In this document: positions 1 to 64,000 of the stretch, one piece after another | Layout of the letters: each line of letters starts with the position of its first letter | Numbering within the stretch: the first letter of the stretch is position 1 | DNA from: Ramlibacter alkalitolerans | GTDB lineage: Bacteria > Pseudomonadota > Gammaproteobacteria > Burkholderiales > Burkholderiaceae_C | Direction: 5' to 3' | NCBI RefSeq assembly: GCF_016722765.1 | Contig: NZ_JAEQND010000007.1 | Location: forward strand, 62,001-126,000 | DNA length: 64,000 bases | Notes under the pieces: generated by a model | Database searches by the model: none | Told to the model about the DNA's origin: nothing | Seen by the model: the letters and a program-made list of their open reading frames with translations, nothing else | Made by a program: the position numbers and the translations under genes

Positions 1-34
1 GGATGCGCGCCAGCGCACCCCAGCACTCCAGGCG

Positions 35-1570
35 TCAGCCGCGCGCCGGCCGGATCACCAGGTAGCTCGCCAACTCCCCGCGCCGCAGCAGCAGCGGGAT
101 CGGCTTGTTCTTGTCCAACTTCGCGACGGCGGACTCGAAGTCCTTCACGCTGTTGATCTCGGTGTTGCCGATGGCGGTGATGATGTCGCCCTCGCGCACG
201 CCGGCCCGCGCCGCGGCGCCTTCGGCGACGGATTCGACGCGCACGCCGCCCTTGACCTTGGACTCCTTCTTCTGCGCCGCGGTGAGCTCGGTGACGATGA
301 TGCCGATCTGCTGCTGCGCGGGCGAAACCTGCGGCTTCATCTCCGGCTTGGCCGGCTTGTCGCCCGCCTTCGCCGTGGCTTCCTGCTCGAACTCGGCGAC
401 GGTGATCTGCAGGTCGCGCGAGCCGCCGCGGCGGAACACCGTCAGGTTCGCCTTGCTGCCCGGCTTGGTGTTGCCCACCATGCGCGGCAGGTCGGAGGCG
501 CGCTCGATCGCCGAGCCGTTGAACTTGGTGATGATGTCGCCGGCCTCGATGCCCGCCTTGTCCGCCGGCGAGCCACTTTCCACGCTGCGCACCAGCGCGC
601 CCTGCGGGCGGCCGAGGCCGATCGATTCGGCGACGTCGCGAGTGACCTGGTCGATCTGCACGCCGATGCGGCCGCGCTGCACGCGCCCCGAGACGCGCAG
701 CTGCTCGGCGACGCGGCTGGCCTCGTCGATCGGGATCGCGAACGAGATGCCCATGAAGCCGCCCGAGCGCGAATAGATCTGGCTGTTGATGCCGATCACC
801 TCGCCGCGCATGTTGATCAGCGGGCCGCCGGAGTTGCCGGGGTTGATCGCCACGTCGGTCTGGATGAAGGGCAGGTAGTCGCCGGTGTCGCGGCCCTTGG
901 CGCTGACGATGCCGGCCGTGACGGTGTTCTCCAGGCCGAAGGGCGAGCCGATCGCCATCACCCATTCGCCGACCTTGAGCTTGCTCACGTCGCCCACGCG
1001 CACGGCCGGCAGGCCGGTGGCGTCGATCTTCACCACGGCGACGTCGGTGCGCTTGTCGGAGCCGATGATCTTGGCCTTGAACTCGCGCTTGTCCGGCAGC
1101 GTGACGACCACTTCGTCGGCGCCTTCCACCACGTGGGCATTCGTCATCACGAAGCCGTCCTGCGTGAGGATGAAGCCGGAGCCGACGCCGCGCGGCTGCT
1201 CCTCCTCGCCGCCGCCACCGCCACCGCCGCCACCGCCTCGCGGCGGGTTGGGCCGCTGGCCGCGCGGCACGTTGGGCATGGGCACGCCGAAGAAGCGCCG
1301 GAAGAACTCCTGCATCTCCTCGTCCATCTCGCCGTTGCCGTTGCCGCCCTGGCGGGCGCCGGGCCGCGCGCGCTCCAGCGTGCGGATGTTCACCACCGCG
1401 GGACCGACCTGGTCCACCAGTTCGGTGAAATCAGGCAGGCCGGTGCGGGGCTGCGGTGCCGACTGCGCCAGCGCGGGCAGCGACGGCGTGAATGCGGCCA
1501 CGCCGGCGAAGGCCAGGGCCGTCGCCAGGCCGCAGCCACGCAGGTTGTTCTTCCAATCCGTGCGGAACAT
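35..1570 (-). CDS. degP: DegP/MucD-type periplasmic serine endoprotease (Do family)
   Basis: This is a periplasmic HtrA-family protease/chaperone of 511 residues that degrades misfolded envelope proteins. An N-terminal signal peptide ends near ALAQSA (about residue 36). The trypsin-like domain carries the catalytic triad His146 (TNAHVV), Asp176 (RTDVAVV) and Ser247 (GNSGGP), and two PDZ domains follow. The chosen ATG at 1570 has an AGAGGT ribosome binding site just upstream; a start nine codons earlier is possible but less likely because it would precede the signal peptide. It is the last gene of the fabF-rpoE-rseA-rseB-degP series and corresponds to mucD in Pseudomonas. A possible sigma-E-type promoter lies in front of it. 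An uninterrupted run of ten glycines (residues 112-121) sits in the loop before the protease core. Function is secure from motifs. Confidence 0.95.
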   Translation of the reverse strand: MFRTDWKNNLRGCGLATALAFAGVAAFTPSLPALAQSAPQPRTGLPDFTELVDQVGPAVVNIRTLERARPGARQGGNGNGEMDEEMQEFFRRFFGVPMPNVPRGQRPNPPRGGGGGGGGGGEEEQPRGVGSGFILTQDGFVMTNAHVVEGADEVVVTLPDKREFKAKIIGSDKRTDVAVVKIDATGLPAVRVGDVSKLKVGEWVMAIGSPFGLENTVTAGIVSAKGRDTGDYLPFIQTDVAINPGNSGGPLINMRGEVIGINSQIYSRSGGFMGISFAIPIDEASRVAEQLRVSGRVQRGRIGVQIDQVTRDVAESIGLGRPQGALVRSVESGSPADKAGIEAGDIITKFNGSAIERASDLPRMVGNTKPGSKANLTVFRRGGSRDLQITVAEFEQEATAKAGDKPAKPEMKPQVSPAQQQIGIIVTELTAAQKKESKVKGGVRVESVAEGAAARAGVREGDIITAIGNTEINSVKDFESAVAKLDKNKPIPLLLRRGELASYLVIRPARG

Positions 1571-1607
1571 AGGGACCTCTCCAGAAGCGCCAGACAAGAC
1601 TAATAGC

Positions 1608-1635
1608 TGAGAATACGCCCGCGCGAAAAGTTTCC
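1608..1635 (-). promoter_or_regulatory. Candidate sigma-E (RpoE) promoter for degP
   Basis: On the minus strand GGAAACTT (1628-1635) is followed after 15 bases by TCTCA (1608-1612). This resembles the sigma-E consensus (GGAACTT, about 16 bases, TCTGA-like). It lies in the 146-base gap between rseB and degP, so transcription would start about 30 bases before the degP start codon. It would let degP respond to envelope stress independently of the upstream operon. The match is imperfect and rests on sequence only. Confidence 0.4.
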
Positions 1636-1716
1636 GCGTCAGCCAAAGACGTATCTGCTCTTTACGCTCGGGTTACACCGCCGGACGGCGCACCGCGGCT
1701 GGCCACAGATGGGGAC

Positions 1717-2745
1717 TTATCTGCGGCGCTCAAGGCTGGCCGCGAAGGCGCGCAGGGTGGCGGGCGGCACTTCGCCGACCGCCGTGACCCACCAGTCCTG
1801 CACCCGGCGCGTGAGCGTGTGCGTCGCGCCGCTGGCGAACACGCCTTCGCGCAGGTGGCGCTCGCGGTCGAAGTCCTCGACGAAGAGCGAGACGGAGGCG
1901 AGGCCGTCCGAGAAGATCCACTGCAGCACGCCTTCGGCGCGGCGCTTGTAGCAGTTCACCGGCTTGAAGCCGGCCACCGGCTGCCGCAGGCCCCAGCCTT
2001 CGGCGGCGGGCGTGGTCTTGACCGCGTCGGCCTTTTCCACCCGCCAGCCTTCGGGCACCGCCATCATGTGCGAGAGCCTGTCCATGCGCACCGGCGCGTC
2101 GAGCTGCAGTTCGGAGAAGGCCGCCTGTTCCAGCACGTGGCCCTGTTCGTCCAGCGTCTGCAGCTTGACCATCAACCCGCTTTTCTTCTCGCTCCAGACC
2201 CGGTAGCCGAAGCGCAGGCCGTCCCGCGGCAGCACCTGCACGATGTCGGCGTCGAAGCCGGCGACGCGGTCGGCACCGACCCGGCGGGCGGTGTAGAAAT
2301 CGGCGATCGCGTTGTCTTCGGGCTTGAGCAGCTCGGGAAAGAGGCCGATCGCCTCGCGCCGTTCGCTGCGCACCGTGCGGGACTCCGGCAGGAAGGTCAG
2401 GACTTCGTCGTCGCGCCGGAAGGTGGAACGCTTCTCGCCGGAGAGCGCGTCGATGCGCTCCACCTGGCGCTGCCCGTCGCAGGCGTGCCAGATGCGGGCG
2501 CTGGCCATGCTGCCGTTGCTGGAAGACACGACGAACGTGCCCACGTAGTTGCGCTGCAGCGAGGCCTCCTGCATGCGCGAGAGCCATTCCGTGACGGTGC
2601 GCTCGTGGCGTTCCGACGGCCGCGGATCGGGCAGCGCCGGGGCGGCGAGCGCCTGCGTGACGAGCAGGGTGAGGGCGCCGGAAGCCAGCGCCAGGGCGCC
2701 ACGCGCCAGGCGCCGGCGGGCAAGGGCGGGAGCGTGGCGGGTCAT
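1717..2745 (-). CDS. rseB: RseB/MucB sigma-E regulatory protein
   Basis: A periplasmic regulator of 342 residues that in known systems binds the periplasmic part of the anti-sigma factor RseA/MucA and protects it from proteolysis until lipoprotein or LPS stress signals arrive. The N-terminus has a basic stretch and a hydrophobic segment (about residues 15-35) ending in ALAAPA, consistent with export. The two-part MucB/RseB fold is suggested by the N-terminal lipoprotein-localisation-like segment (EWLSRMQEASLQRNYVGTFV) and a C-terminal domain that includes FSDGLASVSLFVED. It lies 10 bases after rseA and 146 bases before degP, in the usual rpoE-rseA-rseB-degP order. Confidence is high from motif and context together. 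Confidence 0.9.
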   Translation of the reverse strand: MTRHAPALARRRLARGALALASGALTLLVTQALAAPALPDPRPSERHERTVTEWLSRMQEASLQRNYVGTFVVSSSNGSMASARIWHACDGQRQVERIDALSGEKRSTFRRDDEVLTFLPESRTVRSERREAIGLFPELLKPEDNAIADFYTARRVGADRVAGFDADIVQVLPRDGLRFGYRVWSEKKSGLMVKLQTLDEQGHVLEQAAFSELQLDAPVRMDRLSHMMAVPEGWRVEKADAVKTTPAAEGWGLRQPVAGFKPVNCYKRRAEGVLQWIFSDGLASVSLFVEDFDRERHLREGVFASGATHTLTRRVQDWWVTAVGEVPPATLRAFAASLERRR

Positions 2746-2755
2746 CCTCAGGCGG

Positions 2756-3337
2756 TCACCGGCCCGGAGCCTCGAAGGTGGCGTTGCGCAGGAAGCCCGA
2801 GGGCGTCTGCAGCACCGTCGTGCCGGCGAGCTGGCGGTGCGCCTGCAGCAGCTGGTCGAGGCGCGGGTCGCGGATGAGGGTGGCGTTCACCACGTCGCCG
2901 GCCGCCGGCGCCACCGGCGCCGGTGCCACGGCGAGCTGGGGCTGTGCAGCGGGCGCGGCGCTGCCGCTCCACACGTTCCAGCCGACGGCCGCCACGGCGG
3001 CCATGGAGGCGACGCCGGCGGTGAGCTTCCACAGCCAGTCGTTGGCAGCCGGCCGCTGCTCCTGCCGCTGCACCTGCGCTGCCGCCCGCGCAGGGGCGGC
3101 CTGCGGCGCTTCCTGCTTGAGCCGCTCGCGCAGGCGCGCCAGGAAGGCCTCGGGCGGAGTGCCGCGGGCGGTGCTCCCGGAGCGCAGGACCTCGCCCGCG
3201 ACGTGATAGGCACACCAGGTGGTTCGCGCGCGGGCATCGGCGCTTGCCGCCTGCACGCCACGGGCGAACGCCTCACCCTGCAGCTGCCCGTCGGCGAGTG
3301 CCGAAATCAGTTCCTGGTTGTCCATCCTGTTGTCCAT
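2756..3337 (-). CDS. rseA: Anti-sigma-E factor RseA/MucA
   Basis: A single-pass inner-membrane anti-sigma factor of 193 residues that should sequester RpoE. The cytoplasmic N-terminus begins with the family-typical ELISALADGQLQGEAFARG stretch and contains WCAYHVAGEVLRSG. One membrane segment lies near residues 103-123 (LTAGVASMAAVAAVGWNVW), followed by a short periplasmic tail. A second in-frame ATG (3325), immediately preceded by AGG, would give 189 residues, and the true start is not settled. It follows rpoE by 18 bases. The extreme C-terminus (FEAPGR) lacks an obvious hydrophobic tail of the kind recognised in RseB/DegS-type signalling, so the activation route may differ. Confidence 0.88.
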   Translation of the reverse strand: MDNRMDNQELISALADGQLQGEAFARGVQAASADARARTTWCAYHVAGEVLRSGSTARGTPPEAFLARLRERLKQEAPQAAPARAAAQVQRQEQRPAANDWLWKLTAGVASMAAVAAVGWNVWSGSAAPAAQPQLAVAPAPVAPAAGDVVNATLIRDPRLDQLLQAHRQLAGTTVLQTPSGFLRNATFEAPGR

Positions 3338-3355
3338 TGCTTCATGTCCGCGCCG

Positions 3356-3994
3356 TCACCACCGCTTGCCCGACTGGTTCTCCAGCATGGGCTTGACCTT
3401 CGCCGAAATCGCCTCGCGGGCCCGGAAGATCCGGGATCGCACCGTGCCGATCGGGCAGTTCATCACTTCCGCGATCTCCTCGTAGCTCAGGCCCTCGATC
3501 TCGCGCAGCGTCACGGCCTGTCGCAGTTCGTCGGGCAAGGCCTCCATGGCCGAGTTGACCGTGGCGGCGATTTCCTTGGCCGCGAGGACCGTTTCCGGCG
3601 TCTCGGCGCTGGTTAGTTCGTTCTCGACGCCGGAAGTTTCTTCCTCATCATCGCCACCTTTGAGGGCGCTCTCGGAAACCACCGGATCGCGCTTGAGGTC
3701 GACCAGGGCTTTTTTCGCGGTATTGACTGCGATCCGGTACAGCCAGGTGTAGAACTGCGCCTCGCCGCGGAACTGCGAGAGGGCGCGGTAGGCGCGGATG
3801 AAGGTTTCCTGCGCGATGTCCTCGATCAGGTCGGTATCGCGCACCATGCGGCCGATCAGGCGTTCGATGCGGCGCTGGTACTTGATCACCAGCAGCTCGT
3901 ACGCCTTCTGGTCGCCGGCCACCGTGCGCTCCACCAGCATCAGGTCGGTGTCGCCGGACGACGGTGCGGGAGCAGCGGGAGGCGTCTTGGTCAT
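3356..3994 (-). CDS. rpoE: RNA polymerase sigma-E factor (RpoE/AlgU)
   Basis: An ECF (group IV) sigma factor of 212 residues that directs RNA polymerase to envelope-stress promoters. Region 2 is recognisable from DLIEDIAQETFIRAYRAL and FYTWLYRIAVNTAKKAL, and region 4 from LPDELRQAVTLREIEGLSYE and CPIGTVRSRIFRAREAI. The start overlaps the stop of the preceding small membrane protein gene by four bases (ATGA), indicating translational coupling. The next genes are its anti-sigma factor and regulator. An acidic insert near residues 104-123 (GDDEEETSGVENE) between regions 2 and 4 is typical of the betaproteobacterial version. Confidence 0.96.
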   Translation of the reverse strand: MTKTPPAAPAPSSGDTDLMLVERTVAGDQKAYELLVIKYQRRIERLIGRMVRDTDLIEDIAQETFIRAYRALSQFRGEAQFYTWLYRIAVNTAKKALVDLKRDPVVSESALKGGDDEEETSGVENELTSAETPETVLAAKEIAATVNSAMEALPDELRQAVTLREIEGLSYEEIAEVMNCPIGTVRSRIFRAREAISAKVKPMLENQSGKRW

Positions 3995-4452
3995 TGTTCG
4001 GCCGGCGGCGGTTCACCGGCTGGGGGCACAGGCGCGCTGGCGCGCGAATATACCGCACGGCGCAGCGCCTCCCAGTGCGCCGGATCGCGCGCGCTTTCCA
4101 GCCATAGCCAGCGCACGCGGCCCGTTTCCGGCTGCCAACGCAGCAACATCCGATTCTGCAGGTCGAAAGCGATTTCGGGGTGGCCGGCGCCCGCCAGGCC
4201 GCCCTCCTCCCAGCTCCAGCCGGCCCCGTTCCAGCACAGCACGCCGGCCGGCGAGCGCCACCACGCCGCCAGCGCCAGCAGGCCGCCGCCGAGCGCAGCG
4301 GCCAGGCCGAGGGCCTGGCGCCAGCCGAAGGCGTCGGATTGCAGGCTCCAGCCGACGGCCACGCCCAGCCCGGCGAGCGCCGCCAGGGCATGCAGGCCCG
4401 CGGCGAACGCGCTGCGCCCCACCGGATAGCTCACCGATGGGGCCGCGTGCAT
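3991..4452 (-). CDS. Small two-helix membrane protein, possibly YgfX/CptA-like
   Basis: A protein of 153 residues that I do not firmly recognise. Two hydrophobic segments (about residues 15-35 and 47-65) are followed by the tryptophan-rich stretch WWRSPAGVLCWNGAGWSWEE and a soluble tail. Size, two N-terminal helices and the WWRSPAG-type transition resemble the YgfX/CptA family of small inner-membrane proteins, but this is an inference. It lies 15 bases after fabF, and its stop overlaps the rpoE start by four bases (ATGA), so it is translated together with the sigma factor and may act in envelope stress. Confidence 0.7.
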   Translation of the reverse strand: MHAAPSVSYPVGRSAFAAGLHALAALAGLGVAVGWSLQSDAFGWRQALGLAAALGGGLLALAAWWRSPAGVLCWNGAGWSWEEGGLAGAGHPEIAFDLQNRMLLRWQPETGRVRWLWLESARDPAHWEALRRAVYSRASAPVPPAGEPPPAEQ

Positions 4453-4467
4453 ATCGGGCCGAAAGCG

Positions 4468-5709
4468 CTAGATGCGCCTGAAGACGAGCGATCCGTTGGT
4501 GCCGCCGAAGCCGAAGTTGTTCTTCAGCGCCACGTCGATCTTCATGTCCCGCGCCTCGTTGGCGCAGTAGTCCAGGTCGCATTCCGGGTCCTGGTTGAAG
4601 ATGTTGATGGTGGGCGGACTCTTCTGGTCGTGGATCGCCAGCACCGTGAACACCGACTCGATCCCGCCGGCGCCCCCCAGCAGGTGGCCCGTCATGGACT
4701 TCGTCGAGTTGACCACGACCTTCTTCGCGTGCTCACCCAGCGTGTTCTTGATCGCGTTGGTCTCGTTCACGTCGCCCAGCGGCGTGGAAGTGCCGTGGGC
4801 GTTGAGGTACTGCACCTGGTCGGGGTTGATGCCGGCGTTCTTCAGGGCGGCGGTCATCGAGCGGCGCGGGCCGTCGACGTTGGGGGCCGTCATGTGGTAC
4901 GCGTCGGCGCTCATGCCGAAACCGGCCACTTCCGCGTAGATCCTGGCGCCGCGCTTCTTCGCGTGCTCGTACTCTTCCAGCACCAGCACGCCGCCGCCTT
5001 CGCCCAGCACGAAGCCGTCGCGGTCCTTGTCCCAGGGGCGGGACGCGGTCTTGGGGTCGTCGTTACGGGTGGAAAGCGCCCGGGCCGCGGCGAATCCGCC
5101 GATGCCCAGCGGCGAGACCGTCGATTCGGCGCCGCCGGCGACCATCACGTCGGCGTCCCCCGCCTCGATGAGGCGCGCGGACAGGCCGATGGCATGCAGG
5201 CCGGTCGTGCAGGCGGTGACCACGGCGATGTTGGCGCCCTGGAAGCCGTAGCGGATCGACACGTGGCCCGAGATCATGTTGATGATCGAGGCCGGCACGA
5301 AAAACGGCGAGATGCGGCGCGGGCCGCGGTTCATGTATTCGCCGTGCGTCTCCTCGATCATCGGCAGCCCGCCGATGCCGGAGCCGATGTTCACGCCGAT
5401 GCGGGTGGCAAGCTCGGGATCGAGCTGGTCACCGGTGGGCAGGCCGGCATCCTGCACCGCCTGCGCGGCAGCCGCCATCCCGAGGTGGATGAAGCGGTCC
5501 ATGTGGCGCGCTTCCTTCTCGGGCATGTAGTCCGCCACGTTGAAGTTCTTCACTTCCCCCGCGAACCTCACCGAAAGGGCGCTGGCATCGAAGGACGTGA
5601 CCAGGTCGATGCCGCTCCTGCCCGCGAGCAGGTTGGCCCAGGATTCGGCGACCGTATTTCCCACCGGGCTCACGCAGCCCAGTCCCGTCACGACGACGCG
5701 GCGACGCAT
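4468..5709 (-). CDS. fabF: 3-oxoacyl-[acyl-carrier-protein] synthase II
   Basis: Beta-ketoacyl-ACP synthase II of 413 residues, which condenses malonyl-ACP with growing acyl-ACP in type II fatty-acid elongation. The thiolase-fold catalytic triad is visible: the nucleophile Cys167 in VTACTTG, one His in [11 protein letters not shown] and a second in [13 protein letters not shown]. Length is normal for FabF. It lies 8 bases after acpP, which encodes its carrier partner, and starts the run into the rpoE region, so sigma-E gene transcription may be partly driven from fatty-acid promoters. Confidence 0.97.
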
Positions 5710-5717
5710 CTCGGGTC

Positions 5718-5966
<249 letters not shown>

Positions 5967-5990
5967 CTAAGGGTTTGGTTTGAATCCGCG

Positions 5991-5996
5991 ATTTTA
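5991..5996 (-). promoter_or_regulatory. Possible -10 element for acpP
   Basis: TAAAAT on the minus strand, in a locally AT-rich patch of the 98-base fabG-acpP gap, would start transcription about 27 bases before the acpP start codon. I see no good -35 hexamer 17 bases further upstream, so this is tentative. Confidence 0.3.
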
Positions 5997-6055
5997 AGCC
6001 GGGCGGAGTTTCCGGCTGGGGTGGCGCGGCCTGCCGCGACGCGCAAAAGCGCCGC

Positions 6056-6804
<749 letters not shown>

Positions 6805-6808
<4 letters not shown>

Positions 6809-7755
6809 TGCAGGAGGGCCCTGGCTTCGTTGAGGGAGGCGGGGTCGTACACCGCCGCGGCGGGGATCGACGCGTCGATGCGCTTCACCAGGCCGGCCAG
6901 CACCTTGCCGGGGCCGCATTCGAGGATGGCGGCGACGCCGCGCCCCTGGATCGCCCGGATGCACTCGACCCAGCGCACCGGGCCGAAGGCCTGCTCGTAC
7001 AGCGCGGCACGGATGCGGTCGGGTTCGGTCTCGGCCTGCACTTCGATGTTGTTGATCACCGGGATGCGCGGCGGCTGGAAATCGACCTGCGCCATGCGCT
7101 CGCGCAGCTTGTCGGCCGCCGGCTTCATCAGGCTGGAATGGAAGGGGGCGGAGACCGACAGCGGCAGCGCGCGCTTGGCACCCATGGCCTTGAGCACCTC
7201 GCAGGCCTTGTCGACGGCGGCCTTGCTGCCGGCGATCACCGTCTGCGCCGGATCGTTGAAGTTCGCAGCTTCCACCGCTTCGGCGGTGTTGGTCCCGAAG
7301 CTGCGCACGGCTTCGGCGCAGCCTTCGATCACCTTCTGCGCGTCCAGGCCGAGGATGGCCGCCATGCCGCCGGTGCCCACCGGCACCGCCTCCTGCATCG
7401 CCTGGGCGCGAAAGCGCACCAGGGGAGCCGCATCCGCCAGCGTGAGCGTGCCGGCCGCGACCAGGGCCGCGTATTCGCCGAGCGAGTGGCCGGCGACGAC
7501 CGCCGGTTGCGGGCCGCCTTCGGCCAGCCAGGCCCGGTAGGCCGCGATGCCCGCCACCAGCATCGCCGGCTGGGTGTTCGCCGTCAGCCCCAGCGCTTCC
7601 TTCGGACCTTCGTGGATCAGGCGCGCGAGGTCTTCGCCGAGCGCATCGGAGGCTTCCTTCAGGGTCTGCGTCACCGCGGGATGGTCGCCCCAGGCGTCGA
7701 GCATGCCGACGGCCTGCGAGCCCTGGCCGGGAAAGACGAAAGCGAACGGTTTCAT
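6805..7755 (-). CDS. fabD: Malonyl CoA-acyl carrier protein transacylase
   Basis: Transfers the malonyl group from CoA to ACP, supplying the extender unit for fatty-acid synthesis. The 316-residue protein shows the N-terminal GQGSQ motif (10-14), the nucleophile Ser91 in GHSLGEYAAL, and the active-site His within SAPFHSSLM (about residue 202). Its stop codon overlaps the fabG start. It follows fabH by 55 bases. Length and motifs are normal. Confidence 0.97.
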
Positions 7756-7810
7756 GGCTGTCGTTGTTTCTTGTGTCGTATCGAAGGGATGGGCGCGCGC
7801 CCTTCTCCCT

Positions 7811-8788
7811 TCAGAAGTCCAGCAGCACCGCGCCCCAGGTGAAACCGCCGCCGACGCCCTCGAGCATCAACGTGTCACCCTTCTTCACCTTGCCCGTGCG
7901 CACCGCCACGTCGAGCGCGAGCGGGATCGACGCCGCCGAGGTGTTGCCGTGCTCGTCGACGGTGACGATCACCTTGTCCTGCGACATCTTCAGCTTGCGC
8001 GCGGTCCCCATCATGATCCGGATGTTGGCCTGGTGCGGGATCAGCCAGTCGATGTCGGCCTCGGTCTTGCCGGCCTTGGCGAGCGTGGCGCGCGCCGCTT
8101 CCTCCAGCACGCCCACGGCGAGCTTGAAGACGGCCTGGCCGTCCATGCGCAGCAGCGGGTTGCCGTGCACCTTGCCGCCGGACACGCCGCCGGGCACGCA
8201 CAGGATCTCCACGTGCTTGCCGTCGGCATGCAGGTCGGTGGCCAGGATGCCGGGCGTCTCCGACGCTTCCAGCACCACGGCGCCGGCGCCGTCGCCGAAC
8301 AGCACGCAGGTCGTGCGGTCGTCGAAATCGAGGATGCGCGAGAACACTTCGGCGCCGATCACCAGCGCGCACTTCGCCGTGCCGGTGCGGATCAGGGAAT
8401 CCGCGACGGTGAGCGCATAGACGAAGCCGCTGCAGACCGCCTGCACGTCGAACGCGGGGCAGCCGGCGACACCCAGCTTGTTCTGCAGGATGGTCGCGGT
8501 GGAGGGGAACACCATGTCCGGCGTGGACGTGGCGACGATGATCAGGTCGATCTCCGAGGCCTTGCGGCCGGCGGACTCCAGCGCCTGGCGCGCCGCATGC
8601 AGGGCCAGGTCGCTGCTGGGCACGTCGGGCTCGGCGAAGTGGCGCGCGCGGATGCCGGTGCGCTCCACGATCCACGTGTCGGAGGTCTCGAGGCCGCGGG
8701 CGGCCAGCTGCTGCGCCAGGTCCGCGTTGGTGACGCGCTTCGGGGGCAGGTAGCTGCCGGTCCCCGCAATCCGGGAATGTCGGGTCAT
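7811..8788 (-). CDS. fabH: 3-oxoacyl-[acyl-carrier-protein] synthase III
   Basis: Initiates fatty-acid synthesis by condensing acetyl-CoA with malonyl-ACP. The 325-residue protein carries the Cys-His-Asn triad: Cys119 in QAVCSGF, His in IPHQANIRI and Asn in HGNTSAAS. The C-terminal GGGFTWGA motif is also typical. It starts 2 bases after the plsX stop, so plsX and fabH are co-transcribed, linking phospholipid and fatty-acid initiation. Confidence 0.97.
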
Positions 8789-8790
8789 TT

Positions 8791-9849
8791 CTAGTAGGTT
8801 GTGACCGGTTGCGGCTGCGCCTGCGCCGGTTCGTCGGCGCCGACCAGCAGCGGGCGGGCATGCGCGATGCGCGCCTGGACCCGGTCCAGCAAGTTGTGCC
8901 GGGCCGCATCATAAGCTCGGATGAGGGCTTGCTCGAATGCGAGCTCGTCCGCCGACCCGTGGCTCTTGAAGACGAGGCCGCGCAGCCCCATCAGCGCCGC
9001 GCCGTTGTAGCGGCGGTGGTCGACGCGCTTCTTGAAGGCGGCGAGCACGGGATAGGCCGCCACCGCCGCCAGCTTCGTGAGCGGCGTGCGCGCGAATTCC
9101 TGCTTCAGGAAGCCGCCGACCATCGACGCCAGGCCTTCGCTCGTCTTGAGCATCACGTTGCCGACGAAGCCGTCGCACACCACGATGTCGGTCGTGCCCT
9201 TGAAGATGTCGTTGCCTTCGACGTTGCCGAAGAAATTGAGGTCGCCTGCACTGCCGGCGGCGCGCAGCAGCTCGCCGGCCTTCTTGATCATCTCGCTGCC
9301 CTTGATCGCTTCCTCGCCGATGTTCAGGAGGCCCACCGAGGGGTTCTCGTCCTCCGTCAGCGCCGACACCAGCGCCGAACCCAGCACGGCGAACTGCAGC
9401 AGGTGCTGCTCGGTGCAATCGACGTTGGCGCCGAGATCCAGCACGGTGGTCGCGCCGCCCTTCGCGTTCGGCAGGCCGGAGGCGATGGCCGGACGATCGA
9501 TGCCTTCGACCGTCTTGAGCAGGTAGCGCGCCAGCGCCATCAGGGCGCCGGTGTTGCCGGCCGAGACGGCCGCCTGGGCCTGGCCTTCCTTCACCTGCTG
9601 GATCGCCACGCGCATAGACGAATCCTTCTTCTTGCGCAGGGCGATCTCGACGGCATCGTCCATGGCCACCACCTCGGTGGCGGCCACGACGCGGGCGCGC
9701 GGGTGCTGCAGCGGCGCGAGCGCGGCCGGGGCGCCCACCAGCAACAGCTGGGCCTCCGGGTGGGCCTCCAGGAAATGGCGGCACGCGACCAGCGTGACGC
9801 GGGGGCCGTGGTCGCCCCCCATGCAATCGACTGCCAGCGTGGTCGTCAT
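8791..9849 (-). CDS. plsX: Phosphate acyltransferase PlsX
   Basis: Converts acyl-ACP to acyl-phosphate for phosphatidic acid synthesis. The 352-residue form starts at the ATG at 9849, giving the diagnostic N-terminus [15 protein letters not shown] and a GAGG-containing ribosome binding site. The frame stays open for 25 more codons upstream, but that extension would run through the rpmF terminator hairpin (9905-9936), so it is rejected. Conserved stretches include SAGNTGALM and [10 protein letters not shown]. Confidence 0.95.
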
Positions 9850-9904
9850 GGCCTCAACTGTAGGGCCTTCGGACGGCCCCTTGGACGGAACAGGATCGCA
9901 CAAG

Positions 9905-9936
9905 AAAAAAGCCCGGTCTGCCACAGCAAACCGGGC
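9905..9936 (-). terminator. Rho-independent terminator after rpmF
   Basis: On the minus strand GCCCGGT and ACCGGGC form a 7-bp stem around a 12-base loop, followed directly by six T residues. It lies 20 bases after the rpmF stop and 56 bases before the plsX start, so rpmF (and yceD) transcripts end or are attenuated here. Confidence 0.85.
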
Positions 9937-9955
9937 CTGTTGGCGTACGGGGCGA

Positions 9956-10138
9956 TCAGGCGTCGTTCTTGGTCTTCAGCACCTTGCGGCCACGGTAGAA
10001 GCCGGTGGGGCTGATGTGGTGGCGCAGGTGGGTTTCGCCGGTGGTGGGCTCCACCGCGATGCCCGGCACGGTGAGCGCGTTGTGCGAACGGTGCATGCCG
10101 CGCTTGGAAGGCGACTTCTTGTTTTGCTGGACGGCCAT
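9956..10138 (-). CDS. rpmF: 50S ribosomal protein bL32
   Basis: A basic ribosomal protein of 60 residues, beginning [20 protein letters not shown] and containing the bL32-typical [17 protein letters not shown]. No Cys-X2-Cys pairs are present, so this is the zinc-independent form. The ATG at 10138 is preceded by CAGGAGCC, a good ribosome binding site. It follows yceD (185 bases upstream) and precedes plsX, the widely conserved yceD-rpmF-plsX arrangement. Confidence 0.97.
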
Positions 10139-10323
10139 GGCGGGCTCCTGGAATTTCTGTGCCGCAGCCAGTGCATGACGGCGGCAGCGGGTTGCGTTGG
10201 TTGACGAGGCGCGCTGGGCGCACCGGCCCTGCCTGCAAGGCGACCGGCGCTGCTGCCCCGGCAGGCAAATGCCGAAGCCTTCTGGCGCGAAGCCCGCAAT
10301 TATAGCCCAAGATGGCAGCTCCG

Positions 10324-10869
10324 CTACTTGCCGGGTTTGAGGCGGCCCAGGAGGGCGAACGGATGCTCCTTTTCCGCCTCCGCCGCCTCGAAGTCCACGT
10401 CCACCGCCGACATTTTCACGGGCTGCGGGCAGACCTCGTGGCGCGGGGCGACGGGCAGCTCCATGAGCAGTTCGTCTTCCACCAGTTCCACCAGGTCGAA
10501 GCTGCGGCTCAAGGCGAGCAGGTCTTCCTCGGACTCGTCGTCTTCGGCCGCCGCCGTGGCTTCGTCGGCGACGAAGCGGAAGGCACGGCGCACCTGCAGC
10601 GGCACGTCCACGGGCGTGAGGCAGCGCTGGCAGACCAGCGGCAAGGTCGCGTCGGCCTCCAGGTGCACCCACACCTGGGGCTGCAGGTGGCCGGGATTGA
10701 GCAGTTCGCCGCGCGCCTGCCAGCGCACGTTGCGGGCGAGATCGGCGCCGTCGTCCGTCTCGGCGACCAGCCTGCGGAAGCTGCGCAGGTGCTCGCTGGC
10801 GTCGATCTCGCCGCCCTCCTCGGCGAAGCGGCGGACGTCCAGGCGATGCGGGTCGAAATCCTTGGCCAT
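10324..10869 (-). CDS. yceD: YceD/DUF177 family protein (23S rRNA accumulation protein)
   Basis: A 181-residue DUF177 protein, a family needed for normal 23S rRNA accumulation and usually paired with rpmF. The central [16 protein letters not shown] segment holds the conserved Cys-X2-Cys. The C-terminal part is acidic ([11 protein letters not shown]) and contains [11 protein letters not shown], typical of the family. The ATG at 10869 ([11 protein letters not shown]) is chosen over an in-frame start 11 codons upstream because the conserved start begins there. It is divergent from maf, with only 26 bases between them, so promoters overlap. Confidence 0.92.
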
Positions 10870-10895
10870 GAATTCAGTGTAAGAGAATCGGGTCC

Positions 10896-11501
10896 ATGAC
10901 ACTGCCTGCCGCGGCCCCGTTCACCCGTCCGCTCGTCCTCGGATCGACGTCGGCGTACCGCCGGGAGCTGCTGGCACGGCTGCGCCTGCCGTTCAGCGTC
11001 GAGCCGCCGGAGGTGGACGAAACGCCGCTGGGCGAGGAAGCGCCTGGGCCGCTGGCGCGCCGCCTGGCTGCGGCCAAGGCCGCTGCCGTCGCTCGGCGGC
11101 ACCCCGCCGCGATCGTGATCGGCTCCGACCAGGTTGCCGACCTGGACGGAGAGCCGCTGGGCAAGCCCGGCAACCATGCGAACGCGACCGCGCAGCTGCG
11201 CCGGATGAGCGGCCGCACCGTCATCTTCCACACCGCACTGAGCGTGGTCTGCCACGAGAGCGGCTTCGCGCAGCATGACCTTGCCCCGGTGAAGGTGCGC
11301 TTTCGCGCACTGGACGCCGCCGAGATCGAGGCCTACCTGCGGGCGGAACAGCCGTACGACTGCGCCGGCAGCGCGCGCAGCGAAGGCGCGGGCATCGCCC
11401 TGCTCGACGCGATCGAGAGCGACGATCCGACGGCGCTCATCGGCCTGCCGCTGATCCGCACCTCCCGCATGCTGCGCGCCGCGGGCCTGCGCGTGTTCTG
11501 A
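10896..11501 (+). CDS. maf: Maf-like nucleotide pyrophosphatase
   Basis: A 201-residue Maf/YceF-family enzyme, expected to hydrolyse non-canonical or methylated nucleoside triphosphates to monophosphates. The N-terminal LVLGSTSAYRRELLARL and the central VIGSDQVADLDGEPLGKPG are diagnostic, and YDCAGSARSEGAGIALL matches the conserved C-terminal part. The stop overlaps the next start (TGATG), so it is coupled to the following methyltransferase gene. Confidence 0.93.
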   Translation: MTLPAAAPFTRPLVLGSTSAYRRELLARLRLPFSVEPPEVDETPLGEEAPGPLARRLAAAKAAAVARRHPAAIVIGSDQVADLDGEPLGKPGNHANATAQLRRMSGRTVIFHTALSVVCHESGFAQHDLAPVKVRFRALDAAEIEAYLRAEQPYDCAGSARSEGAGIALLDAIESDDPTALIGLPLIRTSRMLRAAGLRVF

Positions 11502-12259
11502 TGCCGGGCCGGCTCTACCTCGTTCCGGCGCCGCTGGACTTCGGCTGCGAACAGACGGTCGCGCTCGGCGAGGTGCTGCCGGCGGGCACGCTGGCGGTCG
11601 CGGCGCGGCTGTCCCACTGGATCTGCGAGAACGCCAAGAGCGCACGCGCCTACCTCAAGCGCGTCGGCGAAGTGCAGCCGCTAGCGCTGCCACTGCAGCA
11701 GCAGCGCATCACGGAGCTGCCGCGCCAGGTGCACAAGAAGGGCGACCACAAGCCCTCGTCCTTCGATGCCCGTCCCCTGCTGCAGGCGGCCGCCGCAGGC
11801 GAGGACATGGGCCTGCTGAGCGAAGCCGGCATGCCGGCCGTGGCCGACCCGGGCTCGTCGGTGGTGCGGGCCGCGCACGAGCTCGGGATCGAGGTGGTGC
11901 CGCTGGTCGGGCCGGTGTCGCTGCTGCTGACCCTGGCGGCCAGCGGCCTCAACGGCCAGGACTTCGCGTTCGTGGGTTACCTGCCGCAGGATGCCCCAGC
12001 GCGGGCGCAGCGCCTGCGCGAACTGGAGGCGCTGGCCTGGCGCACCGGCCAGACCCAGTTGTTCATCGAGACGCCGTACCGCAACGAGGCGGTGTGGCAG
12101 GCGCTGTTGCAGACCCTGAAGCCGCAGACGCGGCTGGCGGTCGGGACGGGCTTGACCTTGCCCGAGGCGAGTTGCCGCAGTGCGAGCGCGGCGGCGTGGA
12201 AGCAGCGGCCGTCGCCGGTCAGGAACGACACCCCGGCGGTGTTCGCGATCGGGCCGTGA
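11501..12259 (+). CDS. RsmI-like SAM-dependent methyltransferase
   Basis: A tetrapyrrole-methylase-fold protein of 252 residues related to RsmI (16S rRNA C1402 ribose methyltransferase) but of the divergent paralogous type. GLLSEAGMPAVADPGSSVV matches the conserved SAM-binding segment, and PLVGPVSLLLTLAASGL, FVGYLP and FIETPYRN match further family motifs. The start codon overlaps the maf stop by one base. Substrate is uncertain: a second RsmI-type gene would be expected elsewhere in the genome. Confidence 0.85.
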   Translation: MPGRLYLVPAPLDFGCEQTVALGEVLPAGTLAVAARLSHWICENAKSARAYLKRVGEVQPLALPLQQQRITELPRQVHKKGDHKPSSFDARPLLQAAAAGEDMGLLSEAGMPAVADPGSSVVRAAHELGIEVVPLVGPVSLLLTLAASGLNGQDFAFVGYLPQDAPARAQRLRELEALAWRTGQTQLFIETPYRNEAVWQALLQTLKPQTRLAVGTGLTLPEASCRSASAAAWKQRPSPVRNDTPAVFAIGP

Positions 12260-12280
12260 GCGTCCGCCGTCGCCCCGCAT

Positions 12281-12374
12281 CCGTCATTCCCGCGAAGGCG
12301 GGAATCCAGGGCTCCCGATGAAGCGCGGCCGCGCTGCGCGCGGTTCTGGATCCCCGCCTGCGCGGGGATGACGG
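12281..12374. repeat. Dispersed palindromic repeat, CGTCATTCCCGCGAAGGCGGG family, copy 1
   Basis: Two inverted halves. The left half (12281-12311) reads CCGTCATTCCCGCGAAGGCG and continues GGAATCCAGGG; the right half (about 12346-12374) is its near reverse complement, with CCCCGCCTGCGCGGGG. Each half can also fold on itself. It occupies the junction between two convergent genes. A second copy of the same design is at 19272-19358. Confidence 0.85.
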
Positions 12375-12428
12375 CCTAGCGGGGGATGACGGCCTGGCGG
12401 GGGATGACGGCCTGGCGGGAGTTGACCG
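12375..12428. repeat. Three tandem 18-bp degenerate units
   Basis: CCTAGCGGGGGATGACGG, CCTGGCGGGGGATGACGG and CCTGGCGGGAGTTGACCG follow each other without gaps, starting right after the palindromic repeat, whose GGGGATGACGG end is the likely source of the unit. A partial fourth unit (TCTGGCGAG) runs towards the sppA stop. Confidence 0.85.
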
Positions 12429-12437
12429 TCTGGCGAG

Positions 12438-13445
12438 TCAACGCAGCGCCGGCAGCGTCCGCATCGCCTTCACCGCCCCTTCACCAATCGCCGCACCGAA
12501 GCGCTTGGCCAGCTTCTCCGCCACGTTCTCGTGGCGCGTGTAGTCCACCAGTTCTTCGGCCTTGATCACTTCGCGGGCCACGTAGTCCAGGTTGCCCAAC
12601 TGGTCGGCGAGGCCGAGGTCGATCGCCTGCTGGCCGGTCCAGAACAGGCCGCTGAACAGCTCCGGCGTTTCCTTCAGGCGCTGGCCCCGGCCCGTGCGCA
12701 CCACGTCGATGAACTGGCGGTGCACCACGTTCAGCATTTGCTGCGCGTGGTCCTTCTGCCGCGGGGTCTGCGGGCTGAAGGGATCGAGGAAGCCCTTGTT
12801 CTCGCCGGCCGTGAGCAGCCGGCGCTCGACGCCCAGCTTGTCCATCAGCCCCACGAAGCCGAAGCCCTCCATCAGCACGCCGATGCTGCCGACCATGCTG
12901 GCCTTGTCGACGAAGATGCGGTCGGCCGAGACGGCGATGTAATAGGCCGCCGAGGCGCACGACTCCTCGACGACGGCGTACAGCGGCTTCTTGTACCTGG
13001 CCTTGAGCCGGCGCAGTTCGTCGTTGATGATGCCCGCCTGCACCGGGCTGCCACCGGGGGAGTTGATCAGGAGCACCACGCCCTGGGCGCCGGCATCCTC
13101 GAAGGCGGCCTTGGCCGCCGCGACGATGAACTCCGCGCTCGCTTCGCTCTTGGGGCCGATCTCGCCGTCGATCTCGATCACCGCGGTGTGCGGCGTGGTC
13201 TTGTCGGCTCCGGGCGTGCCCTTGTACGTGAGCGACCAGATCAGGAAGATGAAGAACGCCAGCCACGCCAGCCGCACGAAGGTGCGCCAGCGGCGCTGCG
13301 CCTTCTGCTCCTCGATGGTGGCGAACAGCAGCTTCTCCATGGTGCTGCGCTCCCAGCCCGGGGCCCCTTCCGCGCGAACCACCGGGGAGGCGGGCGCGCC
13401 GGCCGAAGGCGCATTCGACGGCGGCAGGTCGGATTCGTTGTTCAT
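12438..13445 (-). CDS. sppA: Signal peptide peptidase SppA (S49 family, short form)
   Basis: A 335-residue membrane-anchored S49 peptidase that degrades cleaved signal peptides. One transmembrane segment lies near residues 55-75 (FVRLAWLAFFIFLIW). The Ser-Lys dyad fits the short SppA type: Ser165 in EESCASAAYYIAVSAD and Lys217 in GENKGFLDP, 52 residues apart as in the Bacillus enzyme (Ser147 and Lys199). NSPGGSPVQAG is the conserved oxyanion-side motif. It begins right after the Rieske gene stop (no gap), so the two are coupled. Confidence 0.93.
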   Translation of the reverse strand: MNNESDLPPSNAPSAGAPASPVVRAEGAPGWERSTMEKLLFATIEEQKAQRRWRTFVRLAWLAFFIFLIWSLTYKGTPGADKTTPHTAVIEIDGEIGPKSEASAEFIVAAAKAAFEDAGAQGVVLLINSPGGSPVQAGIINDELRRLKARYKKPLYAVVEESCASAAYYIAVSADRIFVDKASMVGSIGVLMEGFGFVGLMDKLGVERRLLTAGENKGFLDPFSPQTPRQKDHAQQMLNVVHRQFIDVVRTGRGQRLKETPELFSGLFWTGQQAIDLGLADQLGNLDYVAREVIKAEELVDYTRHENVAEKLAKRFGAAIGEGAVKAMRTLPALR

Positions 13446-13826
13446 TTAGAAGGAGACCGGTTGCAGGTTGAAGGCAGTATGCCAGTGCACCACGCCGTCG
13501 CTCTCGGTGAGCGCGATGCGCACCAGGCCGCCGCGGCACGGGCCGCTGGCGCACGCACCGGTATCGGGCTGGTACACGGCGCCGTGGGTGCCGCACAGCA
13601 GCCAGCGGCCGCTGTCGTCGAAGAAGCGGTCCGGCTGCCAGTCCATCTCCATCGCGACGTGCGTGCAGCGATTCAGGTAGGCGTGCACCCGGCCCTGGAA
13701 GCGGATGGCGAAGGCGCGGCAGGTCTGGCCGCCGTAGACGACGTCGAAGGGCACGGCCACTCCGCCGTCCACCAGGTCCCGCGAGTTGCACAGGGGGACG
13801 CGGCTGGCGTCGGCGGCGTCAGGCAT
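13446..13826 (-). CDS. Rieske [2Fe-2S] domain protein
   Basis: A single-domain Rieske protein of 126 residues, probably a cytoplasmic ferredoxin-like electron carrier. Cluster ligands are Cys54 and His56 (CTH) and Cys78 and His81 (CGTH). The loop between them is unusual in length and rich in aromatics (MEMDWQPDRFFDDSGRWLL). The start overlaps the gph stop by 8 bases. No oxygenase or reductase partner is adjacent; the gene is placed between gph and sppA, so its role is not known. Confidence 0.9.
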   Translation of the reverse strand: MPDAADASRVPLCNSRDLVDGGVAVPFDVVYGGQTCRAFAIRFQGRVHAYLNRCTHVAMEMDWQPDRFFDDSGRWLLCGTHGAVYQPDTGACASGPCRGGLVRIALTESDGVVHWHTAFNLQPVSF

Positions 13827-14487
13827 GGTGCAGCAGCCACTCGTGCAGTTCGCGCACGGAATGCACCACCGCCCGGGGACCGAGCGCCTCGAAATCGTCG
13901 GTGGGATGGGCGCCGTAGCTCACGCCGACGCTGGCGCAGCCGGCATTCAGCGCCATCTGCAGGTCGTGGGTGGTGTCGCCGATCATCAGCGTGCGTTCCG
14001 GCTCGGTGCCGAACTCCTGCATCAGCTCGATCAGCATGCAGGGATCCGGCTTGCCGGCCGTCTCGTCCGCGGTGCGGGAGCCGTCGAACACGCCGGCGAG
14101 CTGCGCGGACCGCAGGGCCTCGTCGAGGCCCCGGCGCGACTTGCCGGTGGCCACCGCAAGCCGGTGCTGCCGCTCGCGCAGTTCGGCCAGCATCGGCAGG
14201 ACGCCGTCGAACAGCGTGATGTCGTCCTGGTGCACCAGGTAGTGCTTGCGGTAGTTGGCCCCGAGCTCCGCATAGCGTTCGCGGGGCACGTCGGGCGCGG
14301 CGTGGGCCAGGGCCTCCATCAGCCCCATGCCGATCACGTAGGCGGCATCGCGCTCGCTGGGGACGGCGCCGCCGACGTCGGCCACCGCCTGCTGGATGCA
14401 GCGGACGATGATCTTGGTGGAGTCGAACAGCGTGCCGTCCCAGTCAAAGGCGATCAGGTCGTACTGGCGGGGGCGGGATGCGGGCAT
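13819..14487 (-). CDS. gph: HAD-family phosphatase, phosphoglycolate phosphatase-like
   Basis: A 222-residue haloacid-dehalogenase hydrolase. Motif I is FDWDGTLFDS (nucleophile Asp15, acid Asp17), motif II is the VATGKS threonine, and motif IV is MIGDTTHDLQMA. KPDPCML supplies the motif III lysine. Gph-like activity (2-phosphoglycolate to glycolate) is the usual annotation but substrate is not proven. The first 44 bases of the gene overlap the end of rluC on the same strand in a different frame, which is long for a coupled pair. Confidence 0.88.
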   Translation of the reverse strand: MPASRPRQYDLIAFDWDGTLFDSTKIIVRCIQQAVADVGGAVPSERDAAYVIGMGLMEALAHAAPDVPRERYAELGANYRKHYLVHQDDITLFDGVLPMLAELRERQHRLAVATGKSRRGLDEALRSAQLAGVFDGSRTADETAGKPDPCMLIELMQEFGTEPERTLMIGDTTHDLQMALNAGCASVGVSYGAHPTDDFEALGPRAVVHSVRELHEWLLHHA

Positions 14488-15499
14488 GGTCGGTGAATTT
14501 CTGCAGTTCGGCCGGCAGCGGCGCCTGCAGCGAGACGCGTTCGCCGGTGGCGGGATGATCGAACTGTAACCGCCACGCATGCAGGAACATGCGCCTGAGG
14601 CCCTGGCGGACCAGCGCCTTGTTCAGGTCGAAGTCGCCGTACTTGTCGTCGCCCAGGATCGGGTGGCCGGCGGAGGCGAGGTGGACGCGGATCTGGTGGG
14701 TGCGGCCGGTCTTGATGGTGACTTCGAGGAGGGTGGCTTCCCTGGCGGCGGGAGCGCCCCCACCTCCGCCCTCCGCCAGAGGGGGAGGGAGTGAAAACCG
14801 CTGGGCCACCTTGACCAGGGTGATGGATCGCATGCCGTCCGGGTCGTCCTTGGCGACGACGCGCACGCGCCGCTCGCCGTCGCCCTGCAGGTACTTGTGC
14901 AGCGGCTGGTCGATCACCTTGCGGTTGGCGGGCCAGGCGCCGGCCACCAGGGCCAGGTAGGTCTTGCCGGTCTCGCGCTCGCGGAACTGGTCCTGCAGCC
15001 GGGTGAGGGCCGAACGCTTCTTGGCCACCAGCAGGATGCCGGAAGTCTCGCGGTCCAGCCGGTGCACCAGTTCGAGGAATTTCGACGCGGGCCGGGCCTG
15101 CCTCAGCTGTTCGATCACGCCGAAGCTCACGCCGCTGCCCCCATGCACCGCCACCCCGGCCGGCTTGTCGATCGCCAGCAGGTGTTCGTCTTCGAACAGG
15201 AGGGGGAACTCGCGCGGCGGCGCCGGCTTCTCCGCCTTCGCGGCGGCGGCTTCGGACCGGCGCACGGGCGGCAGCCGCACCACGTCGCCCAGCGCCACCC
15301 GCGCATCGGCCGAAGCACGGCCCTTGTTCACCCGCACCTCGCCGGAGCGGATGATCCGGTACACATGCGTCTTCGGCACGCCCTTGAGGACCCGGATCAG
15401 GAAATTATCCAGTCGTTGACCGGCGGACTCCTCCCCGACTGTCAGAAATTGGACCTCGGCGCTTGCAGGGGGCGAGCCGCCCCCTATAATCGGTTTCAC
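14444..15499 (-). CDS. rluC: 23S rRNA pseudouridine synthase RluC-like
   Basis: Makes pseudouridines in 23S rRNA. An N-terminal S4 domain (GQRLDNFLIRVLKGVPKTHV, RIIRSGEVRVNKGR) is followed by the RluA-type catalytic domain with the active Asp in VHRLDRETSGILLV. HQIRVHLASAGHPILGDDKY is the conserved C-terminal motif. The start is uncertain: the GTG at 15499 (giving MKPIIGGGS, 351 residues) fits family length, but no ribosome binding site is visible and the frame stays open to 15817. A low-complexity GGGGGAPAAREA insert is present. The divergent rne promoter overlaps its first codons. Confidence 0.88.
   Translation of the reverse strand: MKPIIGGGSPPASAEVQFLTVGEESAGQRLDNFLIRVLKGVPKTHVYRIIRSGEVRVNKGRASADARVALGDVVRLPPVRRSEAAAAKAEKPAPPREFPLLFEDEHLLAIDKPAGVAVHGGSGVSFGVIEQLRQARPASKFLELVHRLDRETSGILLVAKKRSALTRLQDQFRERETGKTYLALVAGAWPANRKVIDQPLHKYLQGDGERRVRVVAKDDPDGMRSITLVKVAQRFSLPPPLAEGGGGGAPAAREATLLEVTIKTGRTHQIRVHLASAGHPILGDDKYGDFDLNKALVRQGLRRMFLHAWRLQFDHPATGERVSLQAPLPAELQKFTDHARIPPPPVRPDRL
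15463..15490 (+). promoter_or_regulatory. Sigma-70 promoter for rne
   Basis: TTGCAG (15463-15468), a 16-base spacer that itself contains a GGGGGCG/CGCCCCC-like inverted repeat, and a perfect TATAAT (15485-15490). Transcription would start near 15497, giving a leader of about 510 bases before rne. The promoter lies at the 5' end of the rluC frame on the other strand. Confidence 0.75.
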
Positions 15500-16010
15500 C
15501 AGGGTTACGCTGTAAGTGGTTGATTTGGCTGGCAGTTTAGTCCACGCCCACACCATCGCAGCACTGGCAGGTCGATGCCGCCGGCACCGACGCACGCATT
15601 TCCAGGGTCTTTCGCCCTCCAGAGCGCGCGCTCGGCGCCGGCATGGTCCGGCTCTTCGAAACACTGAACGGAATAACAAGTCCGCCAGCAAGGCGCTGGC
15701 GGACGGATCAAAGCGAGACAACGCGGTGCTGATGGTGCTCCTCATGGTTTTCTGGCGCTGGCTGCTGCCCGCGCCCGCCATGCGAGCACCGTGGCCCCTC
15801 GTCGGCATCATCCCCACCGCAGCCCCTGCGGTGCAGCGCCATCATCGGCTCGCCCCCATCCCTGTGCCCTTGCGTAGGTTGCTGAGCTAGCGAGCTCCGG
15901 CAAGTCCTGTCGCACACCGGCCATTCCCGTCCGTTTCGAAGCGTCGTTCCGGCACCGAAGTTCGCGCCCTTCCCCGGGCGCGGTGTGTCCAAGAACAAAA
16001 GGTGACGCTA
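15497..16010 (+). promoter_or_regulatory. Long 5' leader of rne mRNA, probable autoregulatory region
   Basis: No convincing gene lies in this stretch. It is the transcribed leader of rne if the promoter at 15463-15490 is used. It contains a strong hairpin at 15681-15703 (9-bp stem TCCGCCAGC/GCTGGCGGA, 5-base loop) and other inverted repeats. In Escherichia coli a 361-base rne leader with hairpins lets RNase E limit its own mRNA; the same role is inferred here from length and structure. Confidence 0.6.
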
Positions 16011-19000
16011 ATGAAGCGGATGCTGATCAATGCCACCCAGGCCGAAGAACGCCGGCTGGCCATCGTCGACGGGCAGAAGCTCCTCGACTACGAAATCGAG
16101 ATCGAAGGGCGCGAGCAGCGCAAGGGCAACATCTACAAGGCCGTCGTGACGCGCGTGGAGCCGTCGCTCGAAGCCTGTTTCGTCGACTACGGCGAGGACA
16201 GGCACGGCTTCCTGCCGTTCAAGGAAATCTCCAAGCAGTACTTCGCGCCCGGCGTGTCGCCCTCGCAGGCCCGCATCAACGAGGTGATCCGCGAAGGCCA
16301 GGAACTGCTGGTCCAGGTCGAGAAGGAAGAGCGCGGCAACAAGGGCGCCGCGCTGACCACCTTCATTTCGCTGGCGGGCCGCTACGTGGTCCTGATGCCG
16401 AACAACCCGCGCGGCGGTGGCGTGAGCCGCCGCATCGAGGGCGACGACCGGGCCGAACTCAAGGAGGCGATGGACCAGCTGGAGTACCCGAACGGGATGT
16501 CCATCATCGCCCGCACGGCCGGCATCGGCCGCAGCGCGCCCGAACTCCAGTGGGACCTGAACTACCTGCTGAAGCTGTGGAGCGCCGTCGAAGGCGCGGC
16601 CAAGGGCGGCAAGGGCGCCTTCCTGATCTACCAGGAATCGAGCCTGGTGATCCGCGCGATCCGCGACTACTTCAACAGCGACATCGGCGACATCCTGATC
16701 GATACCGACGACATTTTCGAGCAGGCGCACCAGTTCATGTCGCACGTCATGCCCGAGCATGCCGCGCGCGTGAAGCGCTACCGCGATGACGCCCCGCTGT
16801 TCAGCCGGTTCCAGATCGAGCACCAGATCGAGTCGGCCTATGCCCGCGAGGTCAAGCTGCCCTCCGGCGGCGTCGTGGTGATCGACCACACGGAAGCGCT
16901 GGTCTCGATCGACGTCAACTCGGCCCGCGCCATCAAGGGCGGCGACATCGAGGAGACCGCCACCCGCACCAACCTGGAAGCTGCCGATGAGGTCGCCCGC
17001 CAGATGCGCCTGCGCGACCTGGGGGGCCTGATCGTGATCGACTTCATCGACATGGAAGAGTCGAAGAACCGGCGCGAAGTGGAGAACCGCCTGCGCGACG
17101 CCCTGCGGCAGGACCGCGCCCGCGTGCAGTTCGGCTCGATCTCGAAGTTCGGCCTGATGGAGATGAGCCGCCAGCGCCTGCGCCCGGCCCTGTCCGAAGG
17201 CGCGTCCATCCCCTGCCCGCGCTGCGGCGGCCACGGCCACATCCGCGACACGGAAAGCTCGGCGCTGCAGATCCTGCGCATCATCCAGGAAGAGTCCATG
17301 AAGGACAGCACCGCCGCGGTGCAGGTGCAGGTGCCGGTGGAAGTCGCTTCCTTCCTGCTGAACGAGAAGCGGACCGAGATCGCGAAGATCGAGCTGAAGC
17401 AGAAGATCAGCGTCCTGATGATCCCGAACAAGACGCTCGAGACGCCGAACTACCGGCTCGAGCGCCTGAAGCACGACGACCCGCGTCTCGACAACCTCAA
17501 GGCCAGCTACCACATGGCCGAGGACTTCGACGAGACCACGCAGGTCACGCGCCGCTCGCACGAGCGCACCAACAAGCAGGAGCCGATGATCAAGGGCGTG
17601 CTGCCCGACGCGCCGGCGCCGATGCCGGTGCCCCGCCCCGCCGCCCCCGAGCCGGTGGCCAAGGCCGCACCGGCGCCAGCCCCTGCCGTCCCCGTTGCGG
17701 CGGCTCCGGTGGCGCCGCAAGCCGCGCCGGCCGAGAAGGGATTCTTCTCCTGGTTCAAGAGCGTGCTGGGCCTCGCCCCGGTGGCCGAACCGGTGCCGGC
17801 CGCCGCGGCCGCCCCGGTGCCCGAGGCGAAGAAGGAAGAAAAGCGTGGCGAAGGCCGCGGCGAGCGCCGCGACGGCCGCCGCGGTGAAGGCCGTGGCGAG
17901 CGCGGTGGCCGCGATCGCCGCCGCGACGGCGAGCCGCGCCGCGAGCGCGCGGTGGCGGAAGGTACCGAAGGCAGCGGGCAACGCGCCGAAGGCCAGCAGC
18001 GTGGCGAAGGCCAGCAGGGCCGCGAACAGCGCGACGGCCGCCGCGACCGAGGTGGCCGGGGCGAAGGGCGCGAAGCGCGCGAGCAACGCGAGGGACGCGA
18101 GCCGCGCGAAGGCCGTGAGCCGCGCGAAGCACGTGAAGGACGCGAGCCGCGCGAAGCACGTGAGGGGCGCGAGCCGCGCGAGGCCCGCGAAGGCCGGGAA
18201 CAGCGCGAACCGCGGGAAGCCCGCGAAGCACGTGAGGCGCGCGAGCCCCGCGAAGCGCGCGAGCCGCGTGAGGCGCGCGAACCGCGGGAAGGCCGCGAAC
18301 AGCGCGACGACCGCGAGCCGCGTGAAAGCCGCGAGCGCCACGAGGCGCGCCAGCGCCGCGAATCCGAGCGCCAGCAGCGCGAGGAGCGCGATGTGGCCGA
18401 AGGACGCGGCCGTCCGGAAGAAGAAGCGCAGCTGCCGCTGGAAGCGGTGGCCGAAGGCGGCACGCCGGAGCAGCGCGAGGACCGGCCGCCGCGCGGCGAG
18501 CGCGGTGAGCGCGGCGAAGGCCGCCGCCGGGACCGGGGGGATCGCCGCGAGCGCGGCCCGCGCGAAGGCGCACCCGCCGAAGCGGCGTCCGGCAACACGC
18601 CGGCCGATGCGCTGGCCGGTGCTGCCGGTTCGGTCGGCGAGGTGACCGAGTCGGGCGACCTGCAACGGCCGCCGCAGGCCGATCCGGTGCTCGAGTCGCA
18701 CACGCACTTCGACGAGGCGCGTCCCGTCGAGGGCGACGACGGTGAACGCCGCGAGCGCCGCTCGCGCGACCGCTACGGGCGCGATCGCCAGCGTGGCGAA
18801 CGCGGCGAGCGCGCGGCCGACGAGACGATCGTCGCCGCCGGCGCCGAAGTCTCTCCGGCCGAAGCGGAGGTGTTCGCCGGGCACGCGCCGATGCCGCAGG
18901 AGCAGCACGCGAGCGCGCCGGTGCAGCAGCCCCGCCCGCCCGCCACGGCGACGCTGGAGGCGATCCACGCCGACAGTGTGCCGCGCGTGCAGCCGTTCCA

Positions 19001-19220
19001 GCTGCCGGTCGACGACCTGATGAACGTGGCGCAGGGCTCCGGCCTGCAGTGGGTGATGTCGGACGCCGGGAAGATCGCCGCCGCCCAGGCCGCGATGGCC
19101 GCCGAGCCCAAGCCGGTGCACGTGCCGCGCGAGCGGCCGCCGGTGACGGAGTCGGACGAAGGCCCGCTGGTGCTGGTGGAGACCAGGCGCGACCTGCGGA
19201 ACCTGCAGTTGCCGTTCTGA
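16011..19220 (+). CDS. rne: Ribonuclease E
   Basis: The main endoribonuclease for mRNA decay and rRNA/tRNA processing, 1069 residues. The start at 16011 ([17 protein letters not shown]) has AAGGTGA upstream and matches the family N-terminus. S1 domain about residues 35-120; catalytic DNase-I-like region with [20 protein letters not shown] and VIDFIDMEE; zinc-link cysteines in CPRCGG (about 402-405). From about residue 520 the tail is disordered: proline/alanine-rich, then a long Arg/Glu-rich stretch with tandem REGREPREA-type repeats (about 686-793), expected to bind RNA and degradosome partners. The C-terminal peptide [17 protein letters not shown] may be a partner-binding motif. Confidence 0.97.
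18070..18390 (+). repeat. Arg-Glu tripeptide/nonapeptide coding repeat in rne
   Basis: About 100 codons made of RE-X triplets (X is P, A, G or Q), with a clear 27-bp period in the first part (REGREPREA units). It lies in the C-terminal arm of RNase E. Such tracts change length easily by slippage, so the copy number probably varies between strains. Confidence 0.85.
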
Positions 19221-19238
19221 GCGACGCGGCAGACGCAG

Positions 19239-19262
19239 AAAGGGCGCCTCGCGGCGCCCTTT
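19239..19262 (+). terminator. Terminator hairpin after rne
   Basis: A perfect 10-bp stem AAAGGGCGCC/GGCGCCCTTT with a TCGC tetraloop, followed by the T-rich TGTCTTTCTT. It starts 19 bases after the rne stop. The stem is symmetrical, and the A run on its left side could also help stop minus-strand hemY transcripts. Confidence 0.85.
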
Positions 19263-19271
19263 GTCTTTCTT

Positions 19272-19387
19272 CCGTCATCCCCGCGAAGGCGGGACCCAGG
19301 GCGTCCGGGGTGGGCCCGCGCGCGGGCCCACTGGATTCCCGCCTGCGCGGGAATGACGACGATCATTCCCCCTGCGCGGCAATGACG
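19272..19387. repeat. Dispersed palindromic repeat, CGTCATTCCCGCGAAGGCGGG family, copy 2
   Basis: Left half CCGTCATCCCCGCGAAGGCG (from 19272), then an inner GGGCCCGCGCGCGGGCCC palindrome, then the inverted right half TGGATTCCCGCCTGCGCGGG with AATGACG (to 19358). A truncated third half (ATCATTCCCCCTGCGCGGCA) follows to about 19387. Same architecture as 12281-12374 and again between convergent genes (rne and hemY). Confidence 0.85.
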
Positions 19388-19398
19388 ACGCCCGCCCC

Positions 19399-20655
19399 CT
19401 ACACGTCCCCCGCCGCCTTCTTCCACGCCAGCGCCGCCGCCGATGCGTCTTCCCGCTGCTCCGCCAGGGCGGCGAGCGCGCGCCAGGCGTTGCGGTGCAG
19501 CGCGCCGTCGTGCAGGCCCAGCGCCGATTGCGTGAGCAGCTGCTGCGCCTTGCCCCACAGCTGGCGCTTCATGCACGCCATGCCGGCCAGGTACTGCAGC
19601 GTGGCGTCGCGCGGGTGCGCCTTCTGCGCCGCCTCGATGCGCGCCAGCCAGGCCCCGTCGATCGAGTCCAGGCCCTCCTCCAGCGCGCACACCAGCTTGA
19701 CGCGCAGGTTCTCACCCAGCTCCGCCTGCGCTTCCCACACCGGCAGCAGCCATTCGCGCGCGACCCGTGGATCGCCGCGCAGCGCCATCAGCCGCTGCGC
19801 GGCATGGATCGCCACCTCCGGCATCAGCCGTTCGCCGGGCTCCAGGCAAGCCCAGGCGCGCTGGAGCTGCGCGAGGTCGTACGCGCCATTGAGCAGGTCG
19901 ATGGCCAGCCCGCGCAGGATGCTGGCGGCCGCGACCTCCGAGAACGCGTGGTGCTTGGACAGCAGCCGCGCCGTCTCGAGCGCCTCGAGCGGCTGGCCGG
20001 CCTGGCGCGAGGCGCGCAGACGCGTGCGCAGGGCCAGCGTGCGGCGCGCCGCGCCCTGCGGCAGGCCCTGCAGCACCTTCATCGCGGTGTCCGGATCGCG
20101 GTCTTCCAGTGCCCAGCGCGCGGCCCGCAGCAATGCGCCGTCGCGCGTCTCCTGCGCATCGCGCGCGGAGGCCTGCTCCAGCGCCTGGCGCAGGTGCTCC
20201 TCGCGCGCGGCGCGGTCCTGCAGGGCCTGGGCGGATTCGGCGGCCAGCACGTGCGCGATCGCCCGCAGCTGCGCCGCGTTCGCCGGCCTGTGGCCGGAGG
20301 TGGTGAGCGAGCCTTCCTGCTCCAGCACCGCCTCGGCGGACTTGCGCGCGCGGATGTAGCGCCCGGCCAGCAGGTGCGAGAGCGAATCGAGCAGCGACGC
20401 GTGCATCGCCCGCTCCTTCTGCTGGGTGCGCCAGCGCAGCGCCTGCTGCGGCAGGTCGAACAGCGCCGACAGCGCGCGGATCGCCGTGTAGACGACGAAG
20501 AACGCGGCCACCAGCAGCAGCAGCACCAGGTTCAGCGAGAGGTCGATGCGGTACGGCGGCCAGAACAGCGTGACCGAACCCTGGTTGTTGCCCGCGAACA
20601 GCGCCACCGCCACCGCGATGCCGAACAGCGCCAGGAGCCAGAGCGCGGCGCGCAT
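19399..20655 (-). CDS. hemY: HemY heme-biosynthesis-associated membrane protein
   Basis: A 418-residue protein with two N-terminal membrane helices (about 1-22 and 38-60) and a large alpha-helical, TPR-like remainder rich in Ala, Leu and Arg. FGIAVAVALFAGNNQGSVTL and the following IDLSLNLVLLLLVAAFFVVY match the HemY N-terminal domain. The proteobacterial HemY of hem operons has no proven enzyme activity and must not be confused with protoporphyrinogen oxidase of the same name. It directly abuts the hemX stop and is last in the hemC-hemD-hemX-hemY operon. Confidence 0.9.
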   Translation of the reverse strand: MRAALWLLALFGIAVAVALFAGNNQGSVTLFWPPYRIDLSLNLVLLLLVAAFFVVYTAIRALSALFDLPQQALRWRTQQKERAMHASLLDSLSHLLAGRYIRARKSAEAVLEQEGSLTTSGHRPANAAQLRAIAHVLAAESAQALQDRAAREEHLRQALEQASARDAQETRDGALLRAARWALEDRDPDTAMKVLQGLPQGAARRTLALRTRLRASRQAGQPLEALETARLLSKHHAFSEVAAASILRGLAIDLLNGAYDLAQLQRAWACLEPGERLMPEVAIHAAQRLMALRGDPRVAREWLLPVWEAQAELGENLRVKLVCALEEGLDSIDGAWLARIEAAQKAHPRDATLQYLAGMACMKRQLWGKAQQLLTQSALGLHDGALHRNAWRALAALAEQREDASAAALAWKKAAGDV

Positions 20656-21732
20656 CTACTTCCCCGCGCCCGCCGTCACGAGCGCGGCCAGCGTCTCGTC
20701 GATGCGCGGCAGCTCCGCCGACCGCACCTGCGCCTGCACCTGCTGCAGTTGCGTGGCGACGGCCTGGGTGCGGCGCGACGCCGGATCGAAGTACTTGTGC
20801 AGCGCCCCGGTGGCCGCGGCAACGTCGTTGCGGGCGGCATCGTTCTGGCGCGCCAGCAGCGACAGGCGCACGTTCAGCAGCTTGAGCTTGAGGTTCTCGC
20901 GCAGGAAGAAGGCCTGCTCGGGGGCCAGCAGCATGGCTTCGGGCTGGTCGATGCGGCTCACGCGCACCAGGGAACGGGCGTCGTCCAGCACCGCATCGCG
21001 CAGGCGCTCCCACCACACCGCACCGGCGGGCGAGCTGCCGCGGCGGGGCGATTCCGTCAGCGCCCGCGCCGGCACCGCATTGGCCACCGGCAGGTCGTCG
21101 ACCTGGCGCACGATGTCGTCCACGCGCGCCAGCAGGCCGGGCACGTCGGTCACGGTCGCCGAGCGGATGCGCTCGATGTCGCGGGCGATCGATGCGCGCA
21201 GGCGGGCCAGCCGCGGTTGGGCGGCGCGCTCGAGGCGCTGGTCCGCGGTGCGCAGCGCCGCCAGCAGCGGCTCGGGGCTGCCGGTCAGCTGGGTCTGCTG
21301 CTGCGCAAGGCGCAGCGCCGATTCCACGTCCACCACCAGGTTCTCGTCGCGCGAGCGCGAGAGGCTCTGCATCAGCTCCTCGAGCTGCGTGCGTTGCAGG
21401 GCGACTTCCGTCAGGCGCGACTCGAGCACCACCTGGCGCGCGGCGGTGTCGCGCGCGACGTCCTGCGCCTGGCGCGCGAGCGCCCGCGCCTCGATCGCGT
21501 TGGCACCGGTATCGGCGCTCTGGCGCGCGAGCTGTTCCTGGATGGCGGAGAGGCGCTGCCACAGCATCACGCTGGACAGCAGTGCGGCGGCGGCGATCAG
21601 CGCCAGCGCGAACAGGGTCGCGCGCGCCAGCCCGGAGGCGCGCGGCTCCGGCGGCGGCAGGTGCGTCACCGGGACCTGCGCCGGCAGCACGGGGGGCAGC
21701 TCGGGCGGGGGCGCGGGAGGCAGCGAACTCAT
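20656..21732 (-). CDS. hemX: HemX-like membrane protein
   Basis: A 358-residue protein with a proline-rich cytoplasmic N-terminus (PPAPPPELPPVLPAQVPV), one membrane helix at about residues 37-60 and a long coiled-coil-prone extracytoplasmic region (LWQRLSAIQEQLARQSAD onward). It fits the HemX family often labelled uroporphyrinogen-III C-methyltransferase, but no methyltransferase motif is visible, so that label is not supported. Its start overlaps the hemD stop by four bases (ATGA). Confidence 0.9.
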   Translation of the reverse strand: MSSLPPAPPPELPPVLPAQVPVTHLPPPEPRASGLARATLFALALIAAAALLSSVMLWQRLSAIQEQLARQSADTGANAIEARALARQAQDVARDTAARQVVLESRLTEVALQRTQLEELMQSLSRSRDENLVVDVESALRLAQQQTQLTGSPEPLLAALRTADQRLERAAQPRLARLRASIARDIERIRSATVTDVPGLLARVDDIVRQVDDLPVANAVPARALTESPRRGSSPAGAVWWERLRDAVLDDARSLVRVSRIDQPEAMLLAPEQAFFLRENLKLKLLNVRLSLLARQNDAARNDVAAATGALHKYFDPASRRTQAVATQLQQVQAQVRSAELPRIDETLAALVTAGAGK

Positions 21733-22484
21733 CCGAGCAATTCTATCGAGGCCACCACCTCATCGAACGCCGGGCGCGATTCGCGCACGGTGCCGAAGCC
21801 CAGCGCACGCACCGCCTGGGCGATGCGCGGATGCGTCGCGATGGCGCGGGCGCCGGCCCAGGACTGGCCGGGCAGGAGCGTGGCGAGGTTGCCCACGGCC
21901 TCCGAGCTGCTGAAGAGCCACGGCGATCCGTCGCCGGCCGCGCGCCGTGCGCACCCCTGCTCTTCTTCGCTCCACGAGGGGCACTGCCGGAGGTACGCCA
22001 CGACGGTATCGACGGCGACGCCGCGCGCGGCCAGCTGCTGCGCGAGCCAGTCGCGGCCCTGGCTGCGGCCTTCGCTGTCGCCGCCGCGCACCAGCAGCAG
22101 ACGGTCGCCGGGCTGCAGCTGCCCGCCCACTTCGCGCCAGAGGCTTTCGGAATCGAACTGTTCGGCGTCGGCCGCCGGCGTGTCGATGCGTTCGGCCGGC
22201 ACGCCGGCGCCCCGCAGCGCGTCGCGCGTCGCCAGGCCAGGGGCCCACGCGCGCGGACCTTCGAAGGCCGGCGCCACGGCGAGCAGGCCCTGCACCGCAT
22301 TGGCGCTCACGAACATCACGGCGGCATAGCGGGCGAGGGCGGCGGCCGCTGCACGCAGCGGCTGCAGGTCCTGCGGCGCGACGATGGCCAGGAGGGGCAG
22401 CACCAGCGCTTCATGGCCCCGCGCGTGCAGCCGCGCGGCCCAGCGCTCGGCCTCCTGCCGTGGCCGGGTCAGCACCACCCGCAT
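21729..22484 (-). CDS. hemD: Uroporphyrinogen-III synthase
   Basis: Cyclises hydroxymethylbilane with inversion of ring D. The 251-residue frame begins MRVVLTRPRQEAERWAARL, the family-typical N-terminus, at 22484; 82 further open codons upstream overlap hemC and are rejected. VMFVSANAVQGLL and FSSSEAVGNLATLL match the two conserved HemD stretches. HemD sequences diverge strongly, so position between hemC and hemX adds weight to the call. Confidence 0.93.
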   Translation of the reverse strand: MRVVLTRPRQEAERWAARLHARGHEALVLPLLAIVAPQDLQPLRAAAAALARYAAVMFVSANAVQGLLAVAPAFEGPRAWAPGLATRDALRGAGVPAERIDTPAADAEQFDSESLWREVGGQLQPGDRLLLVRGGDSEGRSQGRDWLAQQLAARGVAVDTVVAYLRQCPSWSEEEQGCARRAAGDGSPWLFSSSEAVGNLATLLPGQSWAGARAIATHPRIAQAVRALGFGTVRESRPAFDEVVASIELLG

Positions 22485-22492
22485 GGGAGACG

Positions 22493-23395
22493 TCAGTGGG
22501 CGCCGCCGGCGCGCAGCTTGGCGGCCACTTCCTCGCCGAGCTTCGCGGCTTCGGCCAGGTCGGCCACGATCTCCGCGCCGCGCGCGGTGACCAGCGCGCC
22601 GGCCTGGTCGGGGTCGCCCCAGGCAGCGCGCAGTTGCAGGTATTCGCCCTCGAGCGTCGCGTGGGCGGCCAGCGGCATCGAGCAGCTTCCCCCCATCGCG
22701 CGGCTGACGGCGCGTTCGGCGGCTACGCACAGCCAGGTGGTCTGGTGCGCCAGTTCCGACAAGGCGGCAGCCACGTCGGGCCGCTCCGAGCGCGTCTCGA
22801 TGCCCAGAGCGCCCTGCCCCGCGGCGGGCAGCATGTCGCTGGTCTCGAAGATGTCGCGGATGCGCGGGCCCAGGCCCAGGCGCTTGAGGCCGGCGGCAGC
22901 CAGGACGATCGCGTCGTACTGGCCGTCGTCGAGCTTGCGCAGGCGCGTATCGAGGTTGCCGCGCAGCGGCTCGATCTTCAGGTCCGGTCGCAGCGCCCGC
23001 AGCAGCACCACGCGGCGCAGGCTCGAGGTGCCGACCACGGCGCCCTGCGGCAGCTCGGAGAGCTTGCCGTACTTGTTGGAGACGAAGGCATCGCGCGGAT
23101 CCTCGCGCTCCATGACGCAGGCCAGCGCGAAGCCCTCCGGCAGGTCCATGGGCACGTCCTTGAGCGAGTGGACGGCGAGGTCGGCGCGCCCTTCCTCCAG
23201 GGCCACTTCCAGTTCCTTCACGAACAGGCCCTTGCCCCCCACCTTGGAGAGGGAGCGGTCGAGGATCTGGTCGCCCTTGGTCGTCATGCCCAGCAAGCCG
23301 ACCTGGTGCCCGCGCTGCTCCAGCAAGGCCTTCACGTGTTCGGCCTGCCAGAGGGCGAGCCGGCTTTCGCGCGTCGCGATGGTGAACTGGCTCAC
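22493..23395 (-). CDS. hemC: Hydroxymethylbilane synthase (porphobilinogen deaminase)
   Basis: Polymerises four porphobilinogen units to hydroxymethylbilane. A GTG start at 23395 ([20 protein letters not shown]) with an AGG 7 bases upstream gives 300 residues, the normal length. The dipyrromethane cofactor is bound by the Cys of [23 protein letters not shown] and [14 protein letters not shown] are hallmark motifs. It leads the hemCDXY operon and diverges from ppc across 73 bases. Confidence 0.96.
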
Positions 23396-23428
23396 TTCGT
23401 AACCTGCTTGTCTTCGATGGGGAAGGTC

Positions 23429-23440
23429 GATGCTAGCATC
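23429..23440. promoter_or_regulatory. Palindromic extended -10 candidate shared by hemC and ppc
   Basis: GATGCTAGCATC is a perfect 12-bp palindrome in the 73-base divergent gap. On each strand it reads as an extended -10 (TG-N-TAGCAT), so one site could serve both directions. No good -35 is visible on either side, so it could equally be an operator. Confidence 0.35.
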
Positions 23441-23468
23441 CCCCGGCTTCCCAGAAACGAGAGTCGCC

Positions 23469-26270
23469 ATGCCCCCCACCGAGCAGCCGCCCGTCCGGCG
23501 CGCCAAGGAAAACGAACGACCGTTGGTGGAGGACATCCGGCTGCTGGGCCGCATCCTGGGCGACGTGATCCGCGAGCAGGAGGGCGTGGCCACCTTCGAG
23601 CTCGTCGAACGCATCCGCAAGCTGTCGGTCTCCTTCCGCCGCCACGCCGACCAGGCCGCCGACCGCGAGCTGAAGTCGCTGCTGAAGTCGCTCTCGGGCG
23701 AGGAGGCGGTGCGCGTGATCCGCGCCTTCACCTATTTCAGCCACCTGGCCAACCTGGCGGAGGACCGCCACCACATCCGCCGCCGCCAGGTGCACGAACG
23801 CGCCGGCGACACGCAGGAGGGCAGCATCGAGGTGGCGCTGGCGCGGCTGCGCTGGGCCGGCATCCAGCCGCGCGCCGTGGCGCAGGCCCTGGCCCACAGC
23901 TACCTGTCGCCCGTGCTCACGGCGCACCCGACGGAAGTCCAGCGCAAGAGCATCCTCGATGCCGAACGCGACCTCGCCCGCCTGCTGACGGAGCGCGACG
24001 AGATCCGCGCCCGCGCCCTGCCGCGCGACGCGCTGGCGCCGCGCGAGCTGGCCGCCAACGAGGCGCAGATGCGGGCGCGCGTGCTGCAACTGTGGCAGAC
24101 GCGGCTGCTGCGCTTCACGAAGCTGACGGTCGCCGACGAGATCGAGACCTCGCTCAGTTACTACGAAGCGACCTTCCTGCGCGAGATCCCGAAGCTGTAT
24201 GGGCAGCTGGAACAGGAGCTCGGGCAGACGCATCCCGTCGCGAGCTTCCTGCGCATGGGGCAGTGGATCGGCGGCGACCGCGACGGCAACCCGAACGTGA
24301 CGGCGGACACGCTGGATTACGCGCTGCGCCGCCAGTGCGAGGTGGCGCTGCGCCACTACCTCACCGAGCTGTTCTGGCTCGGAAGCGAGTTCTCGATGTC
24401 GGCGCTGCTGGTGCAGGTGACGCCGGCCATGCAGGCGCTGGCGGACAGCTCGCCGGACCACGGCGAACATCGCACCGACGAGCCTTACCGGCGCGCCGTC
24501 AACTGGATGTACGCGCGCCTGGCCGCCACGCTGAAGGCCGCCACCGGCGGGGATGCGGCCCGCCACGTGCTGCCGGCGCAGAACCCCTACGCGAGCGCGG
24601 AGGAACTGCTCGCGGACCTGCGCACGCTGCGCGATTCGCTGCTGGCGCACCACGCCTCCGCCCTGGTGCAGCAACGGCTCAAGCCCCTGATCCGCGCGGT
24701 GGAGGTGTTCGGTTTCCACCTTGCCACCGTGGACCTGCGGCAGAACTCCGAGCAGCACGAGGAAGTCGTCGCCGAACTGCTGGCAGTGGCGCGCATAGCG
24801 CCGGACTACCGCAAGCTGGACGAAGCGGCCAAGCGCGAGGTGCTGCTGCGCCTGCTGTGCGACGCCCGCACGCTGCGCGTGCTCGGGCACGGCTACAGCG
24901 AGCATGCGCGCAGGGAACTGGCGATCTTCGAGGCGGCCATGCGGCTGCGCGCGCAGTTCGGTCCGCAGGCGATCCGCCACTACATCATCAGCCACACCGA
25001 GGCGGTCAGCGACCTGCTGGAGGCGATGCTGCTGCAAAAGGAAGTAGGCCTGCTGCGCGGCACCCTGGACGACGCCGCCACCGCGGACCTGATCGTCGTG
25101 CCGCTGTTCGAGACCATCGAGGACCTGCGCAATGCCGCACCCATCATGCGCGCCTTCTACGGGCTGCAGGGCGTCGCCAGGATGGTGCAGCGCTCGGGCG
25201 CCGAGCAGGACATCATGCTGGGCTACAGCGACAGCAACAAGGACGGCGGCATCTTCACCAGCAACTGGGAGCTGTACCGCGCCGAGATCGCGCTGGTGGA
25301 ACTGTTCGACGAGCTGGCGAACTCGCATGACATCCAGCTGCGCCTGTTCCATGGCCGCGGCGGCACCGTGGGGCGCGGCGGCGGCCCGAGCTACCAGGCC
25401 ATCCTGGCGCAGCCGCCCGGCACCGTGCGCGGCCAGATCCGCCTGACCGAACAGGGCGAGGTGATCGCCTCCAAGTACGCAAACCCGGAGATCGGACGGC
25501 GCAACCTGGAAACGCTGGTGGCCGCCACGCTGGAGGCCACGCTGCTGCAGCCCACCAAGCCGGCGACCAAGGCCTTCCTGCAGGCGGCCGAGGCGTTGTC
25601 GCAGGCCAGCATGAAGGCCTACCGCGGCCTGGTGTACGAGACGCCCGGCTTCGTCGACTACTTCTTCAGCGGCACGCCGATCCGCGAGATCACGGAGTTG
25701 AACATCGGCTCGCGGCCCGCTTCGCGCAAGCCCTCGCAGCGCATCGAGGACCTGCGCGCCATTCCCTGGAGCTTCAGCTGGGGCCAGGCCCGCCTGACGC
25801 TCAATGGCTGGTTCGGCTTCGGCACCGCGGTGGCGAGCTTCATCGGCACCGGCGAGCGCAAGGAGCAGGTCGCGCTGCTGCAGCGCATGTACCGCCAGTG
25901 GCCCTTCTTCAAGGCGCTCCTGTCCAACATGGACATGGTGCTGGCCAAGAGCGACCTCGCGCTCGGCTCGCGCTATGCCGAATTGGTGCCGGACGCGCGG
26001 CTGCGCCGGCGCATCTTCGGCGCGATCGAGGCGGAGTGGCAGCGCACCGTGGAAGCGCTGGCGCTGATCACCGGCGACAAGCAGCGGCTGGCCGGCAACC
26101 CCTCGCTGGCCCGTTCGATCCGCCATCGCTTTCCGTACATCGATCCGCTGCACCACCTGCAGGTGGAACTGGTGCGGCGCTGGCGGCAGGGCAGCGCCGA
26201 CGAGCGCGAGCGGCGCGGCATCCACATCGCGATCAACGGGATCGCGGCGGGTCTGCGGAACACGGGCTGA
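23469..26270 (+). CDS. ppc: Phosphoenolpyruvate carboxylase
   Basis: Makes oxaloacetate from PEP and bicarbonate, replenishing the TCA cycle. The 933-residue protein has the catalytic His in [16 protein letters not shown], the [10 protein letters not shown] motif, and the flexible loop [16 protein letters not shown]. The start at 23469 (MPPTEQPP) has a GAGAG ribosome binding site; 13 upstream codons are excluded. It ends in NTG, as this family does. It faces hemC divergently and the PerM-like permease convergently with an 18-base gap. Confidence 0.97.
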
Positions 26271-26288
26271 GGGGAGGGAATAGGCAGG

Positions 26289-27506
26289 TCAGGTCCCGAG
26301 CAGTTCCCCGATCGGCTTCAGGTGGTCGATGCGGTCGCACACCGCCTTCACGGCCATCAGGATCGGGATCCCGAGCAGCAGGCCCCACACGCCCCAGACC
26401 CAGCCCCAGGCCAGCACGCCGATGAACACCGCCACCGGGTTCATGCTGCTGGCCTTGCTGGTGGCCCAGGGCACGAGCAGGTAGCCTTCGACGGTGTTGA
26501 TCACCATGGAGCTGCCCGCGACCACCAGCGCCATGCGCATCTCGCCGAACTGCAGGAAGGCCACCAGTGCCGCCGCCGCGGTGACGGCGACGTTGCCGAC
26601 ATAAGGCACCAGGTTCAGCACGCCCGCCGCGATGCCCCACACCGTGGCGTGCTTCAGGCCGATCCAGGCGAAGCACAGGCCCGTGGCCAGGCCCACGCCC
26701 ACGCTGGCGAGCAACTGCACCACCAGGTAGCGCTGGATCTGCGCATTGATTTCGTCGAGGGCCTGCACGGTCAGGCGCTTTTCCGCCAGGCCGGGGCCGG
26801 CGATCTTCACCAGCTTGCGGCGGAAGGTGTCGCCCGAAATCAGCAGGAAGTAGGTGAGGAAGGTGACGATGACGCCCTGGCCAAGCAGGCTGGCCAGGCC
26901 GATGGTGCCGCTCCACAGGTACTCGCGCAGGTCGAAGCGCGGCTTCTCCACCACCACGCGCGCCACGCCGCGGTTCGGCGCGGCGACGCCGCTGGCACCG
27001 GCTTCCTCCGCGGCCTTCTGCAGTTCGGCCGCGGCCTTCTGCACCGTGTCGAGCGCCGTGTCCGTCTTCTTGGGGTGGCGGTTGATCGAGTCGCGCAGCT
27101 TGCGCGCGGCATCGGGCAGCGACGAGATCAGGTCATTGGCGTCGTCGGCCAGCGAATACATGGCGGCGCCGGTGCCACCGAGGATGGCCAGGATCAGCAC
27201 CGCGGCGCTCAGCGCCCGCGGGATGCGCACGCGCCGGTGCAGCCAGTCCACCAGCGGCGACAAGGCGTAGGTGAAGACCAGCCCCAGCATCAGGGGGATG
27301 AAGAAGCCGCTGGCCAGCCGCAGCACGGCCAGGACGGCCAGCACCATGAGTACGCCCAGCGCGGCGCTGCGCGCGCCGGACACCGGCAGGTGCAGCAGCA
27401 CGTGCGGCGGCCCCCTCGGGTCCACCGGCAGGCGGGGGATGTCGTCGACGTCCGACGGATCGGCGGGCCCGGAGGCCCCGGAGGTTTCGGACGGTTCGGA
27501 ACTCAA
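26289..27506 (-). CDS. AI-2E family (PerM-type) transporter
   Basis: A polytopic membrane protein of 405 residues with about eight hydrophobic segments: a cytoplasmic N-terminus of about 45 residues, a pair of helices near 50-95 (LGVLMVLAVLAVLRL), a periplasmic helical segment, and a C-terminal block with LASVGVGLATGLCFAWIGL, the characteristic LNLVPYVGNVAVTAAAALVA and WGLLLGIPILMAV. The family includes TqsA and YdiK-like exporters; substrate unknown. The start codon is TTG (27504-27506), with GGAGG about 10 bases upstream. It follows the response regulator gene by 33 bases and may be co-transcribed. Confidence 0.88.
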   Translation of the reverse strand: MSSEPSETSGASGPADPSDVDDIPRLPVDPRGPPHVLLHLPVSGARSAALGVLMVLAVLAVLRLASGFFIPLMLGLVFTYALSPLVDWLHRRVRIPRALSAAVLILAILGGTGAAMYSLADDANDLISSLPDAARKLRDSINRHPKKTDTALDTVQKAAAELQKAAEEAGASGVAAPNRGVARVVVEKPRFDLREYLWSGTIGLASLLGQGVIVTFLTYFLLISGDTFRRKLVKIAGPGLAEKRLTVQALDEINAQIQRYLVVQLLASVGVGLATGLCFAWIGLKHATVWGIAAGVLNLVPYVGNVAVTAAAALVAFLQFGEMRMALVVAGSSMVINTVEGYLLVPWATSKASSMNPVAVFIGVLAWGWVWGVWGLLLGIPILMAVKAVCDRIDHLKPIGELLGT

Positions 27507-27539
27507 AGCAGGATAGCCTCCACGAGCCCCTCGTCTCCT

Positions 27540-28274
27540 CTAGCTGGCCAATGCCTCCCGGACCGCGCTCAGCTGCCGCCGCGAAACCGCCAGGGATTCG
27601 TCCACCCCGTTCAGCCGCACGGCCCAGCCTTCGCCCTCTTCCGCGTCGTAATGTTTTTCGAGGGCCCGGACGGCCCGCCGCGACACCAGTGCATTGCGGT
27701 GCACCCGCAGGAACTGCGTGCCGTGGCGCTCCTCCAGGTCGCTCAGGGAGCCATCGAGAATATAGCTGCGCGTGGCCGTGCGCACCGTGATGTATTTGAG
27801 TTCGGCCTTGAAATAGAGCACTTCCGCCACCGGCACCCGCTCGGTGCGGCCGCGGTCCTGGATCACCAGCACTTCCTGTTCCGGCTCCGGGTTGCCCCGG
27901 CCCTGGCGCACCTTCTCCACCCGGGCCAGCGCCGTTTCCAGCCGCTCCAGTCGCACCGGCTTGGTCAGGTAATCGACCGCCTCGAGCTCGAAGGCGCTGA
28001 CCGCGTGCTCCGCGTACGCGGTGACGAAGACGACGGCAGGCGCGTCGGGCAGCGTGCGCAGGACCTGGGCCAGCGCCAGCCCGTCGGCGCCGGGCATGTG
28101 GATGTCGAGCAGCACCGCGTCGAATTGCTGGCGGCGCAGGTGTTCCATCGCCTGGGCGGCGTTGGCCGCTTCCGCTGCGGCCTCCGCCGGCGGCGCCTTG
28201 CACTCCGACAGCAGGGTCCGCATGCGCGAGCGCGCCAGCGGCTCGTCGTCGACCAGCAGCATCTTCAAGGCCAT
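27540..28274 (-). CDS. algR: LytTR-family response regulator, AlgR-like
   Basis: A DNA-binding response regulator of 244 residues. The receiver domain (about 1-125) has the acidic pair in LLVDDEPLARSRMR, the phospho-acceptor Asp57 in VLLDIHMPGADG and Lys in YLTKPVRLERL. The C-terminal LytTR DNA-binding domain (about 140-240) includes LYFKAELKYITVRT and FLRVHRNALVSRRAV. A strong GGAGG ribosome binding site precedes the ATG. Placement next to an AlgZ-type kinase, argH and hem genes parallels algR of Pseudomonas; function in this organism is inferred. Confidence 0.88.
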   Translation of the reverse strand: MALKMLLVDDEPLARSRMRTLLSECKAPPAEAAAEAANAAQAMEHLRRQQFDAVLLDIHMPGADGLALAQVLRTLPDAPAVVFVTAYAEHAVSAFELEAVDYLTKPVRLERLETALARVEKVRQGRGNPEPEQEVLVIQDRGRTERVPVAEVLYFKAELKYITVRTATRSYILDGSLSDLEERHGTQFLRVHRNALVSRRAVRALEKHYDAEEGEGWAVRLNGVDESLAVSRRQLSAVREALAS

Positions 28275-28351
28275 CGCCTACCTCCGTCACTCTGGCCGGT
28301 GCGCGGCGCGCCCCGGCTCGTTGCTCGCCCTCTGCGCGGCCCGGCGGGCGT

Positions 28352-29401
28352 TCATGCCGGGACCTCCATCCGCACCTGGTACAGCCCGTCGATCAGCGCA
28401 GTCTGGAACTGCGCCTGCACGTCGTGCAGCAGCCGCAGCCGGTCGCGCACGTTCTCCTGTGCCACGCCGTGCCCGCGCCGCCCCTGGCCGGCCGGCACGG
28501 TGTTCGTCACCTTGATGACGACCACGCTGCCACGCCGCTGCGTGGTGACCTTCACGTCCGCTCCGCTCGGACTCGGCTCCACGCCGTGCTTGACCGCATT
28601 CTCCACCAACGGCTGCAAAAACAATGCAGGCACGCGCGCGGTGCCTGCGCGCGGGTCGATCGCCCATTCCACCCGCAGCCGCTCGCCGAAGCGCACCTGC
28701 TCGATATCCAGGTAGTGGCGCGCGACCTGCACTTCCTCGGCGAGGGTCACCCAGTCGCCCTTGCTCACGAGGGCATGGCGAAACAGCTCGCTCAGGTCTT
28801 CGAGCAAGGTCTCGGCCTTCGCCGGGTCCTCGCGCACCAGGGCGATGGCGCTGTTGAGGCTGTTGAAAAGGAAGTGCGGCCGGATGCGCGCCTGCAGTTC
28901 GGCCAGGCGCGCCGTGGTCTCGGCGGGCATGCTGCCCTTGGCACGCAGCACCAGCACGGCCACCATCACGCTCGACAGCAAGGCGCCGGTGAAGGCCGAA
29001 GCGATCCACGACACCTGCCCCGGCCCCACCACCAGCGCCAGGATCCCGCAGCCATACAGGCCGCAGACGGTGCCCAGGGTGATGCCGAAGGCCTGCTGCC
29101 CGATCGGGTGCAGCCGCGCGAGCAGCCACTTGCAGCTGCAGGTGACCACCAGCCAGCCCAGCGCCCCGGGCAGCGCGGCGGCGCTGAGCACCGCGGCACG
29201 CTGCACCCACTGCGCGATGCTGGCGGCACCGAACATGGCGGCCACGCCCATCACCGCCTCGACGAACAGCACGGCGCGCAGCACCACCCCGATGTGGCAG
29301 GCATCGAAGATCGCCTTGTGCCGCGGGGGTGGCGGCGCAAGCTTCTTCTGCTGTTCGCGGGCCAGTTCCTGGAACGCGGATAATAGTTGCGAGTCGTCCA
29401 T
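28352..29401 (-). CDS. algZ: LytS/AlgZ-type sensor histidine kinase
   Basis: A 349-residue membrane kinase of the His_kinase (LytS/YehU) type. Hydrophobic helices lie at about 37-60, 68-88, 102-126 and 130-152. The phospho-acceptor is His176 in IRPHFLFNSLN, followed by LSELFRHAL, and the ATPase part contains LFLQPLVENAVKHGVEPS and the G-box GHGVAQENVRDRLRLL. The start is ATG at 29401 or an adjacent upstream GTG. It precedes its regulator by 77 bases and diverges from argH. Confidence 0.88.
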   Translation of the reverse strand: MDDSQLLSAFQELAREQQKKLAPPPPRHKAIFDACHIGVVLRAVLFVEAVMGVAAMFGAASIAQWVQRAAVLSAAALPGALGWLVVTCSCKWLLARLHPIGQQAFGITLGTVCGLYGCGILALVVGPGQVSWIASAFTGALLSSVMVAVLVLRAKGSMPAETTARLAELQARIRPHFLFNSLNSAIALVREDPAKAETLLEDLSELFRHALVSKGDWVTLAEEVQVARHYLDIEQVRFGERLRVEWAIDPRAGTARVPALFLQPLVENAVKHGVEPSPSGADVKVTTQRRGSVVVIKVTNTVPAGQGRRGHGVAQENVRDRLRLLHDVQAQFQTALIDGLYQVRMEVPA

Positions 29402-29507
29402 CACCTGTGGGGCCGCGCGGCGCGCGGCGACGAAGGCCTCCCTGGGCCGCCATTATTGGTGAAGCTCCACCCCCTTGCCCATCCGCCAGCGCTTACGTGC
29501 ATCTCCC

Positions 29508-30902
29508 ATGAGCCAACTCGATCACAAATCCGAGGCCTGGTCCGCCCTCTTCAGCGAACCCATGAGCGACCTCGTCAAACGCTACACCGCCAGCGTGTTC
29601 TTCGACAAGAGGCTGTGGCAGGCGGACATCACGGGCTCGCTGGCGCACGCCGCGATGCTGGCGCAACAGGGTGTCATTTCCGCAACGGACCTCGCGGACA
29701 TCCGCCGCGGCATGGAGCAGATCCGCGGCGAAATCGGCTCCGGCGGGTTCGAGTGGAAGCTCGATCTGGAGGACGTGCACCTGAATATCGAGGCCCGCCT
29801 GACGCAGCTCGTGGGCGATGCCGGCAAGCGCCTGCACACCGGGCGCAGCCGCAACGACCAGGTCGCCACCGACGTGCGCCTGTGGCTGCGCGCCGAGATC
29901 GACCTGATCGCGGACCTGCTGGTCGGCCTGCAGAAGGCGCTGGTCGCGATCGCGGAGAAGAACGCCGACGTGGTGCTGCCAGGCTTCACGCACCTGCAGG
30001 TGGCGCAGCCCGTGAGCTTCGGCCACCACATGCTGGCCTACGTGGAGATGTTCGCGCGCGACCACGAGCGCATGCTGGACGTGCGCCGGCGCGTCAACCG
30101 GCTGCCGCTCGGCGCCGCGGCGCTGGCCGGCACCACCTACCCGCTCGATCGCGAGGCGGTCGCCCGCGAGCTGGGCATGGAAGGCGTGTGCCAGAACTCG
30201 CTGGATGCGGTGAGCGACCGCGACTTCGCGATCGAGTTCGCCGCCGCCGCCTCGCTCGTGATGGTGCACGTGAGCCGCTTCTCCGAGGAACTGATCCTCT
30301 GGATGTCGCAGAACTTCGGCTTCATCAGGATTGCGGACCGGTTCACCACCGGCTCGTCGATCATGCCGCAGAAGAAGAACCCGGACGTGCCGGAACTCGC
30401 ACGCGGCAAGACCGGCCGCGTGGTCGGCCACCTGATGGGGCTGATCACGCTGATGAAGGGCCAGCCGCTGGCCTACAACAAGGACAACCAGGAAGACAAG
30501 GAGCCGCTGTTCGACACCGTCGACACGCTCAAGGACACGCTGCGCATCTTCGCCGAGATGATCGAGGGCATCACGGTGCAGCCGCAGGCGATGGAGCAGG
30601 CCGCGCTGAAGGGCTATGCCACGGCGACCGACCTGGCCGACTACCTGGTGAAGAAGGGCCTGCCCTTCCGCGACGCCCACGAGACGGTGGCGCATGCGGT
30701 CAAGGCCGCCATCGCGCACCAGTGCGACCTGTCGGAGCTGCCGCTGGCCGTGCTGCAGCAGTTCCATCCCGCGATCGACAAGGACGTGTACGACGCGCTG
30801 TCGCTGCGCGGCTCGCTCAATGCGCGCAACACGCTGGGCGGCACCGCGCCGGCGCAGGTGCGGGTGCAGATCGAGCGGCACCGGACAAGGCTGGCGGCCT
30901 GA
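29508..30902 (+). CDS. argH: Argininosuccinate lyase
   Basis: Splits argininosuccinate into arginine and fumarate, the last step of arginine synthesis. The 464-residue protein has the fumarase-superfamily signature [20 protein letters not shown], with its catalytic serine loop, and the N-terminal [17 protein letters not shown] motif. The ATG at 29508 ([11 protein letters not shown]) is chosen; 11 upstream codons are not conserved in type. It ends 28 bases from the convergent DUF11 cluster. Confidence 0.97.
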
Positions 30903-30930
30903 AACGCGCCGGCGAGCGGTCCGCCGCCGC

Positions 30931-33492
30931 TCACTGGTCCAGCCGGACCTGGTAGGTGACGGAGAGCTGCGCCCCGGCCGGCAGCGCGCCGGTGAAGGTC
31001 CAGCGCACGCCGCCCGCCGTTCCGGCCGCCGGCTGGCTGCTGACGCTGCAGGCGGTGACCCCGGGCGGCAGCACTCCCGGGCAGGCCGCGTCCACGAAGG
31101 TGGTGAAGGCCGCCGTGCTGTCGTGGATCGCCAGCGTGGTGACCGGGCTGCTGCCCTGGTTCTGGGCGATCAGCGTGTAGAGCAGGACGTCCCCCGGAGT
31201 CGCGTTGACGTGGGTCGCCAGCCCGCCGCCGCGCGTCACGTTGCTCACGCGTTTCTGCAGCACCAGCGCCACCGGTTCGCCGACGGTGGTGAAGTCGGTG
31301 ACGGTCACCGTTGCCGCGAGGGCGGGAGTGGCGTTGGTGAAGGTGAACTGCGCGGTGACGGTCAGCGTGTTCTGGGCACCGAGGGGCGCGCCCGCCGGGA
31401 CGAACTGCTTGACGATCAGGCACACCTGGTCGCCCGCATTGACGCTGATGGCGGCCGACAGCACCGGCTCGGTGTTCTCCAGCGTCGCACTGCAGTTCGT
31501 GTCGCGGTAGATGATGCTGGTCCAGCCCGAGATCGCCGGCTGCGCCGCGGCGCTCACCGAGAACGCCACCTGGCCGCCGCTGCCGGCGTCGAAAGTATGC
31601 GGGTAGAACACCGCCGTGCCCGGCAAGGCGGACTGCGTGCCGTTGGGTGCGAACTCCGGAGACGCGACGAACCCGATGGCGACGCCGGTGTACTGCTGGC
31701 CCGCGACCGGGGTGAACACGAGGTTCGGGCGCGTGAAGGTGCCGCCGGTCGTGCCGGCACTGCCGCCGCTGGCGATCTGGCCGGCGGGCACCTGCGCCGG
31801 GCCGATGGCCAGCGTTCCCGTGCCTGCGGGCAACCAGAGCGTGAAGCTGCCGTCGCCCGCCGTGACGGCGCTCGCGACCATCGTGCCACCGGAGAGGGCG
31901 CGCACCGTGAGGCCGGCGATGCCGGCTTCGCTCGCCTGCCGCGCACCGTCGTTCGCGATGCCGCCGCCGGTGCCGAGGTCGGCAAAGACCGAACCGGTGA
32001 GGCGCGAGCCGTTGAACAGGCCGAAGTACTGCGGCGGCTCGGGATTGGTGCCGCCGGCGACGCTGATCGGCACGGAGCCGCTGCCGTTCTGAATGCCGAT
32101 CCAGCCGGTGGGCAGGGTCGGCGTGATGTCGCTCAGGGTGTTGTTGGTATCGAGCACCAGGCAGTAGTCGCCCCCCGGCACGCTGGGGAAGTTGAACGCG
32201 CCCGTCGCCGCCGTCACCGTGGCCACCTGCTTCGCCGGGCCGGTGCACGTTCCGGCCGGGTTCGGCACCAGCTTGACGTACAGGCCCGACACGCCGGTGC
32301 CGCTCTCGGCCGCGTCCTGCGCGCCGTTGCGGTTGGCATCGCTGTAGACCGTGCCGCCGACGGAACCGGGGATCGGCGTGCTGGTGAAGGTGCAGGCGAT
32401 CGAATCGCCGTACTTCAGGCTGCTGAAGGTGTACGTGTTCACCGCCTGGTTCACCGGCAGCGGGGTGGTCGACGAGGTATTGGCGTTGACGCAGGTGAGC
32501 GACGTCGTGTAGCTGGCCAGCGTGCCGATGCTGCCGGGGGCCATGGACTGCACCACCTGGAACGGGTAGCTGGCAGCCACCGTGGGCATCACCGCCGGGG
32601 CGAAGCCCGTGAGCGTGGTCCCCGAGGTGGCACCCGAGACGAGCGTGGTGCCCGTTCCCGTCCGCAGGGAATACGCGAGCTGGTCCGCGGGATTGGAGCG
32701 GCTGCCGTTGAACTGCGACACCACCGAGATCGATGCATAGCGCACGCCGATGATCACGCCCTGCAGGCCGCCGCCGTCGATGGTGGCGCGGATGGTCGTC
32801 GGGTTGCCGTCGGAACGGTAGATGTTGCTGCCCACCGTGCCGCTGACGCCGGTCAGGGTCACGGTCTGGCCGCCGTTGGTGATGCTCTGCGTGGGGAAGG
32901 TGTTGCTGGTTCCGTTGCGGATCTGGGCGACCCGCGTCCAGTCGTTGCCGTTCGTATTGAACACCAGCGTCTCGCCGGCGTTGGAGGATTCGCCGTCGGC
33001 CACGATGATGGAGTAGTTGGCCGTGCCGCCGGTGGGCGGCGTGACCACGATGTTGGTCAGATTGACGCGCGCGGAGCTGGCGTTCTTCGCGTTGTACAGA
33101 ACGGGCTGGCCGGGGATGCCCATGAACGCCTTGTTGCCGAACGCCGAGTCGCTCCACGACGGCACGCCCACCGCGGTCACGGCGGTCTCGTTGTTGCCGA
33201 CGCCACTGAGGCTGTCGACCACGACCTTCAGCGAGATGCGGGTGCCATCCGGCAGGTCGAAGCGGAAGGACTGCCCTGCGCCGCGGGCAGTGCCGTCGTT
33301 GTAGCCCGAGAAGTCCAGCCAGCAGTAGTCGCGGTAGTCGGACGGCGCCGTGCCCGCCTGCAACGCGGGGTTGCAGGTGCTGACGGTCTGGGCCTGGACC
33401 CTGCCCGGGCCGCCCAGGGCCAGCAGCAGGGCCACCGCGACGAGCAGGAAGGCGCGCCAGGCGCAGCGGACGAAGAGCGGGGCGCGGCTCAT
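30931..33492 (-). CDS. Secreted SdrD-B/DUF11 surface protein (gene D of cluster)
   Basis: An exported protein of 853 residues. Signal peptide: about residues 1-36 (AFLLVAVALLLALGGPGRVQAQ). The N-terminal module (YCWLDFSGYNDGTARGAGQS onward) resembles the CshA-type adhesin domain. Two SdrD-B-like domains follow, one with GGTVYSDANRNGAQDAAESG at about 377 and one near 500. The end is a DUF11 repeat (about 740-853) finishing VTYQVRLDQ. The start overlaps the stop of the 2002-residue barrel protein by four bases (ATGA), so the two are made together. No sortase signal or membrane anchor is visible, so it may be held by the barrel protein. Specific role unknown. Confidence 0.85.
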   Translation of the reverse strand: MSRAPLFVRCAWRAFLLVAVALLLALGGPGRVQAQTVSTCNPALQAGTAPSDYRDYCWLDFSGYNDGTARGAGQSFRFDLPDGTRISLKVVVDSLSGVGNNETAVTAVGVPSWSDSAFGNKAFMGIPGQPVLYNAKNASSARVNLTNIVVTPPTGGTANYSIIVADGESSNAGETLVFNTNGNDWTRVAQIRNGTSNTFPTQSITNGGQTVTLTGVSGTVGSNIYRSDGNPTTIRATIDGGGLQGVIIGVRYASISVVSQFNGSRSNPADQLAYSLRTGTGTTLVSGATSGTTLTGFAPAVMPTVAASYPFQVVQSMAPGSIGTLASYTTSLTCVNANTSSTTPLPVNQAVNTYTFSSLKYGDSIACTFTSTPIPGSVGGTVYSDANRNGAQDAAESGTGVSGLYVKLVPNPAGTCTGPAKQVATVTAATGAFNFPSVPGGDYCLVLDTNNTLSDITPTLPTGWIGIQNGSGSVPISVAGGTNPEPPQYFGLFNGSRLTGSVFADLGTGGGIANDGARQASEAGIAGLTVRALSGGTMVASAVTAGDGSFTLWLPAGTGTLAIGPAQVPAGQIASGGSAGTTGGTFTRPNLVFTPVAGQQYTGVAIGFVASPEFAPNGTQSALPGTAVFYPHTFDAGSGGQVAFSVSAAAQPAISGWTSIIYRDTNCSATLENTEPVLSAAISVNAGDQVCLIVKQFVPAGAPLGAQNTLTVTAQFTFTNATPALAATVTVTDFTTVGEPVALVLQKRVSNVTRGGGLATHVNATPGDVLLYTLIAQNQGSSPVTTLAIHDSTAAFTTFVDAACPGVLPPGVTACSVSSQPAAGTAGGVRWTFTGALPAGAQLSVTYQVRLDQ

Positions 33493-36400
33493 GGCTTCCT
33501 GGCGGGCGGCGCGTCGGGTGCGCCCTGCTCGGCGCCCAGCAGGTTCTCGTCGAACTTGTAGCGCAGGCGCAGGTAGGCACCGCGCTGCGTGTAGCCTTCG
33601 CCGGCCAGGTCCGCGGCGTTGAAACCCCGGAAGTTGTAGCCTACCGACAGCCACAGGTTGTTCATCACCATGTAGCCCAGTTCCAGACCGAGCGCGCTTT
33701 CGGCGGCGCCATCGCCCCAGAGGCGGTAGCCCTGCACGCCGACGTCCCAGCGGGAGCCCAGGTCCCAGGTGGAGCGCACACCGGCCAGGCGCGTGTGCGA
33801 GGTGCTGGCGAGGCCTTCGCTGCGGTCCTGGGCGCGCTTGGCGGCCAGCCGGACGCGCATCGTCCAGTCGGCATTCGGCTGCACATTGAGGTGGGTGGAG
33901 AAGATCAGGGAGGATTCGTCGCGCCGCGCATCGGCAGCCTGCGTATTGTCGCGGTCGTCGCGGTACTCGACGCGGGCGAGCGCGTTCCACTTGTCGCTGT
34001 CCACCGGCCGATAGGCGGCTCCTGCCTGCGCCGTCACCAGCCGCCGCTCGCCGCTGCCGTCGGTCTTTTCGTCGGTGTGGTACAGCGCCCGGTTCAGGAG
34101 GGTCCACTCCGCACCGAGCTTCTGCACCGAGGCCGCCGTCAGCAGCCAGCTGCGCGAGGTGGCGGAAGTCTGCCACTGGGCCTGGGCGGAGGCCTTCCAG
34201 TGCGCCGCCGACGTGTAGTCGACGCCAACGCTCAGGGCGGTGGAGTCGTCGCTCGCGGCGCGGCCGGCCAGGTGCTTGATGCGCTGGAAGGCGCCGCTGA
34301 TCCCCAGCCCGCTGTCGAGGCGCACGGTGCGGCGCAGGCCGACGGCCGCTTCGCTGCTGCGGCCGTCGATCGCGTCGCCGACCCGGTATTCGTTGAACAG
34401 CTGGGTGGAGTCGGGCAGCGTCGTGTCGATCCCCGCCACGGTCGAATAGCGCGAGAAGTCGGTGCTGAGCGTGTACGGTCCATTGAGGCTGTTGATGAAG
34501 TCGTGCCGCAGGTACGCCTTGCTGCTCGCGTTCAGCGCGTAATTGGCGCCGATGCCGATCTCGCGCCCGCCGCTGCCGTCGATGGCGAATTCGGCCAGGC
34601 CGAAGACTTCCGCCTGCGGCAGGCCCGGCACCGGCGCGGTCAGCTTCAGCCGCGCGCTGGTGTAGCCGGATGGTTCGGTGGACGCACCGGCGGCGGGCGG
34701 GACCACGGGCTCGATGACGGGGCTGCTGGTGCCGGGCAGCGCCGGGCCGGTGGCCGCCGCCTGCGCGTTGCTGCTGCTGTGGCGCAGGCCGACCTCCAGC
34801 TTGGCGTTGCCTCCCAGGCTGTGTTCCAGGCGCAGCTCGGCGCCGGTCTGCTCGGCGCCCGTGGCACCGGTGGTGGTGCGCAGGGCCTCGCCGACGATGC
34901 GGTTGCGCTCGTCGATGGTGTAGGCCGCCTTGGCGCCGTACTGCGCCTGGCCAGCCGACTGCGGGCTGCCCGGGTTGAAGAATCCTTCATCGCTGCGCGA
35001 GGCCCAGGCGTGGGCCTGCAGGCCTCCCTGCTCGTGGCGCAGCTCGATCCGCTGCGCGCTGCCTTCGCCTTGCAGGTCGGTGCGGCTGTGGGCGGCTTCC
35101 GCCGTCAGCACCGTCTTCTCGCGCAGCCGCGCCTCCAGCGTCAGGCCGTGCAGCTGCTGCCGGTTGGCCGGGTCCTGGTCGCGCACGGCGAGCGCGCCGG
35201 CCGTCACGCCCGGGAGCACCTGGACGCGCACCTCCGCACCCTCCACCGCGTGCTGCGGGCCGCCGTTGTCGACGTCGTAGCCCACGCGCACGAACACCGG
35301 GTTGAGGTCCGCATCGACGCTCGGCACCGGGTCCTTCAGCAGCAGCAGCCCGCCGAGCGCGTCGATGGAGTAGTCCGTGAAGCGCTCCAGTGGCGTCTCT
35401 TTCAGGATGCGCGAGAGCTGGTCGCGGCTGCGGGTGACGATGCGGACCTGCTCGCTGTTGGCCACCGCGTTGGCATCGAGGCGCAGGGGTCCCGAGGTGC
35501 CGTTGGCGCGGAATTCCTGCACCACCTGGGTGGCGGCGGTGCGGCTGGCGAAGGCCTCCGCGGTGACGGTGCCGTTGCTCCAGTGGCCCTTCACGCCATG
35601 CAGCGCGCGGGCGTACTGCGTGAGCTGGCGCGCGGGGTTGTCGCTCTGCGTGGCGAAGTCGCCGGCCAGGGCGTAGTTGCTGCCGTTCTGCAGCAGCACG
35701 TAGAGGCGCCCGCTGGACTGGGCCTCGAAGCCGCGCACCGAGGAGTCGCCGTACACCGGATAGAAGCGATCCGGCTGGATGTCGCGCAGCAGGCGCGTGT
35801 CGGGCTTGTCCGAGTCGTAGGCCAGCGTCAGGAGGCTGGATCCGAGGACCTTGCCCTTGAGGAACAGGCTGGCGCGGGCGCCGGCGTCGTTCCTGCCGCC
35901 GTCGAAGCTGCGCGACAGGCTCTGGATCTGGCGCTCGAACACGTCCCCGCCTTGCGCCGGGTGCAGCGCCGCGGGGCTCAGGTTGCGCAGGTTGATCGCG
36001 CCTTCGATGATGCCCGCGGCAATCAGCGGCCGCAGATTGGGCACGAGTTCGGCCTGGGCACGGCCCTTGGCCAGCCCGACGTCGGCCGTCACCTCCAGCG
36101 GCCCCGGCTGCGCCGGCGGCAGCAGCAGGAAGCGGCCGGAACCGCCCTCCACGAACACCTGCATGCCGGGCTGCGCCGGGTCGGCATCGGTCACCTGCCA
36201 CTGGCCCGTACTCGCGTGCAGCGTCACGCGGGTGCGCGCCACCACGGGAACGCCGTCCGCATCCTCCAGCGCGAGTTCCACCGGCACCGCGCTGGCGGCG
36301 TCGGCGACGATGCTGGCCGGCAGCGCGACCCGCACGGTCGCGAGCCGCCCTGGCGCCAGGACGGTGAGCTCCGAGCGCCCGCGCACGTTGCCGAACGGAT

Positions 36401-39400
36401 CGAGCACCGCCACGGCCACGGTGTTGCGCCCCGGCCGCAAGTCCACCCCGATGTACTCCCATGCCGTGACGCCGGACTGCTCCAGGCTGCTGCGCTTGCC
36501 GACCTGCCGGCTGGGCACCGCCACGCCGTTGACGGTCAGCTCGAAGGTGGCGCCCAGCGGGCCCTTCACGCGCACCCGCGTCTGGGCCGCGGGCAGGACC
36601 TGGCCGTCGCGCAGGTTGACGACGGCGACCTCGGGCGAGAGTTGCGGCAGCAGTTCCTCCAGCGGCGGCTCCTGTGCCGGCGCCGGCGCGGGCGCCGCGT
36701 CGGCCGGCGGCTCCGCTGCGGACCCGGCGGGCGGCGGCTGCACGTACAAGGGGGCCTGCGTGCCTTGCAGAGCGGCCGCCTGCGAGCCGCCGGCGTCGCC
36801 GACGGCGCCGAGCGGGCTGCGCGGGGACGGGCTGCCGGGCGCCGCACCGGGGAGACCCAGGGTGCCGCTGGCCGGCAGGGTGCGGGCGTCGACGGCGGAC
36901 GGCGGCGTCGTGGACAGCAGCATCGATGCCGCCTGCGTGATCTCCGAAGGCCGGTTCAGGCCTGCGCGGCGCGCGGTGAGCTGGGCGTCCAGCGCCGGGC
37001 CGCAGCCCGACACCACGAAGTCCGCCTTGTGCAGTTCGCCGCGGGTGAGGTCGACGAAGCGGCTTCCGGCATCGCCGCCATTGCGCTGGTCGAGCACTTC
37101 GAGCCTGGTACCCGCGGGCAGCGTCGTGCGGTCCACCTTGGCCACGTGGGTGCGCGGCACGAGGCCGTAGACGCTGTACTTGCCCTCCTCGTCGGTCACG
37201 GTGTAAGTGCCGTCGTCCAGGTAGATCCGCACGCCGGGGATGCCCGGCTCGCCGGCATCCTGCAGGCGGTTGCGGTTGCAGTCGGCGTAGACCTTGCCGA
37301 TCACGTAGGCGTCGTCGGCGAACACGCCGCCCACCACCTGCACCTTGACGCTGGCGCGGTTGGAGGAGATGCCGCTGCCGCTCGCTTCGGCGGTGTTGAT
37401 GCCGGAGCCACCCAGGCTGCCGGCGCCGATGCGCACCCGGTAATGCAGGGCGACGGTCTTCCCCTGGCCGATGGTGCCCACGGCAAAGCGCTGGCGCCCG
37501 CCGGCGACGGCTTGCGGGTCGGCCAGCGGCGCACCGTCCAGCCGCGCGCTGCCCGGCACATACGTGAAGCCGGCGGGCAGAGCGTCCAGCACTTCCACCC
37601 GCGGCAGCGGCACCTGCAGCACGTTGGCCACGCGCACCGTGTAATCGACGAAGCCGCCGACTTCGGCGACCGTCTTGCTGGCGCGCTTTTCCACCACGAG
37701 ACCGCCGCTGTCTCCGGTGTCGAGCGGGACGTCGAAGCGCACCGGGCGGCTGTCGAGGCGGAAGTCGCGGCCGTAGGAGCCGGCGCTGTTGATGATGCGG
37801 CCCGCCGGCTGCAGGACCTGCGGCAGCGCCGACGGGAAGGTGAAGCCGCGCGCCGGCGTCACCTTCAGGCGGTACGTGCTGGGTTGCAGGAGGGGAAAGG
37901 AGAACACCCCGTCGGCGCCGGTCACCATCTTCGAAGGCGCAGCGGACACGCCGTCCTCCGCCAGCACCCTGGCCGGCCCGCCGGGCTGGCCGCCGTTGCC
38001 GGCGCCCGCCACGTCGATCAGTTCCACGGTGGCGCCGGCCAGCGGCAGGTTGCTGCGGCTGTCGAACACCACGCCGCTCGGGTCGACCAGCAGGTCGGTG
38101 GTCGCCCGCACGGACACGCCGCCGCAGGCCGTGATGCTGGCGGTCACGATGTCGTTGCGCAGCACCTCCAGCACGCCGTTGCCGGTGGCCACGACGTGCA
38201 GCGCGGCGTTGGCCGTCGGCACGTCGGGCAGGATGCGGAACAGGCCCGTGTTCGCGCCCGTCTCCACCGCCATGAAGACCTCGGTGTCGCCGCTCAGCTG
38301 GCTGACCACGTTCACCGGCACCGTTTCCGGCCGCAGCGATTCCGTGTTGCACATCGCCGCGTCGACCTGCACGTACAGCGGCCGACCGGCGGTGGTCTGC
38401 ACGGCGGCGGCGCTGTACTGGTCGCTCGCGAAGAACCGGATGCCAGGCGCGCGCGTCGGCAACCCGAGCAGTACGGTATTGCTGCCGGCCAGCTTGCGCG
38501 TGCCCCGGTCGCTCCAGTCCGCCTGCGCCACGCCGGTCAGGGTGCCGGCGGCATTCTCGTGCACCGTCACGCTGAAGCGTCCCTGCGCCGCGCGCCCAGG
38601 CGCGAGCACGGGCAGCGCCCAGGCCACCGCGTCCACTGCGGCCGCCGCGGGCGGCGCGCTGACGTAGCTGTCGATCGCCGCGCCGACGACGTGGTACAGC
38701 AGGCGCGCCTCCGCGGGGCTGCCGGCCCGCGCGCTGGAGAAGGTGGTGTTCACCGGGATCGCCATGCGGAACCGCCACAGCGACGCTTCGGCGCCATCGA
38801 CGGTCAGCGCAACCGGGCCGACGTCCGCGTTGCCGGTGTTGCTGGCCGAGACGAGCCATTCGACCGTGTCGCCGGGGCGGGTCGAGGCCACGGACGCGGC
38901 CAGCGTCACCTGCAGGGCCGCGCCGCTGGTGGCGGTGAGGGTGTCGACGTTGCGGGCCCGGGCGCCGTCCTTGGCGGTGATCGCCTCCACCACCAGCATC
39001 GCGGCCTGGCCGACGCCGGCACTCGCCGGCACCAGGCCCGTCACCAGCAGGTAGGCGGTCGCGCCCGGTTCCAGGTCGATGCCCGCCGGCCCGACCTGCG
39101 GCTCACCCGCGTCGACGCGCGCGTTGCGGTTCACGTCCTGCACGACCTGAACGTCGGAGGGAACGAAGGCGCTTCCCGCCTGCACGCTGGTGGCCACGCG
39201 GTACTTCGCGGCCACGTTGCCGGTATTGGTGAGCACGTGGCCGGCCGTGAAGGGCGTGCCGGAGGCCAGCGTGAGGGCCTGGTCGGCCGTGAGCGTGACG
39301 GCTTCGAGCGGAAGCACCACCGTGTCCACGGTGTTCGAGCTGAGGCGGACCGAATTGCCGCTGGTGGTGTCGACGAAGGAGGCGAGCGCCGTGTTGCGGA

Positions 39401-39497
39401 TCACCGTCCCGGCCGCGGGCGCACCGGCCTGGACCGCGGCCCAGTACAGGAGCAGCAGCCAGCAGGTGAGGAGATTGCGCAGCCAGCCACGGGACAT
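33489..39497 (-). CDS. Giant DUF11/SdrD-B protein with C-terminal outer-membrane beta-barrel (gene C of cluster)
   Basis: A 2002-residue exported protein. Signal peptide about residues 1-24 (WLLLLYWAAVQAGA). The N-terminal domain is a paralogue of the start of gene B (shared HVLTNTGN). DUF11 segments near 600-720 (VDYTVRVANVLQVPLPRVEV) and an SdrD-B-like domain near 740-800 (GKVYADCNRNRLQDAGEPG) follow, then a proline/alanine linker near 930. From about 1190 to 1985 alternating amphipathic strands and many aromatic girdle residues suggest a large outer-membrane beta-barrel; YLRLRYKF looks like a beta-signal, followed by a 20-residue tail rich in Ala and Pro. No ribosome binding site is obvious at the ATG. 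Likely anchors the cluster's proteins at the cell surface (inference). Confidence 0.85.
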   Translation of the reverse strand: MSRGWLRNLLTCWLLLLYWAAVQAGAPAAGTVIRNTALASFVDTTSGNSVRLSSNTVDTVVLPLEAVTLTADQALTLASGTPFTAGHVLTNTGNVAAKYRVATSVQAGSAFVPSDVQVVQDVNRNARVDAGEPQVGPAGIDLEPGATAYLLVTGLVPASAGVGQAAMLVVEAITAKDGARARNVDTLTATSGAALQVTLAASVASTRPGDTVEWLVSASNTGNADVGPVALTVDGAEASLWRFRMAIPVNTTFSSARAGSPAEARLLYHVVGAAIDSYVSAPPAAAAVDAVAWALPVLAPGRAAQGRFSVTVHENAAGTLTGVAQADWSDRGTRKLAGSNTVLLGLPTRAPGIRFFASDQYSAAAVQTTAGRPLYVQVDAAMCNTESLRPETVPVNVVSQLSGDTEVFMAVETGANTGLFRILPDVPTANAALHVVATGNGVLEVLRNDIVTASITACGGVSVRATTDLLVDPSGVVFDSRSNLPLAGATVELIDVAGAGNGGQPGGPARVLAEDGVSAAPSKMVTGADGVFSFPLLQPSTYRLKVTPARGFTFPSALPQVLQPAGRIINSAGSYGRDFRLDSRPVRFDVPLDTGDSGGLVVEKRASKTVAEVGGFVDYTVRVANVLQVPLPRVEVLDALPAGFTYVPGSARLDGAPLADPQAVAGGRQRFAVGTIGQGKTVALHYRVRIGAGSLGGSGINTAEASGSGISSNRASVKVQVVGGVFADDAYVIGKVYADCNRNRLQDAGEPGIPGVRIYLDDGTYTVTDEEGKYSVYGLVPRTHVAKVDRTTLPAGTRLEVLDQRNGGDAGSRFVDLTRGELHKADFVVSGCGPALDAQLTARRAGLNRPSEITQAASMLLSTTPPSAVDARTLPASGTLGLPGAAPGSPSPRSPLGAVGDAGGSQAAALQGTQAPLYVQPPPAGSAAEPPADAAPAPAPAQEPPLEELLPQLSPEVAVVNLRDGQVLPAAQTRVRVKGPLGATFELTVNGVAVPSRQVGKRSSLEQSGVTAWEYIGVDLRPGRNTVAVAVLDPFGNVRGRSELTVLAPGRLATVRVALPASIVADAASAVPVELALEDADGVPVVARTRVTLHASTGQWQVTDADPAQPGMQVFVEGGSGRFLLLPPAQPGPLEVTADVGLAKGRAQAELVPNLRPLIAAGIIEGAINLRNLSPAALHPAQGGDVFERQIQSLSRSFDGGRNDAGARASLFLKGKVLGSSLLTLAYDSDKPDTRLLRDIQPDRFYPVYGDSSVRGFEAQSSGRLYVLLQNGSNYALAGDFATQSDNPARQLTQYARALHGVKGHWSNGTVTAEAFASRTAATQVVQEFRANGTSGPLRLDANAVANSEQVRIVTRSRDQLSRILKETPLERFTDYSIDALGGLLLLKDPVPSVDADLNPVFVRVGYDVDNGGPQHAVEGAEVRVQVLPGVTAGALAVRDQDPANRQQLHGLTLEARLREKTVLTAEAAHSRTDLQGEGSAQRIELRHEQGGLQAHAWASRSDEGFFNPGSPQSAGQAQYGAKAAYTIDERNRIVGEALRTTTGATGAEQTGAELRLEHSLGGNAKLEVGLRHSSSNAQAAATGPALPGTSSPVIEPVVPPAAGASTEPSGYTSARLKLTAPVPGLPQAEVFGLAEFAIDGSGGREIGIGANYALNASSKAYLRHDFINSLNGPYTLSTDFSRYSTVAGIDTTLPDSTQLFNEYRVGDAIDGRSSEAAVGLRRTVRLDSGLGISGAFQRIKHLAGRAASDDSTALSVGVDYTSAAHWKASAQAQWQTSATSRSWLLTAASVQKLGAEWTLLNRALYHTDEKTDGSGERRLVTAQAGAAYRPVDSDKWNALARVEYRDDRDNTQAADARRDESSLIFSTHLNVQPNADWTMRVRLAAKRAQDRSEGLASTSHTRLAGVRSTWDLGSRWDVGVQGYRLWGDGAAESALGLELGYMVMNNLWLSVGYNFRGFNAADLAGEGYTQRGAYLRLRYKFDENLLGAEQGAPDAPPARKP

Positions 39498-39570
39498 GGG
39501 GTGAAGGGGGGTACCTGCTCTGGTGGGTCGCAGAGCTTTCCGCAGGCCACCGCGATGGCCTGGGGAAAGC

Positions 39571-39595
39571 GGGGAAGGGCCTTCGGCCCCTCCCC
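39571..39595 (-). promoter_or_regulatory. Hairpin between genes B and C of the DUF11 cluster
   Basis: GGGGAGGGGCC and GGCCCTTCCCC on the minus strand pair with one mismatch around a 3-base loop, 16 bases after the gene B stop and 74 bases before gene C. No T-run follows, so it may lower read-through or protect the gene B mRNA end and reduce expression of gene C relative to B, not terminate fully. Confidence 0.5.
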
Positions 39596-39610
39596 TTGCC
39601 TACCCGGGGG

Positions 39611-42292
39611 TCACTTGTCGATGCGCACCCCGAACGTGATCACCGCCGATTGGCCCGCCGGCAGGATGCCGCCGGTGGTGTCGCTCGCGTTCATGCCGAT
39701 GTGCGCCTTGATCGAGCCAGTGGCTCCCACCGCCAGCGGCGGGGCGACGATCCTGCTGTCGGCATGGCCCGAGGCGATGCTGGGGACCGTGCTGATCTTG
39801 GTGAAGGTCGGCGTGGCGTCGGACACCACCACGTTGGTCGCGTCCGCGGCGCCCACGTTGGTCACCGTCACCCGGTACAGGACGCACTGGTCCGGCTTGG
39901 CCGACAGGGTGGCCTGCGTCCAGGTGGTGATCGGCGCGACGAACTCGGGCGTGCCGTCGCAGTTCGTGTCGAGCGCCTGCTCCTTGACGAGCGTCAGGTT
40001 GCCGGCGATCACCGTGGTGCTGTCGGTGGCCACGGTGGCCGCCGGTGCCGCAACCGTGTAGGTGCCCTTCGACGTCGTCACCGTGATGGTGGCGCCGTAG
40101 ACGCTGCCCGGGACCGCGCCGCTGGGCGCGATGACACGGTGCAGGACGGTGATCGATGCACCCTTGGCCAGCGTGAGGTTGAACGGACCGGTCACGATGG
40201 TGTCGTTCGCATCCAGCGCGCCGTTGCCGTTCATGTCCACGTACAGCGTGGACGACCAGCCACCCGTGGCGGGAACGTCGGGCGTCAGCGAACTCAGCGC
40301 GCCGCCTTCGTCGACGTTGCCGTTGTTGGTCAGCGTGTGGACGTAGACGTAGGAGCCGCCGGGGTAGGTCTGGCCCGTTCCGTTCGGCGTCAGCGCGACG
40401 GAGCGGACGGTGTTGACCACCACTTCGTCCTGCAGCACGTCGGCGGCGCCCGAGGCGGGAGACAGCAGGCGGAAGAACAGGCCCTTCGCGCCGGGAGCGA
40501 ACCCGGTCGGAACGGACACCACCGCGCAGAAGAAGGCATTGCCGCCGGCCAGGATCGTGCCGGTGTTGGTCACGGTCGTGCCCGTGCTGCTGCAGCTGTT
40601 GCTCACCGCGGTGCGGAATTCGACCGTCCAGCCGGCAGGCAGCGTGGTACCGCCGACGGTGGTGCCGACGCTGAAGTTGTAGGTGTCGGGCGCGAGGCCG
40701 GTGTTGTTGGCGACGAGGGTGAACACCACCGTCGTGCCCGGATCCGCGGCCTTGCTCACCTGCACGGCACCGCCGGTCGCGTCGCTGACGCCGGCGCCCT
40801 TCACGCCGCTTCCGGTGACCGCATCGTTGGTGAGGTCGACGGACGCAGCAGTGATCTGGCCCAGGGTGTCCTTGCCCATGGCGCTCACACCCGTGTTCAG
40901 GGTGGACGTGGCGACCACGTTGACCTGCAGCGACGTGCCGGTGGCGTTCGGCGGCAGCGTGGCGCGCACGACCACGTTGTACGTGCCGTTGTTGCCGTTC
41001 ACCGGGCCGGTGTCGATGATGCCGTCGTTGTTGGTGTCCACCAGCGGCGTCGTGCCGTCGCTCTTGAACAGCTGGAAGGACGTGCCGGCCGGGAAGTTGC
41101 TGCCCGACAGCGTGATGTTGAAGGTGTCGCTGCCGTTGCCCTTGTTGGTCACCACGTTGGTGGTGGTCACCGTCGTGCCGGCAGGGGCGGGGCTGGGCGC
41201 GAAGGTGGCGTCGCCGACGGACACGTCCGCCGTCTGGGTCACCGTGAACGCCACGCTGTTCGACGTGGACGTCGCCGACGCCGGGGTACCGCCGGTGGCG
41301 TAGTCCACGCTCGCCGTGTTGTTCAGGACGCCGGGGGCGGTGCCGCTGGCGACCGTCACCGTGAACTTCACCTGGCCGGACTGGCCCACCGTCACCTTGT
41401 TGATGGTGGCGACGAACTTCCGGTTCGCCACGTCGTAGGTGTACTTCAGGGTCTGGGTGCCGCTGGTGGCGGTGACGTTTTCCGTCAGGGCCGTCGTGCC
41501 CGTGCCGCTCCACAGGCCGGAGCCGCCATTCATCGACATGCCGGACGGCAGGATGTCGGTGATGACGACCGTGCTGGCGTCGCTGTTGCCGTTGTTCGTA
41601 TAGGTCAGCGTGTACTGGATGTTGTTCGTACCGGCCGGGCCGCTGGAGACGCTGATCGACTTGGTCAACTGCATGACGGCGTTGCCGGTCACCGTCGTGG
41701 TGTCGGTGTTGCTGCCCGTCTTGCCCGTGTCACCCTGGCTGGTCGCCGTCACGGTGATCGTGTTGGTGTTGCCGGCCGTCGCGGTCGTCGGCACGGTGCC
41801 GCGCACGATGAACTTGAAGGTCGCACCGGCGGCCACGGTGATGTCCTGCGTCGACGTGATCGGTGCACCGGTGGGCGCGCCGCTGCCGTTGTCCGCATAG
41901 ATCTCGATCGCCGACATGGCGGGGCTGTTCGTCTGCGACGTGGTCAGCCTGAACTTGTCGCTGCCGTTGCCGGTGTTGGTCAGGGTGTGCGGGTAGTACA
42001 CGACGCTGCCCGGGGTGGCGGTCTGCACGCCGTCAGTGGCGAGCAGCAGGCTGTACACCTGCGTGACCGTCGTCTGCACCACGTTGGAGCTCACGGTGCG
42101 CGAAACGCCGGAGCCGTCCGAGTACGTGGCGGACGCCTGGTTGCTGATCGACACGCCGGCCGTCGGGGCGGCGGCGCGGGCTGGCGTGGGCGCGAGCCAC
42201 AGCGTCAGCAGCATCAGGACGGCGACCGCCATCCAGCGCATGAACGGGGCCCACGGCGCCGGGCGCGGTGGGCTGAGAGGCACAGCATGCAT
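39611..42292 (-). CDS. Secreted DUF11-repeat stalk protein (gene B of cluster)
   Basis: An exported protein of 893 residues, nearly all Thr/Val/Asn/Gly-rich beta-sandwich repeats of the DUF11 type. The ATG at 42292 has a good AGGAGA site upstream. Signal peptide about 1-39 (MAVAVLMLLTLWLAPTPARA). The N-terminal module contains ISNQASATYSDGSG and YYPHTLTNTGNGSDKF; later units repeat TNNGN or TNKGNGSD. Calcium-loop-like DxNxDG/DxNGNG motifs occur (DTNNDGIID, DMNGNGALDAND). It ends directly at VITFGVRIDK, without anchor. It probably forms an extended surface or extracellular stalk; partner and receptor unknown. Confidence 0.85.
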   Translation of the reverse strand: MHAVPLSPPRPAPWAPFMRWMAVAVLMLLTLWLAPTPARAAAPTAGVSISNQASATYSDGSGVSRTVSSNVVQTTVTQVYSLLLATDGVQTATPGSVVYYPHTLTNTGNGSDKFRLTTSQTNSPAMSAIEIYADNGSGAPTGAPITSTQDITVAAGATFKFIVRGTVPTTATAGNTNTITVTATSQGDTGKTGSNTDTTTVTGNAVMQLTKSISVSSGPAGTNNIQYTLTYTNNGNSDASTVVITDILPSGMSMNGGSGLWSGTGTTALTENVTATSGTQTLKYTYDVANRKFVATINKVTVGQSGQVKFTVTVASGTAPGVLNNTASVDYATGGTPASATSTSNSVAFTVTQTADVSVGDATFAPSPAPAGTTVTTTNVVTNKGNGSDTFNITLSGSNFPAGTSFQLFKSDGTTPLVDTNNDGIIDTGPVNGNNGTYNVVVRATLPPNATGTSLQVNVVATSTLNTGVSAMGKDTLGQITAASVDLTNDAVTGSGVKGAGVSDATGGAVQVSKAADPGTTVVFTLVANNTGLAPDTYNFSVGTTVGGTTLPAGWTVEFRTAVSNSCSSTGTTVTNTGTILAGGNAFFCAVVSVPTGFAPGAKGLFFRLLSPASGAADVLQDEVVVNTVRSVALTPNGTGQTYPGGSYVYVHTLTNNGNVDEGGALSSLTPDVPATGGWSSTLYVDMNGNGALDANDTIVTGPFNLTLAKGASITVLHRVIAPSGAVPGSVYGATITVTTSKGTYTVAAPAATVATDSTTVIAGNLTLVKEQALDTNCDGTPEFVAPITTWTQATLSAKPDQCVLYRVTVTNVGAADATNVVVSDATPTFTKISTVPSIASGHADSRIVAPPLAVGATGSIKAHIGMNASDTTGGILPAGQSAVITFGVRIDK

Positions 42293-42344
42293 GGTCTTGT
42301 TTCTCCTGGGAATCGTTGGAATCGGTTTGGCGGGTGCCTGCCGT

Positions 42345-42857
42345 TCAGGGCTTGGCGGCCGCGGTCTCCGCGGCAGCGTCGATGCGAACACGCAGGGCGA
42401 CGGCACGCTGGCCCGAGGCGGGCAGCGCGCCGAGGTCCCAGCGCACGAAGCGGTAATCGGCCAGCGGCACCGGCTCCTGGCGGGTGCTGCCGTCGGCCTG
42501 GCGCACGGTGCGCATCAAGGGCATGGCGGCGAAGCGCGCGCCATCGGTCGACGCCTGCGCGCCGGCGGGATCGGTGCTGGCCTCGACGAAGGTCGTGCCG
42601 GCGGGGATCGGGATCGTGGCGGCGAGCTTGTCGGCCGCGGTCTTGCCGGTGTTGCGGTAGGTCGCGGTGTACGCGACCAGGTCGCCAGGCTTGACGCTGT
42701 CCGCCTTCGTCCTCGAAAGCTGTCCGGAGGGCGCGGCAACCAGTTTCTCGGCGACGAGCTGGCTCTGCACGCTGGGTTGCGCCCAGGCGGCGCAGCCGAG
42801 CGCCGCAAGGGCTCCCGCGACCAAGGCCGCGCGGAGGGTGGATCGATGGCTTGTCAC
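42345..42857 (-). CDS. Small secreted single-DUF11 protein (gene A of cluster)
   Basis: A 170-residue exported protein, first of the four-gene cluster. The GTG start at 42857 has GGAG 8 bases upstream; the longer open frame lacks a signal peptide at its end. Signal peptide about 1-28 (AALVAGALAALGCAAWAQ). The mature part is one DUF11-like unit (KPGDLVAYTATYRNTGKTAA, then IPAGTTFVEAS) and closes with LPASGQRAVALRVRIDAAAE, like the ends of genes B and D. A promoter with a perfect -35 lies upstream. A subunit or cap of the surface structure is plausible but unproven. Confidence 0.8.
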   Translation of the reverse strand: MTSHRSTLRAALVAGALAALGCAAWAQPSVQSQLVAEKLVAAPSGQLSRTKADSVKPGDLVAYTATYRNTGKTAADKLAATIPIPAGTTFVEASTDPAGAQASTDGARFAAMPLMRTVRQADGSTRQEPVPLADYRFVRWDLGALPASGQRAVALRVRIDAAAETAAAKP

Positions 42858-42926
42858 AGGATGGTCTCCGGATTTGCGATGAAGGACAGTCGGCGAGCAG
42901 GGGCGACGGGCACACGGCGGAGGCGA

Positions 42927-42956
42927 ACGATACGAGAACGTAACGACATGTGTCAA
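42927..42956 (-). promoter_or_regulatory. Promoter of the DUF11 cluster
   Basis: On the minus strand a perfect TTGACA (42951-42956), an 18-base spacer and TATCGT (42927-42932). Transcription would begin near 42920, about 63 bases before gene A. The surrounding 42858-43179 gap (322 bases) is AT-richer than its flanks and holds this promoter on minus and, presumably, the lldD promoter on plus; I see no gene in it. Confidence 0.6.
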
Positions 42957-43179
42957 TTGCAAGCTGAATTCGGCGGGAATTTACGTTCACCTCTACCTTG
43001 GGGGTGATTTCACGTCAGTTTGATTAAGTGATCGACCTACACTGTTGGCAAACACAGGCAGGCGCGTTCCAGGCGGTCAGCGATGCGCGACCGGCGGCGG
43101 CAGGGGTTGTTTCAACGCAACAGCGAAGCGCGGCGGCGAGCCGCTACGATGGCGCCCGTCCGCCGAGGAGGAGACCGAT

Positions 43180-44328
43180 TTGCCAGTCATCACCAACATC
43201 GAGGACCTGCGGGTCCTCGCGCAGCGGCGGGTGCCGCGCATGTTCTACGACTACGCCGACTCCGGCTCGTGGACCGAGAGCACCTACCGCGCCAACGAAG
43301 CGGATTTCGACCGCATCCTGCTGCGCCAGCGGGTGGCCGTGAACATGGAGGGCCGCAGCACCCGCACGACGATGGTCGGCCAGGACGTGGCGATGCCCGT
43401 GGCGATCGCGCCGACGGGGCTGACCGGCATGCAGCATGCCGACGGCGAGATCCTCGCGGCGCGCGCGGCGAAGAAGTTCGGCATCCCGTTCACGCTGTCC
43501 ACCATGAGCATCTGCTCGATCGAGGACATCGCCGAAGGCACCGATCGCCACCCGTTCTGGTTCCAGCTGTACGTGATGCGCGACCGCGCCTTCATCGAGA
43601 ACCTGATCGATCGCGCCAAGGCAGCCGGCTGCTCCGCCCTGGTGGTCACGCTGGACCTGCAGATCCTCGGCCAGCGCCACAAGGACCTGAAGAACGGCCT
43701 GTCGGCTCCGCCCAAGCTGACCGTTCCCAATGTCCTGAACATGATGACCAAGCCGCGCTGGTGCCTGGGCATGCTGGGCACGAAGCGGCGCCAGTTCGGC
43801 AACATCGTCGGCCACGTCAAGGGCGTGGGCGACATGGGCTCGCTGTCGGAGTGGACCGCCAAGCAGTTCGACCCGCGCCTGTCGTGGAACGACGTGGAGT
43901 GGATCAAGAAGCGCTGGGGCGGCAAGCTGATCCTCAAGGGCGTGCAGGACGAGGAGGATGCGCGCCTGGCCGTCGACTCCGGCGCCGACGCGGTCATCGT
44001 CTCCAACCACGGCGGCCGCCAGCTCGATGGCGCGCCCTCGTCGATCGCCGCCCTGCCCCACATCGTGGACGCGGTGGGCGGCCGCATCGAGGTGCACATG
44101 GACGGCGGCATCCGTTCCGGCCAGCATGTGCTCAAGGCGCTGGCCCTGGGCGCACGCGGCACCTACATCGGCCGCGCGATGCTCTATGGCTTGGGCGCGA
44201 TGGGGCAGGAGGGCGTGGAGAAGGCGCTGGCCATCATCCGCAACGAGCTGGACCTGTCGATGGCCTTCTGCGGCCGCACCGACATCCGCGAGGTCGACCG
44301 CAGCATCCTGCTGCCGCCGAACTACTGA
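43180..44328 (+). CDS. lldD: FMN-dependent alpha-hydroxy-acid dehydrogenase (L-lactate dehydrogenase-like)
   Basis: A 382-residue TIM-barrel flavoenzyme oxidising L-lactate or a related 2-hydroxy acid, feeding electrons to the respiratory chain. PVAIAPTGLTGM, WFQLYVMRD, IVSNHGGRQLDGAPSS (catalytic His and Arg) and HMDGGIRSGQHVLKALALGA are family motifs. The start is probably TTG at 43180 (MPVITNIEDLRVLAQ), preceded by GAGGAGGAG; earlier open codons are not conserved in type. The 3' end overlaps the convergent BLUF gene by 7 bases. Exact substrate is not determined by sequence. Confidence 0.9.
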   Translation: MPVITNIEDLRVLAQRRVPRMFYDYADSGSWTESTYRANEADFDRILLRQRVAVNMEGRSTRTTMVGQDVAMPVAIAPTGLTGMQHADGEILAARAAKKFGIPFTLSTMSICSIEDIAEGTDRHPFWFQLYVMRDRAFIENLIDRAKAAGCSALVVTLDLQILGQRHKDLKNGLSAPPKLTVPNVLNMMTKPRWCLGMLGTKRRQFGNIVGHVKGVGDMGSLSEWTAKQFDPRLSWNDVEWIKKRWGGKLILKGVQDEEDARLAVDSGADAVIVSNHGGRQLDGAPSSIAALPHIVDAVGGRIEVHMDGGIRSGQHVLKALALGARGTYIGRAMLYGLGAMGQEGVEKALAIIRNELDLSMAFCGRTDIREVDRSILLPPNY

Positions 44329-45350
44329 CCGATCCGCATCCCGCCGGTGCCGGACATGAGCGAGCTGTTGGCCGCCTGCTGCCAGTGCATCAGCAGCGGC
44401 TGCACCTCCGCCCAGCTGGCCTGCGGGTCGCGCGAATCCGCCAGCGCCCGCAGATAAGGAATGCCGTGGCGGCGCGCCAGGGCCGCCGGCAGCGCATGCA
44501 TCTCGGGGCGGCTCACCACGCCGATCAGCGCCGGCGGATGCGGCAGGAATTCGTAGGCGCGCAGCACGCGCTGCAGCAGCTGCTCGTTGCGCTCCTGGTC
44601 GATCGACAGCAGCAGCACGAAGTGCGAGTAGTCGGGGATGAAGGCGCGCGTGAGCGGCAGGTGCAGGCCGTGGCGCGCCATGGCGATCACGCGCCACACC
44701 CGGCCTTCCTGCTCGAAGTCGACGTAGTCGGTGCCGACATCGCGTTCGACGGCGCCCGCGAAGCGGCGGTGCACCACGTCGACCTGGTGCTCCTCGCCCA
44801 GCCAGGCCACCAGGTCGAACGAGCCCATGCCCGAGGCGCCGCAGACCAGCACGCGCTGGAACGCGTCGGGGTCCTGCTGGCGCGTCGCGCCGGGATGCTT
44901 CATCGGGGTCGAGAGCCGGCGCCAGACGGCGGCCGGGGAAAACTGCAGTCCTTCGTCGACCTGGTGCTTCAGTTGCTGCACCCGCATTTCCATGTCGGCG
45001 GGCGTTTCCCCGCACTGCACGATGGCCATGGACCAGGGGCCGGACAGCAGGCGCGGGCCGCGGCTGCGGTGCACCACGCGCAGGTCGAAGTGGCGGACGT
45101 CGCCGGCGACGCGGTCCATGATCTTCTGCAGGGCCGGCGCGGGACCTTCCTTCCATTGCACGAACCAGCCGGACTGGTGCAGCAGCGCGGTGGCGATGCC
45201 GGCCGGCTCGTTGTGCTTCACGGCGCTGGCGCGGATCCGCTCCATCTCCTGGTACACGGAGTGGCGGATCGCGGCCTGGCTGGCGTACATGATGCGCGCC
45301 ACCGGCCCTTCGGCACTCGCGGCGCCGTGTGCTTGGTCCCAGGGATCCAT
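44322..45350 (-). CDS. BLUF photoreceptor domain fused to degenerate small-GTPase-like domain
   Basis: A 342-residue two-domain protein. Residues about 17-112 form a BLUF domain that senses blue light through FAD: Tyr22 (MYASQ), Asn47 (KHNEPAGI), Gln65 (FVQWKEG), Trp106 and Met108 (WSMAI), with almost the same spacing as Tyr21, Asn45, Gln63, Trp104 and Met106 of AppA. Residues about 165-335 resemble a Ras/MglA-type G domain (RVLVCGASGMGS, then DYVDFEQEGRVWRVIAMARH and FVLLLSIDQERN), but the P-loop lacks the usual GK(S/T), so nucleotide binding is doubtful. No GGDEF or EAL output domain is present. Divergent from dinB (80 bases). Confidence 0.8.
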   Translation of the reverse strand: MDPWDQAHGAASAEGPVARIMYASQAAIRHSVYQEMERIRASAVKHNEPAGIATALLHQSGWFVQWKEGPAPALQKIMDRVAGDVRHFDLRVVHRSRGPRLLSGPWSMAIVQCGETPADMEMRVQQLKHQVDEGLQFSPAAVWRRLSTPMKHPGATRQQDPDAFQRVLVCGASGMGSFDLVAWLGEEHQVDVVHRRFAGAVERDVGTDYVDFEQEGRVWRVIAMARHGLHLPLTRAFIPDYSHFVLLLSIDQERNEQLLQRVLRAYEFLPHPPALIGVVSRPEMHALPAALARRHGIPYLRALADSRDPQASWAEVQPLLMHWQQAANSSLMSGTGGMRIGQ

Positions 45351-45430
45351 GGGCGGATCATCCGGACAAGGGAACGAGAACGGTTTGTGTTACGTCAAGC
45401 GCGTAAGCAGAAAGGTCCAGATCTCCGGCC

Positions 45431-46699
45431 GTGGACAATGCGGGGGTGACCGCCCGCCGCCGCATCGCCCACCTCGACATGGACGCGTTCTTCGCCTCCG
45501 TGGAGCTGTTGCGGTACCCCCAGTTGAAGGGCCTGCCGGTGGTGATCGGCGGCGGCCGGCGGGGCGCGGATGACGCGCTGCTGCAACGCTACGCCGACCG
45601 GCCGCTGTCCAGGATCCCCGTGGAAGCCTTCCCGCTGCTGCGCGACTACGTCGGCCGCGGCGTGATCACCACGGCCACCTATCCGGCCCGCCAGTTCGGC
45701 GTCGGCTCGGCGATGGGCATGATGAAGGCGACGCGCCTGTGCCCGCAGGCCATCGTGCTGCCGGTGGACTTCGACGAGGTGCGCCGTTTTTCGCGCACCT
45801 TCAAGGCGGTGATCCGGGAGATCGCGCCGGTGATGGAGGACCGCGGGATCGACGAGGTGTTCATCGACTTCACCGAGGTGCCCGGCGGGCAGCGCGAAGG
45901 CGGCCGGGTGCTGGCGCGCCTGATCCAGAAGTCGATCTTCGAGGCGACCGGCCTGACCTGCTCGATCGGCGTCGCGCCCAACAAGCTGATCGCCAAGATG
46001 GCCAGCGAATTCGACAAGCCGAACGGCATTTCGGTCGTGTTCGAGGAAGATCTCGCCAGCAGGATCTGGCCGCTGCCGGTGCGCAAGATCAACGGCATCG
46101 GCCCCAAGTCGGGCGAAAAGCTCGCCGGCCTGCACGTCCACACCATCGGCGAACTGGCCGCGCAGCCGCGCGAGTGGCTGGTCGACAACTTCGGCGCTGC
46201 CTACGGCGCCTGGATGCACGACGCCGCCTGGGGCCGCGACGACCGGCCGGTGGTCACCGAAAGCGAGCCGGTCTCCATGAGCCGGGAAACCACCTTCGAG
46301 CGCGACCTCCACGCCGTGCGCGACCGCGCCGAACTGGGCGCCATCTTCACCGACCTGTGCACCCGCGTGGCCGACGACCTCCAGCGCAAGGGCTACGTGG
46401 GCAAGACGATCGGCATCAAGCTGCGCTACGACGATTTCCGCACCGCCACCCGCGACCACACGCTGGAGCACTACACGGCCGATGCGGCCCTGATCCGCCG
46501 CACGGCCGGCCAGTGCCTCAAACGGGTCGACCTGCGCCAGCGCCTTCGACTGCTGGGGGTGCGGGTCGGCAAGCTGGCGCGGGCCGAAGCGCTTGCCACG
46601 CCGGCGCCACCTTCCGGGTCGGACGAAAGCTCCCCGCGCGTGGCCGAACATACGCCCGACCTGTTCCAGGATGCACGACCCGCGCCGGACGTCGGCTGA
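45431..46699 (+). CDS. dinB: DNA polymerase IV-type Y-family polymerase
   Basis: An error-prone translesion polymerase of 422 residues. Catalytic acids lie in IAHLDMDAFFASVE and in GIDEVFIDFTEV. Compared with Escherichia coli DinB there is an insertion of about 30 residues after VVIGGGRRG (ADDALLQRYADRPLSR and following) in the finger region, typical of the Burkholderiales form. The C-terminal TPDLFQ is a plausible sliding-clamp motif. The start is GTG at 45431; a second GTG at 45446 is possible. I see no clear LexA box (CTGT-N8-ACAG) in the 80-base upstream gap. Confidence 0.92.
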   Translation: MDNAGVTARRRIAHLDMDAFFASVELLRYPQLKGLPVVIGGGRRGADDALLQRYADRPLSRIPVEAFPLLRDYVGRGVITTATYPARQFGVGSAMGMMKATRLCPQAIVLPVDFDEVRRFSRTFKAVIREIAPVMEDRGIDEVFIDFTEVPGGQREGGRVLARLIQKSIFEATGLTCSIGVAPNKLIAKMASEFDKPNGISVVFEEDLASRIWPLPVRKINGIGPKSGEKLAGLHVHTIGELAAQPREWLVDNFGAAYGAWMHDAAWGRDDRPVVTESEPVSMSRETTFERDLHAVRDRAELGAIFTDLCTRVADDLQRKGYVGKTIGIKLRYDDFRTATRDHTLEHYTADAALIRRTAGQCLKRVDLRQRLRLLGVRVGKLARAEALATPAPPSGSDESSPRVAEHTPDLFQDARPAPDVG

Positions 46700-46798
46700 C
46701 AGGCGAACCCGCCAACCGGTGCCTTGACCGTCCTGACGCGGAACTTACACTGGTCCTCGAGCCCCGCCGCAGCGGTGGCGCAGCGGGAGAGCTTCAAA

Positions 46799-47062
46799 AT
46801 GGACCTGGACGCACTGCAGCGCATCAAGCGATGGCATGTCGCCAACGCGAAGGACCATCCGGTCGAGTACCACATCTGGGACGTGATGCTGACGCTCTGG
46901 ATGGTCGGTTGGGTCGGCTGGATCCCGGCCTTCACCTTCGACGCGCTCTGGAGCGCGCCGCTGCTGGCCGTGGCCATGTCGGCACCCACCATGTACGTCA
47001 CCTGGCGGGCTCGCGCGCACCGGGCGCGCCGCCTGCGCTGCGACTGGATCGGCGTGCGCTGA
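46799..47062 (+). CDS. Small two-helix membrane protein of unknown function
   Basis: An 87-residue protein with two hydrophobic segments (about 24-45, LTLWMVGWVGWIPAFTF, and 49-65, APLLAVAMSAPTMYVTW), a charged N-terminus and a very basic tail (RARAHRARRLRCDW). A GGGAGA site 8 bases before the ATG at 46799 supports this start over the longer open frame. It lies 99 bases after dinB and 4 bases from the convergent queF. I do not recognise it. Confidence 0.65.
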   Translation: MDLDALQRIKRWHVANAKDHPVEYHIWDVMLTLWMVGWVGWIPAFTFDALWSAPLLAVAMSAPTMYVTWRARAHRARRLRCDWIGVR

Positions 47063-47066
47063 GCGC

Positions 47067-47912
47067 CTACTGCCGGGCCGTGCGGGTGTTCGCCGGCAGT
47101 TGCAGCGGGTGGCTGGTGCGCAAGGGGTTGATGTCGAGGCCGCCGCGGCGCGTATAGCGCGCGTACACGGCCAGGCGCGAAGGTTTGCAGCGCCGCCAGA
47201 TGTCCATGAAGATCCGTTCCACGCACTGCTCGTGGAACTCGTTGTGGTTGCGAAAGCTCACCAGGTAGCGCAGCAGCCCCTCCTGGTCGATCTGCGCGCC
47301 CGTGTAGCGGATCTGCACGCTGCCCCAGTCCGGCTGCCCCGTCACCAGGCAATTGCTCTTCAGCAGGTTGCTGGTCAGCACTTCTTCCACCGGCGGTTCG
47401 CCGGCCACCGTCTTGAGCCACTGCGGCGCCGGCATGTAGTCGGTGCATTCGATGTCCAGCCGGTCGAGGTTGAGGCCATCGAGTTCCTGCACCGGCTCCT
47501 GGTCGAACAGCTCCGGCAGCAGGAGCTTGACGCCGATCGTCGCCGGCGCTGGTGCGCCGCGCCAGACCGCCTCGCTCAGGTCGGTGCGCAGCCTGTGGCG
47601 AACTTCGTCGGGAGATGCGAAGGGCGTGCCGCTGTAGCTGCCCAGGTAGAGCTTGAGCGACTTGCTTTCGATGATGTTGGGCGTCTCGCACGGCACGGTG
47701 AAGTGCGCGATGGCGACCTGCGGCTTGCCGCGGGGATTCAGCCAGCTCAGCTCGAACGCCGTCCAGAGGTCGGCGCCGAAGAAGGGCGGCGCACCGGCCA
47801 GCCCCAGCTCCTCGCGCTTGGGCGCCCGGGAGATCGGGAACAGCAGGCTGGCGTCGTACTGGTCGGCGTAGCGGACCGGCTTGCCCAGCTGCGACTCTTC
47901 AGGGGAATCCAT
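47067..47912 (-). CDS. queF: NADPH-dependent 7-cyano-7-deazaguanine reductase
   Basis: Reduces preQ0 to preQ1 in queuosine tRNA modification. This is the long bimodular (YqfX/QueF-II) type of 281 residues. The active Cys188 and Asp195 lie in [19 protein letters not shown], and the QueF signature [15 protein letters not shown] is present. Its start overlaps the preceding hydrolase stop (TGATG). Other queuosine genes are not in the window. Confidence 0.96.
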
Positions 47913-48805
47913 CAGGGAGAGCCTAGCCGCAGATGTTCCAGCAGGGGCGGCAGCAGCCGCTCGACCACCCCCTGCGGAAGGTCATGCCCCATGCCGGGGA
48001 CGGTCACCAGCCGGGCGCCCGGGATGCGGCGCGCGGTGTCTTCGCCGCAGGCGACGGGCACCAGCGGATCGGCGGCGCCGTGCACCACCAGCGTGGGCAC
48101 CCGCAGCTCGCGCAGGGCTTGCGCCCGGGTCGTGTCGGCTGCGACGGCGGCCAGCTGGCGCGCGGAGCCGGCCGGGTGGTAGCCGCCGCGCCGCACGGAG
48201 TCGAGGATGCGCTGGCGCAGCACCGGTTCCGGTTCCGGGTAGCCGGGGCTGCCGATCGCCTGGAACAGGCGCACGTAGTGCGCCAGCACGGCGGGCTCGC
48301 TGCGGTCCTTGGGGCGGCTCATCATGACCTGGAGGACGCGTGCCTGCGGCCCCGGCAGGCCCCGCGCGCCGCTGCTGCTCATGATGCTGGCAAGCGTGCG
48401 CACGCGCTGCGGCGCGGCCAGGGCCATGCGCTGCGCGATCATGCCGCCCATGCTGGCACCCACCACGTGCGCGCTCGCCACTCCCAGCGCATCCAGCACG
48501 CCGAAGGCATCGGCCGCGAGGTCGGTCAACGCATAGGGCGCGCGGACAGGCAAGCCGAGTCGCAGCTTCATGCTCTCCCACAGCAGGTTGGGCACCCCGA
48601 GGTGATCCAGCCAGGTGGACAGGCCGATGTCGCGGTTGTCGAAGCGGATCACCCGGTGGCCCGCGGCCACCAGCGCGTCGACCAGCGACTGCGGCCAGGC
48701 GGTCAGCTGCATGCCCAGGCCCATGACCAGCAGCACCGGGCTGGCCGCGCCAGCCGGCCCGCTGTCTTCCACCTCGAAGGACAGGCCGTTCGCCGCGACC
48801 TTCAT
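47912..48805 (-). CDS. Alpha/beta hydrolase
   Basis: A 297-residue alpha/beta-fold hydrolase. The nucleophile is Ser118 in [10 protein letters not shown], the acid Asp in [11 protein letters not shown] and the His in [23 protein letters not shown] and [10 protein letters not shown] are typical of the RdmC/esterase-like subgroup found in many proteobacteria. Substrate unknown. It lies 6 bases after the oxygenase gene and overlaps queF by one base, so it belongs to the yaaA operon. Confidence 0.85.
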
Positions 48806-48811
48806 CGCCGC

Positions 48812-49675
48812 TCAGTCAAAGCGGCGCTCGCGCAGCCACTTGGTGGCGATCCACTTGATGCCCTCGAGCACCGGGGCGCCTCCATGGAGGGTGTGCGTGG
48901 TCGGATGCGGCCGCTCGTAGCTGAAGAAGACGGCGTTGCCGCGCTTGGGCGCGACTTCCAGGTGCACGTCCGGGAACACCGTGCCGCCGCCCTTGGCCGG
49001 TTCGCCCAGGTACATGACGATGGTGGCGACCCGCTGGCCGCCGCGGCGCAGGATGGTGGGCGTGCCCGGCTCGGCCGGGTCGAAGTAGTCGTAGTGCGGC
49101 TTGTATTCGGCCCCCGGCCCGTACTGCAGGATCTGCAGGCCTTCGCCGTTCTCCTCCGGCCAGTTCACCAGCCGCGCGATGCGCTGCTCGATGCGCCGCA
49201 CCAGTTCGTTCTCGCCGCGCTGGAAGAACATCCCGTTGCTGGTGCGGTCGGCATTCACCTCCTCGCCGCCGGTCTTGGTGGCCACGGTGAGCGAGCGCGC
49301 CAGCCGCGGGGTCGCCAGCGCGATCAGGGCGTCGCATTCCTCGTCCGACAGCAGGCTGCCGAACACCACGACGCGCGGAGCGACCATCGTCTGCAGCACC
49401 GCGACCCGGCGGTCCCCGGCGTCGAGGTACAGCGGCGACTCGGCCAGCGGCGGATCCGGCACCGGCACCGCCGGCGGCAGGCCCTGCGCCACCGCCTTGC
49501 CTTCCAGGTGGCCGCGCAGCGTTTCTTCCATGGCGTCGATCGCCACGTCCTCGCTCCAGCCCGAGGCGATCATCGCCTTGAGCACCGAGTCGGCGCTGTG
49601 GCCGGCCTCGGCCTGCTCCACGATCCATTTGCGCAGCTCCGGCGTGACCTGCTGCGTGCTTCCCGTGATGCTCAT
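48812..49675 (-). CDS. 2-oxoglutarate/Fe(II) oxygenase, prolyl-4-hydroxylase-like
   Basis: A 287-residue protein. The N-terminal 65 residues look like a small helical module (PELRKWIVEQAEAGHSADSV). The C-terminal double-stranded beta-helix (about 100-287) matches bacterial prolyl-4-hydroxylases: metal ligands His194 and Asp196 (HYDYF) and His264 (HTLHGG), and the 2-oxoglutarate-binding Lys274 (GIKWIATKWLR). Likely hydroxylates a proline in a protein, but the target is unknown. The start overlaps the yaaA stop by four bases (ATGA). Confidence 0.87.
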   Translation of the reverse strand: MSITGSTQQVTPELRKWIVEQAEAGHSADSVLKAMIASGWSEDVAIDAMEETLRGHLEGKAVAQGLPPAVPVPDPPLAESPLYLDAGDRRVAVLQTMVAPRVVVFGSLLSDEECDALIALATPRLARSLTVATKTGGEEVNADRTSNGMFFQRGENELVRRIEQRIARLVNWPEENGEGLQILQYGPGAEYKPHYDYFDPAEPGTPTILRRGGQRVATIVMYLGEPAKGGGTVFPDVHLEVAPKRGNAVFFSYERPHPTTHTLHGGAPVLEGIKWIATKWLRERRFD

Positions 49676-50448
49676 GATGGGGTCCTGCGCCGGAAGACCA
49701 TCCGCTCGGGCTGCGATGCAGCGGCGTCGAAGCGGTAGCCTTCCAGGTCGAATGCTTCCAGTTTGCGCGGAGTCTCCAGCCGCCGGGTGATCGCGTAGCG
49801 GGCCATCAGCCCGCGTGCCTTCTTGGCGGAGAAGCTGATGATCTTCCAGGTTCCGCCTTTCCACTCCTCGAACACGCAGTCGATCACGCGCGCCTTGAGC
49901 GCCCTGCGGTCGACCGCCTTGAAATATTCCTGCGAGGCGAGGTTGATCACCACCGGCGTCTTGTCGGCGGCCAGCGTCTCGTTCAGGGACTCGGAGATCC
50001 GGCTGCCCCAGTACTGGTACAGGTTCGCCGTGGTTCCGACCTTCAGCGCGGTGCCCATTTCCAGCCGGTAGGCCTGCATCCAGTCCAGCGGCCGCAGCAC
50101 GCCATAGAGGCCGCTCAGGATCCGCAGGTGCCGCTGGGCCCATTCCAGGTCGGCCACGCCCATGCGGCGCGCCTGCAGGCCGTCGTAGACGTCGCCGTCG
50201 AAGGCGAGCACCGCCTGGCGCGCGTTGCGCCGGGTGAACTTGGGCGACCAGGCCTGGTAGCGCGCCACGTTGAGGGCTGCGAGCGGATCGCTGATCTCCA
50301 TCAGGCTGGAAACCTGCTGCGGCGAATACCGCCGCAGCACCTCGATCAGGTGGGCGGCGTCGGCGGCAAAGGCCGGCAGGGTATGGGCGACCTCGGGGAC
50401 GGGCGAGACGTAGTCCAGCGTCTTGGCGGGGGAGAGCAGGAACAGCAT
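49672..50448 (-). CDS. yaaA: YaaA family peroxide stress protein
   Basis: A 258-residue YaaA/DUF328 protein. In Escherichia coli YaaA limits intracellular iron and oxidative DNA damage after peroxide exposure. The N-terminus MLFLLSPAKTLDYVSP and the DGDVYDGL, LSGLYGVLRPLD and KARGLMARYAI stretches are family hallmarks. The ATG at 50448 is chosen; 81 open codons further upstream lie over the membrane protein gene. It is coupled to the following oxygenase gene. Confidence 0.93.
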   Translation of the reverse strand: MLFLLSPAKTLDYVSPVPEVAHTLPAFAADAAHLIEVLRRYSPQQVSSLMEISDPLAALNVARYQAWSPKFTRRNARQAVLAFDGDVYDGLQARRMGVADLEWAQRHLRILSGLYGVLRPLDWMQAYRLEMGTALKVGTTANLYQYWGSRISESLNETLAADKTPVVINLASQEYFKAVDRRALKARVIDCVFEEWKGGTWKIISFSAKKARGLMARYAITRRLETPRKLEAFDLEGYRFDAAASQPERMVFRRRTPS

Positions 50449-50449
50449 G

Positions 50450-50728
50450 TCAGTTGTGCCAGGCCCGGGCCGCCAGCCACTGGGCGGTGGCCACGGCCAG
50501 CACCAGCGCCGCATACGTGGCCACCTTGCCGTCCCGGCCGAAATACCACAGGCCGGCGCCCAGGGCGGCCAGGCCTGCTGCGGAATTGATAGCGAAACGC
50601 GCCCACCAGCCGGGCCCACTGGCGGTACGAGGCAGGACCAGGGGCGCCACCAGGGTGACCAGGAGGGCCACGGCCAGGGCCGGGGCGGCAAAGCTCAGCA
50701 AGTGATCGAAAAGGTCGAGAAAATCCAA
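50450..50728 (-). CDS. Small membrane protein of unknown function
   Basis: A 92-residue protein with about three membrane helices (AAPALAVALLVTLVAPLVL, FAINSAAGLAALGAGLWYF and TYAALVLAVATAQWLA). The start is unsure: TTG at 50728 is chosen because the frame upstream runs into the hemA promoter; an ATG about 84 bases further upstream (in the hemA promoter palindrome) is possible. It ends 1 base before yaaA. I do not recognise it. Confidence 0.55.
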   Translation of the reverse strand: MDFLDLFDHLLSFAAPALAVALLVTLVAPLVLPRTASGPGWWARFAINSAAGLAALGAGLWYFGRDGKVATYAALVLAVATAQWLAARAWHN

Positions 50729-50795
50729 GACGTGCTCAATTGATCTGGAACAACTGGACGGGAACCCATGGTAAGTGCTTGAATAGGCATCGAAT

Positions 50796-50803
50796 TTTAT
50801 AAT
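50796..50803. promoter_or_regulatory. Overlapping divergent -10 elements of hemA and the yaaA operon
   Basis: TATAAT on plus (50798-50803) and TATAAA on minus (50796-50801) overlap inside the near-palindrome CGAATTTTATAATTCG. The plus site ends 7 bases before the hemA ATG, so hemA mRNA could be nearly leaderless. The -35 regions are weak. Confidence 0.5.
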
Positions 50804-50810
50804 TCGGCGC

Positions 50811-52082
50811 ATGGCAGTCTGGGCACTCGGCATCAACCATACGACAGCCCCCGTGGATCTCCGGGGGCGGTTTGCGTTCGCGCTCGACCAGATCGCACCC
50901 ACGCTGACCTCCCTTCGCACCGACATCGGCAACCGCCTGGGGCGCCAGCCGGAAGCCGCGATCCTGTCCACCTGCAACCGCACCGAAATCTACTGCGCGG
51001 GCACCCAGCACGAGATCGACTCCACCGTCGAATGGCTGGCGCAGTCCGGCCAGGTGCAAAGCGGTGTGCTGCGCGAGCACAGCTACATGCTGCAGGATGC
51101 CGGCGTCGCGCGGCATGCCTTCCGCGTCGCCAGCGGGCTCGACTCGATGGTGCTGGGCGAAGCGCAGATCCTCGGCCAGCTGAAGGACGCCGTGCGCGTC
51201 GCCGATGAGGCTGGCGCGCTGGGCACCACGCTCAACCAGCTGTTCCAGCGCTCCTTTGCCGTCGCCAAGGAAGTCCGCACCTCCACCGAGATCGGCGCCC
51301 ATTCCATCAGCATGTCGGCCGCCGCCGTGCGCCTGGCCGGCAACCTGTTCGAAGACCTGGGCCAGGTCAAGGTGCTGTTCGTCGGCGCCGGCGAGATGAT
51401 CGAGCTGGCCGCGACCCACTTCGCCGCCAAGAGCCCGAAGGCCATCGCGATCGCCAACCGCACGCTGGAGCGCGGCGAGAAGCTCGCCACCCGTTTCGGC
51501 GGCGAGGTGATGCGCCTGGCCGACCTGCCCTCGCGCCTGCACGAATTCGACGTGATCGTCAGTTCCACGGCCAGCCAGTTGCCGATCATCGGCCTGGGCG
51601 CGGTGGAACGCGCGCTCAAGGTCCGCAAGCACCGCCCCATGTTCATGGTGGACCTGGCCGTGCCGCGCGACATCGAGCCCGAGGTGAAGGCCCTGGAGGA
51701 CGTCTACCTGTACACCGTGGACGACCTCGCCCACGTGGTGCAGACGGGCCACGCCAACCGCCAGGCCGCCGTGGCCCAGGCCGAGGCGATCATCGATGCC
51801 GGCGTGCAGAGCTTCGTGCACTGGATGGACCAGCGCCACGTCGTGCCGCTGATCAAGCAGTTGAACAACCAGGCCGACGAGTGGCGCGCCCTGGAGCTCG
51901 CCCGCGCCCGCAGGCAGCTGGCCAAGGGCGACGACATCGACGCCGTGCTGGAGGCCCTGTCGCGCGGCCTCACGCAGAAGATGCTGCACGGGGCCATGGC
52001 CGAATTGCGCGCCGCCGACCCCGACTCGCGCCAGCGTGCCAGCGCGGCGATCGAGCACTTCTTCCTGCGCAAGGAGCGCTAG
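50811..52082 (+). CDS. hemA: Glutamyl-tRNA reductase
   Basis: First committed enzyme of C5-pathway tetrapyrrole synthesis: reduces Glu-tRNA to glutamate-1-semialdehyde with NADPH. The 423-residue protein has the catalytic Cys55 in [10 protein letters not shown], the signature [19 protein letters not shown] and the NADPH-binding [13 protein letters not shown]. The C-terminal dimerisation helix is present. No ribosome binding site precedes the ATG. It is followed by prfA and prmC, a common order. Confidence 0.97.
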
Positions 52083-52222
52083 CGGATGACGCGCCCTGCG
52101 GGCGCATGACCTTGCTGCGCATCGATGACGAAATGACAGAGGACAATCGGCGTGGCTCGTGCCGTGCCGCGCAGCGGCGTCATTGAGGCGCAGCGAAGTC
52201 ATTCCGTCATTCCGTCATCCCA

Positions 52223-53320
52223 GTGAAACCTTTCCTCCGCCAGCAACTCGAGCGCTTCCCGGTCCGCCTGCAGGAGCTGGACTTCTACCTGTCGCAGCCG
52301 GAAGTGGTGAACGACATGGAGCGCTTTCGCGAGCTCACCCGCGAGCATGCCGAGGTGACGGTCGTCGCCGGCCAATTCGAGCGCTACCTGCAGTGCGAGC
52401 GCGACCTCGCGCAGGCGAGCGAGATGCTGGACGAGCCGGAGTTCGCCGAGATGGCGCGCGAGGAGATCGCGACGCTGGAGGCCGAACTGCCGGCGCTGGA
52501 AAGCGAGCTGCAGGCCTTGCTGCTGCCGCGCGATCCGGACGACGCGCGCAACACCTTCCTGGAAATCCGCGCCGGCACGGGCGGCGACGAGGCCGCCCTG
52601 TTCGCCGGCGACCTGCTGCGCATGTACACGCGCTACGCCGAGCGCCAGGGCTGGCGCACCGAGCTCATGAGCGAGAGCGAAGGCGAAGTCGGAGGCTACA
52701 AGGAGGTGGTCGTGCGCGTCATCGGCGAGGGCTGCCACGGCAAGCTCAAGTTCGAGTCGGGCGGGCATCGTGTGCAGCGGGTGCCGGCGACCGAGAACCA
52801 GGGGCGCATCCACACCAGCGCCTGCACGGTGGCGGCGCTGGCCGAGCCGGACGAGGCCGCGGCGGTGCAGATCAACCCGGCGGACCTGCGCATCGACACC
52901 TTCCGCGCCTCCGGCGCCGGCGGCCAGCACGTGAACAAGACGGATTCCGCGGTGCGCATCACGCACCTGCCGACGGGCATCGTGGCCGAATGCCAGGACG
53001 ACCGCTCGCAGCACCGCAACAAGGCCAAGGCCCTGCAGGTGCTGGCCGCGCGCATCCAGGAGAAGGAGCGTTCGGAGCGCGCCGCCAGGGAGGCCGCCAC
53101 CCGCAAGGGCCTGATCGGCAGCGGCGACCGCTCCGACCGCATCCGCACCTACAACTTCCCGCAGGGCCGCATGACCGACCACCGCATCAACCTCACGCTG
53201 TACCGGCTGGGGGCGATCATGGAGGGCGACCTCGACGAGGTGATCCAGGCCCTGCTGCTGGCGCGCCGCGCCGAACAGCTCGAGGAACTGGAGGTCGGCA
53301 TGGGCGCGGCGCGCGCATGA
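52223..53320 (+). CDS. prfA: Peptide chain release factor 1
   Basis: Recognises UAA/UAG stop codons. The 365-residue protein has the PAT anticodon-like motif in [13 protein letters not shown] (about residue 188) and the GGQ peptidyl-hydrolysis motif in [19 protein letters not shown] (about 232). The start codon is GTG (52223). The 140-base gap after hemA includes a GCGCCCTGCGGGCGC hairpin and TCATTCCGTCAT repeats. It overlaps prmC by four bases (ATGA). Confidence 0.97.
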
Positions 53321-54141
53321 CCTTGCGGGAGGCGCTCGCGCGCGCCGCGGCGCTCGGGCTGGCGCGCATCGACGCCCAGCTGCTGCTGCTGCACGTGCTC
53401 GTGCGCTCCGGCAGCGAGCGCGGCTGGCTGGTGGCGCACGACGACGAGGTCCTCGCGGCCGCGACCGAAGAGGCCTTCGCCGCCCTGTGCCGCCGGCGCG
53501 CCGGGGGCGAACCGCTGGCCTACCTGACCGGCGAGAAGGAGTTCTACGGCCTGCCCCTGCAGGTGGACGCGCGCGTGCTGGTGCCGCGCCCCGACACGGA
53601 AACGATCGTGGAGTGGGCGCTCGAACTGCTGGGCCCGCTGCGCAGCCCGCGGGTGATCGATCTAGGGACCGGCAGCGGCGCCATCGCCCTGGCGATCCAG
53701 TCCGCACGGCCCGATGCAACGGTCGAGGCGGTGGACCGCAGCGCCGAAGCGCTGGAGGTGGCGCAGGCCAACGCCCGGCGGCTGAACCTGCCGGTGCAAT
53801 TCCGCCAGGGCGACTGGCTTGCGGGCGCCGGTCGCTACGACCTGATCGTCAGCAACCCTCCTTATGTGCGCGAACACGACGAGCACCTGGGCGAGCTGCG
53901 CCACGAGCCGCGCTCGGCCCTGGTCGCCGGCGAAGACGGGCTGACCGACCTGCGCGCGATCGTGGCCGCGGCGCCGGGCCACCTCGCGCCGGGCGGCTGG
54001 CTGCTGCTGGAACACGGCTGGGATCAGGCCGCCGCCGTCGAGGCCCTGCTGGCGGGCGCCGGGTTTTCCCGTTTGAGCAACCGCAAGGACCTCGGAGGCA
54101 TCATCCGCTGTTCCGGTGGGCAGGCGCCCGAACTGGGATAA
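53317..54141 (+). CDS. prmC: Release factor glutamine methyltransferase
   Basis: Methylates the glutamine of the GGQ motif in release factors. The 274-residue protein has an N-terminal helical domain ([20 protein letters not shown]) and a SAM-binding methyltransferase domain with [15 protein letters not shown] and the substrate-binding NPPY in [16 protein letters not shown]. The ATG at 53317 overlaps the prfA stop by four bases, so the enzyme is co-translated with its substrate. Confidence 0.96.
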
Positions 54142-54178
54142 TCGCGTTCAAGCAAACCGGATCCAGGAGAGAAACCCC

Positions 54179-54505
54179 ATGAGCGACGCCCAGCAACGCA
54201 TAGCCGAACTGGTCAAGAGCAGCGACGTCCTGCTGTTCATGAAAGGCAGCGCGGCCTTCCCCATGTGCGGCTTCTCGGGCCGCGCCGTGCAGATCCTGAA
54301 GGCCTGCGGGGTCGACCCGAACCAGCTCAAGACCGTCAACGTCCTCGAGGACGACGAGATCCGCCAGGGCATCAAGGAATACAGCAACTGGCCGACGATC
54401 CCGCAGCTCTATGTGCGCGGCGAGTTCATCGGCGGCTCGGACATCATGATGGAGATGTACCAGAGCGGCGAGCTGCAGCAGGTTCTCGGGTCTTCACCGG
54501 CCTGA
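54179..54505 (+). CDS. grxD: Monothiol glutaredoxin (Grx4 family)
   Basis: A 108-residue CGFS-type glutaredoxin used to carry or transfer [2Fe-2S] clusters. The active Cys30 lies in [10 protein letters not shown], and [20 protein letters not shown] and [15 protein letters not shown] are typical. An AGGAGAG site precedes the ATG. It follows prmC by 37 bases. Confidence 0.96.
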
Positions 54506-54682
54506 GCCCCCCGCGGCGGGGGAATTCCCCCGTCAGCACTCCAAAAGACCGGCTGCCAATGGCGGCCGGTCCCGCTTCGGCTGTCGACGGCCGCTGACAT
54601 CGTCGTGCGCCTGCTGACCCTCCCGATTGCCGCCTGGCACGGCCTATGCTCGAATCCAAGCAAAGTCGTTGAAGGAGTGGCC

Positions 54683-55681
54683 ATGCAATCGCGTAGTCTG
54701 GTTCCGCAAACGTCCCCCGGCCTGCAGTTGCCGATCGCCAACCTGCGCCATGTGTTCCGGCCGCACGACGTGGAGCGCAAGCTGGCCAAGCTGCCGGCGC
54801 GCGACCACGAGAGCCTGCGCGCCACCTACGAACGCATGCTCGAACGCGGGCCCGAGCGCTTCAACGTCAAGCCCAGCGGCGTCCCCGAGATGGCGGCGCT
54901 CTACGAGCAACTCCCCAACTTCAGCGACGCGCTCGACGACGTGAAGCGCCACGTCGCGCTGGCGCAGGATTCGGGCGACGGCATCGAGATCACGCCCATG
55001 CTGCTGCTCGGGCCGCCCGGCATCGGCAAGACGCACTTCGCCCGGCAGCTCGCCGACCTGCTGGGCACGGGCATGAGCCTGGTCCCCATGAGCTCCATGA
55101 CGGCCGGCTGGCTGCTCTCCGGCGCCTCCTCGCAGTGGAAGGGCGCCAAGCCCGGCAAGGTGTTCGAGGCGCTGGTGGATGGCCAGTACGCCAACCCGGT
55201 GCTGGTGGTCGACGAGATCGACAAGGCCAGCGCCGATGCGCAGTACGACCCGCTGGGCGCGCTCTATGGCCTGCTGGAACACGACACCGCGGGCGCCTTC
55301 ATGGACGAATTCGCGGAGATCGCGATCGACGCCAGCCAGGTGATCTGGATCATGACGGCCAACGACGACCGCTGCATCCCCGAGCCGATCCTCAACCGGA
55401 TGAACGTGTTCGAGATCGAAGCGCCCACGCACGAACAGGCGCGCATGATCGCGCGCAACCTGTACCGGGCGATCCGCGACGACCACGGCTGGGGCCGCCG
55501 CTTCGACGAGGAACCGGCCGACGACGTGCTGGACTGCCTGGCCGAACTGGCGCCGCGCGAAATGCGCCGCGCGCTGATGACAGGCTTCGGCAACGCCCGC
55601 CTGGCCCACCGCGAGCGCATCGACCCCGCGGACCTGCCGAAGTGCAACGCGGGCAAGACGAAGATGGGGTTCGTGCAGTAG
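54683..55681 (+). CDS. AAA+ ATPase (MoxR/Lon-like single-module)
   Basis: A 332-residue AAA+ protein. Walker A is GPPGIGKT (110-117), Walker B is VLVVDEIDK (about 174-182), and sensor-1 is in IWIMTANDD. The arginine-finger region is EPILNRMNVFEI, and the lid domain follows. The overall form resembles the ATPase module of Lon, but no protease domain is present. A GAAGGAG site precedes the ATG at 54683. The 177-base gap after grxD holds a CCCCCCGCGGCGGGGG hairpin. The partner is unknown. Confidence 0.85.
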   Translation: MQSRSLVPQTSPGLQLPIANLRHVFRPHDVERKLAKLPARDHESLRATYERMLERGPERFNVKPSGVPEMAALYEQLPNFSDALDDVKRHVALAQDSGDGIEITPMLLLGPPGIGKTHFARQLADLLGTGMSLVPMSSMTAGWLLSGASSQWKGAKPGKVFEALVDGQYANPVLVVDEIDKASADAQYDPLGALYGLLEHDTAGAFMDEFAEIAIDASQVIWIMTANDDRCIPEPILNRMNVFEIEAPTHEQARMIARNLYRAIRDDHGWGRRFDEEPADDVLDCLAELAPREMRRALMTGFGNARLAHRERIDPADLPKCNAGKTKMGFVQ

Positions 55682-55686
55682 GGATA

Positions 55687-55807
55687 CGGACAACCGAACG
55701 CAAAGGACGCAAAGGTTCCGCAAAGGACGCAAAGAACACCCTTTGATGGATGTTCCTTTTTTGCGCCTTTTGCGAAACCTTCGCGTCCTTTGCGTTCGGT
55801 TGTCCGG
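55687..55807. repeat. Large inverted repeat of CGCAAAGGACGCAAAGG type
   Basis: Two arms of about 50 bases, 55687-55738 (GGACAACCGAACGCAAAGGA onward) and 55751-55807 (ending TCCTTTGCGTTCGGTTGTCC), pair with few mismatches around a 12-base loop. Each arm contains direct repeats of CGCAAAGGA. It fills most of the gap between the convergent AAA+ and transglycosylase genes and could act as a bidirectional terminator. Confidence 0.9.
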
Positions 55808-55810
55808 CTT

Positions 55811-55856
55811 CAACGCTGGGGTTCGCGCGCTGCGCGGCTCACCGCCAGCCTACGAG
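55811..55856 (-). repeat. Dispersed repeat CGTAGGCTGGCGGTGAGCCG family, copy 1
   Basis: The plus-strand segment AACGCTGGGGTTCGCGCGCT through CACCGCCAGCCTACGA closely matches 59554-59600. Read on minus it starts CGTAGGCTGGCGGTGAGCCG. The stop codon (TAG) of the transglycosylase gene lies inside it. Confidence 0.85.
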
Positions 55857-56488
55857 GCGGGGCCTTCGGGACGGTCCGTCCACTCCCAGTGCTTCGCCGA
55901 GCGGAACACCGCGTTGGGGTAGGCGGGGCGGCCGCGGCTGCCGTTGTAGCGGCCCAGGGCCAGGTAGAGGTCGCCGGCTTCGCGATCGAGGTAGTGCCGC
56001 AGGATCACGCAGCCGAAGCGCAGGTTGGTCTGCATGTGGAACAGGCTGGACGGATCGCCGTTGCCGATCAGTCGCGTCCAGAACGGCATCACCTGCATGT
56101 AGCCGCGCGCGCCGGCCGGGCTCACCGCGAACTTGCGGAACGCGCTTTCGACCTGGATCAGCCCCAGGACCAATCCCGTGTCGAGGCCCGCGCGCCGGCT
56201 CTCGTACCAGACCGTCTGAAGGAATTCCCGGCGCTCGTCCCAGTCCGACTTGCGCGCCTTGAGCTTGTGGCTCATGGCGCCCAGCCAGCGCAGGTAGGCC
56301 AGCCGCGCCTCGGTGTCCGCGAACACGAGGACCGGCGGAGCGCTGCTCGCGATGGCCGATGTGAGTGCCGTGCGCACCGCATCGGCGAGCGGCTCCTCCA
56401 CCTGCGCACCGGCATGGGCCGCGCGCGGCAGCCAGGGCCAGGCGAGTGCCGCCAGCCCGGGCTTCAGGAAGGTCCTGCGCGTGGCCAT
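55850..56488 (-). CDS. Lytic transglycosylase with Tat-like signal
   Basis: A 212-residue SLT-fold murein hydrolase. The catalytic Glu114 lies in [20 protein letters not shown], followed by [10 protein letters not shown] and [11 protein letters not shown]. The N-terminus [20 protein letters not shown] is a twin-arginine signal, unusual for this family; a normal Sec signal is not apparent. The start is 4 bases after the proS stop. The stop codon falls in a dispersed repeat, so the last residues may be strain-specific. Confidence 0.87.
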
Positions 56489-56492
56489 CACG

Positions 56493-58238
<1,746 letters not shown>

Positions 58239-58331
58239 CTCGTGGACCGGGAAAAGTGGGGAGACCGAGCCCTTCCAGCGCGCAGGGGCGCCATGCATAA
58301 TGGGCTCAGTTCAAGAATTTGGGGTTTGATT

Positions 58332-58976
58332 ATGCTTGACCGGGACGGCTTCAGGCCCAACGTCGGCATCATCCTGCTCAACCAGAAAAACCAGGTGTTC
58401 TGGGGCAAACGCATCCGGACGCACAGCTGGCAGTTCCCGCAAGGCGGCATCGACCGCGGAGAGACGCCCGAACAGGCCATGTTCCGGGAACTGCACGAGG
58501 AAATCGGGTTGAAGCCGGACCATGTGCGCATCATCGCGCGCACGCGCGACTGGCTGCGCTACGAGGTACCCGAACGCTACATCCGGCGCGACGCGCGCGG
58601 CCACTACAAGGGCCAGAAGCAGATCTGGTTCCTGCTGCAGTTGACGGGGCAGGACTGGAACCTGAACCTGCGCGCCACCAACCATCCCGAGTTCGACGCC
58701 TGGCGCTGGAACGAGTACTGGGTGCCGCTGGACGTGGTGGTCGAATTCAAGCGCGGCGTGTACGAGATGGCGCTGCGCGAACTCGCGCGCTACCTGCCAC
58801 GCACCGATCACCGCAACCGCTACCTGCGCGGCGGCATGCGCACGCGCGATGGCGAGCACGCGGGCCCGGAATCGCAGCCGGCGCAACTGCCTGCCGGCGG
58901 CATGGAACTGCCCCCGGGCGCCACCTTCGAACCCAATCCGCAAGGGCGGGCTTACCCGTCGCCTGCCAAGAGATAA
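58332..58976 (+). CDS. rppH: RNA pyrophosphohydrolase
   Basis: A Nudix hydrolase that converts 5'-triphosphate or diphosphate mRNA ends to monophosphate, initiating 5'-end-dependent decay by RNase E. The Nudix box is [20 protein letters not shown] followed by IGL. The N-terminus [17 protein letters not shown] and the [18 protein letters not shown] segment are RppH hallmarks. At 214 residues it is longer than the Escherichia coli enzyme (176); the extra C-terminal tail is Pro/Gly-rich. It works with rne, which lies elsewhere in the window. Confidence 0.94.
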
Positions 58977-58978
58977 GC

Positions 58979-59491
58979 ATGCAACGCACGTTCGTGGCGC
59001 TGGCGCTCGCCGGCGCATGCCTGGCCGTGGCGGCCCAGGTCACTCCCGCCGATCCGGACTGGAAGGAAGTCGAGGCGCCACCGCCGCCCGCGCTGCGCAC
59101 CAGCGGGCTGGTGCCGGTGGACGTGCCGGGCACCAGCCTGCAGTTCGGCGTCGATCCCGCTTCGGTCAGCGTCGGCGCCGATCGCATCGTGCGCTACGTG
59201 ATCGTCGCCACCAGCCCCAGCGGCGCCGTCAATGCGATGTACGAAGGCATCCGCTGCGAAGGCGGCGAGGTGAAGGTCTACGCGCGCCACAACCCGGACA
59301 GCGGCTGGGTGCCCTCCCGCGGCGGCGATTGGCAGCCGCTCACGACGACGCCGAATTCGCGCCACAGCCTGGCGGTGGCACGCAGCGGCGCCTGCATGGG
59401 CCGGGGGCCGAACGGGACCGCGGCGCAGATCGTGCTGGACCTGCGCGCGCCGATCGACCGGAGGTTCGAGCGGGGTGGGGTGAACCGGTAG
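58979..59491 (+). CDS. CNP1-like family secreted protein
   Basis: A 170-residue exported protein. Signal peptide about 1-20 (ALALAGACLAVAAQ). The rest matches the CNP1-like family, found mainly in Betaproteobacteria with no known function: PDWKEVEAPPPPAL, RYVIVATSPSGAVNAMYEGI and RCEGGEVKVYARHN. It starts 2 bases after the rppH stop, so the two are co-transcribed. Confidence 0.85.
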   Translation: MQRTFVALALAGACLAVAAQVTPADPDWKEVEAPPPPALRTSGLVPVDVPGTSLQFGVDPASVSVGADRIVRYVIVATSPSGAVNAMYEGIRCEGGEVKVYARHNPDSGWVPSRGGDWQPLTTTPNSRHSLAVARSGACMGRGPNGTAAQIVLDLRAPIDRRFERGGVNR

Positions 59492-59512
59492 TTCGGGCTT
59501 GCCGCACGCCGT

Positions 59513-59600
59513 GGAGGCTGGCGGTGGAGCGAAGCGCAACCCCAGCGATGCGAAAGCGCTGGGGTTCCCGCGCTGCCGCGGGTCACCACCAGCCTACGAA
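59513..59600. repeat. Dispersed palindromic repeat CGTAGGCTGGCGGTGAGCCG family, copy 2
   Basis: A left arm (59513-59547: GGAGGCTGGCGGTGGAGCGA onward, to AACCCCAGCG) and an inverted right arm (59554-59600: GCGCTGGGGTTCCCGCGCTG through ACCACCAGCCTACGAA). The core AACCCCAGC/GCTGGGGTT can fold as a hairpin. The right arm matches 55811-55856. It fills the gap between the convergent CNP1-like and proB genes. Confidence 0.85.
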
Positions 59601-59601
59601 A

Positions 59602-61890
<2,289 letters not shown>

Positions 61891-61919
61891 TATTCCAGAC
61901 CTGGCGGAACGGAGCGAAC

Positions 61920-62183
61920 TCAGGCCGCCAGCGGGATGACGCTGACCTGGTGCTTGTTCAGCGCGCCCTTGGTCTCGAACTTGACGTTGCCGTCCACCAG
62001 GGCGAACAGCGTGTGGTCACGGCCCACGCCGACGTTGGTGCCGGGGTGGAACTTGGTGCCGCGCTGGCGCACGATGATGGAACCGGCGGTGATCAGTTCA
62101 CCGCCGAAGGCCTTGACCCCCAGCATCTTCGGCTGGGAATCGCGCCCGTTTCGCGTAGAGCCGCCGCCTTTTTTCTGTGCCAT
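61920..62183 (-). CDS. rpmA: 50S ribosomal protein bL27
   Basis: An 87-residue protein near the peptidyl-transferase centre. [20 protein letters not shown] is the typical N-terminus without a cleaved leader, and [19 protein letters not shown] is conserved. It lies 12 bases after rplU and 99 bases before obgE. Confidence 0.98.
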
Positions 62184-62195
62184 TTGTCCTGCTCC

Positions 62196-62510
62196 TCAAG
62201 CGCCGGCGATGTCGCCGATCTGCAGTTCGGTGTACTGCTGGCGATGACCCTGGTGCTTCTGGTAGTGCTTGCGACGACGCATCTTGAAGATGCGCACCTT
62301 GTCGTGCTTGCCGTGCGCCACGACCGTGGCCTTCACCGTGGCACCGGATACCAGGGGCACCCCGATCTTCAGGTCGCCGCCGTTGCCGACTGCGAGAACC
62401 TGGTCGATGGTGATTTCCTGGCCGATGTCCGCAGCAATCTGTTCTACCTTGATCTTGTCGCCGGAAGCAACACGATACTGCTTGCCTCCGGTTTTTATGA
62501 CCGCGTACAT
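62196..62510 (-). CDS. rplU: 50S ribosomal protein bL21
   Basis: A 104-residue ribosomal protein: [20 protein letters not shown] and the [19 protein letters not shown] tail are diagnostic. It leads the rplU-rpmA-obgE-proB operon from a strong promoter about 90 bases upstream. Confidence 0.98.
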
Positions 62511-62605
62511 GGATGACCTCTTTAGGAACGGCCTCGTGGGAGGCCTCGAATTGGGCCCGCAAAGGCCCTCCAGTCTTCCCGGAACCAGCTCCGGAAAAGC
62601 CCTCG

Positions 62606-62634
62606 ATTATAGCGTAGTTGGCGGGCGCTCACAA
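62606..62634 (-). promoter_or_regulatory. Promoter of the rplU-rpmA-obgE-proB operon
   Basis: On the minus strand TTGTGA (62629-62634), a 17-base spacer and a perfect TATAAT (62606-62611). Start near 62599 gives a leader of about 89 bases before rplU. The leader contains inverted repeats that could fold, but no known r-protein leader motif is recognised. Confidence 0.7.
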
Positions 62635-62675
62635 GATGGCCGCCGATGCGCGGGAGGAGGCAGGAACCCCCTTCT

Positions 62676-62681
62676 TATAAT
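62676..62681 (+). promoter_or_regulatory. -10 element for ispB
   Basis: A perfect TATAAT, 24 bases before the TTG start of ispB, with no clear -35. It is in the 195-base divergent region shared with the rplU promoter. Confidence 0.45.
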
Positions 62682-62705
62682 CCCGGCAACTCTTCGGGTT
62701 TTCCC

Positions 62706-63689
62706 TTGACCGATTCTTCCCCCACCTCCGCCACCGTCCTGTCCCTGATCGCCGACGACATGCGCGAGGTGGACGCAGTGATCGCCCGCCGCCTGGACTC
62801 CGGCGTCCCCCTGGTCGGCCAGGTGTCGCACTACATCATCTCCTCCGGCGGCAAGCGCCTGCGCCCCGCGCTCCTGCTGATGGTGTGCGGCGCCCTGGGC
62901 TACCGCGGCGAGCAGCGCTTCAACCTCGCGGCCGTGGTGGAGTTCATCCACACTGCCACGCTGCTGCACGACGACGTGGTCGACGAATCCACCCTGCGTC
63001 GCGGCCGCGCCACCGCCAACGAGAGCTTCGGCAACCCCGCGAGCGTCCTGGTGGGCGACTTCCTCTATTCGCGCGCCTTCCAGATGATGCTGGACGCCCA
63101 CGACATCCGCGTGATGGAGATCCTGGCCGACGCGACCAACGTGATCGCCGAGGGCGAGGTGATGCAGCTGATGAACATGCACGACCCCGAGCTCGACGAG
63201 CCGGCCTACGTGCAGGTGATCCGCTCCAAGACCGCCAAGCTGTTCGAGGCGAGCGCGCGCCTGGGCGCCGTGCTGGCGCGGGCCACCCCGCAGGTGGAAC
63301 AGGCCTGCGCCGACTACGGCCAGGCGCTGGGCACCGCCTTCCAGGTGATCGACGACGTGCTCGATTACACGGGTGCCACCGCCGAAATGGGCAAGAACCT
63401 CGGCGACGACCTGCGCGAAGGCAAGGTGACGCTGCCCCTCATCGCCGCCATGCGCCGCGGCAGCGCCGCCCAGCGGGACCTGATCCGCCACGCCGTGGAG
63501 ACCGGCGGCCTCGAGGAACTCGATCACATCATGGCCATCGTGCGCGAAACCGGGGCCCTGGAAGTGGCGCACGAGGCGGCCGCGGCGGAAGCGCAACGCG
63601 CCATGTCAGCAGCGCTTCAGCTCCCGCACAATGACCATGCTCAGGCTTTGGTACAATTGGCGGCTTCGCTGCTCGTGCGGCGCTACTGA
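62706..63689 (+). CDS. ispB: Octaprenyl diphosphate synthase
   Basis: Makes the side chain of ubiquinone by adding isopentenyl units to farnesyl diphosphate. The 327-residue protein has the first Asp-rich motif in LLHDDVVDES (89-93) and the second in VIDDVLDYTG, plus GGKRLRPAL. The TTG at 62706 is chosen because the conserved LIADDMREVDAVI helix needs residues before the next ATG. Chain length (C40) is inferred from the family. It precedes the tRNA gene. Confidence 0.94.
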   Translation: MTDSSPTSATVLSLIADDMREVDAVIARRLDSGVPLVGQVSHYIISSGGKRLRPALLLMVCGALGYRGEQRFNLAAVVEFIHTATLLHDDVVDESTLRRGRATANESFGNPASVLVGDFLYSRAFQMMLDAHDIRVMEILADATNVIAEGEVMQLMNMHDPELDEPAYVQVIRSKTAKLFEASARLGAVLARATPQVEQACADYGQALGTAFQVIDDVLDYTGATAEMGKNLGDDLREGKVTLPLIAAMRRGSAAQRDLIRHAVETGGLEELDHIMAIVRETGALEVAHEAAAAEAQRAMSAALQLPHNDHAQALVQLAASLLVRRY

Positions 63690-63720
63690 AGGAATTCAGC
63701 ACGCGTCGCGGCACGGAAAT

Positions 63721-63797
63721 CGGGGTGTAGCTTAGCCTGGTAGAGCGCTACGTTCGGGACGTAGAGGCCGGAGGTTCGAATCCTCTCACCCCGACCA
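63721..63797 (+). tRNA. tRNA-Pro (anticodon CGG)
   Basis: A complete 77-base cloverleaf with the CCA end encoded. Acceptor stem CGGGGTG/CACCCCG, anticodon stem CTACG/CGTAG around the loop TTCGGGA (anticodon CGG, reading CCG), and a T-arm GGAGG-TTCGAAT-CCTCT. CCG is a frequent proline codon in GC-rich genomes. It lies 31 bases after ispB. Confidence 0.96.
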
Positions 63798-64000
63798 GTC
63801 TCCTGATCCGCGGGTCGTTGCACCTTCGGAATGGAGCACGGTCGTTGCAAGTCATGCCGCGGATGCAGCATCATTCGCAGGCCCCCGTGACTTCCTACCA
63901 ACGTCCGGCGTTCACGTCAGCCTCTCGCATTTACTTCAACTCGGCTTTTCGGGATGATCAGGCCTGATCCCCTATCTTTGGGCTCAGACTGTTGTCGTCT
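63798..64000. other. Unassigned 203 bases at window end
   Basis: I see no convincing gene. There is a perfect 14-bp palindrome GATCAGGCCTGATC (about 63955-63968), and the base composition is less GC-rich than the rest. The position downstream of a tRNA is a common integration site, but no attachment repeat can be shown inside the window. Confidence 0.4.

Follow-up and report, generated by a model that had tools for sequence, protein, structure and literature searches.

What might a cluster of four genes for exported proteins, here called A to D, build together in Ramlibacter alkalitolerans? In the window, that is the whole stretch of 64,000 nucleotides analysed here, the four open reading frames all lie on the minus strand and each begins with a signal-peptide-like stretch, as read by eye from the sequence; the four exported proteins of the sizes given below that a sequence-only reading had described are thus borne out, as is the four-base overlap of C (33489-39497) with D (30931-33492). 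The single promoter proposed in that reading is plausible but unproven, since the stretch contains a single sigma-70-like match (10/12 positions, 42956-42927, upstream of A) against a chance expectation of 0.4. All four proteins had also been described as built from DUF11/SdrD-B-like units. DUF11 does score above the Pfam cut-off of 24.6 bits in A (26.9), B (44.9) and C (46.1), and SdrD_B is found in C and D; the description fits D in part, where the terminal domain reaches 15.4 bits with DUF11 and the N-terminal half consists of CshA_NR2 and SpaA_3. The main feature of the locus was absent from that reading, namely that DUF11 domains are split between chains: the domain at the ends of A, B and D (the acceptor) stops short of its last hairpin, and B and C start with such a hairpin (the donor). 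The features are as follows.

42927..42956, minus strand: promoter-like match TTGACA-18-TATCGT upstream of A (consensus match only)
42345..42857, minus strand: gene A (170 aa, GTG start), signal-peptide-like start and one truncated DUF11 domain; acceptor only, without the catalytic Asp (ORF, Pfam, profile match, alignment)
42378..42773, minus strand: truncated DUF11 acceptor domain of A, residues 29-160 (Pfam, profile match)
39611..42292, minus strand: gene B (893 aa), donor hairpin followed by Ig-like domains in a chain and an acceptor at the end; proposed as the subunit that repeats or links (ORF, Pfam, profiles)
42053..42160, minus strand: N-terminal donor hairpin of B, residues 45-80, invariant Asn51 (profiles, alignment)
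41225..41677, minus strand: complete internal DUF11/CLIPPER domain of B, Lys211/Asp246/Asn325 (Pfam, alignment)
39614..40009, minus strand: terminal truncated DUF11 acceptor of B, residues 762-893, invariant Lys770 and Asp825 (profile match, alignment)
33489..39497, minus strand: gene C (2002 aa), donor hairpin, stalk of Ig-like domains, linker and predicted barrel of the outer membrane; proposed as anchor or as platform for export (ORF, Pfam, AlphaFold2)
39294..39416, minus strand: N-terminal donor hairpin of C, residues 28-68, Asn35 (profiles, alignment; docking modelled on the Polaromonas relative L007)
37323..37700, minus strand: complete internal DUF11/CLIPPER domain of C, Lys604/Asp638/Asn701 (Pfam, alignment with 9IFR)
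37104..37295, minus strand: SdrD_B domain of C, residues 735-798 (Pfam)
36663..37007, minus strand: Pro/Ala-rich linker of C, residues 831-945, poorly conserved (0.41; sequence, alignment)
36033..36638, minus strand: predicted beta-sandwich stretch of C, 5′ of the barrel, probably two domains, residues 954-1155 (AlphaFold2, structure comparison)
33549..35885, minus strand: predicted outer-membrane barrel of C, residues 1205-1983, 41 strands of at least 7 residues in the model's strand list (AlphaFold2, structure comparison)
33489..33492, minus strand: overlap of C stop and D start, 4 nt (ORF coordinates)
30931..33492, minus strand: gene D (853 aa), adhesin head variable among relatives and terminal acceptor; proposed tip adhesin (ORF, Pfam, alignments)
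32743..33330, minus strand: CshA_NR2 head of D, residues 55-250 (Pfam)
32374..32730, minus strand: SpaA_3 prealbumin-like domain of D, residues 255-373 (Pfam)
32140..32364, minus strand: SdrD_B domain of D, residues 377-451 (Pfam)
30934..31275, minus strand: terminal truncated DUF11-like acceptor of D, residues 740-853, invariant Lys747 and Asp791 (profile match, alignment)

The split was mapped computationally in a first set of proteins drawn from 15 related loci (A, n=10; complete B, n=10; complete fused C, n=12; D, n=11; the window adding one of each), from which the cut B of L007, the cut C of L011 and the split C of L019 and L020 were excluded. The complete DUF11 domains inside B and C yield a 138-position profile, which stops on the last domain of B at positions 101-103, at most three residues from the chain end, in all 11 B proteins, and shows the same stop on the terminal domain of D in 10 of 12 cases, the matches in L010 and L016 being partial; the chains of B and D both terminate within a beta domain. 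On A the match ends at positions 103-116 and is followed by a tail (11/11). The donor hairpin is the best-conserved 36-residue window of B beyond residue 40, and the two kinds of donor recognise each other: with the B-donor profile 12 of 13 N-termini of C, and with the C-donor profile all 11 N-termini of B, score above all 1880 shuffles, while neither profile finds a donor hairpin at either end of A or D or at the C-terminus of B. Profiles of internal hairpins are weak donor detectors, that from B (made without L016) ranking 5/11 B and 3/13 C donors higher than every shuffle and that from C 0/11 and 1/13. A hairpin alone is not diagnostic, since another DUF11 protein, L032, has a hairpin-like 'NTATV' start with no acceptor partner seen adjoining. 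The placement of the hairpin, absent from the ends of A, B and D but present at the starts of B and C, offers a concrete joining mechanism and a polarity.

Docking of the two halves is seen in one predicted model. AlphaFold2 was given the B acceptor and C hairpin of L007 (Polaromonas) as a single chain by stop-codon read-through, a single B-C pair with 19 alignment rows (three fused, nine B-only and seven C-only; the C rows of L014, L016 and L018 were excluded, that of L018 having been cut at an incorrect start), and placed the C hairpin onto the terminal domain of B with a pTM of 0.69. Ten-residue mean pLDDT values are 88-97 in the acceptor, 44-74 in the linker and, in the hairpin, 90, 92 and 95 over residues 191-220 and 76 over residues 221-230. 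This composite (model residues 4-226) resembles complete domains of the pilin type, its best PDB match being BcpA, 3rkp_A (Z 16.1, rmsd 2.0 Å, 131 aligned residues, compared with the 112 residues of the acceptor alone), and the matched BcpA domain is one that we take to contain an isopeptide; CLIPPER 9ifr follows with Z 12.9 and rmsd 2.1 over 120 aligned residues. Sequence searches of the PDB with the acceptor-donor profile or the B profile gave nothing useful, and the Acinetobacter B as query had no relative there; the internal domain of the window's B had one match, at E 0.56, which was taken as chance. SdrD was matched by D itself and by the D profile, whose alignment excluded the D of L016.

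DUF11 ("CLIPPER") domains are known to link a Lys and an Asn by an isopeptide bond, an Asp being the catalyst, as described in the portion of PMC12617251 drawn on here. Lys604 and Asn701 of C align with Lys715 and Asn806 of 9IFR, and Asp638 with the Asp of the same motif (E 0.0034); in the complete internal domains each of the three residues is present in 11/11 B and 13/13 C. In the alignments this triad is divided between proteins, Lys and Asp lying in the acceptors of B and D and Asn in the donors of B and C. Both Lys and Asp are invariant in the B acceptor (29/29 each; first set 11/11, later loci 18/18) and in that of D (26/26 each; 12/12 and 14/14), and the donor Asn is found in 29/29 B (11/11 and 18/18) and 28/31 C (11/13 and 17/18), with Ser, Val and Gly replacing it in three. 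It is important to point out that the later loci were not used to form the idea; in B, they share no more than 63% identity with the first set and no more than 79% among themselves. From the 16 B-positive genomes of this later set, the window's own and 13 others were taken and G459 and G632 excluded as partial matches; from the 16 D-positive genomes, G459 and G725 were excluded. Several truncated N-terminal pieces of C had scored as 'B' and were assigned to C by their position downstream of B; L079, with no C piece, was not counted, and loci L040-L051 lie outside the study. Acceptors that keep Lys and the catalytic Asp, and donors that keep the Asn, suggest a joint probably locked by a spontaneous Lys-Asn bond between subunits. 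In A the catalytic Asp is absent from all 30 aligned sequences (first set 0/11, later loci 0/19) and Lys is kept at the aligned position in 14/30; lacking the Asp, A should bind reversibly.

Computation also supports the treatment of the four genes as a unit in the sequence-only reading, and neither finding named there as a refutation, a C-terminus of C not predicted as a barrel or genes scattered and never together, was made. The order A-B-C-D is kept in 8 of the 15 related loci, the rest being interrupted by contig ends or different, and in two later genomes, L030 and L052; no D was found next to A-B-C in either Pelomonas L018 or Pacificitalea L029. B and the conserved part of D each occur in at least 16 of 399 genomes of the order, 15 of them common to both (hypergeometric P 4e-25 with genomes treated as independent, a value that is only a guide because the genomes are related), and these counts are lower bounds because the large searches scored the best two (B), four (D) or, in another search, three candidates per genome. 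The association of the cluster is beyond chance. Internal domains of B, C and D are gained and lost among relatives and the termini are retained, so that lengths range over 443-1014 aa in B, 1614-2538 aa in C and 553-5825 aa in D, with open frames of up to 9316; the heads of D vary and its C-terminal part is conserved.

The long barrel that had been read at the end of C is upheld by AlphaFold2, which predicts for residues 945-1988 a succession of strands resembling a very large barrel, preceded by beta domains (pLDDT 74, pTM 0.57). Compared with PDB folds, its three best rows are FimD usher chains (Z 15.9, rmsd 12.9, 369 aligned), tied with siderophore receptors (PiuA, 15.4); lower rows include the PapC pore (Z 14.2, rmsd 5.9, 301 aligned) and the type IX translocon protein SprA (8gl8_A; Z 12.0, rmsd 9.8, 411 aligned, 4% identity); the only PDB sequence among the matches listed for the barrel profile is the OmpT porin (E 0.007). 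With no family match and fold rows tied with those of siderophore receptors, homology to ushers was rejected, as was the FimD alignment, at its rmsd, as proof of mechanism. The stated lack of a sortase or type V secretion module agrees with the Pfam matches of the four proteins, which include neither; no autotransporter or intimin barrel family is found in C at E up to 1, and an Invasin_D3 match (14.7 bits, cut-off 33) concerns a passenger-type domain and not a barrel. The predicted barrel of C is the obvious candidate for the export route.

Taken together, we consider it fairly probable that the cluster encodes an adhesive surface fibre made from DUF11 (CLIPPER) domains split between subunits. 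A donor hairpin would dock into an acceptor to complete an Ig-like (CnaA-type) domain and so join two chains head to tail. C, with a donor only and a very large predicted outer-membrane barrel, would be the root and probable exit channel; B, with donor and acceptor, the extender, in n copies; and D, with an acceptor only and a variable N-terminal adhesin head, the tip. The joints would probably be covalent, a natural counterpart of SpyTag/SpyCatcher that needs no sortase, and A, an acceptor only, may serve as an unreactive cap, a chaperone or a periplasmic holder of donor hairpins. Of the ideas behind the adhesin, stalk or sheath-like assembly proposed earlier, the conserved unit and the predicted barrel are supported, as is an adhesin-type head on D; the sheath, for which nothing was found, was rejected. 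A bolder form of the proposal, to which we give slightly less than an even chance, is a sortase-free covalent Gram-negative pilus in which CLIPPER halves weld between molecules, a barrel of about 36-40 strands in the outer membrane exports and anchors a chain whose terminal adhesins reach about 9,300 residues, and the small unreactive acceptor protein prevents early welding of donors.

The same split-domain fibre could be held together by non-covalent joints, as in chaperone-usher pili, with Lys, Asp and Asn serving packing or simply inherited. The hairpin alone would suffice for docking, and 3 of 31 C donors do without the Asn; yet B and D keep Lys and Asp without exception in truncated domains that end before the place of the Asn, and the likewise truncated A lacks the Asp throughout. 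We rate this version as unlikely. Less probable again are ordinary separate fibrillar adhesins with common DUF11 stalks, in which the truncations would be domain borders that fell there by chance and the barrel would be a porin or receptor with no relation to them. DUF11 arrays are indeed frequent in adhesins according to the part of PMC12617251 used here, and Pfam finds only known stalk and head domains; the identical cut site in 11/11 B and 10/12 D, a donor that is the most conserved window of B, and the sharing by B and D of 15 of the at least 16 genomes in which each occurs speak against such a loose collection.

B does possess both halves, and its own N-terminal hairpin might complete its own C-terminal domain to give a ring or clasp, C and D meeting otherwise. 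This would leave the acceptor-only A and D and the donor-only C unexplained, and in the model the donor of C docks on the acceptor of B; we rate self-closure marginally below separate adhesins.

The proposed fibre would work like chaperone-usher pili (type 1 and P, with FimD and PapC), in which each Ig-like domain lacks its C-terminal part until the following subunit supplies it with its N-terminus, and which have a large outer-membrane barrel. The FimH tip adhesin combines an N-terminal head with a C-terminal acceptor, as is proposed for D. In the cluster, however, a two-strand hairpin and not one strand would be donated, the isopeptide triad is split across the predicted joint, and Usher, PapD-type chaperone and pilin families have no Pfam match in A-D at E up to 1. 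Usher matches occur at two other places in the same genome. Sortase-assembled pili (BcpA, RrgB, SpaD) are made of CnaA/CnaB-type domains, and no PDB structure matches the composite better than BcpA; here, by contrast, no sortase or sorting-signal family is among the matches of the four proteins, and B and D end within a beta domain. Acinetobacter silvestris B9T28_05395, the source of 9IFR, shares the domain family and the Lys/Asp/Asn triad and carries a CshA_NR2-like head, a CLIPPER stalk and an OmpA-like anchor in one chain; its bond lies within that chain, and only intramolecular bonds are described for CLIPPER in the portion of the paper drawn on (PMC12617251), whereas here the triad is split between proteins.

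Two- or three-gene modules of DUF11 and barrel, often with an OmpA gene or domain, encode a related barrel in one gene and, in another adjoining it, what corresponds to the DUF11-SdrD_B part of C; they differ in that the DUF11 array is one long protein, and the B and D profiles have no match in the family genomes that carry them. In plasmid records their barrels are annotated 'TonB-dependent receptor' or 'OmpA family'. To our knowledge, archaeal threads have no outer-membrane barrel. Those of Saci_0406 resemble the proposal in being a head-to-tail donor-strand filament with a proposed inter-subunit isopeptide in archaea without a known sortase, but the proposed bond, Asp24-Asn57, lies two subunits apart, and no word starting 'DUF' occurs in the main text of the paper (PMC9715654, used in part). 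F-ENA was rejected as a precedent: DUF11 and a donor strand share a text, but DUF11 is found only in the anchor protein in the part of PMC11952670 used. Among the matches listed in open-access PMC literature, a scope that leaves subscription papers and preprints mostly outside and whose texts were covered in part, neither the cluster nor intermolecular CLIPPER bonds are described.

If the proposal is true, Gram-negative bacteria would possess their own SpyTag/SpyCatcher-like means of building fibres that relies on no sortase, chaperone or usher family, and would have a way for very large adhesins to be attached to the outer membrane. It would give a function to the DUF11 ends of unannotated proteins and a task to a large family of barrels at present annotated as receptors or OmpA proteins, and could provide new protein-linking pairs.

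The sequence-only reading had placed a cluster of four exported surface proteins on this stretch, and the positions of all four genes are confirmed; all lie on the minus strand:

42345-42857, minus strand, gene A (170 residues)
39611-42292, minus strand, gene B (893 residues)
33489-39497, minus strand, gene C (2002 residues)
30931-33492, minus strand, gene D (853 residues)

The C and D genes share a 4-nt overlap, and the promoter-like site before A is the only one returned by a promoter scan. Pfam matches DUF11 in A, B and C and SdrD_B in C and D; C also carries a carboxypeptidase-regulatory-like domain, and D opens with a CshA_NR2 head followed by SpaA_3. Residues 209-331 of B score 29.9 bits against the NCBIfam isopeptide-forming fimbrial domain, just below the cut-off of 30, and no Pfam family exceeds its cut-off in the C-terminal half of C. 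The DUF11 domain of C weakly matches the Aureispira grappling hook protein GhpA (E 0.61).

Comparison of termini across relatives reveals that B and D break off at one shared position within the DUF11 fold. A 138-position profile built from the intact internal DUF11 domains of B and C was compared with the terminal domains. That of B reaches position 101-103, where the protein itself stops, in 11/11 sequences; the D chain ends at the same point in 10/12, with partial matches in the other two, and the match of A ends at 103-116 with a tail beyond. The missing part is the last hairpin, and B and C start with such a hairpin, a few residues past a signal-peptide-like stretch. The N-terminal profiles of B and C match each other (12/13 and 11/11 above 1880 shuffles) and leave the ends of A and D unmatched, while internal-hairpin profiles detect these N-terminal hairpins only partly (5/11 in B and 3/13 in C with the internal hairpin of B, 0/11 and 1/13 with that of C). 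Beyond residue 40 of B, no other 36-residue window is as conserved as the hairpin, which scores 0.775 versus 0.60 for the equivalent internal hairpin. The shared end point and the N-terminal hairpins hence suggest, at the level of sequence, that A is an acceptor (a DUF11 domain lacking its last hairpin), B both a donor of such a hairpin and an acceptor, C a donor and D an acceptor. A (42345-42857 in the window) has, in most relatives, a short tail beyond its last strand, unlike B and D. The B acceptor (39614-40009) contains two invariant cysteines, 778 and 803 (11/11), and the D acceptor another pair, 804 and 815 (11/12); both pairs could possibly form disulfides near the joint.

DUF11 was renamed CLIPPER in a 2025 paper that demonstrated a Lys715-Asn806 isopeptide bond with Asp748 as the presumed catalyst (PMC12617251). 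Lys604 and Asn701 of C align with Lys715 and Asn806 of the CLIPPER crystal structure 9ifr, and Asp638 with its same-motif Asp, one residue off the published number. The truncated domains retain Lys and Asp though their chains end short of the Asn place. In the first set of loci, both residues are present in every B acceptor (Lys 11/11, Asp 11/11) and D acceptor (12/12 each), and the donor hairpins supply Asn in 11/11 B and 11/13 C proteins (the exceptions being Ser in L014 and Val in L018). In A the Asp place is taken by Ile, Val or Leu in 11/11, and Lys is present in 4/11. In loci that played no part in forming the split-triad idea, the counts are as follows: Lys, Asp and donor Asn each 18/18 in B, Lys and Asp 14/14 in D, donor Asn 17/18 in C (Gly in L076), and in A Asp 0/19 and Lys 10/19. 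The B proteins of this later set are 34-63% identical to their nearest first-set B and at most 79% identical among themselves.

Docking was modelled with AlphaFold2 as a single acceptor-donor chain, obtained by reading through the stop of B where B and C share a frame. For the pair from the Polaromonas locus L007, one composite model (pTM 0.69) has 10-residue confidence means of 88-97 in the acceptor, 44-74 in the linker of about 80 residues, and 90-95 at hairpin residues 191-220, falling to 76 at 221-230. The triad there comprises Lys9, Asp58 and Asn198, each within a predicted strand. The composite matches the BcpA pilin domain over model 4-226 (131 residues, Z 16.1, rmsd 2.0) and 9ifr over 120 residues (Z 12.9, rmsd 2.1); since the acceptor alone has 112 residues, the modelled hairpin must take part in both alignments.

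The large outer-membrane barrel attributed to the third protein is supported by its predicted structure and structural matches. An AlphaFold2 model of C 945-1988, built with 15 relatives (pLDDT 74, pTM 0.57), places beta domains first and long strands after; beyond model residue 261 its strand listing contains 41 strands of at least 7 residues, 32 of which lie from residue 456 onward, the number within the closed barrel being uncertain. The best 50 of 1271 Foldseek rows are mostly outer-membrane barrels of many kinds, with glycosidases matching the first part of the model and a few unrelated giants. A second comparison has FimD, an usher, in its top rows (Z 15.9, 369 aligned, rmsd 12.9), tied with siderophore receptors, and the PapC pore superposes at an rmsd of 5.9 over 301 residues. 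The matches thus support a large outer-membrane barrel and do not establish an usher. Chaperone-usher Usher matches above cut-off occur at two other places in this genome, on contigs C29 and C3.

Elsewhere a related barrel is a gene of its own. It adjoins a gene resembling the DUF11-SdrD_B part of C in 7/7 such loci examined in the family (L032-L038, L032 being the same locus as L020), five of which also have a separate OmpA gene, and the same two neighbours occur in two plasmid records. C therefore resembles two components of a broader module joined in one protein. At L032-L038, L019, L020, L027 and L028 the DUF11/SdrD_B gene precedes the barrel gene, often with a 4-nt overlap, and an OmpA gene or domain often accompanies it. 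In the plasmid records these barrels carry the annotation TonB-dependent receptor or OmpA family; on an Eleftheria terrae plasmid (L027:1-13178) an SdrD_B and OmpA-barrel pair lies near a gene with an aminoglycoside adenylyltransferase annotation.

A scan of named genomes found 15 loci with a C relative, in Polaromonas, Ramlibacter, Glaciimonas, Collimonas, Pelomonas, Acinetobacter and proteobacterial MAGs. The four genes occur together in relatives: the order A-B-C-D is kept in 8/15 loci (L006, L008, L010, L012-L015, L017). Contig ends cut three more (L007, L009, L011), where B-C or C-D is present; in Acinetobacter L016, A-B-C is followed by an OmpA gene and a differing D; Pelomonas L018 has A-B-C, with no D found within 9 kb after C; and in Polaromonas L019 and L020 C is two genes, with A, B and D unmatched. 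The barrel profile matches 15/60 genomes of the family, and profiles of B and of D's conserved part match only the same two, the window's genome and G044. Fused C occurs in these two and in G008 (65% complete), where A lies beside it and B and D are unmatched. Across 399 genomes of the order, where scoring was limited to a few top candidates in each genome, B occurs in at least 16 and D in at least 16, with 15 genomes common to both (P 4e-25, among genomes related to one another); a phylum-wide search of 299 genomes found B in at least five. A rhodobacteral, hence alphaproteobacterial, plasmid, that of Pacificitalea manganoxidans (L029:3-10286), carries A-B-C with donor, acceptor and triad, and no D lies beside them. 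The Acinetobacter haemolyticus plasmid p4, typed mobilizable, bears a related cluster (L026:6198-18563) of B-like sequence annotated as at least three pieces, C, an OmpA gene and a D-like gene followed by a transposase gene; A was not identified in this cluster.

The middles of the proteins vary while their termini are constant. The minimal set, in G352, comprises A, B, C and D of 189, 443, 1614 and 597 residues and keeps all five termini. D open frames, taken stop to stop, reach 9316 residues in G496 and 7722 in G588, and a D of 5825 residues in G375 has a signal-peptide-like start and begins 8 nt past the C stop codon. Giant adhesins among D relatives include L082:1214-18691 and the G496 and G588 frames. 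The D head is CshA_NR2 plus SpaA_3 in the window, L008, L009, L011 and L012, SpaA_3 with CshA_NR2 not called in L006, and DUF7933 repeats in L015; the heads of L010, L013, L014, L016, L017 and L026 received no Pfam call.

From one composite model and related genomes, we propose a head-to-tail fibre with split-triad joints and barrel export. The C donor would complete the C-terminal domain of B or D, and the B donor that of the next B, D or A, so that a chain would terminate with D as adhesive tip or with A. Given the split triad, the joints at B and D are predicted to be welded and the joint at A to be reversible, which would suit A as a holder that stops donors from reacting in the periplasm; the simplest export route would be the barrel of C itself. 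In chaperone-usher pili a proximal donor sits in a distal acceptor, and the tip has an N-terminal head and a C-terminal acceptor. The proposed fibre would share both the polarity and the layout of the tip.
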